Shown here in pieces: positions 1 through 44,504 of a DNA stretch of 44,504 nucleotides. Position 1 is the stretch's first letter. Each line of letters begins with the position of its first letter. The translations under genes and the position numbers were made by a program. Source of the DNA: Candidatus Ornithomonoglobus intestinigallinarum (GTDB taxonomy: Bacteria > Bacillota > Clostridia > UBA1381); contig DVLU01000051.1 in assembly GCA_018715365.1 (NCBI GenBank), positions 1 through 44,504 of the forward strand. The letters run 5' to 3'. The notes beneath the pieces were generated by a model. The model saw only the letters and a program-made list of their open reading frames with translations. It was not told the origin of the DNA and ran no database searches.

Positions 1-1939
1 ACATAAACGTAACAAGCTGCTCGCGCGTTATTGTTTCACCGCCGCCGAAAAGATTGCTCCCGACGCCGTAAACTATATCATTTTCATTTGCCCATGTTAC
101 GTATTCGGCAAGCTCCTCACCTTCCACGTCGGTAAACGGACAGCCGCCCTCCGCGTCTATGCCGAAAAATCCGTCGTACATTTTCCCGAGAGCCGTAACA
201 AATTCCTCACGCGTCGTGTTTTCCTCCGGTCTGAAATTATTGCCGCCGCCTTCAAGCCATGACGAAACAAACAGCACGGGCACATTAAACCAGTCGCCCG
301 GCGACACATCGTTAAAGCCGCAGTAATTTTCCGTTACGGCTCCGGCAACCTCCTCAAACGCCTCCTCCGAGAACACATCGCGCAGGCCGCATTCCTCAAG
401 CGCGTTTCTGAAGCCCCTGTCCGGCGTGCATTTTGTTATTTCCATGTATTTATCAAATGCCGAATCGTAATCGGTTTCGCTTTCGGCAAGCAGCTCAAAA
501 GCCGCCATTGCCGACGTTGCGTAGCTTATATAATAAAACGGCGTAATAAAATTATGGCCGAGCATCGTCCACATCTGCCTTGCCGCGTTTTCCTCATCGG
601 AAACTATCCGTGCGCCGTATTCGCCGTAAACCTCCTCGAGAAGCTCGTCAGCCCTCTCCGGCGTCAGCTCCTCCTCGGCATAAACGCGCTGCTGCCACTC
701 GTCAAAAACGCAGCCCTCGATAAGGACGTTCAAAAGATTGCGCACCGTTTCCATACGCCTGTATTCGGCGTCGCCTTTAAATATTCCGTCGTATTCCTTC
801 ATAAACAGCAGCTCAAGCCCCTGCGACTGAGTTTCGGCAAGGTCTACGTTATCGGACATTGTGACAACATCGATCTGTCCGATCGTCCTCATGCCGGAAT
901 TGAAATGCCCGAACTCGTGCACAAGCGTACCGAGCGTCCATCTGTCGTATTCCGATTCTTCGCCGCGGCTTATAAGCAGATAATTGGAATTGTAAAGCGG
1001 CAGACTGAACGTTACGCCCGTACCCGGCATCGTTTTTGTTTCCGAAAAGCTTATATCGGCAAGATTATACGCAAACATATAATCAAAGCATTCCTTAAGC
1101 TCGGAGCTTAAATCGTCAAGGCCGCCGCCCACAAGCTCCTTTATCTCATCGTCTGCAAACTCCGGTATTTCCCCCTGCTCCGCCATTGCCTCAACATTGC
1201 TGCTCAATTCCGCAAAAAAGGGCAGTATATATTCCTTTGCATAATCGCCGAACATTGCGGTGTCGGCGCTTGTATAATCTTTCGAATAAAGACGCTCATA
1301 GGCGTAATCGGCATAGCTGTCATACCCCTCGGCCGCGGCAATACTGTTCCGCACCTCCACAAGCTCCATAAATATTTCGGCGCATTTACCGGCGTCCCGC
1401 TGATTTGCGTAGTATTCCGACAAAAGCTCGTTTTCCTTGTTTGAAAGCTCCAGAAACTCATCGCTTGTCCGGTTTTCCACAATCTTTTTAATTGCAGCTT
1501 CGCCGTATTTTTCGGCAAGCTCATCGGCATAGCCGTTATTGTAAAGGTCAACGAACAGCGTTTCCAGCGTTTTTGCGACAAAAAGCTGTTTTTCCGTTTC
1601 CGCAGCGTGCTCCGCGTTTGTTTTATCGTTATTGTTAAGATTGTTTTCAATAAGCGTGTACATATTGCTTGATATTACCTTTTTAAGCTCCGTTTCGCAA
1701 TTGTCAAGCAGCATCGATATTTCGGAAAAATCGCCGCGCGTGTCCATAATGCCGCGTATGCGCGTGTTAAGCTCGTCAATTACGGCCGTGTCGTACGGGC
1801 CTGCATCCATCTGCGAAAAATCGATATTGGGATACTCGAAATCCTCGTAATAATTCGTTTCCCTTGCCGACGCGGCAGCCCCCGCCGCAAGCGACAGCGC
1901 AAGAACAATCGCCGCCGCCCTTTTAAACATTTTTTTCAT
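1..1939 (-). CDS. Secreted M3-like oligopeptidase with C-terminal SLH domains (3' end cut by window edge)
   Basis: The reading frame opens with ATG at 1939 and stays open for 646 codons to the left edge, so the C-terminus is missing. Residues 1-25 form a signal peptide (basic MKKMFKR start, then an Ala/Leu-rich core). The zinc-binding motif HEFGH lies at 341-345, followed about 25 residues later by AETQSQGLE, which fits the third ligand Glu of M3 (thimet/oligoendopeptidase F-like) metallopeptidases. From about residue 540 the sequence changes to S-layer-homology type (FNDVSPGDWF, then FRPEENTTREEF, then a second copy starting FTDVEGEELAEY). The protein is therefore probably exported, held on secondary cell-wall polymer, and cleaves oligopeptides outside the membrane. 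It lies 26 nt downstream of the M42 trio and is probably co-transcribed. The peptidase clan is well supported; the exact subfamily is less certain. Confidence 0.8.
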   Translation of the reverse strand, partial: MKKMFKRAAAIVLALSLAAGAAASARETNYYEDFEYPNIDFSQMDAGPYDTAVIDELNTRIRGIMDTRGDFSEISMLLDNCETELKKVISSNMYTLIENNLNNNDKTNAEHAAETEKQLFVAKTLETLFVDLYNNGYADELAEKYGEAAIKKIVENRTSDEFLELSNKENELLSEYYANQRDAGKCAEIFMELVEVRNSIAAAEGYDSYADYAYERLYSKDYTSADTAMFGDYAKEYILPFFAELSSNVEAMAEQGEIPEFADDEIKELVGGGLDDLSSELKECFDYMFAYNLADISFSETKTMPGTGVTFSLPLYNSNYLLISRGEESEYDRWTLGTLVHEFGHFNSGMRTIGQIDVVTMSDNVDLAETQSQGLELLFMKEYDGIFKGDAEYRRMETVRNLLNVLIEGCVFDEWQQRVYAEEELTPERADELLEEVYGEYGARIVSDEENAARQMWTMLGHNFITPFYYISYATSAMAAFELLAESETDYDSAFDKYMEITKCTPDRGFRNALEECGLRDVFSEEAFEEVAGAVTENYCGFNDVSPGDWFNVPVLFVSSWLEGGGNNFRPEENTTREEFVTALGKMYDGFFGIDAEGGCPFTDVEGEELAEYVTWANENDIVYGVGSNLFGGGETITREQLVTFM

Positions 1940-1965
1940 ACGGTGTTCCTTTCCTTCATATATGC

Positions 1966-2928
1966 TTACAGCTCGTTAAGCGTTGCGGCAAGCAGCTCGA
2001 TACAGTTATTTATATCGGAAACGCTTGCCGTTTCCGACGGTGAATGGATGTATCTCACAGGCACGGAAATACCTCCCGTTTTTATGCCCGCACGCGTTAC
2101 GTGTATCCTTCCCGCGTCCGTGCCGCCGTCAGACATTATCTCCGCCTGATACGGAATATTATTGCGCTTTGCCGTTTCCATCATGAAGTTTCTGAGCTGT
2201 GCGTCGCACAAAACGGAGCGGTCCATTATTTTTACCGCCGCGCCGCTTCCCAGCCTGACCTCCGCGACGGGAGCGTTTGGCGTATCTCCCGTATCGGTAA
2301 CGTCAACGGCTATCGCATAATCCGGCTCATACGAATACGCCGCCGGGCCGGCGCCGCGAAGCCCCACCTCTTCCTGAACGGTGAACGCAAGGCATACTTC
2401 GTTTTTGCCGTTCAGCTTCTCGAGCGCCTTAAGAAGGATATAGCAGCCGGCGCGGTTATCGAGCGCCTTTGACACAACAATGCCGTCCCGCTCCTCAAAG
2501 CTGCCGCAGAAAACGGCGGCGTCGCCCGTATTTACTTTTTTGCCGCACGTATCTATATACAGCTTATCAAGCGACGGCTTATCCTTGAATTCCTTTTCCT
2601 CACAGCCTATCACGCCGTACGCGCCGTTTGTGAACAGCACCCGTCTGCCGGGGAGATAACGCGTGTCAAGCCCGCCGAGCGCATCAAAACGCACAAAACC
2701 GTTTTCATCGGTATATTTTGCGATAACGCCTATTTCGTCCATATGCGCCGCCGCCATGATTTTCTTTTTGTTTTCCGCGCTTCCGCGCTTTATAAGCATA
2801 AGATTGCCGAGCGGGTCGGTTACAGCCTCATCGTACTTTCCCTCAGCCTCTTTTTTTATTATTTCGCGCACATCGTCCTCTGCGCCGGACGGCGCGCTTG
2901 CCTGTGTAAGTTTTTTTAACAGCTCCAT
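1966..2928 (-). CDS. M42 family metallo-aminopeptidase, first paralog (intact active site)
   Basis: A 320-residue cytosolic M42 (FrvX/CelM, TET-like) aminopeptidase, of normal length for a family that trims N-terminal residues from short peptides in large dodecamers. All expected residues are visible: His62 in AHMDEIG, bridging Asp157 in ALDNRAG, the Glu186-Glu187 pair in VQEEVGLRGA, Asp209 in AVDVTDTGD and His294 in RYIHSPSE. I prefer the ATG at 2928, which overlaps the upstream gene's stop as TAATG, with GGGTGG at suitable distance. An in-frame ATG at 2943 would add five residues but lacks a ribosome binding site. It is the third gene of a tandem M42 trio, and tight overlap implies translational coupling. 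Substrate preference cannot be read from sequence. Confidence 0.9.
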   Translation of the reverse strand: MELLKKLTQASAPSGAEDDVREIIKKEAEGKYDEAVTDPLGNLMLIKRGSAENKKKIMAAAHMDEIGVIAKYTDENGFVRFDALGGLDTRYLPGRRVLFTNGAYGVIGCEEKEFKDKPSLDKLYIDTCGKKVNTGDAAVFCGSFEERDGIVVSKALDNRAGCYILLKALEKLNGKNEVCLAFTVQEEVGLRGAGPAAYSYEPDYAIAVDVTDTGDTPNAPVAEVRLGSGAAVKIMDRSVLCDAQLRNFMMETAKRNNIPYQAEIMSDGGTDAGRIHVTRAGIKTGGISVPVRYIHSPSETASVSDINNCIELLAATLNEL

Positions 2929-3962
2929 TATTTTGCCACCCATTCGTCTATATTATCTATCAGCGCGCCGAGCAAAAGCTCCGCGGCCGTTACGTCCTTT
3001 AACGACATCATCCCCGCCGGCGTTTTTGAATATCTGCACGGGATTGAAATATTAACTCCCCTTGCGCCGCCGGCCCCGTAAAGGAATGCGCCGGAATCGG
3101 AAAAATCGTTTTTCAAAACAGCCCTTTGATACGGTATTTTAAGCTTTTTTGCAAGCTCCTCCGTTTTATCGAGCAGCTCTCTGTCGCAGCACGAATTTTT
3201 ATCGGTGTACGGTATAACAACTCCGCCGCCCATGCGCACCGTAACTTTTTCGGATTTATACATATCGTCCGCCGCCGCGGCGCCGACTGTTATAACAGCG
3301 TCCGGCTCTATGCTCCTTGACGCGGCGGACGCTCCGCGCATACCTGTTTCATGCTGCGCGGCAAAAACAAAATACAGCTCGTTTCCGGCAGTCTTGTCAA
3401 GCCTTTCGAGCAGCATGGCGCTTGCCGCGCTTCTTTCAAGCGCTTTGCCCCTTATTATATCGCCCGAAACGGTGCACTGTGTATCAAACGCCGCGTAATC
3501 GCCGAGCCTTATGCTTCTCTGAACGGCCTTTTTTTCGTTCATTCCGACATCGATAAAAAGCTTTTTTGCCGGGACTGTATTTTCGCGCTCCGATTTTGTC
3601 TGAAGATGTATCGCCTTCATGCCGATAACGCCTTTTACGGGGCTTCTGCCCTTTATGCAGACCCTTTTTGATATTGCCGTGCATATATCGGGCTCACCGA
3701 CTGTTTTAAATTTCAAATACCCGTCGTCCGTTATACCGCTTATTATAAAGCCGCATTCGTCAAGATATGCCGCAACCATTATTTTCCCGTCCGCGTCCGT
3801 TCCTTTTTTTACGGCGATAACGCTTCCCAGGCTGTCCGTTTTTACGCTTTCGAAGCTCTTGTTTTTAAGCCTTTCGAGAACAAACCGGCGCGCCTCGTTT
3901 TCACAGCCCGAAACGGCGTGCTTGCCGCTCAGGGCCGTTATGTTTTCTATAAGCGAAGCCAT
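2928..3962 (-). CDS. M42 family pseudo-peptidase, middle paralog (active site lost)
   Basis: A 344-residue member of the M42 fold, aligned end to end with its two neighbours but lacking the catalytic set. The metal His is Tyr66 (AYLDECG), the bridging Asp is Glu176 (ALERSAA), the first of the catalytic Glu pair is His204 (AQHETGMRGA), the next ligand Asp is Gly227 (VGAAAADD) and the last His is Lys313 (RYSKTP). The rest of the fold stays recognisable and the frame is open, so this is not simple decay. The ATG at 3962 has GGGGGAGG seven bases upstream; a TTG at 3968 is too close to that site. It overlaps the upstream M42 gene by 16 nt and the downstream one by 1 nt. It may be a non-catalytic subunit or regulator of its neighbours (inference). 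Confidence 0.85.
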   Translation of the reverse strand: MASLIENITALSGKHAVSGCENEARRFVLERLKNKSFESVKTDSLGSVIAVKKGTDADGKIMVAAYLDECGFIISGITDDGYLKFKTVGEPDICTAISKRVCIKGRSPVKGVIGMKAIHLQTKSERENTVPAKKLFIDVGMNEKKAVQRSIRLGDYAAFDTQCTVSGDIIRGKALERSAASAMLLERLDKTAGNELYFVFAAQHETGMRGASAASRSIEPDAVITVGAAAADDMYKSEKVTVRMGGGVVIPYTDKNSCCDRELLDKTEELAKKLKIPYQRAVLKNDFSDSGAFLYGAGGARGVNISIPCRYSKTPAGMMSLKDVTAAELLLGALIDNIDEWVAK

Positions 3963-4975
3963 TTGCAATCCTCCCCCGCATCAATTATAAATGACGATAT
4001 AAGCCTTGATACCGCCTTTACATCGGAAAGCGACAGCGTTTCCACAGAGGTATGCATATATTTGAGCGGTATTGATATAAGCGCCGTGGGGCAGCCGATT
4101 CCGGCTGTCTGTACAGTCCACGCATCGGTGCCGGTATCGCCGCCTTCAACCTCCGTTTCTGTCAGTATCCCGTGCTTTCTTGCCGTTTCGAATAATTTTG
4201 CCGTAAGCTTGGGATGAAGGTTCGGTCCGGTGCATATCACAGCGCCGCAGCCCGTTTTAAATGCGTTTTCCGAATTATCGGGCGTTACGGCGTGAGTAAC
4301 GTCAACGGCTATTGCCATATCGGGCTTCACGGAATATGCCGCCGTTTTTGCGCCGCGGCAGCCCACCTCCTCCTGTACGGCAAGCACCGCGTATACGTCG
4401 GCGTTAAGCTTTTTGCCTTTCAGCTCCTTCATCACATCGATCAAGGCGGCCGCCGACGCCCTGTCGTCAAGCGATTTCCCGCTCCACTGATGCTTGCCGA
4501 GCCTTCCGACTGACTGTGCTATCGTTACGCCGTCGCCGACGGAAACAAGCTTTCTCACTTCCTCCTCCGGCAGTCCCGTATCTATAGCCATATCGCTTAT
4601 TACCGGCGTTTTATCCTCTTCTCTCAAATGCGGCGGCTTTACACCTATAACGCCCGCAACGTCCTCTTTGCCGTGGATTACGACCTCAAGCAGCGGCAGT
4701 ATCCTGTTATCGACGCCGCCGATATTTGCAAAAGTCAGAAATCCGCCCTTTTGTATCGACGTTACCATAAGCCCTATTTCATCGCAGTGCGCTTCTATCA
4801 TGATTTTCGGTGCGTTTTCCTTTCCGCACTTTCTTTCCGCTATGACGCTTCCGAGAGCGTCTGTGCGCACGCTGTCGCAATACGGCTCAAGCATAAGGCA
4901 AAGCTCATCCGTTATGCGGTATTCCGAGCCGGATATACCGCGCATATTGCTTAATTTTTCTATCAGATTTTTCAT
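3947..4975 (-). CDS. M42 family metallo-aminopeptidase, third paralog (intact active site)
   Basis: A 342-residue M42 aminopeptidase and the first of the trio to be transcribed. Expected residues are present: His63 in EAHCDEIG, Asp170 in SLDDRAS, Glu202-Glu203 in VQEEVGCRGA, Asp225 in AVDVTHAVTPD, the GGDTGTDAW segment near 278-286, and His308 in KYMHTSVE. No signal peptide is present, so it acts in the cytoplasm. AGGG lies just upstream of the ATG. Its 3' end overlaps the pseudo-peptidase gene by 16 nt, so the two are probably coupled. It differs clearly from the first paralog, which points to an old duplication rather than a recent one. Substrate is unknown; members of the family act on N-terminal Glu/Asp, Leu or Lys residues. 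Confidence 0.9.
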   Translation of the reverse strand: MKNLIEKLSNMRGISGSEYRITDELCLMLEPYCDSVRTDALGSVIAERKCGKENAPKIMIEAHCDEIGLMVTSIQKGGFLTFANIGGVDNRILPLLEVVIHGKEDVAGVIGVKPPHLREEDKTPVISDMAIDTGLPEEEVRKLVSVGDGVTIAQSVGRLGKHQWSGKSLDDRASAAALIDVMKELKGKKLNADVYAVLAVQEEVGCRGAKTAAYSVKPDMAIAVDVTHAVTPDNSENAFKTGCGAVICTGPNLHPKLTAKLFETARKHGILTETEVEGGDTGTDAWTVQTAGIGCPTALISIPLKYMHTSVETLSLSDVKAVSRLISSFIIDAGEDCKWLRL

Positions 4976-5006
4976 GTTTCCCTATTTCAGCCTTCTTTGT
5001 TTTTTA

Positions 5007-6368
5007 TTAAAGTCCGCGCACAAGCTCTTTGAAAAGATTTCCGCGCTCCTCAAAATTCCTGAACATATCAAAGCTCGTTGACGCCGGCGATAACAAAACT
5101 ATATCCCCCGGCCTTGCGATTTCCCTTGCGCATTTTACAACTTCCTCGTAGCTGTCCTTTTTTATTATTTCCGGCATTTTGCCGCCGGCGTTTTTAACGG
5201 CTTCTTCTATTTTGCCGGTTGTTGCGCCTATCAGTATAAGAGTTTTTACGCAGTCCGATATAGGCTTCCCTATTTCATCGTACGGTATTCCCTTATCCTT
5301 TCCGCCGCTTATCAGTATAACCGGCTTCCCTTCAAAAACACGCAGCGTGTTTATTGTCCTGTTTGGGCTTGAATCTATCGAGCTGTTGTAATATTTTACG
5401 CCGTTTATTTCGCGCACAAATTCTATCCTATGCTCAACGCCGTTAAATTCCTTTGCCGTCCGCACTATGCTCTCATCGCTTGCTATGCCCTCCGCCGCTG
5501 CCATTGCCGCCATGTAATTTTCGACGTTGTGCATGCCCGGTACGGATATATCGTCAAGCGCAAGCACCTTTTCGCCTCGCCGGCATATAAAGCCGTCTTC
5601 TATATAATAATCGGCTGTTTTGTCGCTTCTCGAAAAACGCCTTACCGTGCCGCGCGCTTCCCTGCCTATTTCGTTTGTGACCTCGTTATCCGCGTTTACA
5701 ACAAGAATATCGCTTTCGTTTTGATAGAGCATTATATTTTTCTTTGCTTCTATATACTCCCCGTAGCTCTTATGCACGTCAAGATGATTCGGCGATATGT
5801 TTGTTATAACTGCAATTTTCGGAGATTTTCTCATCGTATGCAGCTGAAAGCTTGAAAGCTCGAGCACGACTCTGTCCTCCGCGCTCATTTCGCCGGCTCT
5901 TGTTAAAAGCGGCGTTCCGATATTGCCGCCGAGCCACGTTTTATAGCCGGAGCGCTTTAAAAATTCGTTTATGAGCGTCGTTGTTGTCGTTTTGCCGTCG
6001 CTGCCCGTAACGGCCGTTATGTGCGCCGGGCACACGTCGAAAAACACTTCCATTTCCGACGTTACAACTGTTCCCCGTTCGCGCGCTTCAACAAGCTCCG
6101 GGACGTCGTATCTCATTCCCGGCGTTTTAAATATTATCTCCGCATCAATATTTTTCAAATAATCTCCGCCGAGACTGAATTTTACGCCCAAATCCTCAAG
6201 CTCCGTATAGTTTTTGCCCAAGTCCTCTTTCGTGCGCCTGTCGCACGCCGTAACGTCCGCTCCCAAACGCACAAGGTATTTTATAAGCGGCAGATTCGAT
6301 ATTCCTATGCCGACTACCGTTACTCTTTTTCCTTTGATATTTTGTTCAAATTGCTCCAATGCGGTCAT
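5007..6368 (-). CDS. murD: UDP-N-acetylmuramoyl-L-alanine--D-glutamate ligase MurD
   Basis: A 453-residue Mur ligase, the usual MurD size. It adds D-glutamate to UDP-MurNAc-L-Ala in the cytoplasm during peptidoglycan precursor synthesis. The N-terminal Rossmann-like UDP-binding domain starts with VTVVGIGISN (about 17-26). The ATP loop GSDGKTTTT is at 122-130, and Mur-type segments such as ISPNHLDVH and YNSSIDSSPN follow. The C-terminal ligase domain carries ILISGGKDKG and ends with the typical LLSPASTSFDMF segment. AAAGGA precedes the ATG. It lies 24 nt after polC and 31 nt before the M42 trio, in a same-strand run. It stands apart from any other mur or division gene in this window, so it is not part of a local dcw cluster. 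Confidence 0.95.
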   Translation of the reverse strand: MTALEQFEQNIKGKRVTVVGIGISNLPLIKYLVRLGADVTACDRRTKEDLGKNYTELEDLGVKFSLGGDYLKNIDAEIIFKTPGMRYDVPELVEARERGTVVTSEMEVFFDVCPAHITAVTGSDGKTTTTTLINEFLKRSGYKTWLGGNIGTPLLTRAGEMSAEDRVVLELSSFQLHTMRKSPKIAVITNISPNHLDVHKSYGEYIEAKKNIMLYQNESDILVVNADNEVTNEIGREARGTVRRFSRSDKTADYYIEDGFICRRGEKVLALDDISVPGMHNVENYMAAMAAAEGIASDESIVRTAKEFNGVEHRIEFVREINGVKYYNSSIDSSPNRTINTLRVFEGKPVILISGGKDKGIPYDEIGKPISDCVKTLILIGATTGKIEEAVKNAGGKMPEIIKKDSYEEVVKCAREIARPGDIVLLSPASTSFDMFRNFEERGNLFKELVRGL

Positions 6369-6392
6369 TTTTGTTTTCCTTTCATTTTAATC

Positions 6393-9300
6393 TTAATCCC
6401 ACAGCGACACCTGGTCGGCGTCCGGCAGCTCCGCGAAGCAGCCCATTTGCTCGAGCATATCGATATTCGTTTTCGTTATGCCCGTTCGCAGACGCAGATC
6501 CTCGACGTTTCTGAACTCGCCGTTTTCACGCGCTTCGGCTATCGCCTTTGCGGCGTTTTCCCCAAGCCCGGGCACGGCGTTCAGCGGCGGCACAATATTG
6601 CCGTCCGTAAGCAGAAAGTCCGTTGCGTGTGATTTATAAAGGTCAATATCCGTAAAGTTTATTCCTCTTGCATACATTTCTATACATATTTCAAGTATCG
6701 GAATAAGCTTTTCCTCCTTCTGCGATATTGTGTTATCATGTTTTTTGTCCATGAGCTCCTTAAGCGCTTCCCTTGCGCGCTCCGCTCCCTTTGCCATAAG
6801 CAGGGCGTCAAAATCGTCGGCGCGCACGCTGAAATACGCTATATAAAACGCCTCCGGGTAATGCACCTTAAAATACGCTATCCTGAACGCCATCGTAACG
6901 TATGCCACGGCATGGGCTTTCGGGAACATATACTGTATCTTTTTACACGAATCGAGATACCATTCGGGGACGTTTGCGGCGCGCATCGCCTCCTCGTCCT
7001 CGGGAGACAGTCCCTTGCCCTTTCTTACCTTCTCCATTATTTTGAAGGCATGGCTTGCCTCAACGCCCATAGCTATAAGATATATCATTATATCGTCGCG
7101 CGTGCATATCGAATGCGACAGGTCGGTTACGCCGTCGCGTATAAGGTCCTGCGCATTGTTGAGCCACACGTCCGTGCCGTGCGACAGTCCCGATATTCTG
7201 ACAAGCTCCGAAAACGTTGTCGGTCTTGTGTCGGCAAGCATCTGGCGAACGAATTTTGTGCCGAACTCCGGTATTCCGTAGCTGCCGAGCTCCGTGCCTA
7301 TATCGGCGTTTAATTTAAGCGCCTTGTTTGACGTGAAAAGGCTCAGCGTTTCTTCGTCGCCTATCGGTATTTCCTTTGCGTTCACGCCCGTGAGATCCTC
7401 AAGCATTCTTATTACCGTCGGGTCGTCGTGGCCGAGCTCGTCAAGCTTTAAAAGGTTTTTGTCTATCGAATGGTAGTCAAAATGAGTTGTTATGATTGTT
7501 GAGCTCGGGTCGTCGGCCGGATGCTGAACGGGGCAGAACTCGTGTATATTGTTCGTATACGGTACAACTATTATCCCGCCAGGGTGCTGTCCCGACGTTC
7601 TCTTAACGCCGACGCAGCCCTGCGCAAGGCGGCGCATTTCCGCGTTCCTGAGCTTTGCACCCGTTTTTTCCATATATTTTCTTACGTATCCCAGCGCCGT
7701 TTTTTCGGCGACTGTGCCTATCGTTCCCGCTCTGAACACAAAACCCTCTCCGAAAAACGTTTCCGTATACTTATGGATGACGGGCTGATACTCGCCGCTG
7801 AAATTAAGGTCGATATCGGGCTCCTTGTCGCCGGCAAAGCCGAGGAACGTTTCAAACGGTATGTCGTGACCGTCCTTATTGTATTTTGTCCCGCATTTCG
7901 GGCAGTTTTTATCGGGCAGGTCGCAGCCGGAAATACCGGTATCCGATTCGACAAACTCTATATTTTTGCAATTGGGGCATATATAATGAGCCGGCAGCGA
8001 ATTCACCTCGGTGATCCCCGAAAGATACGCGACAAACGATGACCCGACAGAGCCTCTCGAGCCCACAAGATAGCCATCGGAAAGCGATTTCCGCACAAGC
8101 TCCTGCGCTATTTTGTACATAACCGAAAAGCCGTAGGTCGTTATCGAATACAGCTCCTTATCAAGACGCTGCTGTATAAGCTCCGGCAGCGGGTCGCCGT
8201 AAAGCTCCTTTGCGCGCTTGAGCGAATCGTTTACTATGTCGTCCTTTGCGCCCTCAACGACGGGCGGACATTTTTTTGTCGGTATCGGACGGACGCTGCC
8301 TATCATATCGGCTATTTTATTTGTGTTCGCAACAACAACCTCATATGCCTTTTCTTTGCCGAGATATGCAAATTCCTTAAGCATTTCCTCCGTTGTCCTG
8401 AAATACAGCGGCGGCTGGTTTTCGGCGTCGCTGAAGCCCTTGAAGCTCATAAGAATCTTTCTGTAATCGGCGCCCTCGGGGTCCATGAAGTGAACGTCGC
8501 ACGTTGCGCATACGGGCTTATTGTATTTTTCGCCGAGGCGCACGATCTCCCTGTTCAGATTACGCAGATCCTCGTCCGTTGTCACATCGGGGAAATCCTT
8601 TGAATACTTCATGTAGGCGTTGTTGCCTATCGGCTGTATCTCAAGGTAGTCGTAAAAATCGACTATTTCCTTTATCCTTTCCTCGCTCTCCCCGCCGACG
8701 ACGGCTCTGAAAAGCTCTCCCGCTTCGCACGCCGAACCGAGAATAAGCCCTTCGCGTTTTTGGCGTATAAGGCTTTTGGGTATCCGCGGCGTTGTGCGGA
8801 ACACATATCTGAGCTGCGACTGCGAAATCATTTCATACAAATTGCGTATGCCCTGCTCGTTTTTTGCAAGCATTATAATATGAAAGGCCCTGTTCTTTTT
8901 TGCCGCGCCGCGCATATCGTAGCAGCCGTTAAGCTCCGAAAGCCTGCTTTTGCCCTCGCTTCTCAGCTGCTCTATCATCCTGACAAACGCGTCGGCCGTC
9001 GCCTTTGCGTCGTCAACGGCCCTGTGGTGGTTTTCAAGTATGACGTTCAAATGGTTTGTTATTGTATCGAGCTTGTAATTGTGCAGCGTCGGGAACATGC
9101 ACTTCGCAAGCATAAGCGTATCGAGATACGGAAAATCAAACTCAATATCGTTTTCCGCCGCCTTCTGCTTCATAAAGCCTATATCAAACTCGGCGTTATG
9201 TGCCACAAGCACGCAGCCCCTGCAAAACTCGATAAATTTCGGCAGCTGCACAGATATCGGATCGGCTCCTGCAACCATCTTGTCGCTTATTCCCGTAAGG

Positions 9301-10442
9301 TCCGTTATTTCCTCCGGTATATGGCGCTCCGGGTCAACAAACGTTGACCACCTGTCAACTATAACGCCGTTCTCAACTTTTACGGCTCCGATTTCTGTTA
9401 CGCCGTTCGTTTTTTTGTCAAGCCCCGTTGTTTCTATATCAAATACGACAAACGGGGAATCTATCGTTTCGTCCGCGGCGCCGCAGACTATATTTTTTTC
9501 GTCATCGACAAGATAACCCTCAACGCCGTAAAGCACCTTTATTTTTTCGTTGTTGCCCGACGCCTTCATCGCATCGGGATACGACTGCACCACGCCGTGG
9601 TCGGTTATGGCTATGGCCTTATGCCCCCATTTTATCGCCCTGTTTATAAGGTCCTCCGTTGACGATACCGCGTCCATTGCCGACATCTGCGTGTGAAGAT
9701 GAAGCTCGACGCGTTTTTCCGGCGCGTTATCCTGCTTCATCGGCGGGGCCGGTATTTCCGCAATATCGCGGAGCATGACGTTCACCTCGCCGGAATATTC
9801 GTCGTACTGGGCATTTCCGCGGCACACAACATAAAAGCCGCCCTTTTTCACACCGCCCTTTATCGGCGTATAAAACTGTTTAAAGTCCTCATCATCGTCC
9901 GTTTTCGGAATGAATATCTTTGCCGACACGGAATCGGTGTTGTCTGTTATATCCATTGTGACAAGATGAAATTTTTTGCCTGTTTTCTTGGAGGTTATTT
10001 CACGTTCGTCAAGCGCAAAAACGCGTCCCGAAAACGTGACGCGCCCCGAATTTTCGTCTATGGAGCTTATTGCCGTTATATCATCGTGTATTGCCCTGCC
10101 GCGGAGCATTTCCGTTGCGTTTGCCTTGCCGAGAATCTTTTTCCTGCGGCGCGCCGCTCTTTGCGTTTCCTCGTTTGCGGCTTCTTCCTCGGTAAGGTCA
10201 TATATCATCACATTTTTTTCCGACAGGCTTTCACGCTGTTCTATTTCGGTGCGCATATCGGCAAGATGATATACCGACTTTACGGCCGCCGCCGCCGTAT
10301 CCGCCTCCTGCGGCGATGTTCCGTATTCAAATATTATGCGCATCCTGCGCCGTCCCTTTGACAGCAGCACCTTGCTTATGCCGACGGAGCGCACCGCATC
10401 TCCCATAACCTCGGGGAACACGCTTCCCAGTCTCGGATTCAT
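6393..10442 (-). CDS. polC: DNA polymerase III PolC-type alpha subunit with proofreading exonuclease
   Basis: A 1,349-residue PolC, the replicative polymerase of Firmicutes, slightly shorter than the roughly 1,440 residues typical of Bacillus; the difference seems to lie at the N-terminus. Domain order: a short N-terminal region, an OB fold (about 120-235), a PHP domain starting at ELHLHTQMSAMDA (about 246), a DEDD 3'-5' exonuclease inserted in it (FDIETTGLD about 334, HNAEFDIGFM, HRAVDDAKAT), and the polymerase core. A four-Cys zinc site (CPNCKN and CPKCGTKY, about 818-860) is present, then PDIDLNFSGEY near 875 with the catalytic Asp pair, and C-terminal helix-hairpin-helix sequence. GGAAGTGAG precedes the ATG. 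It is preceded by a hairpin behind purL and followed 24 nt later by murD. Confidence 0.97.
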   Translation of the reverse strand: MNPRLGSVFPEVMGDAVRSVGISKVLLSKGRRRMRIIFEYGTSPQEADTAAAAVKSVYHLADMRTEIEQRESLSEKNVMIYDLTEEEAANEETQRAARRRKKILGKANATEMLRGRAIHDDITAISSIDENSGRVTFSGRVFALDEREITSKKTGKKFHLVTMDITDNTDSVSAKIFIPKTDDDEDFKQFYTPIKGGVKKGGFYVVCRGNAQYDEYSGEVNVMLRDIAEIPAPPMKQDNAPEKRVELHLHTQMSAMDAVSSTEDLINRAIKWGHKAIAITDHGVVQSYPDAMKASGNNEKIKVLYGVEGYLVDDEKNIVCGAADETIDSPFVVFDIETTGLDKKTNGVTEIGAVKVENGVIVDRWSTFVDPERHIPEEITDLTGISDKMVAGADPISVQLPKFIEFCRGCVLVAHNAEFDIGFMKQKAAENDIEFDFPYLDTLMLAKCMFPTLHNYKLDTITNHLNVILENHHRAVDDAKATADAFVRMIEQLRSEGKSRLSELNGCYDMRGAAKKNRAFHIIMLAKNEQGIRNLYEMISQSQLRYVFRTTPRIPKSLIRQKREGLILGSACEAGELFRAVVGGESEERIKEIVDFYDYLEIQPIGNNAYMKYSKDFPDVTTDEDLRNLNREIVRLGEKYNKPVCATCDVHFMDPEGADYRKILMSFKGFSDAENQPPLYFRTTEEMLKEFAYLGKEKAYEVVVANTNKIADMIGSVRPIPTKKCPPVVEGAKDDIVNDSLKRAKELYGDPLPELIQQRLDKELYSITTYGFSVMYKIAQELVRKSLSDGYLVGSRGSVGSSFVAYLSGITEVNSLPAHYICPNCKNIEFVESDTGISGCDLPDKNCPKCGTKYNKDGHDIPFETFLGFAGDKEPDIDLNFSGEYQPVIHKYTETFFGEGFVFRAGTIGTVAEKTALGYVRKYMEKTGAKLRNAEMRRLAQGCVGVKRTSGQHPGGIIVVPYTNNIHEFCPVQHPADDPSSTIITTHFDYHSIDKNLLKLDELGHDDPTVIRMLEDLTGVNAKEIPIGDEETLSLFTSNKALKLNADIGTELGSYGIPEFGTKFVRQMLADTRPTTFSELVRISGLSHGTDVWLNNAQDLIRDGVTDLSHSICTRDDIMIYLIAMGVEASHAFKIMEKVRKGKGLSPEDEEAMRAANVPEWYLDSCKKIQYMFPKAHAVAYVTMAFRIAYFKVHYPEAFYIAYFSVRADDFDALLMAKGAERAREALKELMDKKHDNTISQKEEKLIPILEICIEMYARGINFTDIDLYKSHATDFLLTDGNIVPPLNAVPGLGENAAKAIAEARENGEFRNVEDLRLRTGITKTNIDMLEQMGCFAELPDADQVSLWD

Positions 10443-10478
10443 CTTCTCACTTCCGTTTATAATATTGTTTATTGCCGC

Positions 10479-10500
10479 AAAGGGGGCAAAAGCCCCCTTT
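10479..10500 (-). terminator. Hairpin behind purL
   Basis: AAAGGGGGC (10479-10487) and GCCCCCTTT (10492-10500) form a perfect 9-bp stem with a four-base loop, just after the purL stop. The T-tract is short on the minus strand, so it may only attenuate read-through into polC. The same GGGGGC-loop-GCCCCC form recurs elsewhere in the window. Confidence 0.55.
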
Positions 10501-10507
10501 TATACGA

Positions 10508-13500
10508 TTATTTAAAATATGTCACGCCGGCTTCAAAGAGCTTCTGATCCTTGTCGCCCGGAACGTTAAACGCAATATTTCCGCCTATTCTTTCGCTGTG
10601 TCCCATCTTGCCGAGCACGCGCCCGTCGGGGCTCGTTATACCCTCGACGGCCGAAACGGATCCGTTCGGGTTCCAGGCAATATCATACGTGGCTCTGCCG
10701 TCAAGATTAACATACTGCGTGGCTATCTGTCCGTTTGCGGCAAGCTCCGCTATCTGCTCCGGCGATGCGATAAACCGCCCCTCGCCGTGCGAAACAGCTA
10801 TCGTATGGAGGTCGCCCGTATTTACGTTTGCAAGCCACGGCGATTTGTTTGACGCAATCCTCGTCTTTACCATGCACGAAACGTGCCTGCCTATTGTGTT
10901 GAACGTAAGCGTCGGCGAATTGCTGTCAAGGTCCCTTATCTCGCCGTAAGGAACAAGGCCGAGCTTTATAAGCGCCTGGAAGCCGTTGCATATGCCTAGC
11001 ATAAGCCCGTCGCGGTTTTTAAGCATATTCATTACCGCCTCCTTTACAAGCGGGTTCCTGAACGCCGTTGCGATAAATTTGCCGGAGCCCTCGGGCTCGT
11101 CGCCTCCGGAGAAACCGCCGGGGAGCATAACTATCTGTGCGTTGTTTATACGTTTTTCCATTTCCTTCATCGAATAAACAACGTCTTCGCCCGTCAGGTT
11201 TCTTATAACGAACACGTCGGCGGCTCCGCCTGCCTTTTCAAAGCGTCTTGCCGTATCGTATTCGCAGTTGGTTCCGGGGAATACCGGTATAAATATTCTC
11301 GGCTTTGCAAATTTTTCCCCGGCAACGGTTATGCTTCTCTTGTCATAGCTGTATGTCTGCGGTTCTTCGGTAAAATGCCCCGCCTTTGTCGGGAATACCT
11401 TTTCGAGCGGCTTCTGCCATGTTTCGCAGGCTTCGTTAAGGTCTATCGTTATTCCTCCGGCGTTTATTTCGCGCTTATCCTGCGTAAAGCCTATCGTAAC
11501 GGCGCCGTCTGCACACACGCCGTTTTCGACCTCAAGCACTATTGAGCCCACGGACGCGCCGAACAGCATTTCCTCCGTCACGTCCTCCGAAAGCTTTATG
11601 CCTATCATATTGCCGAACGCCATTGCCGAAAGCGTTTCCGCAAGCCCGTGACCCTTTACGGTGCATGACGACAGCACCTCGCCGCGCGTTATCATTTCAT
11701 GCACCTTATCGTATATCTTTTTAAGAGCGTCAAAATCGGGCAGATCGTTTTCATCGCGCATCACGCTAAACATAACAAGCTTTGTGCCGCTCTTTTTGAT
11801 TTCCTGCGAAATTACCTTATCCGCCTTTACGGGAGCAACGGCAAACGACGTAAGCGTCGGCGGAACGTCAAGCTCGTTAAACGAACCGCTCATCGAATCC
11901 TTTCCGCCTATTGCCGCAATGCCGAGCTCAAGCTGCGCCCTGTATGCGCCGAGAAGCGACGCGAACGGCTTGCCCCACCGCCTCGGGTCCGTACCCAGTC
12001 TTTCGAAATATTCCTGGAACGTTAAGTATATCTTTTTATAATCCGCACCAAGCGCAACTGCCTTCGATACGGATTCCACAACCGCATAAACAGCGCCGTG
12101 GTATCCGCTCCAGCTTGACAGATACGGGTCGTAGCCGAACGTCATAACGGTCGCCGTATTCGTTTCCCCGTCAAGCACGGGCACCTTTGCCGCCATGCCG
12201 TCTGACGGCGTAAGCTGATATTTTCCGCCCCACGGCATAAGCACCGTTCCCGCGCCTATTGTCGAATCGAATTTTTCCGACAGCCCCTTCTGCGAGCATA
12301 CGTTAAGGTCGGATAAAGTCTTTAGCCAGTTTGCTTTTATGTCGTTTGTCTTTTCATATTTGAAGAAGCTGCCGCTTTCATCGGGAAGCTCAACCTCAAC
12401 GTCCGTGTTTTTAACGGCGCCGTTTGTGTTGAGGAACGCTCTCGATATGCTGCATATCGTTTTTCCGCGCCAATTCATAACAAGCCGCTCTTCGTCCGTT
12501 ACGACGGCAACCTTTGTTGCCTCAAGGTTTTCATCGTTTGCATAGCCTATAAATTTATCGGCGTCCTCGGCTCTTACAACAACCGCCATTCTCTCCTGCG
12601 ATTCCGATATTGCAAGCTCCGTGCCGTCAAGGCCCTCATACTTTTTGGGGACTTTATCGAGATCTATCGTAAGTCCGTCGGCAAGCTCGCCTATCGCAAC
12701 GGAAACGCCGCCCGCGCCGAAATCGTTGCAGCGCTTTATAAGCGTCGTTACCTTTTCGTTTCTGAAGAGCCTCTGTATTTTCCTCTCTATCGGCGGATTT
12801 CCCTTCTGAACCTCCGAGCCGCACGTTACAACGCTCTTTTCATCATGCGCCTTTGACGAGCCTGTTGCTCCGCCTATGCCGTCGCGTCCCGTGCGTCCGC
12901 CGAGAAGTATTATCACGTCTCCCGCCGACGGTGTTTCCCTTATTACGTTTTTCTTCGGGGCAGCGCCTATAACAGCGCCTATCTCCATTCTTTTTGCAAC
13001 GTAGCCCGGATGATATATCTCACGTACCTGTCCCGTTGCAAGCCCTATCTGGTTTCCGTATGAGCTGTAGCCTGCCGATGCGCCGCGCGTTATTTTCCTC
13101 TGCATTAGCTTGCCGGGCAGCGTATCCTTAAGCGATGCTCTCGGATCTCCCGCCCCCGTCACACGCATTGCCTGATACACATACGACCTTCCCGAAAGCG
13201 GGTCTCTTATAGCCCCGCCCAGACACGTTGCCGCGCCGCCGAACGGTTCTATTTCGGTCGGGTGGTTATGCGTTTCGTTTTTAAACATGATAAGCCACGG
13301 CTCGTCTTTGCCGTCAACGTCAACGTCAACGACTATCGAGCAGGCGTTTATTTCCTCGGATTCGTCTATTTCCTTTAAAAGACCTTTTTTCTTAAGCTGC
13401 TTTACTATTATTGTCGCCATATTCATAAGGCACATATTTCTGTCGGGCGCATACAGCTCGGCCTTTGCCCTTTTGTATTCCTCATACGACGCCTTTATAA

Positions 13501-14242
13501 CGTCTGCGTATTTGCCGTCGTTTATCGTAACGCTGTTTATTCTTGTTGAAAATGTTGTGTGGCGGCAGTGATCAGACCAATAAGTATCTATCATTCTGAG
13601 CTCCGTGACTGTCGGGTCGCGCTTTTCCGTATCCTTAAAATAAGCGCGGCAGAATTTCAAATCGTCAAGGTCCATCGCAAAGCCCATTTTTTCAAGGAAG
13701 CTTTCCATTTCCGCTTCGTCCATGGCGATAAAACCGTCAACAACCGCAACATCATCGGGGACGGTAACGTCCATATCGAGCGACTCCGGCTTTTCAAGCG
13801 CCGCCTCGCGCGCTTCAACGGGGTTTATAACGTATTTCTTTACGCGCTCAACATCCTCATCCGACACGCTGCCCGATAAAACGTATACCTTTGCGCTGCG
13901 CACCTTCGGGCGCTCCTTCTGCGTAAGGATAGATATACATTCCTCCGCCGACGCCGCGCGCTGGTCAAACTGACCGGGCAGATATTCGACGGCGAACGTC
14001 TTTCCGCCGCTTATTTCTATCGTTTCGTCATATGCGCTGTCAACCGGCGGCTCCGAAAAAATAAGCCCGCGCGCCTTTTGGTATTCCTCGTCCGAAATGC
14101 CCTCGACGTCGTAGCGGTTTATGATGCGAACGTCCGTAAGACCGTCAAGCGACAGATTTTCCCTGAGGTCCTCAAGCATCCCCTTTGCCTCAACGTCAAA
14201 GCCGGGCTTTTTCTCAACGTAAATTCTCCTTACCTGTGCCAT
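10508..14242 (-). CDS. purL: Phosphoribosylformylglycinamidine synthase, single-chain form
   Basis: A 1,244-residue fused FGAM synthase that converts FGAR, glutamine and ATP to FGAM in purine synthesis. The N-terminal PurS-like segment is followed by the linker and ATP-grasp-like synthase halves (SDHCRHTTF, NETHNHPTEIEPFGGAATC, then GGKDSMSGSF). The class I glutaminase domain starts about residue 987 (PVFPGTNCEYDTA), with nucleophile Cys1085 in MLGICNGFQ and His1152 in SHGEGRF. Small PurL with separate PurS and PurQ is the usual Bacillus arrangement; this fused form is common in Clostridia. AGGAGG lies eight bases before the ATG. It sits 76 nt downstream of a histidine phosphatase gene and probably shares its transcript. 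No purine riboswitch is visible in that gap. Confidence 0.96.
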   Translation of the reverse strand: MAQVRRIYVEKKPGFDVEAKGMLEDLRENLSLDGLTDVRIINRYDVEGISDEEYQKARGLIFSEPPVDSAYDETIEISGGKTFAVEYLPGQFDQRAASAEECISILTQKERPKVRSAKVYVLSGSVSDEDVERVKKYVINPVEAREAALEKPESLDMDVTVPDDVAVVDGFIAMDEAEMESFLEKMGFAMDLDDLKFCRAYFKDTEKRDPTVTELRMIDTYWSDHCRHTTFSTRINSVTINDGKYADVIKASYEEYKRAKAELYAPDRNMCLMNMATIIVKQLKKKGLLKEIDESEEINACSIVVDVDVDGKDEPWLIMFKNETHNHPTEIEPFGGAATCLGGAIRDPLSGRSYVYQAMRVTGAGDPRASLKDTLPGKLMQRKITRGASAGYSSYGNQIGLATGQVREIYHPGYVAKRMEIGAVIGAAPKKNVIRETPSAGDVIILLGGRTGRDGIGGATGSSKAHDEKSVVTCGSEVQKGNPPIERKIQRLFRNEKVTTLIKRCNDFGAGGVSVAIGELADGLTIDLDKVPKKYEGLDGTELAISESQERMAVVVRAEDADKFIGYANDENLEATKVAVVTDEERLVMNWRGKTICSISRAFLNTNGAVKNTDVEVELPDESGSFFKYEKTNDIKANWLKTLSDLNVCSQKGLSEKFDSTIGAGTVLMPWGGKYQLTPSDGMAAKVPVLDGETNTATVMTFGYDPYLSSWSGYHGAVYAVVESVSKAVALGADYKKIYLTFQEYFERLGTDPRRWGKPFASLLGAYRAQLELGIAAIGGKDSMSGSFNELDVPPTLTSFAVAPVKADKVISQEIKKSGTKLVMFSVMRDENDLPDFDALKKIYDKVHEMITRGEVLSSCTVKGHGLAETLSAMAFGNMIGIKLSEDVTEEMLFGASVGSIVLEVENGVCADGAVTIGFTQDKREINAGGITIDLNEACETWQKPLEKVFPTKAGHFTEEPQTYSYDKRSITVAGEKFAKPRIFIPVFPGTNCEYDTARRFEKAGGAADVFVIRNLTGEDVVYSMKEMEKRINNAQIVMLPGGFSGGDEPEGSGKFIATAFRNPLVKEAVMNMLKNRDGLMLGICNGFQALIKLGLVPYGEIRDLDSNSPTLTFNTIGRHVSCMVKTRIASNKSPWLANVNTGDLHTIAVSHGEGRFIASPEQIAELAANGQIATQYVNLDGRATYDIAWNPNGSVSAVEGITSPDGRVLGKMGHSERIGGNIAFNVPGDKDQKLFEAGVTYFK

Positions 14243-14318
14243 TTGAATTATCCTCCTGTTATTGTATTTCCGACAATATTATCATTATTATAATTTTTGT
14301 TTTTTATCTTTCGGTTTT

Positions 14319-14909
14319 TTATTTTCTGAGCTCACGGAGCACTCCCCTGCCGTCCTCGCAGTCTATTACGGCAACTCCGCCGTTTTCTATCGAAAAACAC
14401 CAGCTCTGCGCCGTGGAAAGCCCAAGCAGCGACGATATTATATGACGCGCCGTGCCCAGATGCGTGACAAGCATTATTGTTTTGCCGTCGTTTTCGCGCA
14501 GCATTTTTTCGAGAAACGCATTGACGCGCTTCTGAACGTCCTCGGCGCTTTCCCCGTCCGGGACCTTATACGAAATAAACTCCTCCGTCCACCTCATATA
14601 TTCCTCGGGATATTCGCGCTCGATTTCCTCGAACGTCATATCGTCCCATTTTCCGTAATCGCGCTCTATAAGCCCGAAGCTCATGCGCATATTCATGCCC
14701 TTAAGCTCCAGATACGGTGAAATTGTTTCAACCGCGCGCTTCAGAGGGCTTGTGTAAACAACGTCTATGTCAATGTTTTTAAATCTTGCAGCAAGCTCGC
14801 GCGCCTGCTGTCTGCCCTTTTTGTTCAGGGGCACGTCTTTAAGCCCCAGGCATGTGCGGCGGATATTCGAATCCGTCTGCCCGTGACGCACAACATATAC
14901 TCTGGTCAT
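14319..14909 (-). CDS. Histidine phosphatase family protein (phosphoglycerate mutase-like)
   Basis: A 196-residue protein of the histidine phosphatase superfamily. The phosphate-binding RHG is in VYVVRHGQTDSN (residues 4-15), with the second half of the site in VTHLGTARHI. The Arg after TSPLKRAVET fits the conserved fold. Such proteins include cofactor-dependent phosphoglycerate mutases, CobC-type phosphatases and broad-range phosphatases, and sequence alone does not choose between them. The start is set at the ATG at 14909 because GGAGGTG lies six bases upstream. A longer frame to 14948 would run through the predicted promoter. It is the first gene of a minus-strand run that continues into purL. 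Confidence 0.85.
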   Translation of the reverse strand: MTRVYVVRHGQTDSNIRRTCLGLKDVPLNKKGRQQARELAARFKNIDIDVVYTSPLKRAVETISPYLELKGMNMRMSFGLIERDYGKWDDMTFEEIEREYPEEYMRWTEEFISYKVPDGESAEDVQKRVNAFLEKMLRENDGKTIMLVTHLGTARHIISSLLGLSTAQSWCFSIENGGVAVIDCEDGRGVLRELRK

Positions 14910-14938
14910 ACGCGGCACCTCCGATTTTATTTTAATAT

Positions 14939-14967
14939 ATTCTATCATATTTTAAGGAATATCGCAA
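14939..14967 (-). promoter_or_regulatory. Sigma-A-type promoter for the phosphatase-purL transcript
   Basis: On the minus strand, TTGCGA (14962-14967) and TAGAAT (14939-14944) are separated by exactly 17 bases. The predicted transcript starts about 20 bases before the Shine-Dalgarno site of the phosphatase gene. The hexamers deviate slightly from consensus, so strength is uncertain. Confidence 0.5.
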
Positions 14968-15026
14968 CAATATATAATAAAAAATCCGTAAATTTTTTTG
15001 TTTTTTGAAAAACACCGCCGCCGATA

Positions 15027-15055
15027 TTGACAGAAAAGAAAAAATATTATATAAT
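15027..15055 (+). promoter_or_regulatory. Consensus sigma-A promoter of argS
   Basis: A perfect TTGACA (15027-15032) and perfect TATAAT (15050-15055) are 17 bases apart, 37 bases before the argS start. The leader is too short to hold a T-box. Confidence 0.85.
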
Positions 15056-15092
15056 TCTATGGTGATACGGATAACGAAAGGACTTAATCAAA

Positions 15093-16793
15093 ATGGATTT
15101 CAAAGCATATGTTACAGATAAAATAGCGGAGCTTACGGGGCTTGACCGCACCGCGGCGTCAAACGCCGCCGAAACGCCGCCCGACGAGAAAATGGGCGAT
15201 CTTGCGTTTCCGTGCTTTCCGCTTGCAAAGGTAATGCGAAAGGCTCCCGCCGCCATAGCTGCCGAGCTTGCCGAAAAATTCCCGGCGGGCGGGCCCGTGG
15301 CAAAGGTTGAAGCGGCCGGCGGATACCTTAATTTTTTCTTTGACCGCGCAGAATTTGCAAAGGATATAATTTCGGGCATAAATGCTGCCGGTGAAAAATG
15401 GGGAAGCTCCGGCGAGGGCGCCGGAAAAACCGTTCTTGTTGAATATTCATCCCCCAACATCGCAAAGCCGTTCCATATAGGCCATCTTTTTTCAACGGCC
15501 GTGGGAAACTCCCTTGCAAGGATATACAAGCATCTGGGCTATAACGTGCAGTCGCTCAATCATCTCGGCGACTGGGGGACGCAGTTCGGAAAGCTGATTT
15601 CGGCATACAAGAGATGGGGCGATAAAGCGGCGATAGAAAAGGAGCCGATAAAAGAGCTTTTGAGAATATACGTAAAATTCCATGAGGAAGCCGAAAAGGA
15701 CCCATCGCTTGACGATGAGGCGCGTATGTATTTTAAAAAGCTTGAGGACGGCGACGATGAAGCAACGTCGCTTTGGAAATACTTCAAGGATTTGAGCCTT
15801 GTTGAATTTCAGCGCGTATACGATATGCTCGGCGTTAAGTTTGATTCCTACAACGGCGAAGCATTTTATTCGGACAAGATGGACGAGGTTGTTGATATTC
15901 TCCGAGAAAAGGGCCTGCTCACGGAAAGCGACGGCGCGCAAGTCGTTGACCTTTCTGAGCTTAACATACCGCCGTGCATCATATTAAAATCCGACGGCGC
16001 AACGATATACGCAACACGCGATATTGCCGCCGCGCTTTACCGTCACAGAACGTATGATTTTTACAAGAACATATACGTTGTGGGCACTCCTCAGGCGCTG
16101 CACTTTAAGCAGATATTCGCCGTTATGAAAAAAGCGGGCTGGGATTGGAGCAGCGGCTGCACGCACGTTAATTTCGGGCTTGTGAAGCTTCCCGGCAAGG
16201 CTATGTCCACACGCCACGGCGACGTTGTTTTTCTCGAGGACGTATTAAACGAATCCATAGAAAAAACGCGCGCCATAATCGAAAGCAGCAGCCCGGATGC
16301 GTCGGATATAGACGAAAAATCAAAAAAAATAGGCATAGGCGCAATACTTTACACCTTCCTCAAAAATTCGCGTGAAAAGGATATTGTGTTTTCATGGGAA
16401 TCGATGCTCGATTTTGAGGGCGAGTCTGCGCCGTACTGCCAATACAGCTACGCACGCGGAAGAAGCATACTTCGCCGCGCAGAAGGCATCGATTGGTCAG
16501 ACGCCGATATGTCGCTTGCCGCATCCGATGAGGAATATTCGCTTGTAAAGCAGCTCGGGCTCTACGGCGACGCGGTAAAAGCCGCGGCGGACAAAAACGA
16601 GCCGTTCCTTGTGAACAGATACGTTACAAACCTCGCGAAGCTGTTTAACAAATTCTACAACACAAACCCGATACTTAAGGACGACGTTGATATTGAAACA
16701 AAAAAAGCGCGCCTTGCAATAGTAGACGCAGCGTGCACCGTTATCAAATCGGCGCTGTATATGCTTGGTATAGAAACCGTGGAAAGTATGTGA
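15093..16793 (+). CDS. argS: Arginyl-tRNA synthetase
   Basis: A 566-residue class I synthetase that charges tRNA-Arg in the cytoplasm, normal for the family. The N-terminal Add-1 domain (MDFKAYVTDKIAEL) is followed by the HIGH signature at 128-131 within SPNIAKPFHIGHL. The KMSKS-equivalent appears as KAMSTRHGDVV near 369-379; the modified form is normal for ArgRS. The C-terminal DALR anticodon-binding domain includes YCQYSYARGRSI and LFNKFYN. GAAAGGA lies ten bases before the ATG. It is a single-gene transcript with a perfect promoter in front and a strong terminator behind, flanked by minus-strand genes on both sides. Confidence 0.97.
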   Translation: MDFKAYVTDKIAELTGLDRTAASNAAETPPDEKMGDLAFPCFPLAKVMRKAPAAIAAELAEKFPAGGPVAKVEAAGGYLNFFFDRAEFAKDIISGINAAGEKWGSSGEGAGKTVLVEYSSPNIAKPFHIGHLFSTAVGNSLARIYKHLGYNVQSLNHLGDWGTQFGKLISAYKRWGDKAAIEKEPIKELLRIYVKFHEEAEKDPSLDDEARMYFKKLEDGDDEATSLWKYFKDLSLVEFQRVYDMLGVKFDSYNGEAFYSDKMDEVVDILREKGLLTESDGAQVVDLSELNIPPCIILKSDGATIYATRDIAAALYRHRTYDFYKNIYVVGTPQALHFKQIFAVMKKAGWDWSSGCTHVNFGLVKLPGKAMSTRHGDVVFLEDVLNESIEKTRAIIESSSPDASDIDEKSKKIGIGAILYTFLKNSREKDIVFSWESMLDFEGESAPYCQYSYARGRSILRRAEGIDWSDADMSLAASDEEYSLVKQLGLYGDAVKAAADKNEPFLVNRYVTNLAKLFNKFYNTNPILKDDVDIETKKARLAIVDAACTVIKSALYMLGIETVESM

Positions 16794-16802
16794 TTCGGTA
16801 CG

Positions 16803-16838
16803 ACGCCGTCACGCAGCGCGTGACGGCGTTTTTTTTTT
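16803..16838 (+). terminator. Rho-independent terminator of argS
   Basis: ACGCCGTCACGC (16803-16814) pairs over 12 bp with GCGTGACGGCGT (16818-16829) around a three-base loop, followed by a run of ten T. It starts ten bases after the argS stop codon. Confidence 0.92.
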
Positions 16839-16845
16839 GCTTTAA

Positions 16846-17424
16846 TTATGTATTATCATCTGCGCTGCGGCGGCCGTCGCTGAATATACCCGGCCCCATA
16901 TCCACAAACCAGAGCTTCTTTTCAAACCTGTCCGAATGGCGGACGGTTACGATAATATCGGTAAGTATGGCGGCTGCGGTCAGGACGCATATAAAGCCTG
17001 CCGTTTCGCCGCTCAAGCGCATAACCCTGTACATTACCGCGGGGTGGATAACCTTTACAAGCAGCACGGCCATCGTGCCGAACGCAAGCCCTGCCGTAAG
17101 GCATACTCTGCCTTTTATATTAAAGCGCCATGATGAATAATCCCACCAGCGTTCGTGAAACAGCTCCTCGAGCGCCCATGAAACTATATATTCAAGCGTG
17201 CACGTAAGCAGCATGCCCGTTACAAACAGCTGAGGCACGCTCTCGATACTGCCCAGGAGCTTTACTATAAGCAGCGCGCCTATGCCGTATATCGGGCAGA
17301 AGCAGCCGTTTAAAAAGCCCGTATTCACGGGGCGCCTGTAGCGCATGGTATAATATGCCGATTCATACATCCAGCCCATTATGCCGTAAAGCACAAAGCA
17401 CAGAAAATATCTGCATATATCCAC
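16846..17424 (-). CDS. Integral membrane protein, putative ABC-transporter type IV (CmpB-like) family
   Basis: A 192-residue membrane protein with about five hydrophobic segments (FLCFVLYGIMGWMYES at the N-terminus, then about 45-60, 66-85, 110-126 and 140-158). The signatures FLNGCFCPIYGIGALL and RWWDYSSWRFNIKGRVCL match the Firmicute family described as putative ABC transporter type IV (CmpB-like). No ATPase partner is nearby, so the transporter label is weak. It follows the HD-domain gene by 23 nt, and the pair should be one transcript. The C-terminus is polar and probably cytoplasmic. Its function is unknown. Confidence 0.75.
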   Translation of the reverse strand: MDICRYFLCFVLYGIMGWMYESAYYTMRYRRPVNTGFLNGCFCPIYGIGALLIVKLLGSIESVPQLFVTGMLLTCTLEYIVSWALEELFHERWWDYSSWRFNIKGRVCLTAGLAFGTMAVLLVKVIHPAVMYRVMRLSGETAGFICVLTAAAILTDIIVTVRHSDRFEKKLWFVDMGPGIFSDGRRSADDNT

Positions 17425-17447
17425 TTGTATCCTCCCCTTTTTATTCG

Positions 17448-17924
17448 TTACCGCTCCCTGTAAAGCGAACGGCGAAGCCTTGCATATGTATTTTGACGCT
17501 TAAACGTTTCATAAAGCGAGCAATATTTATCCACAAGACAAACTATAATGCTCTCCTTATATTTCGGAGGGACGGGCGTGAGCGGGAACATATGCCTTTT
17601 TATTATGTTCTGCTCCCTTTCCGTAAGCTCAAAATCCTCCATGGCGTTTTCAAGCGCCGTCTGCGGATGCGTAAAGCCGTGTATCCTTCTTTCTTTTTTT
17701 CCGTCGTGCCAGTCGTAGAGGAAATAATCATGCAGCAGCGCGCCGCGTATCAGCTCCCTGCGGTTCACTTTAAGCCCCAGCAGCCTGCTCAGCCTTACGC
17801 TGTAATACGCAACGGCCATCGTATGCAGCAAGCACGTTGTGCCGCCGTGCTGAACGTAGCCGTCCGTTTCATACAGGCGCGAATTGCTGCCTGCCTCCTC
17901 AATATACTTGCGGACAAATGACAT
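17448..17924 (-). CDS. HD-domain phosphohydrolase-like protein
   Basis: A 158-residue protein with an HD-type metal site: His in CLLHTMAVAYYS, the HD pair in GALLHDYFLYDWH, His in GFTHPQTALENA, and His-Met in IIKRHMFPLTP, then the Asp in VCLVDKYCSLYE. This order of H...HD...H...D fits HD phosphohydrolases, which act on nucleotides or phosphate esters. The exact substrate is unknown. GGAGGTAA precedes the ATG, and a perfect promoter lies upstream. It is co-transcribed with a CmpB-like membrane protein, so it may act at the membrane with it (inference). Confidence 0.8.
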   Translation of the reverse strand: MSFVRKYIEEAGSNSRLYETDGYVQHGGTTCLLHTMAVAYYSVRLSRLLGLKVNRRELIRGALLHDYFLYDWHDGKKERRIHGFTHPQTALENAMEDFELTEREQNIIKRHMFPLTPVPPKYKESIIVCLVDKYCSLYETFKRQNTYARLRRSLYRER

Positions 17925-17974
17925 TAAATTACCTCCGTGTCAAATACCAAAACACTGCATAACTCTTCACTATA

Positions 17975-18003
17975 ATTATAATCCCCGCGGCGTATAATGT
18001 CAA
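17975..18003 (-). promoter_or_regulatory. Consensus sigma-A promoter of the HD/CmpB pair
   Basis: On the minus strand, TTGACA (17998-18003) and TATAAT (17975-17980) are separated by 17 bases, about 50 bases before the HD gene start. Confidence 0.8.
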
Positions 18004-18045
18004 GTGTTTTCTTGTATTGTAACGGATTTGTTATTTTTTTATCGA

Positions 18046-18081
18046 AAAACAAAAAATAAACGCGGGGGCGTTTGCCCCCGC
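18046..18081 (-). terminator. Terminator of the giant esterase gene
   Basis: GCGGGGGC and GCCCCCGC form an 8-bp stem with a four-base loop (18062-18081), followed on the minus strand by GTTTATTTTTTG. It lies about 46 nt after the stop codon of the esterase gene. Confidence 0.8.
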
Positions 18082-18126
18082 ACAATGCAAGCTTATTTTT
18101 CCGCTTCAAAAACGCCCTTGCAAATT

Positions 18127-21100
18127 TTATTTTATTTTATTTATAAGCTCCGCCGCTTCGGCCGTAATATACGGAAGTATATAATTTGAGAAGGTTGAAT
18201 TATAATGATTGTAATCTCTCCACCATGTCATCATTTCTTCCGCTCTTGCGTTTGCGGCCGCGCGTTTTTCTTCTTCCGTGCCCCGCGTGCTCTCATAAAC
18301 GCCGCGGACGTCCGCCGTCATAATCTCATCGCACATTTGCCCGACGTCAAGGAAGCCGAGAACCTTCGGATTATCCTTATTTTCCTCATACAGCTCGCGG
18401 ATTGCCCTGTCGTACGCGTTTGTCCTCATGCCCTTAAAGGTCATTGTATCGTAATCGTATACCTTGCCCGCCGTTTCGCCGTAATTTCCAGACGGCGTAT
18501 AGGAGCCCAGTATCACATATCCGCCCATATCGATTATGGCGTTCATGTAAATTTCGTCGTATTCCTTAAACTGCTCAAGCGTGCTTGACGAATCGTTCGT
18601 TCCCATGTTGCTCAACGATACAACGTCGCCCGGATTCATCTGTGTCAATATACTATTCAATAATCCCTCGGAATAGAAGTTCTTATGCTGGCGTCCGGCG
18701 CGCCCGCTGTTATGGAACGTGTCTATTGCTTCATCAAGCTCGGGATATTCCGAAAGGCCGTTTGCTTCAAGCGTATGCGCCCATGCGCCGTTCTGCTGAA
18801 TCGTTGAATCGCCTATCGTCCACCAGTCGGGTTTTTCCGACGGTGTTTTTTCAACCGGCGACACAGACAGCGTTTCAAGCGTTCCGTCTATTTCAATATC
18901 GAGCACGCCGTCGCCGAACACAGCCGTCCGGAACGTGTCTGCCGTTTCGCCGCCGCTGCTTCTCGTAAAGCCTGTAAACGACGAATTTATTCTCTCGCAG
19001 GTTACCGTTCCGCTGTATTTCGCCGTAACCTCATAGACCTTACCGTTTTCAACTTTAAGCTTAAACGTTCCTCCCGTAAGTCCGCCGTCCGTTTCTTCGC
19101 CGCCGTCAACGCCGAAGCCCATACCGACGCTGTAGCCGCCGTTTGCCGGAACGCTTGTGAAACCGTCCTTCCGCGCGTTTGTTCCGAACACGAAATCAAG
19201 CGAATACAGCACAACGCCTATGCGCCTTGTTATCGTTTCGCCGTCGGAATTTTCGGCCGACGCCGTTATATACACCGTCTGCGGCAGGGCATCCGCGCTT
19301 ACGCTGAGCATACCGCTGCCGTTTATCGAAATGCCGTCTGTATCGGCGGCTGCGCCGTTTTCATCCGTAAGCGCATACGATACGGCTCTTTCGGGGATTT
19401 CCTCAGCCATGCCGTTTCTCACAACAGCCGTAAATTTATATTCACCGTCATTGCCCGTGCGTATGCCCTCCGGCGCTTCGGTGAACGCAATGCTCTCGCG
19501 TTTGCCCGTAAGCTTTATATTAAACGTTTTTGATACGCCGCCTATCGTTACGCGTACGGGAAGATAGCCGGACGGCGCGCCGCTGCTTATTGTAAGCACA
19601 GCCTCCGCGCCGTTCTGCGCTATAGAAACGCCGTCGGCGAACGCATCCGTTATTTCCCACTCCGGCATGCCGAGCGCTGCCGAACCGTCCGTTGTTTTTG
19701 CCGCTGCCGAAAGCGTAACGGTATTTTGTCCGCTTTCGGGTATTTCAGCCGTTTCGGGAGCCGTTACGCTTATTGTTGCTTCGTCAACCTCCGCTTCGTA
19801 AATATTTACGTTATTTATATCTATTGAAGCATTGCGCGATTTTGCAAGTGTTATCCTGTATGCGCTGCCCGATGTATATTCATTAAAACCGGTTATGACT
19901 GACTGAGCTATAGGCTCTGCCGCACCGTAGTCATCCGCAGCATTATATATTTTTGCAAAGCACTTTTTTGACGTAGGATCTGCATGAATGACTATATGGT
20001 ACCACGTGCCGGAATCCGCGTTATTATATATAACGGCATTGTTGAATTTTATTTCTTTCCCGCTCTTTTCAAGGCTGAACGCCGTTGAATCGGGGGCCGT
20101 CATACTTCCTCCGCCGACATACGAAACCGCGCCGTCGATACCGAAGCGTATATCCTGCTCAAATACGGTCTGCGATGTTATGTCGCCAATTTCGTTAAAC
20201 ATTACCATCGAGTTCCCGCTTGCCGCTCTTGAGAAGGAAAGGAATTTTCCCGTTTCGTCGCTCTTAAAATCCATATAACCGGAATCGGAGCCGTATGACT
20301 GCCAGCCGCCGAAAACTATATCGTTTTGCGCCAGCCTGTAGCCAAGAAGCGTATCCTCGTATTTGTTGTAATCGGACGCGTAGCCCGCTTTCGGGATTAT
20401 ATTTTGTCCGCTCTTATCGCCGAGAATTACAAGCGGCTCGGAAATTTCAAGCGTTTTGCCGCTGTACGTTACCTTTGCCGTAACGCGTCCCCAATAATTT
20501 GCCGCCGTTCGCTTCAGCTTAAAATCGACAGCCGTGCCGTGCTCCGCCGTTTCTTCAAGCTCGCCGTAGCCCTCGCAGTATGAATTGCCGCTTTCGCCCG
20601 TCGGTCTGCCGTCAAGCGTGCGGAAGCCGTCAAATATCCATTCGACGTCAAAATCCGTAACACGCTCATCGGGATTTGAAACAAGGCTTGTTCCCTGTTC
20701 GCCCGTTATTGTAAGCGATATTGCGTTTGAACCGAAGGTGTTTTCGTCCGCTCCCATAACAAGCTCGTTGCCTGCAGGGAATACGTTAAACGAAACGTTT
20801 GCCATCGCCTCTATATAATCATCGCTTACAACGCCTTCTATTTTGCAGTCGGCCGTTATCGGGAGCGATGCAAGTTCCTCAGAAGTATACAGCTCGCCGT
20901 TTACGCTCCAGCCCTCGAAATATTCGCCGTATGCGGAAACATCGGGGATATTCACAACGCTTTTTCCGTCAAGCACGTATTGGTCGAACGTATACGACTT
21001 GCACGTTATATTTACGCTGTGATACTCCGCGTTAAGGTCGCTTTCGCGCGCCTTGTATATTTTTATGTTGTCTATGCTTACGTCTTTGTCTTTTGTCGGC

Positions 21101-24100
21101 CCAAGCAGATGTATACATTCAAACGATTTTATCCCTTCGCTCATGTCCGTCACGCCGCAGTAATATTCTGTTTTGCCGTCAAGGGACGTTATTTTTGCAG
21201 TGGCAACGCCCTCATCAAAATTTCCGACAACCTTAACGTGCAGCCACGGATCGCCTTCTATCTCGTCCGTCACAACGGGCGGCTGATTGTATTTGTCAAG
21301 GCTGAGCCCCGAATCCGATACGCCGTTATTTATAACGTATAAGTTTTCGTTTACCGGCCTGTCCATGGTAAACGCATATTTTTTTGTGTTCTCAACGCCG
21401 TGGTTTTCATACACGGATTTTCTCGTTTCCACAAGCTGCAGTTCCGATACGCGGCTTGTTTTTACCGATCTGAAATCGGCCTCAAACACAAAGTTATCCG
21501 AAACCGGCTCATCAAGCTCAAAATACCCCGAACGCGACGCGTTGCCGCCCGTTACCGTAAGATATTTGTTTATGCCGCCCGTGCCGTCCGTTTTTACCGA
21601 TACCGTGCCCGCCGGGGAAATCCAGCCGTCGGCAACGCTTTCACCGCCCTTGCTTACTTCCTCAAAGCTTTCAAAATCCTGCTCGTATATTATTTCTGCC
21701 GGTTCATCCGTCGGCGCGGGGGAAGGCGTCACCTCCGGCTCGCCCGCATACTCAAACACCTCCGAAAGCGGAACCATGCCTTTTATCGAATCCCAGACAA
21801 ATATCCTGTCGCCTTTATCGAGCGAAACACCGTTTATAACAGCCGTTTTATCTTTAAATTCGGCCGTATGGAGCTTAACGTTTTTCATTGTACCGTCACC
21901 GTTGTATGATGCTTTTATGACAGCCGCGGATTCTGCGCCGTAATTTGCCGTTAAGGTAAGCGCGGACGCATCTTTATCATAGCTTACGGATACGCTGCGC
22001 TTTTCGGATATGCCCATAAATTCCTTTGCCGCTTCCGCTCCGTAGCTGCGCGTTACGCCTGTTTCCGCACCGCGGATATTTCCCTCAAGCACCTCCGAAA
22101 TATCATGATACGTATATTCAAAATCGCTTGTTTCATAACCCAGCTCGGACATTCCCGCCGCTATAAACGAAGCTGCCAGAAGCGCCGTATGCTGCGTCAT
22201 ATGAAGATCGTCATCAACATGATAGTTGTTCTTTCTCCAGTTTTCGTCGCCGGTTTCATTAACCGCATCGTTTACGTAAAGCTGCGTCCATTTGTTTAAG
22301 TCTATGCAGTCAACGCCCTGCTCCTTCGCAAACTCATACATATCGTTTGTATCGTTTTCGGCGTTATACGTAAAGTATGATCTGTGCTGATACTTGCCGC
22401 TGTATATCGGGCTTACAAGTATCGGCGTTACGCCTTTCGCTTTGGCGGACGTTATTATATCGCTCATATACTCCATCATTTCTTCTTTTGATATTCCGTT
22501 TGAGTTGCTTATGGAATCGTTTATGCCAAAATCCATAATAAGAGTATCTCCGTCCCGCATAAGGCTCTCAATGGAATCGAAGCACTCGTCGTACCATGTT
22601 TTGACCGTGGCGCTGGGCTGACCGTAATTTGATATATCATACTTATCCGAAAGCACCTTCGAGAGCTGCTGGCCGAAGCCCGTTATCATTATTTTATCGC
22701 TGTCAAGGTCGCTGCCGCCGTTGTCTATCGGATAATAATTTGACGATTCGCTGTCGCCGGCAACCCATATGACGGGCTTTCTGTATTTTTCGGGGACGCG
22801 CGCTATTTTAACCGACGCTATGCGCTCGCTGCTTCCCGACGTGTTCCCGAATGTAAGATCAATGCTTCCGTCGCTCAGCTTCAGAGCCGGTATTTCCATA
22901 AGCGCCGTGCTTCCGCCGCGGTTTTGAGTGCCCGAACCTGTCGTATTGTTTGCTATAAGCTTTCCGCCGCTGTATATATCTGCGCGGCAGCCGCCTCTGC
23001 GGTATACGGTAACATCGTAAAAACCGCCGGCAAGGTCAACCTTTATCGGCAGCTCGTCAACACGGCAGCCGTTTTCGTTTATTTCATAATCGCCGTCAAG
23101 CAGCCCGAAGCCCGTTTCGCCGGAATACGAATTTTCGCCGGCTTTAACGTATCCCGCAATATTTTCGTCTGCCGGGTTTTCTTGATTTGTAAATTCAAAC
23201 CTGTATTCGGGAACGACAGTCACCTCGCCGCCCGCCGTATTTTGAACTTTATTGTTTTTTGCCGTTACAGTTTCATATGAGCCGTCGGTTTTATATACCC
23301 TGTATGTATCGGTTCCGTATGACCTCATCTCCGAAACGTCTATTTCCGTTTCGGACGACGTTTTCTCAAACACTCCTTCAACGGGCATCGGCGTTGAGGG
23401 AATATCGGGCTCGGGCTCGGGATAATCGGTCCACCCGCCCTTATTGTAAAGCGTATACGCCGTATTGCTGCCCGCAATGTCGCCTATCGAGTTATACGCC
23501 GCCTGATGATAATGGTACTGATCGCGCATGAGCGCCGCGTATTCGTCGGTGTAGAACGACGCAACGGCCGTTATTCCGTCAACCTCGTCCGCAAGCTCCT
23601 TCTGCGCAAGGTTTATCGTCTTGTACCTCGGGTCCTTCAGCGTGTCTATAGCCGCGGCGCCGCTCGTTTTGCAGTGCCCTATGCGGATCATGAACATATC
23701 GGTAAGGCCGGTGTTTGCTTTCATCGTATTGAATATCGAAACGGTGTTTTCTTTATAGCTTTCGATGCTTCTGTTATAATCAGCATCGGCACAGCCCTGG
23801 CACCATACCATAAACCGCTTGCCTATCGTATAGCCGCTTGCTTCAAGATATTCCTCTGCTTCGTTGTATCTTGCTGCGGCTTCGTTAAGGCGCGTTTCGT
23901 TATTCCACCATTTTGATTCTGTGCCGCCCCTTGAGCATTGAACGCCTACAAGGGGAGTTCCAGAGACCGCATAATAGCTTTCAATAAACGATGACACCAT
24001 ATCGCCGCTGCGCCTGTCAACGCCGTTGCCGCCGTTATCGTTTACGCTGTCGTTATTTTCATATTTGCCGAACGGCTCGGAAACCGTCGTCAAAACGCCC

Positions 24101-26073
24101 GGCTCCGTTACGGGGCGGTATTCAAAGCCGTGACCGGGAAGGCACGGTACGGCTTCCTCATAATCGCCGCGCCCGGCCATGTTTGACTGACCCATAAATA
24201 TTGCAAGGTCTACAACTCTTTCCTCCGTTTTTTCTGCCGCATTTTCCGAAAGCGATTGATTAAACAGCCAGTCGGAAAGCCCTTCGGCCGAAGCCGCGCG
24301 CTCCGGAACGGCTCCTTCTTCAAACGGGTATTCCGTATACAAAACATCGGTCATGCCGGATGACTGCATTGAATTTACAAGCTTTCTTGCCGTGCCGGCG
24401 TTTGCGTATTCCGCAAAAACGTATACGGCGGTATTTGCCTCCTTTAATGACTCAAGCTGTTCCGCCGAAAGCTCCGCGGACGGTTCTATTGCTATAACGC
24501 CCGCTATTCCGGGATTTTCGGCTGCCGCGGCAAGAGCCGCGTCCGCGCCCTCTTTTTGCCCGGCTATATATATTTTATCCTTGTTTACGTTTTCTATCGA
24601 AGCCGCAAGCCCGCCAAGCTTTTCAGCGTCCCAATTGTCCTCCGTCTGCGGCGCGGCGGCAACTGCGGCGTTCTTCAGCTCGTTAAAAAGATACTGCGCC
24701 TGGTACAATTGCCCTACGTTATCCGTGCCGTTTCTTGCTGCGCCGTGGAGATACACAACAAGCGGATATTCGCCGCTCCCGCCGGGACGCGCTATCCTGT
24801 AAGGCATACCTTCGTATTCCGCCGCGTCATAGCCGTTTGCTATTTCGCCGGCGGGCGCCGGTTCCTCCGCTGACGTAAATTCCGATATTTTAATATCGTC
24901 AAGCGACATATACCGCGAGCCCTCCGTTGCCGTGCGCCTTGCTTCAAATTGTATCGTTTTTATATCCTGAACCGCGCTTTCGGGAATATCGCCCGAAAAT
25001 TCCGTTTCGCCAACCGTTACCGCTGCTTTTCTTGCATAGTAATCTATTTTTACGGTTACCGGTATATCCTGCTCCTGACTTCCGAATCCCGCGCTTCTTA
25101 AAGCTTCGCCGTCGTCAGCCCGTACTCCTCCTATGATAAGCCCATCGACAGGATAGCTTTCTTGATTAAAGCTGTAGGGATGAGTTTCAAAATAAACTAT
25201 CTCCTCGCCCTCGCTGTTTAACGCTTTAAACGAGAAATAGCAGCCGCTTCTCGGCTTTACGTGATTCATCACGGTAAATGAAATTTCCGTGTTCTTGTCC
25301 TTCGGCGTTGCTTTTATCGGCGTATCAAGCTCTATTTTAAGCGCGCCGCTCTCCGTCGTCGTGAATGGGAATTTCACCTCGCCGTTTGCCGCGTCGTATT
25401 CGGCAGAGCCCGATATTACGGGCTTGTTTGTGCCGTCTGCCGCGGGGCCCGCCGCGTTAAAATCCCACGTTGTTGAGGGAGATACATATCCGCTTATGCC
25501 GTCGCCCGAGGTATCGGGCGTCGGCGACGGCGTTGTATCGGGCGTTTCGGACGGGGTAAACGTAAGCTCGTCTATATATGTTGAATCTTTTCTCCACCCG
25601 AAATGATACGTCACGCCGGCCTTCACCTCCGCCGTTATGCTTCCGGCATAGCCCTTATATGCTTCTTCTTCAAACCAGCCTATATCCGAGCCGTGAACAT
25701 AAAGCGTGCCGTCGGACGGCGCGGTAAAGGATATGTACGAGCCTTTTTTATATTTTCCGTCATCGTTGCATATCGTGTCGCTCTTTATATACACCTTGCC
25801 GTCGGCCGAAACGTATGTGCCCTCATACGTAAGCGCTGCCGTTGTGTAATCGTCAAGCCGTATAATATCCTCCGCATTGCCGTAATACGTATCGGCATTG
25901 TCTTTTACAAGCTGCATAAAATCACAGCCGTAGCCTTGCGCCGCATACGGCCGCGCAGACGCTTCGGCATTATTTTCGTATACGCCGTTTTCCGCAAGCG
26001 TCTGCGGCACGCACGACATTCCGAGCATTACCGCCGTAAACAGCGCCGCCGTTTTCTTTAACATTCCTCTCAT
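18127..26073 (-). CDS. Giant secreted multi-domain carbohydrate esterase (SASA plus two SGNH/CE12-like modules)
   Basis: A 2,648-residue exported protein. Signal peptide 1-27, cut near TLA/ENG. Modules in order: beta-rich N-terminal domains with a TPSPTP linker; an alpha/beta-hydrolase-like module (about 415-610, LHGAARNG at 442-449) whose nucleophile elbow reads GQKEG at 505-509, with Lys in place of Ser; a sialate-O-acetylesterase (SASA) module with GQSN (Ser630) and a D-x-x-H-type end (RDQYHYHQAAY); a CE12/rhamnogalacturonan-acetylesterase-like module with GDS (Ser1108), FGIND and D1288/H1291; concanavalin-like, Listeria-Bacteroides-repeat-like and bacterial Ig-like domains; and a C-terminal SGNH module with GDST (Ser2423), MGTND and D2620/H2623. 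No dockerin, SLH or sortase signal is seen. It probably removes acetyl groups from pectin or hemicellulose outside the cell. Exact substrates are inferred, and the gene stands alone. Confidence 0.85.
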   Translation of the reverse strand: MRGMLKKTAALFTAVMLGMSCVPQTLAENGVYENNAEASARPYAAQGYGCDFMQLVKDNADTYYGNAEDIIRLDDYTTAALTYEGTYVSADGKVYIKSDTICNDDGKYKKGSYISFTAPSDGTLYVHGSDIGWFEEEAYKGYAGSITAEVKAGVTYHFGWRKDSTYIDELTFTPSETPDTTPSPTPDTSGDGISGYVSPSTTWDFNAAGPAADGTNKPVISGSAEYDAANGEVKFPFTTTESGALKIELDTPIKATPKDKNTEISFTVMNHVKPRSGCYFSFKALNSEGEEIVYFETHPYSFNQESYPVDGLIIGGVRADDGEALRSAGFGSQEQDIPVTVKIDYYARKAAVTVGETEFSGDIPESAVQDIKTIQFEARRTATEGSRYMSLDDIKISEFTSAEEPAPAGEIANGYDAAEYEGMPYRIARPGGSGEYPLVVYLHGAARNGTDNVGQLYQAQYLFNELKNAAVAAAPQTEDNWDAEKLGGLAASIENVNKDKIYIAGQKEGADAALAAAAENPGIAGVIAIEPSAELSAEQLESLKEANTAVYVFAEYANAGTARKLVNSMQSSGMTDVLYTEYPFEEGAVPERAASAEGLSDWLFNQSLSENAAEKTEERVVDLAIFMGQSNMAGRGDYEEAVPCLPGHGFEYRPVTEPGVLTTVSEPFGKYENNDSVNDNGGNGVDRRSGDMVSSFIESYYAVSGTPLVGVQCSRGGTESKWWNNETRLNEAAARYNEAEEYLEASGYTIGKRFMVWCQGCADADYNRSIESYKENTVSIFNTMKANTGLTDMFMIRIGHCKTSGAAAIDTLKDPRYKTINLAQKELADEVDGITAVASFYTDEYAALMRDQYHYHQAAYNSIGDIAGSNTAYTLYNKGGWTDYPEPEPDIPSTPMPVEGVFEKTSSETEIDVSEMRSYGTDTYRVYKTDGSYETVTAKNNKVQNTAGGEVTVVPEYRFEFTNQENPADENIAGYVKAGENSYSGETGFGLLDGDYEINENGCRVDELPIKVDLAGGFYDVTVYRRGGCRADIYSGGKLIANNTTGSGTQNRGGSTALMEIPALKLSDGSIDLTFGNTSGSSERIASVKIARVPEKYRKPVIWVAGDSESSNYYPIDNGGSDLDSDKIMITGFGQQLSKVLSDKYDISNYGQPSATVKTWYDECFDSIESLMRDGDTLIMDFGINDSISNSNGISKEEMMEYMSDIITSAKAKGVTPILVSPIYSGKYQHRSYFTYNAENDTNDMYEFAKEQGVDCIDLNKWTQLYVNDAVNETGDENWRKNNYHVDDDLHMTQHTALLAASFIAAGMSELGYETSDFEYTYHDISEVLEGNIRGAETGVTRSYGAEAAKEFMGISEKRSVSVSYDKDASALTLTANYGAESAAVIKASYNGDGTMKNVKLHTAEFKDKTAVINGVSLDKGDRIFVWDSIKGMVPLSEVFEYAGEPEVTPSPAPTDEPAEIIYEQDFESFEEVSKGGESVADGWISPAGTVSVKTDGTGGINKYLTVTGGNASRSGYFELDEPVSDNFVFEADFRSVKTSRVSELQLVETRKSVYENHGVENTKKYAFTMDRPVNENLYVINNGVSDSGLSLDKYNQPPVVTDEIEGDPWLHVKVVGNFDEGVATAKITSLDGKTEYYCGVTDMSEGIKSFECIHLLGPTKDKDVSIDNIKIYKARESDLNAEYHSVNITCKSYTFDQYVLDGKSVVNIPDVSAYGEYFEGWSVNGELYTSEELASLPITADCKIEGVVSDDYIEAMANVSFNVFPAGNELVMGADENTFGSNAISLTITGEQGTSLVSNPDERVTDFDVEWIFDGFRTLDGRPTGESGNSYCEGYGELEETAEHGTAVDFKLKRTAANYWGRVTAKVTYSGKTLEISEPLVILGDKSGQNIIPKAGYASDYNKYEDTLLGYRLAQNDIVFGGWQSYGSDSGYMDFKSDETGKFLSFSRAASGNSMVMFNEIGDITSQTVFEQDIRFGIDGAVSYVGGGSMTAPDSTAFSLEKSGKEIKFNNAVIYNNADSGTWYHIVIHADPTSKKCFAKIYNAADDYGAAEPIAQSVITGFNEYTSGSAYRITLAKSRNASIDINNVNIYEAEVDEATISVTAPETAEIPESGQNTVTLSAAAKTTDGSAALGMPEWEITDAFADGVSIAQNGAEAVLTISSGAPSGYLPVRVTIGGVSKTFNIKLTGKRESIAFTEAPEGIRTGNDGEYKFTAVVRNGMAEEIPERAVSYALTDENGAAADTDGISINGSGMLSVSADALPQTVYITASAENSDGETITRRIGVVLYSLDFVFGTNARKDGFTSVPANGGYSVGMGFGVDGGEETDGGLTGGTFKLKVENGKVYEVTAKYSGTVTCERINSSFTGFTRSSGGETADTFRTAVFGDGVLDIEIDGTLETLSVSPVEKTPSEKPDWWTIGDSTIQQNGAWAHTLEANGLSEYPELDEAIDTFHNSGRAGRQHKNFYSEGLLNSILTQMNPGDVVSLSNMGTNDSSSTLEQFKEYDEIYMNAIIDMGGYVILGSYTPSGNYGETAGKVYDYDTMTFKGMRTNAYDRAIRELYEENKDNPKVLGFLDVGQMCDEIMTADVRGVYESTRGTEEEKRAAANARAEEMMTWWRDYNHYNSTFSNYILPYITAEAAELINKIK

Positions 26074-26110
26074 TGCTTTTTACGCTCCTTATAATATTTT
26101 CGATAAATCA

Positions 26111-26139
26111 ATTATAACTTATATTAAGCCGTTTTGGAA
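26111..26139 (-). promoter_or_regulatory. Probable weak promoter of the giant esterase gene
   Basis: A perfect TATAAT on the minus strand (26111-26116) lies 17 bases from a poor -35, TTCCAA (26134-26139). AAGGAG follows before the ATG. A weak -35 would suit a regulated gene. A palindrome AAGCGCTT at 26198-26205 resembles the core of a catabolite-control (cre) site, but its outer bases do not match. Confidence 0.4.
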
Positions 26140-26250
26140 TTGCGTTTTACACAAACAAGATTGCATTTTTGGGCGTTGTTTATCGGCTTTGCAACAAAAG
26201 CGCTTAATATATCGTTTTTGTATTGATTTTTTTTATTGTTTGGAGTAAAA

Positions 26251-26256
26251 TATAAT
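26251..26256 (+). promoter_or_regulatory. Possible -10 element for mntP
   Basis: TATAAT 32 bases before the mntP start; only a T-rich tract occupies the -35 position. The 214-bp gap between the divergent esterase and mntP genes otherwise shows no yybP-ykoY-type manganese riboswitch that I can recognise. Confidence 0.35.
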
Positions 26257-26287
26257 GACACACCTTAAAGCAAAAGGAGAAATATTC

Positions 26288-26845
26288 ATGGATATTGTAT
26301 CAATACTTATCCTTGCCGCCGCGCTTGCGATGGACGCGTTCGGCGTAAGCGTTTCTGACGGCATAATAATCCGCAGGATACGTCTTCGCGACGCCTGTAA
26401 AATAGGGCTGTTCTTCGGCGGCTTTCAGTTTATAATGCCGTGCATCGGCAGCTTCCTTGCCGGCTTTGCAATGCGGTATATAGAATCGTTTGACCACTGG
26501 ATAGCCTTCGGGCTGCTTGTTATACTCGGCATTAAGATGATAATCGAGGCGTTAAAAGAAGAGAAAGAAGTGCCAAAAAACCCGCTCGGGCTTGCGACGC
26601 TCACCCTTATGGCCATAGCCACAAGCATAGACGCGCTTGCGGCCGGGATAACAGTCGCGGCGGTCGGCACACCGATACTTATGCCCGCCGTTATAATAGG
26701 CGTTGTTGCATTCGGATTTTCGTTTTCGGGACTATACATAGGCAGCCGTTTCGGCGATATTTTGGGAGAAAAGGCCGAAATACTCGGCGGCATAATGCTT
26801 ATCCTGATAGGCGTCAAAACGCTTACGGAGCACCTTATGGGATAA
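26288..26845 (+). CDS. mntP: Manganese efflux pump MntP family protein
   Basis: A 185-residue membrane protein with six hydrophobic segments in two homologous halves. The paired signatures AMDAFGVSVSDG (near the N-terminus) and IATSIDALAAGI (middle) carry the conserved acidic residues of the MntP family, which exports Mn2+ across the cytoplasmic membrane. AAAGGAGAA lies six bases before the ATG at 26288, which fixes the start. An upstream ATG at 26255 sits inside the likely -10 element and has no ribosome binding site. mnmA follows after 40 nt on the same strand and could be co-transcribed. The ion specificity is taken from the family, not shown here. Confidence 0.9.
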   Translation: MDIVSILILAAALAMDAFGVSVSDGIIIRRIRLRDACKIGLFFGGFQFIMPCIGSFLAGFAMRYIESFDHWIAFGLLVILGIKMIIEALKEEKEVPKNPLGLATLTLMAIATSIDALAAGITVAAVGTPILMPAVIIGVVAFGFSFSGLYIGSRFGDILGEKAEILGGIMLILIGVKTLTEHLMG

Positions 26846-26885
26846 AAGAAGAAAAGTTTGAAAACGACTTTTGTGAAAGGAGTTA

Positions 26886-27935
26886 ATGGACATATTTATG
26901 AAAAGCGTGCTTATCGGAATGTCCGGCGGCGTTGATTCCTCGGCCGCCGCGGCTGTATTAAAGGAACAGGGCTACAGCGTTACGGGCGCAACAATGCGCC
27001 TTCTGCCCGACGGCTCCGACTCATCGTCGGCCGGCGACGCAAAAAGCGTATGCTCGCGTTTGGGGATAGAATTCAGGGAGCTTGACCTGCGGGAGCTTTT
27101 CAAAAAGCGCGTTATAGATTATTTCACTGCGGAATATATGCGCGGCAGAACGCCTAATCCGTGCATAATGTGCAATAAATATCTTAAATTCGGCGCAATG
27201 CTCGATTACGCAAAGGAAAACGGTATCGATTATATCGCGACGGGGCATTACGCAAAAATCGAATTTGATAATTCGACCGAAAAATATATATTAAGAGCGT
27301 CCGACGCCGTCGGCAAGGACCAGAGCTACGTGCTCTATAACTTCACGCAGGAAATACTTTCACGGACGCTTATGCCGCTCGGCGGATATGATAAAGCGCG
27401 CGTGCGCCGCATCGCCGCTGATTTGGGGCTTGACGTTGCGTCAAAGCCGGACAGCCAGGAAATATGCTTTGTAAAAAACAACGATTATGCCGATTATATC
27501 TGTTCAAACACCGGTTACACTCCCGTGCCCGGTGATATTTTGGACGTATCGGGGAACGTTATAGGCAGGCACAGGGGGCTTATTTATTATACGATAGGTC
27601 AGCGAAAGGGCATCGGCGCTTACGGCAGGCCGATGTTCGTTATGAAAATAGACCCGGAGTCAAACACAATAACGCTCGGCGAAAAGGGCATGGAATTTTC
27701 ACGCTCCCTCACGGCGTCGGCCGTTAATTTCATAAGCGGGGAAATGCCGGAAAACGTCATTGAGGTGTACGCAAAAATACGCTATCAGGCAAAGCCCGCA
27801 AAGGCGTCGCTTAAAATGACAGGCGCGGACAGCGCCGAGGTGGTATTTGACGAGCCGCAGCGCGCCGTAACGCCGGGGCAGTCGGTTGTGTTTTACGACG
27901 GCGACATCGTGCTCGGCGGAGGTATTGTGGACTGA
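26886..27935 (+). CDS. mnmA: tRNA-uridine 2-sulfurtransferase MnmA
   Basis: A 349-residue tRNA thiolase that makes 2-thiouridine at position 34 of Lys, Glu and Gln tRNAs. The PP-loop ATP motif SGGVDSS is at 13-19. The sulfur-relay cysteines are in NPCIMCNKYLKFG (Cys96 by comparison with the usual position) and in SQEICFV (Cys194). Other family segments are ATGHYAKI, KDQSYVLY and YYTIGQRKGIG, with a C-terminal beta-barrel. The ATG at 26886 has AAAGGAG only three bases away; a second ATG at 26898 gives the more typical N-terminus MKSVLIGMSGG but is 15 bases from that site. Either is possible. A tRNA-Gln gene, a likely substrate class, lies at the right end of this window. Confidence 0.93.
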   Translation: MDIFMKSVLIGMSGGVDSSAAAAVLKEQGYSVTGATMRLLPDGSDSSSAGDAKSVCSRLGIEFRELDLRELFKKRVIDYFTAEYMRGRTPNPCIMCNKYLKFGAMLDYAKENGIDYIATGHYAKIEFDNSTEKYILRASDAVGKDQSYVLYNFTQEILSRTLMPLGGYDKARVRRIAADLGLDVASKPDSQEICFVKNNDYADYICSNTGYTPVPGDILDVSGNVIGRHRGLIYYTIGQRKGIGAYGRPMFVMKIDPESNTITLGEKGMEFSRSLTASAVNFISGEMPENVIEVYAKIRYQAKPAKASLKMTGADSAEVVFDEPQRAVTPGQSVVFYDGDIVLGGGIVD

Positions 27936-27999
27936 TACGGAAATTTATATATGCGGATAAACGGCCTCTGCTTTTTTGACAGACAAAAGCAAAAATGCT

Positions 28000-28028
28000 T
28001 TGACATATTTATCCGCCTGTGTTATAAT
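28000..28028 (+). promoter_or_regulatory. Consensus sigma-A promoter of the AraC-type regulator
   Basis: TTGACA (28000-28005) and TATAAT (28023-28028) are 17 bases apart and end 52 bases before the gene start. Confidence 0.85.
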
Positions 28029-28080
28029 TACCGTAACAAATCCACGGTTTATCGGCGCGCAGACTGATTGGAGGGACGCA

Positions 28081-29070
28081 ATGGAAGCGAAGGTTATTCG
28101 TCACGGGACGCATATTCCCGGAAACGACAGCGACGGGTATGTTTACAGCTTTAACACATCCGAGGGCTACAGCTTTAATTCTCATCTTCATAAATGCTAT
28201 GAAATTATACACGTTATATCGGGAAAGCTTTTTTATACCGTTGAGGGACGCGAATATTTCGTTTCCGACGGCGATATTGTTATGACAAACCCGAGTGAGC
28301 TCCATTCGTTCAGCTTCCCGTCCGCCTGCGAATATCAACGTGAATTCATCCATCTTTACCCGACGTTTACGGAAATCTATCCCGACGCCGCAAAAATGCT
28401 TGCGTCACGCAAAAACGGCGAATATAATCACCTGCCCGCCGAAAAGGTAAAAAAATACGGGCTTGACAAACTGTTTGAAAATATGCGCGCGGCATGCGAA
28501 AACGTGACGCGCGAAACGGATATGACGGTGTTTGCCAACGTGCTTTTGCTTATTGCGTCAATAAACCGTCTGCTTGCCGAGGATGCGCCCGAATTTTCGC
28601 GGATAACCGCCAAGCGCTCACATTCGATATACGATTATATCAACAGCCATTATATGGAGGACATAAACCTTCAGTCTGCCGCGGATGAAATGTTTATGTC
28701 TGTTTCGGGAGCGGAACGTCTTTTCAAGCGTGAAACGGGGATGACAATAAAATCGTATTTAAACCTCAGGCGCATAACGGCCGCAAAAAATCTTATAATG
28801 GAGGGGCAAAAGGCATCGGGTATATACTTAAAATGCGGCTTCAAGGATTACTCCACGTTTTACCGCGCTTTTATACGCTTTGCGGGAATGACGCCCGAAC
28901 AATTCAAAAAGAGCCACGCGGAGCTAAAGGCAAAGGAACTCGAAAAAGGCTCCCCGGAAAAAAAGGCTGAAAAAAAGGCTGAAAAAAAGGCTGAAAAAGA
29001 AAAGACCGCAAAAAGAAAACGCGGTCGGAAAAAGAAAAAAGAAAAACAGGAAAAATCACCGGAGCAATAA
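28081..29070 (+). CDS. AraC family transcriptional regulator with basic C-terminal tail
   Basis: A 329-residue regulator. An N-terminal cupin-type ligand domain (HLHKCYEIIHVISGKL, then GDIVMTNPSELHSF) is followed by a two-helix-turn-helix AraC domain at about 181-278 (LQSAADEMFMSVSGAERLFK, then KCGFKDYSTFYRAFIRFAG, ending MTPEQFKK). The last 50 or so residues are almost only Lys, Glu, Ala and Arg, including three copies of EKKA and KRKRGRKKKK. This tail is not part of the family and may bind nucleic acid. GGAGGG lies five bases before the ATG at 28081, and a longer frame from 27976 would run through the promoter. Such regulators often sense sugars, but no target operon is adjacent, so the regulon is unknown. 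Confidence 0.88.
   Translation: MEAKVIRHGTHIPGNDSDGYVYSFNTSEGYSFNSHLHKCYEIIHVISGKLFYTVEGREYFVSDGDIVMTNPSELHSFSFPSACEYQREFIHLYPTFTEIYPDAAKMLASRKNGEYNHLPAEKVKKYGLDKLFENMRAACENVTRETDMTVFANVLLLIASINRLLAEDAPEFSRITAKRSHSIYDYINSHYMEDINLQSAADEMFMSVSGAERLFKRETGMTIKSYLNLRRITAAKNLIMEGQKASGIYLKCGFKDYSTFYRAFIRFAGMTPEQFKKSHAELKAKELEKGSPEKKAEKKAEKKAEKEKTAKRKRGRKKKKEKQEKSPEQ
28957..28992 (+). repeat. Three tandem 12-bp repeats inside the regulator gene
   Basis: GAAAAAAAGGCT occurs three times without a gap (28957-28968, 28969-28980, 28981-28992), then a degenerate partial copy. Because the unit is 12 bp, copy-number change keeps frame and only lengthens the EKKA tail. Confidence 0.9.
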
Positions 29071-29116
29071 CCTTCCGCATCAAAAATTACATACGGTATC
29101 ATTTCATAATGATTCA

Positions 29117-29154
29117 CGGGCTGCCCGTTTTCAGCGCAGCCCGCTGTTATTTTT
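29117..29154 (+). terminator. Terminator of the AraC-type regulator gene
   Basis: CGGGCTGC (29117-29124) pairs with GCAGCCCG (29136-29143) around an 11-base loop, followed by CTGTTATTTTT. It lies 47 nt after the regulator stop and reaches the stop of the convergent nuclease gene. Confidence 0.75.
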
Positions 29155-30049
29155 ACGGGTTGCAGCTTCCGCACGGACTGTAGCCCATTATCTCAAGCTG
29201 CCCGCTTGTCCCCGTAAATTCGCTTCTGTTGTCTTCGTTCATGTTCTGCGCGCCTTCGCACGACGGCAGATGATATTTTTTTGAACCCGTGTTAAGTATG
29301 TACAGCCGGCTCTCGCCGCCGTCCGGTTCCGTTAAGCTGTCCGAAAGCTCGTTTTCGCCCGTTGCGTAATCTATAGTAACTCCCGGCTGGACGTTATAGC
29401 AGTAGACGTTAAAGCAAACGCCGCTGCCGTTATCCTCAACGGACATCGCCTCCATAACCACGCCGCGCGCAAGCATTTCATCGCCCTCAAACACGGGCGT
29501 TACGCGGTACAGCACATGGTTTCCCGTTTCATCTATATATTCGGCAACCTCGTTTTCAAACGGAAGCATGCCCTCAGTATTCATATATCGCGTGCCGGTT
29601 ATTAAATTTCTCTCGTTCGCATTTTCGCCCGAGAGCTGGTAGCCTATGAGATGACAGCGGTTATAAAGATATTTGCCGTCAACAAAATCATATTTTGACG
29701 TCTGCCAGCCCGAGGGCTTTACCATTCCTATATTGCCGCGCTCCTCCGTCGGCATCGTGTCAACGCAAAGATTCGCATACGCCGTGCCGCAGCGTCCCAG
29801 CGCGTCAAGACGGCTGTAGCGTTCAAACGAGCGCTCCGTCATATCCTCCTCGTTAAATTCGGGAACGCCGCCGTTTATTTCAACATATGCCTCGCCCGAA
29901 AATTCGGGCACCTCCGAAAGCTCTATAACGGGCCCGGTATTTGTCTGTAAAATATCGCAGCCGCCCAGCGCGCTCCACACGGCGCACAATCCGATAATGA
30001 CCGCCGCTATAACAGTTGTTAATCCCTTCTGTGTTCGTTTCAAATCCAC
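29153..30049 (-). CDS. Exported DNA/RNA non-specific endonuclease with C-terminal Cys-His metal-binding segment
   Basis: A 298-residue exported nuclease. The N-terminal hydrophobic stretch (12-30) ends in LGGC with Cys31, a possible lipoprotein cleavage site. The nuclease core has YNRCHLIGYQLSGENANE (129-146), with His133 as the expected general base and nearby Asn as metal ligand, then NLITGTRYMNTEGMLPFENE. This is the pattern of the NUC1/EndA-like family; Cys in place of Gly after Arg is, as far as I recall, common in clostridial members. The C-terminus (about 250-298: KYHLPSCEGAQNM, then GYSPCGSCNP) resembles the Ada-type metal-binding motif. The frame begins with GTG at 30049, but TTG at 30043 has better spacing from AAGGGAG. 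It may degrade external DNA for nutrients. Confidence 0.85.
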   Translation of the reverse strand: MDLKRTQKGLTTVIAAVIIGLCAVWSALGGCDILQTNTGPVIELSEVPEFSGEAYVEINGGVPEFNEEDMTERSFERYSRLDALGRCGTAYANLCVDTMPTEERGNIGMVKPSGWQTSKYDFVDGKYLYNRCHLIGYQLSGENANERNLITGTRYMNTEGMLPFENEVAEYIDETGNHVLYRVTPVFEGDEMLARGVVMEAMSVEDNGSGVCFNVYCYNVQPGVTIDYATGENELSDSLTEPDGGESRLYILNTGSKKYHLPSCEGAQNMNEDNRSEFTGTSGQLEIMGYSPCGSCNP

Positions 30050-30066
30050 CGCTCCCTTCTTTTTTG

Positions 30067-30095
30067 ATTATACATTAAATAAGCCGCAATGTCAA
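30067..30095 (-). promoter_or_regulatory. Consensus sigma-A promoter of the nuclease gene
   Basis: On the minus strand, TTGACA (30090-30095) and TATAAT (30067-30072) are 17 bases apart, about 18 bases before the start codon. It is divergent from the cbiM promoter, 31 bp away. Confidence 0.85.
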
Positions 30096-30126
30096 CAGCG
30101 CATTGCTTTTTTATTCCGTCTTCCTA

Positions 30127-30155
30127 TTGCAAAAGGAACGCGTATGTGATATAAT
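30127..30155 (+). promoter_or_regulatory. Sigma-A promoter of the cbiMNQO operon
   Basis: TTGCAA (30127-30132) and TATAAT (30150-30155) are 17 bases apart, with TG one base before the -10. Transcription would start about 30162, at the edge of the riboswitch. Confidence 0.75.
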
Positions 30156-30162
30156 CATATTG

Positions 30163-30295
30163 CACGCGGTGCGGAGTTGCTTTCACTCCCGTCAGGGAAG
30201 CAGGGTGAAATCCCCTCACAGTCACGCTACCGTTACAGTCGGGTCGCTGGCCGCGGAGCATCCAAATAAAATTCCTGCGAGCGACGGGAAATGGA
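30163..30295 (+). promoter_or_regulatory. Cobalamin riboswitch upstream of cbiM
   Basis: The leader carries features of the adenosylcobalamin aptamer: GGTGC near the 5' end, a GGAG...CTCC hairpin, GGGAAGCAGGGTGAAATCCC (30196-30215), and CAGTCACGCTACCGTTAC close to the consensus C-CGC-AC-GT-A core. The last part runs into the GGAGG ribosome binding site of cbiM, so control is probably at translation. I see no clear terminator in it. Boundaries are approximate. Placement before a cobalt transport operon fits the known role of this riboswitch class: low cobalamin turns the operon on. Confidence 0.8.
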
Positions 30296-30305
30296 GGAAA
30301 ATTTC

Positions 30306-31055
30306 ATGTTCAAAAAACTTATCAAATCGGCTGCCGTATCCTGCGCAGTCTTGTTTGCCGTGCCCGTAACACAGGCGTCGGCAATGCACATCACAGAGGG
30401 ATATTTATCCCCGTTTTGGTGCGCCTTTTGGGGCGTACTGTGTTTGCCGTTTCTTGTTTGGGGCGGCATTGAGCTGCAGCGCCGCCAAAAAGACGGCGGA
30501 ACGGCAAAGCTTTTGCTTGCGCTTTGCGGCGCGTTCGTATTTATTGTTTCATCACTTAAAATCCCGGCGGTAACCGGAAGCTGCTCCCATCCTACAGGAA
30601 CGGGCTTGGGCGCCGTCCTTTTCGGTGCGCCCGTTATGTCCGTTCTCGGAATGATCGTGCTTGTATTCCAATCGCTTCTGCTTGCGCACGGCGGCATAAC
30701 AACTCTCGGCGCAAACGCGTTCTCCATGGCGGTTGCGGGGCCGTTTTTATCATGGGGAGTGTATACGCTCCTAAAAAAATCAAAGGCTCCCACGGCGGTT
30801 TCGGTATTTCTTGCGGCAGCGCTCGGCGATCTGTTTACATATACGGTAACGTCGCTTCAGCTTGCGCTTTGCCACAGCGGCGGGAATCTTGCGTTTGCTT
30901 TCGGAAAATTCATGCTCGTTTTTGCGCCGACCCAACTGCCGATAGCCGCTGCCGAAGGGATACTTTCCGTTATGATATTCAACGTAATCGAAAAATATTG
31001 CGGCAGTGAACTTAAAATACTCGGCGCATCATCAAAAGGAGGGTTATCCGTATGA
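30306..31055 (+). CDS. cbiM: Cobalt ECF transporter membrane component CbiM
   Basis: A 249-residue substrate-binding membrane subunit of the CbiMNQO cobalt importer. A cleavable leader (1-26, ending QASA) precedes MHITEGYLSPFW. In the family the mature N-terminal Met-His binds the metal, so cleavage after Ala26 would expose it. Later hydrophobic segments and SCSHPTGTGLGAVLFG and LAHGGITTLGANAFSM are typical. GGAGG lies eight bases before the ATG at 30306, which is preferred over an ATG at 30291 that sits in the ribosome binding region. Its stop overlaps the cbiN start as ATGA. It is controlled by the cobalamin riboswitch in front. Confidence 0.95.
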   Translation: MFKKLIKSAAVSCAVLFAVPVTQASAMHITEGYLSPFWCAFWGVLCLPFLVWGGIELQRRQKDGGTAKLLLALCGAFVFIVSSLKIPAVTGSCSHPTGTGLGAVLFGAPVMSVLGMIVLVFQSLLLAHGGITTLGANAFSMAVAGPFLSWGVYTLLKKSKAPTAVSVFLAAALGDLFTYTVTSLQLALCHSGGNLAFAFGKFMLVFAPTQLPIAAAEGILSVMIFNVIEKYCGSELKILGASSKGGLSV

Positions 31056-31333
31056 AACTTTGGCTGAAAAATACGATCCTTGCGCTGCTCCTTATTGCAA
31101 TAATCGCAATACCGTTAATTTTTACGGGCGGTCATAAATTCGGCGGCTCGGACGGCGCCGCAACGGACGCCGTGGGCGAAACGGATCCGGGATACGAGCC
31201 GTGGATCGAAAGCATTTGGGAACCGCCCTCCGGCGAAATAGAATCACTGATTTTCTGCGTTCAGGCCGCAATAGGCGCAGGCATTGCCGGATTTGCGCTG
31301 GGAAGGATAACAAAGAAAAATGATGACAGATAA
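31052..31333 (+). CDS. cbiN: Cobalt transporter component CbiN
   Basis: A 93-residue protein with two membrane helices (about 8-26 and 66-84) joined by an extracytoplasmic loop containing GYEPWIESIWEPPSGEIES, a recognisable CbiN segment. CbiN helps load metal into CbiM. AGGAGG lies nine bases before the ATG, which overlaps the cbiM stop by four bases. The end overlaps cbiQ by 14 nt. Confidence 0.93.
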   Translation: MKLWLKNTILALLLIAIIAIPLIFTGGHKFGGSDGAATDAVGETDPGYEPWIESIWEPPSGEIESLIFCVQAAIGAGIAGFALGRITKKNDDR

Positions 31334-32066
31334 AGAGGCGCAAAAATCACGGCTGTCCGGCATCTCCCCCGCGCTTAAGCTCTGCGTTTCTCTTTATTGT
31401 ATTATAAACTGCGCGGCGTCAAACAATGTTGTAACAAGCACTGCAACGCTTATTATAATGTCGTTTGCCGTATGCTTTTTCGGAGGGCTGCGCTTTTCAC
31501 GGCTGCTGCGCTTTTACGCAATCCCGCTGTTTTTCGCGGTGACAGGGTCTGCCGCTCTTATGTTTGAGCCCGGGAGCTCCGGCGCTGTTATATCGTTTTT
31601 TGATGTAAGCATAACGCGCCCCGGGCTTATCGGAGCGGCGGAAATGCTTATGCGCTGCATGGGAGCTGTTAGCGCAGCATTTTTCCTGTCGCTTACCACG
31701 CCCGCGCACGCCGTGTTTGCCGTGCTCTACGGCGCGCCGCTGCCTTCGTTTATAACGGAAACGGCGGAGCTTATTTACAGATATATATTCGTGCTCCATG
31801 GCTCTTACAAAAAAATATACGTCGCTCAAATGTCTAGGCTCGGATACAGCAATCTTAAAGCAAGCTACCGCTCAACGGCGCTTATCGGCGCGGCTGTCTT
31901 TATAAAAGCCGTAAACACGGCAAAGCGTGCCGGCGCGGCGCTTGAATGCCGCGGCTGCGAAGGCTCGGTGAAAGCGCTTAAGAGAAAATACGAAACAAAG
32001 CCCGCGCATATATTGCTTTCGGTTATTTTATGCGCGTTTCTTACCTGCACGGGGGTGATATTTTGA
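31320..32066 (+). CDS. cbiQ: Cobalt ECF transporter transmembrane coupling component CbiQ
   Basis: A 248-residue T-component with about five hydrophobic segments. The coupling region includes SRLGYSNLKASYRS and the cytoplasmic AGAALECRGCEG, which matches the Ala-Arg-Gly-type motif that contacts the ATPase. It connects CbiM/N to CbiO in the membrane. It overlaps cbiN at its start, and its TGA stop overlaps the TTG start of cbiO, as expected for subunits made together. Confidence 0.93.
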   Translation: MMTDKEAQKSRLSGISPALKLCVSLYCIINCAASNNVVTSTATLIIMSFAVCFFGGLRFSRLLRFYAIPLFFAVTGSAALMFEPGSSGAVISFFDVSITRPGLIGAAEMLMRCMGAVSAAFFLSLTTPAHAVFAVLYGAPLPSFITETAELIYRYIFVLHGSYKKIYVAQMSRLGYSNLKASYRSTALIGAAVFIKAVNTAKRAGAALECRGCEGSVKALKRKYETKPAHILLSVILCAFLTCTGVIF

Positions 32067-32908
32067 ATACGGAAAAAGATATATTGAAAACGTACTCGCT
32101 CCGCAGCGGATACGACGGCGAAACGGTCTTGCGGGACGTAAGCATAAATTTCCCGAGCGGCAAAACGACGTTTGTTCTCGGCGCAAACGGAGCCGGCAAG
32201 TCAACGCTCTTTCTGACGCTTAACGGCGTAATACGCCCGCTGTCCGGGTCTGTTGCCTTTTGCGGCGAAACGGTGCGGTACGATAAAAAATCATTAAAAC
32301 GCCTGCGGGAAAAAATAGGTATAGTTTTTCAAGATCCCGACGACCAGCTTTTTTGCCCGACCGTTTATGAGGATATAACGTTCGGCGCCGTAAACATGGG
32401 GCTTGACGAGCTTGAAATACGCCGCCGCGCCGATTGTGTTATGGAAATAACTGAAACCGAGGCGTTTAAGGATAAAAGCATCCACGCCCTCAGCTTCGGT
32501 CAGAAAAAACGCACCGCAATCGCCGGCGCGCTTATCACCGCGCCCAAGCTTCTGCTGCTCGATGAACCGACCGCAGGGCTTGACCCTAAGGGCGCAGCAA
32601 AAATCATGCGCTCGCTTAACGATATAAAAAAGAAAACCGGCGTAACCGTTGTTGTTTCAACTCACGATATGGATATGGCTCCCGTATTTGCGGAGCATAT
32701 ATGCTTGCTTGACGGCGGCAGGGCTGTTTTTTGCGGCTCGCCGGAGGATTTTTTCAAAACGCCGCAGCTTCTGAGAAAACACGGGCTCAGGCTCCCGAGA
32801 ATATCGCATCTTTTTGAAATACTTAATAAGCGCGACGGCGTAAATACAAATGCCTCCGCTTCAACCATCTCGGCGGCAAGAAAAGAGCTTCTTAAGCTGA
32901 TCAAATAA
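32063..32908 (+). CDS. cbiO: Cobalt ECF transporter ATP-binding protein CbiO
   Basis: A 281-residue ABC ATPase. Walker A GANGAGKST is at about 40-48, the Q-loop is FQDPDDQLF (also typical of ECF ATPases), the signature is ALSFGQKKR (about 142-150), Walker B is LLLLDEPTAGLD, and the switch His is in VSTHDMD. It powers cobalt uptake with CbiQ. The start is taken as TTG at 32063, which overlaps the cbiQ stop (TTGA) and has GGGGGTG five bases upstream. The longer open frame from 32030 would begin inside cbiQ and adds no conserved sequence. Confidence 0.93.
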   Translation: MNTEKDILKTYSLRSGYDGETVLRDVSINFPSGKTTFVLGANGAGKSTLFLTLNGVIRPLSGSVAFCGETVRYDKKSLKRLREKIGIVFQDPDDQLFCPTVYEDITFGAVNMGLDELEIRRRADCVMEITETEAFKDKSIHALSFGQKKRTAIAGALITAPKLLLLDEPTAGLDPKGAAKIMRSLNDIKKKTGVTVVVSTHDMDMAPVFAEHICLLDGGRAVFCGSPEDFFKTPQLLRKHGLRLPRISHLFEILNKRDGVNTNASASTISAARKELLKLIK

Positions 32909-32926
32909 ATTTGCCGCACAAAAAAC

Positions 32927-33013
32927 ACAGGGCTGCACAATTTCAGCCGCGGACCGTCAAACGGCTCAAGCCGTTCCGCTGTCCGTGCCAAAAGCGCAGC
33001 CCTGTATTTTTTT
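32927..33013 (+). terminator. Branched bidirectional terminator between cbiO and mgtC
   Basis: ACAGGGCTGC (32927-32936) pairs with GCAGCCCTGT (32996-33005), followed by seven T. Inside are CGGAC/GTCCG (32950-32954 with 32981-32985) and AACGGC/GCCGTT with a four-base loop (32960-32975). On the minus strand the outer stem is followed by six T, so it can also end the convergent mgtC transcript. Confidence 0.8.
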
Positions 33014-33019
33014 ATAACT

Positions 33020-33703
33020 TTATCTTGTTATATCCACCGTACACTTGCCGTCGAACTGCCGTATTATTTCCTCCTCGGAAACAAAACCGGGCATATCGCA
33101 GTAAAAGGTGTAATCGTAAAGTCCGTTTCTGTGGCGCATTATTGCCGTTTCATTGACGCTTACCTGAAGCTCCTTCAGCTTCTCGACCGTTGCGTCCTGA
33201 AAGTCCGGCGTTTCTATACCGTAAATTTTTATAAGCTTGCATTTGTGCGATACCATTATCTCGCCGCTCTTATGCAGCAGAAGCTGAGCCGCAAGAATGA
33301 TTACCGTTGCCGATATGCCTATAACATACATTCCGCCGCCGAGCGCCATTCCTATGCCCGACGTCGCCCACAGGCCCGCCGCCGTTGTCAGGCCGCGTAT
33401 ATTGCTCCGCTGAACGTAAATTATCCCCGCGCCTATAAAGCCGACGCCGGTGACGATTCCCTGCGCCATTCTTGAAGGGTCAAGGCGGACGTCCGCCTGC
33501 GTTTCGAGCTCCAGCAATAAATCGGTAAAGCCGTATTTCGATATTATCATCATCATTGCCGACGCGCACGCAACTATGCAGTGCGTTCTTATGCCGGCCT
33601 CCTTTGCCCTGTTCTTCCGTTCAAAGCCTATCGCAATACCGCATATGCAGCTTACAAGCATCCTCACAATCAGCGCCGCATCAAAAAAAATCTCATCAGT
33701 CAT
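33020..33703 (-). CDS. MgtC/SapB family membrane protein
   Basis: A 227-residue protein. The N-terminal MgtC domain has about four to five membrane segments and the family signatures ICGIAIGFERKNRAKEAGIRTH, GVGFIGAGIIY and GLTTAAGLWATSGIGMA. A soluble ACT-like C-terminal domain follows (about 150-227). In Salmonella MgtC acts in low-magnesium survival and inhibits the F-ATPase; in Firmicutes the role is less clear and may concern Mg2+ homeostasis. GAGGT lies six bases before the ATG. A consensus promoter about 535 nt upstream implies an unusually long leader. Its 3' end meets cbiO at a shared terminator. Confidence 0.9.
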   Translation of the reverse strand: MTDEIFFDAALIVRMLVSCICGIAIGFERKNRAKEAGIRTHCIVACASAMMMIISKYGFTDLLLELETQADVRLDPSRMAQGIVTGVGFIGAGIIYVQRSNIRGLTTAAGLWATSGIGMALGGGMYVIGISATVIILAAQLLLHKSGEIMVSHKCKLIKIYGIETPDFQDATVEKLKELQVSVNETAIMRHRNGLYDYTFYCDMPGFVSEEEIIRQFDGKCTVDITR

Positions 33704-34244
33704 TCATACAAATACCTCTTTTCCGAGTAATACCCCTTAAAACGGCATTACACTCACTCCGCCGTCTTTTCCTCCTTTGCTTCTCTCCGTTTTGTTTTCC
33801 TTTGTGTTTTGCCCGGCACGCGCGCTTAAGGCAATTTGCGCGCCGCCTTTTTTTCCAATGCTCTCCGATATATTTTTACGGATACGCAGGACTTTTCTCA
33901 TTTTCCGTACATTCGCAGCCGGAAGCGCCGCCGTCTCTCCGTGTTCTCTGTAAAAATGGCGCTCCCGCTCCGGGCCTCAGCCACGCAAGCGTTTATGTAT
34001 GCTCTCCGTTCCCTTATGTCCCCGCTATCCGTTTGTTTGACAAGACGATAAATACGCAGACGGATATTTTTTTCTTCCCGCTCATCTCCGTAATTTAATA
34101 TCCGTGCGGCTTTTGCCGTATGCACTCCGGCGCTGTAACGCCGCGGCATATGCGCATGACCTCCGCGCCGGATTTTGTCCGCCGCGTCCGCCGCCGCCTT
34201 GCGCGTATGTTTTTCCGCCTCCTCAATAACTCTCTTCGCATTGT
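33704..34244 (-). other. Long mgtC leader with overlapping small ORFs
   Basis: There is no recognisable gene in about 540 bases between the promoter and mgtC. On the minus strand it holds an 83-codon ORF (33898-34149, GGAGG ten bases before its ATG) and a 54-codon ORF (33737-33901) joined to it by ATGA overlap; the latter ends 33 nt before mgtC. Both encode very basic, Arg-rich peptides (for example TERRRRFRLRMYGK) with no family I recognise. Whether they are translated is open. I do not see the Mg2+ M-box aptamer. It could be a regulatory leader, in the manner of enterobacterial mgtC leaders, or remnant sequence. Confidence 0.4.
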
Positions 34245-34273
34245 ATTATACACTCTAATACTATATTTGTCAA
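34245..34273 (-). promoter_or_regulatory. Consensus sigma-A promoter of the mgtC transcript
   Basis: On the minus strand, perfect TTGACA (34268-34273) and perfect TATAAT (34245-34250) are 17 bases apart. The next annotated gene downstream is mgtC, so this implies a leader of about 535 nt. Confidence 0.8.
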
Positions 34274-34297
34274 TAGCCGTTTGGCCGTATATTTCGC

Positions 34298-34331
34298 CAT
34301 AAAAAGCGGGCCGCCGCCGCGTCCCGCTTTT
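34298..34331 (-). terminator. Terminator of the mutS2-DUF1015 operon
   Basis: On the minus strand, AAAAGCGGG and CCCGCTTTT form a 9-bp stem with a 12-base loop (34302-34331), continuing into TTTTTATGG. It starts eight bases after the DUF1015 stop. Confidence 0.75.
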
Positions 34332-34339
34332 ATGTAATT

Positions 34340-35569
34340 TTATTTTATTTTCCTGCATTCAAGATAATACCGCTTATCCTGCGCTTCGCCCATCGAAAAT
34401 GTTTTTCTCGGCAGTGCGCCGTCCGCTATTACAGTCGGGAAAAGCTCGCTCTTTTTCATTGCGTCAACCATAAAACCTATCGTGCTGCCACGCATTGAAA
34501 GCTCTCTCACAACGCCGTTCCCGTGAATATAATCAACCTCGCCGCCGTTTTCTTCAATATATTTATCAAGATAATTCTGAAGCGTCCCGACCGCAAGGCT
34601 GCTCGGCGCGTTTTTAACGTAAACGGCGCCCTCTCTCCCCTTAAACGTCCAATTGATTTTTTGCCCGCCGTTATCGGTTTCCGACGCTCCGTAATATTTT
34701 ACAAGCCCCTCAAGAAGCTTTTGCGGTTCAACGCCGAAAACAACTCTTTGTATCGGTTCGAATTCAAGCGCGCCGTCATGGATATTATTAAGCTCAACAA
34801 GCGCATATCTTGCGGGGTGAGTTTCAAGCTCCGCACCGGATAACGACGGCTTTATGTTTTCCCAGCACGTTTTTGCCGTGGCAAGAGAATGGTTGCCGTC
34901 GCCCACGGCGTACACAAGGCCGTTTCTCTTTTCGCTGTTTTCAAAGGACGATATTGCTCTTACAAGCTCGTCCCTCGCATCGCCCGATACAAGATAGCCC
35001 GTTATATGTCCTCCGCCGAGCATAAGCTCAAAATCATAAAGCTTTTTCAGGCTTTGCTTTTTTTGCGCAAGCGGCTCTATAACGCACTTTTCCGGATCGT
35101 CCGCAAGCATTATTATATGCGGCGTTTCAAGCGGCGCGTTTTTTCGTATCTCACGGCGCGGCGGTATACGCGAAAGTATTGTCCCCTCGGTTGCGCGCAC
35201 TCTTGATTTTGATCCCTTTGAAAAATCGTATTCCTCAAGGTCTATGCAGCCGATAAGCCCTTTCCTCACCTTGCCGTTTGACTGCGTGCGCTCGCAGTAT
35301 ATGAGCGCGTCTTTAAATTCGTCGAATATGCCGTCTTCGAGATAGCCCGCCATCGTTTTGTTTATGGCGTCTATCCGCTCCGCGTCGCCGCCCTTTCCGA
35401 GATACACCTCCGGGAATATTATTTTAAGCGCCGACGGCGCGCTTCCCGCAAGCTCCTCCGCCTTTTGCCAGTATTCGGGCTGCGACGTGTATTGATCGCA
35501 TGCCACAACGCTCCATTTTTCAAGCTCCGCTCCGTGCGGCAGCAGTATATCGGCAGGTTTGAATATCAT
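34340..35569 (-). CDS. DUF1015 family protein
   Basis: A 409-residue soluble protein of the DUF1015 family, which is widespread in Firmicutes and of unknown function. Family segments are ADILLPHGAELEKWSVVACD at the N-terminus, RIPPRREIRKNAPLETPHI in the middle and YAVGDGNHSLATAKTCWE, the most conserved stretch. No membrane segment or known catalytic motif is visible. It is the last gene of a five-gene minus-strand operon, 20 nt behind ybaK, and is followed by a terminator. Operon partners give no strong clue. Confidence 0.85.
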   Translation of the reverse strand: MIFKPADILLPHGAELEKWSVVACDQYTSQPEYWQKAEELAGSAPSALKIIFPEVYLGKGGDAERIDAINKTMAGYLEDGIFDEFKDALIYCERTQSNGKVRKGLIGCIDLEEYDFSKGSKSRVRATEGTILSRIPPRREIRKNAPLETPHIIMLADDPEKCVIEPLAQKKQSLKKLYDFELMLGGGHITGYLVSGDARDELVRAISSFENSEKRNGLVYAVGDGNHSLATAKTCWENIKPSLSGAELETHPARYALVELNNIHDGALEFEPIQRVVFGVEPQKLLEGLVKYYGASETDNGGQKINWTFKGREGAVYVKNAPSSLAVGTLQNYLDKYIEENGGEVDYIHGNGVVRELSMRGSTIGFMVDAMKKSELFPTVIADGALPRKTFSMGEAQDKRYYLECRKIK

Positions 35570-35589
35570 TATAAAATTCCTCCGTTTTT

Positions 35590-36093
35590 TTATTCGTCCT
35601 TTATTATATCCTCAAATTTACAGTCCGTCATTTTTTGTATGTCGCCCGGCGACATTCTTACCGCAACGCCGCACATTCCGCCCGATATTACTATCGTATC
35701 GAAATCAAGCGCCGTTTTGCTTATAATGGTCGGATATTTCTTTTTCATCCCGACGGGCGAAACGGAACCGCGCGCATAGCCCGTAAGGTCCAAAAGCTCC
35801 TTTACGTGGATAAGCTCCGACTTTTTATCGTGCGTTACCCTTGCGAATTTTTTCAGATCCAGCTCACGGTCGCACGGTATGCAGGCTGCGGCTATGCCGT
35901 TTTTATCGCCGCGCACAACAAGCGTTTTAAACGACTGCGCCTTTGGCACACCCGTTTTTTCGGCTGTACGCTCCCCGAAATTATCGCCTATTTCTCCGTC
36001 CGTTTCGTATTCTATGACCTCGTGCGGCAGCTTTGCGGCCGCAATCATCCTGAGCGCGTTCGTCTGCGCCGCACGCTTTTGCTTTTTTGCCAT
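35590..36093 (-). CDS. ybaK: Cys-tRNA(Pro) deacylase YbaK family
   Basis: A 167-residue YbaK/EbsC protein, of usual length, that hydrolyses Cys mischarged on tRNA-Pro. The signatures SFKTLVVRGDKNG, CIPCDRELDLKKFAR and YARGSVSPVGMKKKYP fit the YbaK branch of the family, including the catalytic-Lys region near FKTLV. The N-terminal KKQKRAAQTNALRMI is also typical. It starts two bases after the mutS2 stop, so the two are translationally coupled. It sits in the mutS2 operon. Confidence 0.92.
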   Translation of the reverse strand: MAKKQKRAAQTNALRMIAAAKLPHEVIEYETDGEIGDNFGERTAEKTGVPKAQSFKTLVVRGDKNGIAAACIPCDRELDLKKFARVTHDKKSELIHVKELLDLTGYARGSVSPVGMKKKYPTIISKTALDFDTIVISGGMCGVAVRMSPGDIQKMTDCKFEDIIKDE

Positions 36094-36095
36094 TT

Positions 36096-38492
36096 TTATT
36101 TCAGCTCCACTATGGTTACTCCGTCCTCGCCTTCGCCGTATCGGCCGTTCCTGTAGGACTTTACGTATTTTAAACGCCTTAAATTATCCTGTATTCCGCG
36201 CCGCAGCACTCCCGTGCCCTTGCCGTGGATAATGCTTACCGGCGACATTCCGGCAAGATAGCAGTCGTCGAGGAATTTTTCGACGTTGTCCCACGCCTCC
36301 TGGAACGACTGTCCGCGGACATCGACCTCCGTCGAAACGCTTTTTGTTTTCGAATCGAACGAGCGCGTTGCTTTTACGTACTTATCGGCAAGCTCCTTTG
36401 ATTTTTGCTTTTCGTCGATTTTCCGCAGATTTGTTATGTGCACGTCCATTTTTATTATGCCCGCCTGGACGCGCACCTTGCCGTTTTTATCGGGCGGATT
36501 CAATACCGTTGCCTCCTGATTCATATCGACTATTTTGACAAGCGCGCCGGGCTTTAAGTCCTTCGGCGGCTCGGCATACGTCTTTTTCGGCTTTGCGGCG
36601 CGCGCCATTGCTTCGTCTATGCTATCCTCGCGTTTTTTGAGCTTTTCGCGCGCCCTTGACGTTTTTTCGTCAAAATGCTCGCCGGCTTTTATGCCGCGGC
36701 GGCGCATTTGTTCAAGGTCCCGGATTATTGAGTTTGCCTCCTCTTTTGCGTCCATAACAAGTATTTTCGCTTCACGGCGCGCGTCGTCAAGAATACGCGA
36801 TTTGCTCTCCTTCAGCTTTATGCGCTCCTCCTCAAGCTTTTTGCGCAGCTCCGCAAGCTCGCGCTTGTTTCTTGCGGCTTCGTCGGCGTCCTTCCTTGCG
36901 CGGGCGCGGTTTTGCTCGAGGTCCGTTATAACGTCCTCGAATTTTATGTCCTCGTCCGACAAAATATCGTTTGCGCGCGACAGCACGCTTTCGTTAAGCC
37001 CCAGCCGTCTTGATATTGCAAACGCGTTTGATTTTCCCGGTACGCCGATATTTAATTTGTACGTCGGCCTGAGCGTTGCAACGTCAAATTCGCACGATGC
37101 GTTTTCAACGCCCTCCGTTGAAAGCGCAAAAAGCTTTAATTCGCTGTAATGCGTTGTTGCAACCGTCCTTACGCCCCTTGCGCGCAGATATTCAAGTATC
37201 GCTATAGCAAGCGCGGCGCCCTCCGTGGGGTCCGTTCCGGCGCCGAGCTCATCAAAAAGGGCAAGGCAGCTTCCCTCTATGCTGTTTAAAATATCAACGG
37301 TGTTTACCATATGCGACGAAAACGTTGACAGGCTCTGTTCTATCGACTGCTCATCGCCTATATCGGCAAAAACGTTGTCAAACACCGCAGCTTCGCTGTT
37401 GTCCGCCGCGCTTATATGAAGTCCGCACGCGGCCATCAAAGAAAACAATCCGACAGTTTTGAGCGTGACCGTTTTTCCGCCCGTATTCGGGCCCGTTACA
37501 ACGAGCGTATCGAATTTTCCACCGAGCTCTATATCGTTTGCCACAACCTTTTCTTTATCTATAAGCGGATGGCGCGCCTTTTTCAGCACAATTCGCCCTT
37601 CATCGTTGAGGCGCGGCTCACGCGCGTCCGTATCTATCGACATCCTGCCCTTGCAGAACATAAAATCAAGCTCTCTGACGCTTCTTTCGGCAACAAACAC
37701 GGCATGGGAATTTTCCGCCGCCGCGGCCGTAAGCTCGCCCAATATGCGCTCGATTTCAAGCTGCTCTTTATTCATAAGGTCGCGTATTTCGTTGTTGCTC
37801 TGCACAACGCTCATCGGCTCTATAAAAAGCGTTGCGCCCGTTGACGACGTATCGTGAACTATACCGCTCACCTCGCCCTTATATTCGCTCTTTACGGGAA
37901 TTACAAACCTGTCGGAGCGCATCGTTACAATCGGGTCCTGCAGGAACTTTTTATAATGCGCCGAATGTATCATGCTGTTTAACGTTTCGCGTATGCGCCC
38001 GTTTAAACTTCTCATTTTGCGCCGTATCGTACCAAGCTCCGGCGATGCGTCGTCGGCTATTTCCGTTTCGGAAACGATACACGAATTTATTTTATCCTCA
38101 AGAGCCTTTGCCGTGATTATCCCTTCGCCTATACCGCGCAGTATTTCACATTCTTCCGCCGTTTCGTCCAGATATGATTTCATGCGTCTTGCAGCGTATA
38201 ACGCGCGCGATATTGCCATAAGCTCCTTTGCCTGCAGCACGCCGCCCATTTCGGCGCGTTTTACCGCTCCCGTAACGTTGGGAACGGACAGCGACACCGG
38301 CGGTGCGCCGAGCTTTAATATCGTCGTTACGGCCTCGGTCGTTTCGCGCTGACGCGTCAGCGCCTCCGAAACGCTCGCCGACGGCTCGAGAGAGCGTATG
38401 CGGTTTTTCACGCTTTCGCTTTCCGTGTAGCCGGCAAGGCGTTCGAGTATTTTATCAAATTCAAGCGTTTTGTACGCTTTTAATGCTTCCAT
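36096..38492 (-). CDS. mutS2: Endonuclease MutS2
   Basis: A 798-residue MutS2. The N-terminal helical lever/clamp region lacks the mismatch-recognition domain of MutS1. Walker A GPNTGGKT lies at about 334-341, Walker B is ALFDELGAGTDP, and TTHYSELK follows. A long coiled coil (about 500-630, rich in Arg, Glu and Lys) precedes a KOW-like segment and the C-terminal Smr nuclease domain (about 722-797: DVRGQSFQEAWDNV, then IIHGKGTGVLRRG). Family members suppress recombination or rescue collided ribosomes. The GxGT segment of the Smr domain is intact. Nine bases separate it from the preceding DUF1961 gene, and ybaK follows two bases after its stop. Confidence 0.96.
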   Translation of the reverse strand: MEALKAYKTLEFDKILERLAGYTESESVKNRIRSLEPSASVSEALTRQRETTEAVTTILKLGAPPVSLSVPNVTGAVKRAEMGGVLQAKELMAISRALYAARRMKSYLDETAEECEILRGIGEGIITAKALEDKINSCIVSETEIADDASPELGTIRRKMRSLNGRIRETLNSMIHSAHYKKFLQDPIVTMRSDRFVIPVKSEYKGEVSGIVHDTSSTGATLFIEPMSVVQSNNEIRDLMNKEQLEIERILGELTAAAAENSHAVFVAERSVRELDFMFCKGRMSIDTDAREPRLNDEGRIVLKKARHPLIDKEKVVANDIELGGKFDTLVVTGPNTGGKTVTLKTVGLFSLMAACGLHISAADNSEAAVFDNVFADIGDEQSIEQSLSTFSSHMVNTVDILNSIEGSCLALFDELGAGTDPTEGAALAIAILEYLRARGVRTVATTHYSELKLFALSTEGVENASCEFDVATLRPTYKLNIGVPGKSNAFAISRRLGLNESVLSRANDILSDEDIKFEDVITDLEQNRARARKDADEAARNKRELAELRKKLEEERIKLKESKSRILDDARREAKILVMDAKEEANSIIRDLEQMRRRGIKAGEHFDEKTSRAREKLKKREDSIDEAMARAAKPKKTYAEPPKDLKPGALVKIVDMNQEATVLNPPDKNGKVRVQAGIIKMDVHITNLRKIDEKQKSKELADKYVKATRSFDSKTKSVSTEVDVRGQSFQEAWDNVEKFLDDCYLAGMSPVSIIHGKGTGVLRRGIQDNLRRLKYVKSYRNGRYGEGEDGVTIVELK

Positions 38493-38501
38493 TTATTTTT
38501 A

Positions 38502-39164
38502 TTATTCCTCCGCCAAATACACTTTCAAATCCCAATATTCGCCTATCATAGGCGCCATCTGGCGAAAGCCTATTTTGCCGCCGCCGAGAACCGCGCCGTA
38601 TTCCTTTCCGTCGTCAAACCACGAAAATACCGGCAAATCGTTTATAACAAAAGCTATTTTTCCTTTTTTCTTTATTATGCGCATATCGTATTCCTCAAAT
38701 GCGTCCGCGCAGTCCGGTATCGGGTCCGCGCCCTGTGCAACAAGATAAAAGCCCTTGCTTTTGCGCAGGTTGCACGTGTGAAAACCGCGCTCCTCCTCCC
38801 ATTTGCGTCTGAAATACGAAATATGATACGCGTTTATATCGCCCGAATGGTACAGCTCATACCGTCCGTCCCTCGGCGCAAGCGACGGATCGAACAAATC
38901 CTCGCCGCCGCAGCCCTTTGCCGCAAAAAACATTATAGCAAGCCCCGGTTCCTCTATCGGACGGAATTTCCATTCTATAATTATATCCTCAGGAAAATCC
39001 CTGTCACACCAGAACACAAAATTCGATTTTTGCCCAAGCTCCGGCGAAAGGGCGTTTTTCATGCACATTTTGCCGTTTTCAAAATAAATATCGGCGCTTC
39101 CCTCAAGCACAAAATCCTTTACGTCCGCGGCGCATGAAAGCTTGTTTTCGTATATAAGCTTCAT
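38502..39164 (-). CDS. DUF1961 family (YesU-like) protein
   Basis: A 220-residue protein resembling the DUF1961 family, whose Bacillus member YesU belongs to the rhamnogalacturonan-use gene cluster and has a concanavalin-like fold. Recognisable stretches are FVFWCDRDFPEDIIIEWKF, PGLAIMFFAAKG, DGRYELYHSGDINAYHISYF and HTCNLRKSKGFYLVAQGADP. There is no signal peptide, so it should be cytoplasmic. The ATG directly follows the stop of the HAD phosphatase gene (TGAATG), implying coupling. Placement ahead of mutS2 is unusual. A link to pectin use together with the giant esterase is inference. Confidence 0.8.
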   Translation of the reverse strand: MKLIYENKLSCAADVKDFVLEGSADIYFENGKMCMKNALSPELGQKSNFVFWCDRDFPEDIIIEWKFRPIEEPGLAIMFFAAKGCGGEDLFDPSLAPRDGRYELYHSGDINAYHISYFRRKWEEERGFHTCNLRKSKGFYLVAQGADPIPDCADAFEEYDMRIIKKKGKIAFVINDLPVFSWFDDGKEYGAVLGGGKIGFRQMAPMIGEYWDLKVYLAEE

Positions 39165-39827
39165 TCACTGTTCCCCCTCTTTAACAATTCTCAAAATCTC
39201 GTCGGGGCGCTCGGCAATATGCTCCGCTCCCGCTCCCTCAAGCTCCCGCCTGTCGCGGAAGCCCCATAAAACGCCTATGCTTTCAATCCCGGCAGCCTTT
39301 GCCGTAAATATATCGACGTTTGTGTCGCCGATAAAAACGCACTCGCCGCGTCCGCAGCCCTCATTGGCCATAATTTTCAGAGCGCAGCCGGGATCGGGCT
39401 TTGTTTTATCGCCGTCGGCTATGCCCTTTACAATATCAAACATATCGCCGAACACCGTTTTCACGACGCTGCACACGACGTTATGCGGCTTGTTTGAGCA
39501 CACGGCAATTTTAACGCCGAGCGCCTTAAGCTCGTTAAGCAGCTCCGGGATGCCGTCATACGGGCCCGTTTTATACATCGGGTCAGCTTCGTAGCAGCGG
39601 TCGTATTCGGCGCAGACCTTATCAAACATTTCCGGCGTGTCCGCATCGTAATACGCAAGCATTCTGTGTATCAAAACCGTCCTGCCGTCGCCGACAAGCT
39701 TTTTATATTTTTCCGTTTCTATAGGCGCAAAGCCCTGCGATGCAAGGGCGGTGTTCCCGAAATGAGCTATTGCCGTTATCGTATTTGTAAGCGTGCCGTC
39801 AAGGTCGAATATGCAAAGCTTTTTCAT
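39165..39827 (-). CDS. HAD family hydrolase, phosphoglycolate phosphatase-like
   Basis: A 220-residue HAD phosphatase. Motif I is FDLDGTLTNT (7-16, with the nucleophile and acid Asp), motif II is VCSNKPHNV, the motif III Lys is in DKTKPDPGC, and motif IV is CVFIGDTNVDI. A helical cap of the Gph type lies between motifs I and II. Substrate is not certain; phosphoglycolate or another small phosphate ester is typical. AAAGGAAAG precedes the ATG. It is the first gene of the operon running to DUF1015. I see no consensus promoter in the 117-bp gap behind the alcohol dehydrogenase gene. Confidence 0.85.
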   Translation of the reverse strand: MKKLCIFDLDGTLTNTITAIAHFGNTALASQGFAPIETEKYKKLVGDGRTVLIHRMLAYYDADTPEMFDKVCAEYDRCYEADPMYKTGPYDGIPELLNELKALGVKIAVCSNKPHNVVCSVVKTVFGDMFDIVKGIADGDKTKPDPGCALKIMANEGCGRGECVFIGDTNVDIFTAKAAGIESIGVLWGFRDRRELEGAGAEHIAERPDEILRIVKEGEQ

Positions 39828-39900
39828 TGATTCTTTCCTTTCCCTATTTTCTCTCTGTTATTTTATTTCCCGATTCTTTCCCGGTTTTCCCTTTCTTAAG

Positions 39901-39934
39901 AAAAAGGCTGTCGCCTATGGCAGCAGCCTTTTTT
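39901..39934 (-). terminator. Bidirectional terminator behind the alcohol dehydrogenase
   Basis: AAAAAGGCTG (39901-39910) and CAGCCTTTTT (39924-39933) form a 10-bp stem with a 13-base loop. The stem is flanked by A-runs and T-runs, so it can act on either strand. It lies just past the dehydrogenase stop. Confidence 0.8.
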
Positions 39935-39944
39935 ACATTTTTCG

Positions 39945-41087
39945 TTATTCGTATAAATGCTCAAATATCTGCACGATCTCGTCCTTTGTCGGAACGCGCG
40001 GATTTGTTGCCGTACAGCCGTCGGCAATAGCCTTTTCGGCCATTGAATCTATGGCGTTGAAGTATTCGGTCCTGTCTATGCCGCACTGCGATACCGACAG
40101 CGGAACGTTCATTTCCTTAAGCATAAACTGTATCCAGCTCACAAGCGCACGGACCGTTGTTATCTCGTTAAAGTTATTGACGCCGAGAAGCTTTGCGATG
40201 TTCACATATTTGCGCACGCACGGCGGATATTCCTTTTTGCTCTTTGAATGTCTGTTTATTCCGGAATTGTACTCTATTATGTGCGGCAGCAGCATTGCAT
40301 TCGCACGGCCGTGCGGAATATGGAACTTTCCGCCCAGTGCATGCGCCGCGCCGTGATTAAGCCCGAGCGATGCGCTGTTAAAAGCAAGCCCGGCAAGGCA
40401 TGACGCAACGTGCATTTTCTGCCTGGCGTGCGTATCATTGTTATCGAGATATGATCTCAATAAAAACGTACCGCATATTTCTATCGCTTTTTCGGCAAGA
40501 GCCGCGCTGAACTCGTTGTTATTTATGCTGACATAAGCTTCTATGGCATGCGTCAGCACGTCCATTCCCGTGTCGGCCGTAATGTTTGCGGGAACGCTCT
40601 TTACAAGGTCCGCGTCAAGTATGGCTTCCGTGGGCAGCATCGTATCGGAAACAAGCGGATATTTAATATCCTTGGACGGGTCTGTTACAACGGCGAAGCT
40701 TGTCACCTCGGAGCCCGTTCCCGAAGTTGTCGGGATTGCTATAAGCGCCGTTTCGGCACAGCCGCCGCGCGTTGCAAACTCGCGTATTGCCTTTGCGCTG
40801 TCTATTGCGCTGCCGCCGCCTATTGCTATAACGCAGTCGGGAGCGTATTCCATCATCTTCTTTACGCCCTTTGAAATTTCCTCAAGCGGCGGGTCGGGAA
40901 CAACGTCCGAAAATACGTCGAATTCCGTATAGCCGTCCTGAAGCCTGTACGTTATCATCTGGAGCATGCCGCTCTTTGCAACAAAGGGATCGGTTATTAT
41001 AAGCGCGCGCTTATACGGAATATCCGAAAGCCTGTCAAGCGAATTCGGGCCGAAATATATTTTTGTCCTTATGTCAAAGCTCTTCAT
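39945..41087 (-). CDS. Iron-containing alcohol dehydrogenase
   Basis: A 380-residue group III alcohol dehydrogenase that interconverts alcohols and aldehydes with NAD(P). The N-terminal Rossmann part has KIYFGPNSL and the GGGSAIDSAKAI nucleotide loop. The metal ligands are visible: Asp and His in DTGMDVLTHAIEAYVS, and His in GLNHGAAHALGGKFHIPHGRAN. Length is normal. AAGGAG precedes the ATG. A clear promoter in front and terminator behind make it a single-gene unit. Possible roles are 1-propanol, butanol or lactaldehyde metabolism; no neighbouring microcompartment or sugar gene decides between them. Confidence 0.93.
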   Translation of the reverse strand: MKSFDIRTKIYFGPNSLDRLSDIPYKRALIITDPFVAKSGMLQMITYRLQDGYTEFDVFSDVVPDPPLEEISKGVKKMMEYAPDCVIAIGGGSAIDSAKAIREFATRGGCAETALIAIPTTSGTGSEVTSFAVVTDPSKDIKYPLVSDTMLPTEAILDADLVKSVPANITADTGMDVLTHAIEAYVSINNNEFSAALAEKAIEICGTFLLRSYLDNNDTHARQKMHVASCLAGLAFNSASLGLNHGAAHALGGKFHIPHGRANAMLLPHIIEYNSGINRHSKSKKEYPPCVRKYVNIAKLLGVNNFNEITTVRALVSWIQFMLKEMNVPLSVSQCGIDRTEYFNAIDSMAEKAIADGCTATNPRVPTKDEIVQIFEHLYE

Positions 41088-41128
41088 ACTGTTGTCTCCT
41101 TAGAATATGTATCTTAAACCATGGCTAT

Positions 41129-41157
41129 ATTATACATCATATTCCGTGCTTTTGCAA
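41129..41157 (-). promoter_or_regulatory. Sigma-A promoter of the alcohol dehydrogenase gene
   Basis: On the minus strand, TTGCAA (41152-41157) and TATAAT (41129-41134) are 17 bases apart, about 40 bases before the start codon. Confidence 0.75.
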
Positions 41158-41218
41158 TAGCTTCGGCAAATTTTTATCGATAATAATCGCAAAACATGGT
41201 GACAAATGACGTTAAATA

Positions 41219-41863
41219 TCAATAGCCGAGCGGTTCGGGAACGAGCACGACCGTTATTCTTCCGGGGAAATAATGGCAGCCGTCAACTATGCTCGTTACG
41301 TTACAGACTCTGGGCTGAACGCGGCATTCCGTACATTTGCAGTTATCGTCCGCAGCGCACGGTGTTTTGTGAGTTATTCTTCTTGCGTTCATCGGCGCTA
41401 TCGATTTTGCGCGCTTTATGCCTTCCTCGACGTTTGCGACAATCTTGTTTACTCCGGCGACTATAATAACCTTTTTCGGTCCGAAAACTATCTGGCTTGT
41501 TCTGTTTCCTGTGCAGTCGATATTAACGAGCTGACCCTCCATCGTTATTGCGTTTGTGCTTGAAACGAGGAAATCGGCATAATAGCCCTCGCGGTATTTG
41601 TCGAGCATTTCTTCAAAAGACGATGTATTGTAGCGGTCTATGAATTTATATTCGGGCTTTCTTATTTCGTCGAGTATACCCGTTTCGTTAAGCGTCACGC
41701 TTCCGCCCACGGCTATTACCGAGCCCTCGGGGATCATGTCCATAACCGTTTTCCTCGCGTCGTCCTTGTCCTTTGCCATAACGGCGTTAAAGCCGCGCTC
41801 CTTCAAAACCTCCATAAGGTCCCTTATCCTTAATTCGTTTGCCCATTTTTGTACTGCGTCCAT
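41219..41863 (-). CDS. LUD domain protein (LutC/YkgG-like)
   Basis: A 214-residue LUD-domain protein. The core contains VIAVGGSVTLNETGI, FLVSSTNAITMEGQLVN and IVFGPKKVIIVAGVNKIV, the usual family pattern. Near the C-terminus a Cys-rich segment (CAADDNCKCTECRVQPRVC) could bind a metal or an iron-sulfur cluster. LutC relatives take part in lactate oxidation, but no lutA or lutB is adjacent. AAAGGAGAG lies eight bases before the ATG. It follows the pseudouridine synthase gene by 112 bp and precedes the alcohol dehydrogenase. Its function is not fixed by sequence. Confidence 0.85.
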   Translation of the reverse strand: MDAVQKWANELRIRDLMEVLKERGFNAVMAKDKDDARKTVMDMIPEGSVIAVGGSVTLNETGILDEIRKPEYKFIDRYNTSSFEEMLDKYREGYYADFLVSSTNAITMEGQLVNIDCTGNRTSQIVFGPKKVIIVAGVNKIVANVEEGIKRAKSIAPMNARRITHKTPCAADDNCKCTECRVQPRVCNVTSIVDGCHYFPGRITVVLVPEPLGY

Positions 41864-41975
41864 TTTTGTACTCTCCTTTATCGATGTTTTTTTATTTTTT
41901 TTAAGGGAATAGCCCCATAATTACGACCGTTAACTCCTTTTGCAAAGCTTCGCAGCTCATTCTTTTGCGCTTATC

Positions 41976-42701
41976 TTATTTATTCATCAAATAATTTATT
42001 TCATGCGATGTAAGATACCGCCATCTGCCGAGCGGCAGAGTGCCGAGCTCCACTTTTCCTATTTTTATACGCCGCAGCCCCACAACCTTTGAGCCGACGG
42101 CTTCAAACATTTTGCGCACCTGCCTGTTTCGGCCCTCGTGTATCGTTATACGCGCCGTGACGTAGCCCTCGGCGGCATCTATTATTTCAACCTCGGCGGG
42201 CGATGTTTTGTAATCGTCTATTTTCACACCGCTGCGGAGCATATTCAGCCCCTTAACCGATATGCCGCCCTTCAGCAGTGCGATATACGTTTTGTCGGTA
42301 TTGAATTTCGGGTGCGTTACCCTGTAGGTAAAATCGCCGTCGTTTGTCAGCAGCAGAAGCCCCTCCGTATCATAGTCAAGCCTTCCGACCGGAAACAATC
42401 TGACATCCTTAAGGTCTGTTTTTATAAGATCGATTACCGTAGGGCGGTCAAACTGGTCGTTCACCGTTGTAACATAGCCCTCCGGCTTATTGAGCATTAT
42501 ATAATATTTTTTATTTTTTACTTTGAGCTGCTCACCGTCGAGCGCGACCTTGTCGGCGCCTATTTCGACTTTAACGCCCTGCTCCGTTATTTTTTCGCCG
42601 TTTACCGTTACTCTGCCTTCGGAAATAAGCTGCTCCGCCGCACGGCGCGACGCAGCGCCGCTCATTGCGATATATTTCTGAAGGCGCACTATTTCTCCCA
42701 T
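41976..42701 (-). CDS. RsuA/RluB family pseudouridine synthase
   Basis: A 241-residue rRNA pseudouridine synthase. The N-terminal S4 RNA-binding domain is RLQKYIAMSGAASRRAAEQL. The catalytic Asp lies in VGRLDYDTEGLLLLTND, and the C-terminal segment RNRQVRKMFEAVGSKV is typical of the RsuA/RluB/RluE/RluF branch. In Firmicutes the single member is usually RluB, which modifies 23S rRNA, but sequence cannot exclude RsuA-like action. AGGAGAGGA lies ten bases before the ATG. It follows the carboxypeptidase gene by 64 nt on the same strand, a neighbourhood often seen in Firmicutes (dacF-like/rluB). Confidence 0.92.
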   Translation of the reverse strand: MGEIVRLQKYIAMSGAASRRAAEQLISEGRVTVNGEKITEQGVKVEIGADKVALDGEQLKVKNKKYYIMLNKPEGYVTTVNDQFDRPTVIDLIKTDLKDVRLFPVGRLDYDTEGLLLLTNDGDFTYRVTHPKFNTDKTYIALLKGGISVKGLNMLRSGVKIDDYKTSPAEVEIIDAAEGYVTARITIHEGRNRQVRKMFEAVGSKVVGLRRIKIGKVELGTLPLGRWRYLTSHEINYLMNK

Positions 42702-42765
42702 ATATTATATGTCCTCTCCTTGAAGTTTGTATTATTATATTATTGTTATATTATTGTCCGCGCCG

Positions 42766-43893
42766 TCACATCAGCCACATATTGAACGTCCTTACAAACG
42801 AACTGAAAAAGCTGTTTTTAAGGCGCAGATTGCTGACGCCGCGTATTTCGCTTTCCGATATTATATCAACCGTACCGACAAGCGTATCGCCGTAAAATAT
42901 CTCCGCCCAGCCAACCTTTTCGCCTTCGTTTATCGGGCGCGTAAGCCCGTTTTCCATATGATTCACAACCTTAAGGTCAACGCGCTCGTCTGCGCGCACC
43001 GGCACAACAAAATCACTGCCGTATATAAATTCGTAATCCTCGCCGTCCACCGATGATTTTTTCACAATCTGCCCCTTTTCGACAGCTTTCTTCGGATAAT
43101 GCTGAGAAAAAGCATAGTCGAGCATTTCCGTATGATCGTTCCAGTCGTCGTTATCGTCAAGCGTTACGGCGATAAACAGCATCCCGTCGCGCTCCGCCGC
43201 AGACACAAAGCAGCGTCCCGTTGCGGAGGTATAGCCCGTTTTTACACCGATGCAGCCGTCGTACATATCGAGCAGCTTGTTATGGTTTGAAAAATAAAGC
43301 GGCTCATCGCGGTTTAACGGCTGCGCCGTCATTGTGCGCGTTGCGACAATCCGCCTGAATTCCGGTATGCGCATTGCGTAACGCGTTATCAGCGCCATAT
43401 CGTAGGCGGTTGAATAATGGCCTTCGCCGTCAAGCCCGCTCGGATTTATAAACTGAGTATGTACCGCGCCCATCTTCTCCCACGCATACCAATTCATTAT
43501 ATCGGCAAACGCCTCGCGGCTGCCGGCTATATGCTCCGCTATTGCGTAGGCGGCGTCGTTTCCGGAATTAAGCATAAGCCCGAAAAGCATATCGCGCATA
43601 AAAATCCGGTCGCCTTCGCTTATGTATGCCGAGGATCCCTCCTGTATGGCGGCGTCGCCGGAAACCGTTATGACGTCGTCGGGCCTGCTGTTTTCAAGCG
43701 CAACAACGGCCGTCATTATTTTTGTCGTACTCGCCATAGAGTGCTGCTCATATGCGTTTTTTTCAAAAACGATCTCGCCGGTCACTCCGTTTATGACGCA
43801 CGCCGAACGCGCCTCATCGGCTATTGCGTAAGCGGCGCTCGGCAGCAGCGAAATCACAGCCGTCACTGCCAATATCAGTGCTTTTTTTCTCAT
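42766..43893 (-). CDS. D-alanyl-D-alanine carboxypeptidase (DacF-like)
   Basis: A 375-residue penicillin-binding protein of the peptidase S11 family that trims the terminal D-Ala from peptidoglycan stem peptides outside the membrane. A signal peptide (1-24, ending SAAYA) is followed by the three catalytic motifs: SxxK in MASTTKIMT, SxN in LNSGNDAAY and KTG in GVKTGYTSATG. A C-terminal beta domain follows, ending in a short amphipathic stretch that may hold it at the membrane. The ATG at 43893 gives the best leader; an ATG at 43920 adds nine hydrophobic residues with no ribosome site. GGGGAG lies about 12 bases before the chosen start. Confidence 0.92.
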   Translation of the reverse strand: MRKKALILAVTAVISLLPSAAYAIADEARSACVINGVTGEIVFEKNAYEQHSMASTTKIMTAVVALENSRPDDVITVSGDAAIQEGSSAYISEGDRIFMRDMLFGLMLNSGNDAAYAIAEHIAGSREAFADIMNWYAWEKMGAVHTQFINPSGLDGEGHYSTAYDMALITRYAMRIPEFRRIVATRTMTAQPLNRDEPLYFSNHNKLLDMYDGCIGVKTGYTSATGRCFVSAAERDGMLFIAVTLDDNDDWNDHTEMLDYAFSQHYPKKAVEKGQIVKKSSVDGEDYEFIYGSDFVVPVRADERVDLKVVNHMENGLTRPINEGEKVGWAEIFYGDTLVGTVDIISESEIRGVSNLRLKNSFFSSFVRTFNMWLM

Positions 43894-43964
43894 TATGCAA
43901 CATACTCCCCAAAATATCATTGAAATTTATACACTATTATATATATTTTTTTTGAATTTAATTC

Positions 43965-43993
43965 TTGACAAACACAAAAAAGACTGGTATAAT
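43965..43993 (+). promoter_or_regulatory. Consensus promoter of tRNA-Leu
   Basis: TTGACA (43965-43970) and TATAAT (43988-43993) are 17 bases apart, 18 bases before the tRNA 5' end. Confidence 0.9.
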
Positions 43994-44011
43994 AATATTC
44001 GTCGTTGAGAC

Positions 44012-44096
44012 GCGAGGGTGGCGGAATAGGCAGACGCGCACGTTTGAGGGGCGTGTGGTTAACCCCGTGCCGGTTCAAGTCCGGTCCTTCGCACCA
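44012..44096 (+). tRNA. tRNA-Leu (anticodon GAG)
   Basis: A class II tRNA of 85 nt with an encoded CCA end. Acceptor GCGAGGG (44012-44018) pairs with CCTTCGC. The anticodon loop TTGAGGG gives GAG, which reads CUC/CUU Leu codons. A long variable arm (GTGG-TTAA-CCCC type) and a T-arm with GTTCAAGT complete it. It has its own promoter and terminator. Confidence 0.95.
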
Positions 44097-44131
44097 CAGC
44101 CCGGAGCCGTTGGCTTCGGGCTGTTTTTTTT
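44097..44131 (+). terminator. Terminator of tRNA-Leu
   Basis: CAGCCCGGAGCC and GGCTTCGGGCTG form a 12-bp stem with a three-base loop, starting right after CCA, followed by eight T. Confidence 0.9.
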
Positions 44132-44249
44132 GTTCCTGCCGGCGCGCCGGCCGTGATGTATATCACCCGCAAAAATCCGTCTTTTTTTGCCCCGATATTA
44201 TCATTCTACCATAAAGAATATGAAAAATCAAGTTTTTTTAAAAAAAGTC

Positions 44250-44278
44250 TTGACAAACGCAAATTTATCTGGTATTAT
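44250..44278 (+). promoter_or_regulatory. Consensus promoter of tRNA-Gln
   Basis: TTGACA (44250-44255) and TATTAT (44273-44278) are 17 bases apart, 21 bases before the tRNA 5' end. Confidence 0.85.
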
Positions 44279-44299
44279 ATTATCTGTCGTCAAGAGCGA

Positions 44300-44373
44300 T
44301 GCGGAATTGTGTAAAGGTAGCACGAATGACTCTGACTCATTTTGTTCGGGTTCGAATCCTGATTCCGCAGCCA
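44300..44373 (+). tRNA. tRNA-Gln (anticodon CTG)
   Basis: A 74-nt tRNA with encoded CCA. Acceptor TGCGGAA (44300-44306) pairs with TTCCGCA, and G is the discriminator. The anticodon stem AATGA/TCATT encloses loop CTCTGAC, anticodon CTG, reading CAG. The T-loop is GGTTCGAATCC. The acceptor starts with U, as in many Gln tRNAs. Confidence 0.95.
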
Positions 44374-44376
44374 AAA

Positions 44377-44414
44377 ACAGACTCTGCAAAAATAATGCAG
44401 AGTCTGTTTTTTTT
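44377..44414 (+). terminator. Terminator of tRNA-Gln
   Basis: ACAGACTCTGCA (44377-44388) and TGCAGAGTCTGT (44396-44407) form a perfect 12-bp stem, followed by a run of T. Confidence 0.93.
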
Positions 44415-44422
44415 ATTTTCAG

Positions 44423-44485
44423 AGGGGGCATACGCCCCCTTTAACCCCCGGTTGTTTGGGGGCGCGGGGGCATGAAGCCCCCGCG
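44423..44485. repeat. Cluster of GGGGGC/GCCCCC hairpins
   Basis: AGGGGGC/GCCCCCT with a four-base loop (44423-44440), CCCCC/GGGGG (about 44445-44462) and CGCGGGGGC/GCCCCCGCG (44463-44485) follow each other with almost no spacer. Single copies of the same form lie behind purL and behind the giant esterase gene. It looks like a dispersed palindromic element of this genome. Confidence 0.7.
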
Positions 44486-44504
44486 AAAAAATTATATAAA
44501 GAAA

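Follow-up and report, generated by a model that had tools for sequence, protein, structure and literature searches.

We find that the middle gene of a three-gene M42 peptidase operon in Candidatus Ornithomonoglobus intestinigallinarum encodes an old, maintained pseudoenzyme (B) between two intact paralogues (A and C). In the sequences compared, the active site of B and a chamber loop of A have decayed reciprocally, a pattern suggestive of a split enzyme whose dead subunit would lend a loop to the living one. The operon lies in the window, by which we mean the whole 44,504-nucleotide stretch of contig DVLU01000051.1 (assembly GCA_018715365.1) analysed here, and consists of three M42 ORFs in tandem on the minus strand (Table 1). 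The start of B is an ATG inside the end of A that follows a strong ribosome-binding sequence, with an in-frame TTG at 3968. The ATG of C overlaps the stop codon of B as TAATG, and the ORF list also has an earlier in-frame ATG for C at 2943. The overlap of A and B together with the GGGGGAGG sequence makes translational coupling of the two genes probable. All three proteins match Pfam PF05343 above its cut-off of 23.2 bits (A 285, B 220.5 and C 271 bits). The assembly, which is 85% complete, holds no M42 genes beyond these three, and a scan of genome contigs with B matched only distant Thermoplasmata M42 proteins. The A-B-C trio recurs throughout the order, and many families of the class have it. 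Directly downstream of the trio on the minus strand (2-1939) is an open-ended frame of 646 residues with a start resembling that of a secreted protein, an HEFGH motif and apparent SLH repeats near its end; it probably encodes a cell-surface metallopeptidase.

Table 1. Features of the M42 operon in the window.
Feature	Position	Strand	Description
M42 subunit A	3947..4975	(-)	Active site intact, HDDEEDH; keeps loop motif KPPHL
M42 subunit B, pseudoenzyme	2928..3962	(-)	YDEHEGK; five of six metal/catalytic residues gone
M42 subunit C	1966..2928	(-)	Active site intact, HDDEEDH; no loop His
B chamber loop, residues 109-128, VKGVIGMKAIHLQTKSEREN, His119	3579..3638	(-)	Equivalent of PhTET2 loop 120-138
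B PDZ-like assembly domain, residues ~72-162	3477..3749	(-)	Equally conserved in dead and intact B
A end / B start overlap, 16 bases	3947..3962	(-)	GGGGGAGG a few bases upstream of B ATG

M42 enzymes carry five metal ligands and one catalytic Glu (PhTET2 E212) (PMC3511314). We aligned the site in the order H, second-shell D, D, catalytic E, E, D, H and found the full set in both A and C, as the initial annotation had claimed for the two overlapping neighbours. The five replacements that it listed in B (Tyr66, Glu176, His204, Gly227 and Lys313) are likewise seen in the alignment; its count of five of five, however, becomes five of six, since the M42 set has six members and B retains the metal ligand Glu205 (equivalent to PhTET2 E213). 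The second-shell Asp68 is also retained. With only Glu205 left of the six, B is a non-peptidase homologue and not an M42 enzyme, having the profile and fold of the family without its five metal ligands and catalytic Glu. Length, fold landmarks and open frame had been described as preserved. The M42 fold is predicted confidently (AlphaFold2 mean pLDDT 91.7, monomer only), the model matches TET aminopeptidases with a TM-score up to 0.93, and the frame is open across the clade.

Using genomes that are mostly draft assemblies, we observed dead B with its frame kept in 45 genomes from eight genera of the window's family (g1, g4, g6, g10, g12, g14, g15, g16) and intact B in nine (g2, g3, g5, g7, g8, g9, g11, g13, g17). 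Dead B proteins form one clade in the B tree (UFBoot 100), and their genomes also group as a single clade in the tree of A and C (support 1.0; its two listed exceptions, G084 and G088, carry a partial but dead B), so the death of B in this family had a single origin. FastTree was used for trees other than the B and A trees. At the position of the catalytic Glu (204), none of the 45 dead B proteins has Glu (R20, H11, K7, S3, the rest Y, L, Q or C), and 38 have a basic residue; the Glu is present in all 86 B proteins compared outside the clade, which excludes chance. The other ligands are eroded to varying degrees, Glu205 and Asp68 are nearly invariant, and A and C are intact in 45/45 genomes. 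This recurrence of the same loss in orthologues with intact neighbours bears out the proposal that the middle protein is a maintained pseudoenzyme, and prozyme-type systems are likewise characterized by a dead paralogue that is retained next to an intact one.

B changes about 2-3 times faster in protein sequence than A and C. For close pairs (dS<1), which stem from only about three independent clusters, dN/dS is ~0.11-0.23 for B, far below 1; A and C give 0.02-0.12 and 0.03-0.21, respectively. Between the window and its nearest relative, synonymous sites are saturated (NG86 pN 0.22, pS 0.69) and no dN/dS is obtainable. B is less constrained than A and C but clearly under selection.

The constraint on dead B is unevenly distributed. 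Mean pairwise identity of the PDZ-like domain is 0.61 in dead B and 0.63-0.66 in intact B, whereas that of the catalytic domain is 0.41 in dead B and 0.54-0.60 in intact B; A and C of the dead-B genomes have no such contrast between domains. The PDZ-like domain of TET peptidases has a role in interfaces (PMC4220976). The best conserved among the segments compared in dead B is loop 109-128, with an identity of 0.74 vs 0.68 and 0.62 in intact B, and the former active-site segments have identities of 0.29-0.62 (metal 3 0.37; GGNDAG 0.29). In the alignments, this loop (GMKAIHLQ...ERE) corresponds to the KPPHL loop of A, and the latter to the PhTET2 loop with PPH, so that through the PPH of A the His119 of B falls on the conserved His of a TET chamber loop. 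The loop His is found in 43/43 dead B proteins of the clade and in every dead-B genome scored. No PPH-type loop motif was found in C by the segment comparison. In PhTET2 the chamber loop (120-138, with H123) may bring its His to the active site of the neighboring subunit, and the His lowers KM; the contact in trans is only suggested in that work (PMC8993905). The loop is disordered, and the distance from His to site ranges among structures from ~4 to over 20 angstrom.

The corresponding loop of A shows the opposite trend. It reads KPPHL in intact-B genomes and KPDYL, KPAYL, QPERF, MPAEL and similar in dead-B genomes, where it is ~3 residues shorter; its identity is 0.47 in the latter vs 0.62-0.66 elsewhere, while the catalytic motif of A rises to 0.86 from 0.69-0.72. 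Across 151 genomes, the loop His of A is gone in 46 of the 53 with a damaged B and in 3 of the 98 with an intact B (G050, G216 and G255). The 46 include G076, whose His (VMPHER) is shifted by one residue in the alignment and was scored by hand as a loss. On a tree built without the loop, B died separately in seven clades, six of them with loss of the A loop. Of the 53 B-dead genomes, 45 come from a single clade, and the replicates are the six further events. Five of the separate deaths fall in family f39, interleaved with B-intact relatives; the A-loop His is gone in each, and the dead B keeps the loop motif KPIH. The A loop is not lost in the replicate G171, which has a single B ligand changed and is one of the seven B-dead genomes that keep the A-loop His. 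Dependent evolution of the B site and the A loop is preferred over independent evolution (LR 36.7, p ~1e-8), and remains so with a single tip standing for the window's clade (LR 30.9, p 2e-7), under a simple two-state model with the root fixed intact and regain of B activity nearly forbidden. As a control, death of C was compared with the A loop and gave LR 2.0 and p 0.37.

Intermediates are known in both directions, and either half may go first. The window itself is only half decayed: B is dead and A still has PPH, in a loop 3 residues shorter than that of intact-B genomes, and in its sister G001 this loop reads PPW. Conversely, G255, sister to the B-dead G230, has lost the A loop and has an intact B. 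The several separate partings of loop and site give a natural test that the M42 loop works in trans.

A mechanism that would produce this pattern is an exchange of loops between two paired subunits. A and B, made by coupled translation, would associate into a heterodimer that becomes part of a TET-like shell. The chamber loop of either subunit in an M42 dimer may be able to reach the active site of the other, so that ancestrally the A loop would have served the B site and the B loop the A site. Loss of one half of either exchange would leave the other half useless and free to decay. If A and B do swap loops, the death of B makes the A loop useless and leaves the B loop needed by the living site of A, which matches the pattern observed: the window's clade would have given up the B site and the A loop and kept the A site and the B loop with His119. 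A would then cut, while the B loop reaches into its site and holds the substrate; dead B would be the structural, loop-donating half of an enzyme whose chemistry is done by A. C probably pairs separately. In genus g9 (L047, L060, L066, L072), the gene order is C, a gap, then A-B, and this adjacency of A and B with C apart fits an A-B pair. Since assembly of M42 dodecamers is mediated by metal (PMC7948507), the basic residue at the former catalytic Glu of most dead B proteins may, speculatively, replace the charge of the metal. We infer that A and B pair, that they sit in a shell, that the loop contact in trans occurs in these proteins and that B activates A, and we think it likely that dead B is the obligate partner of A in such a heterodimer, with its loop completing the A site in trans. 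Dead B had previously been proposed to be kept for another role, such as tuning assembly, gating or sensing; the reciprocal decay of A loop and B site leads us to replace the roles named by donation of a loop to A, a specific mechanism absent from those proposals. The 1:1:1 arrangement that they presuppose is an assumption.

Dead B could alternatively be purely structural, filling shell positions and tuning assembly, possibly without metal if a basic side chain stands in for its charge, and with a loop that is not catalytic. The conservation of the PDZ-like domain at the level of intact B while the catalytic domain drifts, the replacement of Glu by a basic residue in most of the clade and the metal-mediated assembly of M42 enzymes would all agree with this. 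It leaves unexplained why the B loop is better conserved in dead than in intact B, and why it is the A loop, and not the A site, that decays with the B site in six of seven events; we regard it as unlikely. A role as a peptide-binding sensor or regulator, with a ligand bound in the former active site, accords with the retained fold and pocket frame and with the near invariance of Glu205 and Asp68. The segments of the former site are nevertheless among the least conserved and there is little sign of a new conserved pocket, making this role highly improbable.

Two further explanations concern selection rather than function. Relaxed selection acting on the operon as a whole in certain lineages might have produced the coupling of A and B as a side effect, as the catalytic domain of B and the loop of A both change faster in the same genomes. 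We disfavour this and consider it quite improbable: the losses are reciprocal and confined to particular segments, conservation rises in the A site and the B loop, C is intact throughout the main clade, and death of C is not tied to loss of the A loop. We can give almost no credence to B being a gene that died recently and is being lost, even with its faster protein change. Recent decay should leave close relatives intact and dN/dS near 1, but the closest relatives are dead and intact orthologues occur only outside the clade. The spread over so many genomes and genera, the open frames, the low dN/dS and the single old origin refute it.

Losses were also observed at the C position. C is dead (e.g., ADGSNDG, GDEYQER) in families f10, f12 and f29 (L163, L165, L166, L167, L174, L175, L200-L204, L211-L214) with the B site kept, apart from the one ligand changed in G171; these deaths of C arose separately from those of B. 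Another independent loss at this position is found in the window's own family, where G022 (L059) has an intact B and a dead C (NDSKEDF). In family f39 (L223-L250), nearly all genomes have a C that lacks one or more active-site residues. In several of them B is dead too, which leaves only A intact. In the genomes compared earlier, save the weak case of G171, no operon had both B and C dead; these f39 genomes break that rule. Family f20 (L162, L164, L171) has A and B with no C adjoining.

Mixed M42 particles have been described. PhTET2 and PhTET3 of Pyrococcus horikoshii form heterododecamers in vitro, modelled from homodimers and not heterodimers (PMC4220976). They resemble the particle proposed here in combining M42 paralogues in TET shells; unlike it, both subunits are active, with no pseudoenzyme and no split of site and loop. 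The M42 paralogues YtoP and YsdC of B. subtilis also form a heteromer, detected by in-cell crosslinking (PMC10090944; model 9a5r), but are not described as a dead/active pair. PhTET2 has the PPH loop whose His may reach the active site of a neighbor, but as a homomer it has site and loop in every subunit (PMC8993905). Trypanosome prozymes (AdoMetDC, PMC5201418; deoxyhypusine synthase, PMC3663545) are dead paralogues kept as partners of active or impaired ones; these enzymes are unrelated to M42, and activation of AdoMetDC works through relief of autoinhibition rather than through a chamber loop supplied by the partner. MEROPS files some M42 sequences as non-peptidase homologues, although that group is defined around CelM, an active aminopeptidase (PMC3511314). 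Our literature search, which covered open-licence papers, found no description of an M42 pseudoenzyme or dead TET subunit, nor an earlier description of the split between A loop and B site.

M42 shells have so far been seen mainly as homomers or mixed assemblies of active enzymes, and there is still debate over what their flexible chamber loop does. That loop and active site have come to lie on separate proteins on several occasions predicts a hetero-dimeric building block. On balance we favor the extension of this to the class, in which A-B-C trios would form obligate heteromeric shells built on loop-swapping A:B heterodimers that have repeatedly turned into split enzymes, with two of the three subunits dead in some lineages. 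Many annotated M42 aminopeptidases of these bacteria are probably not peptidases.
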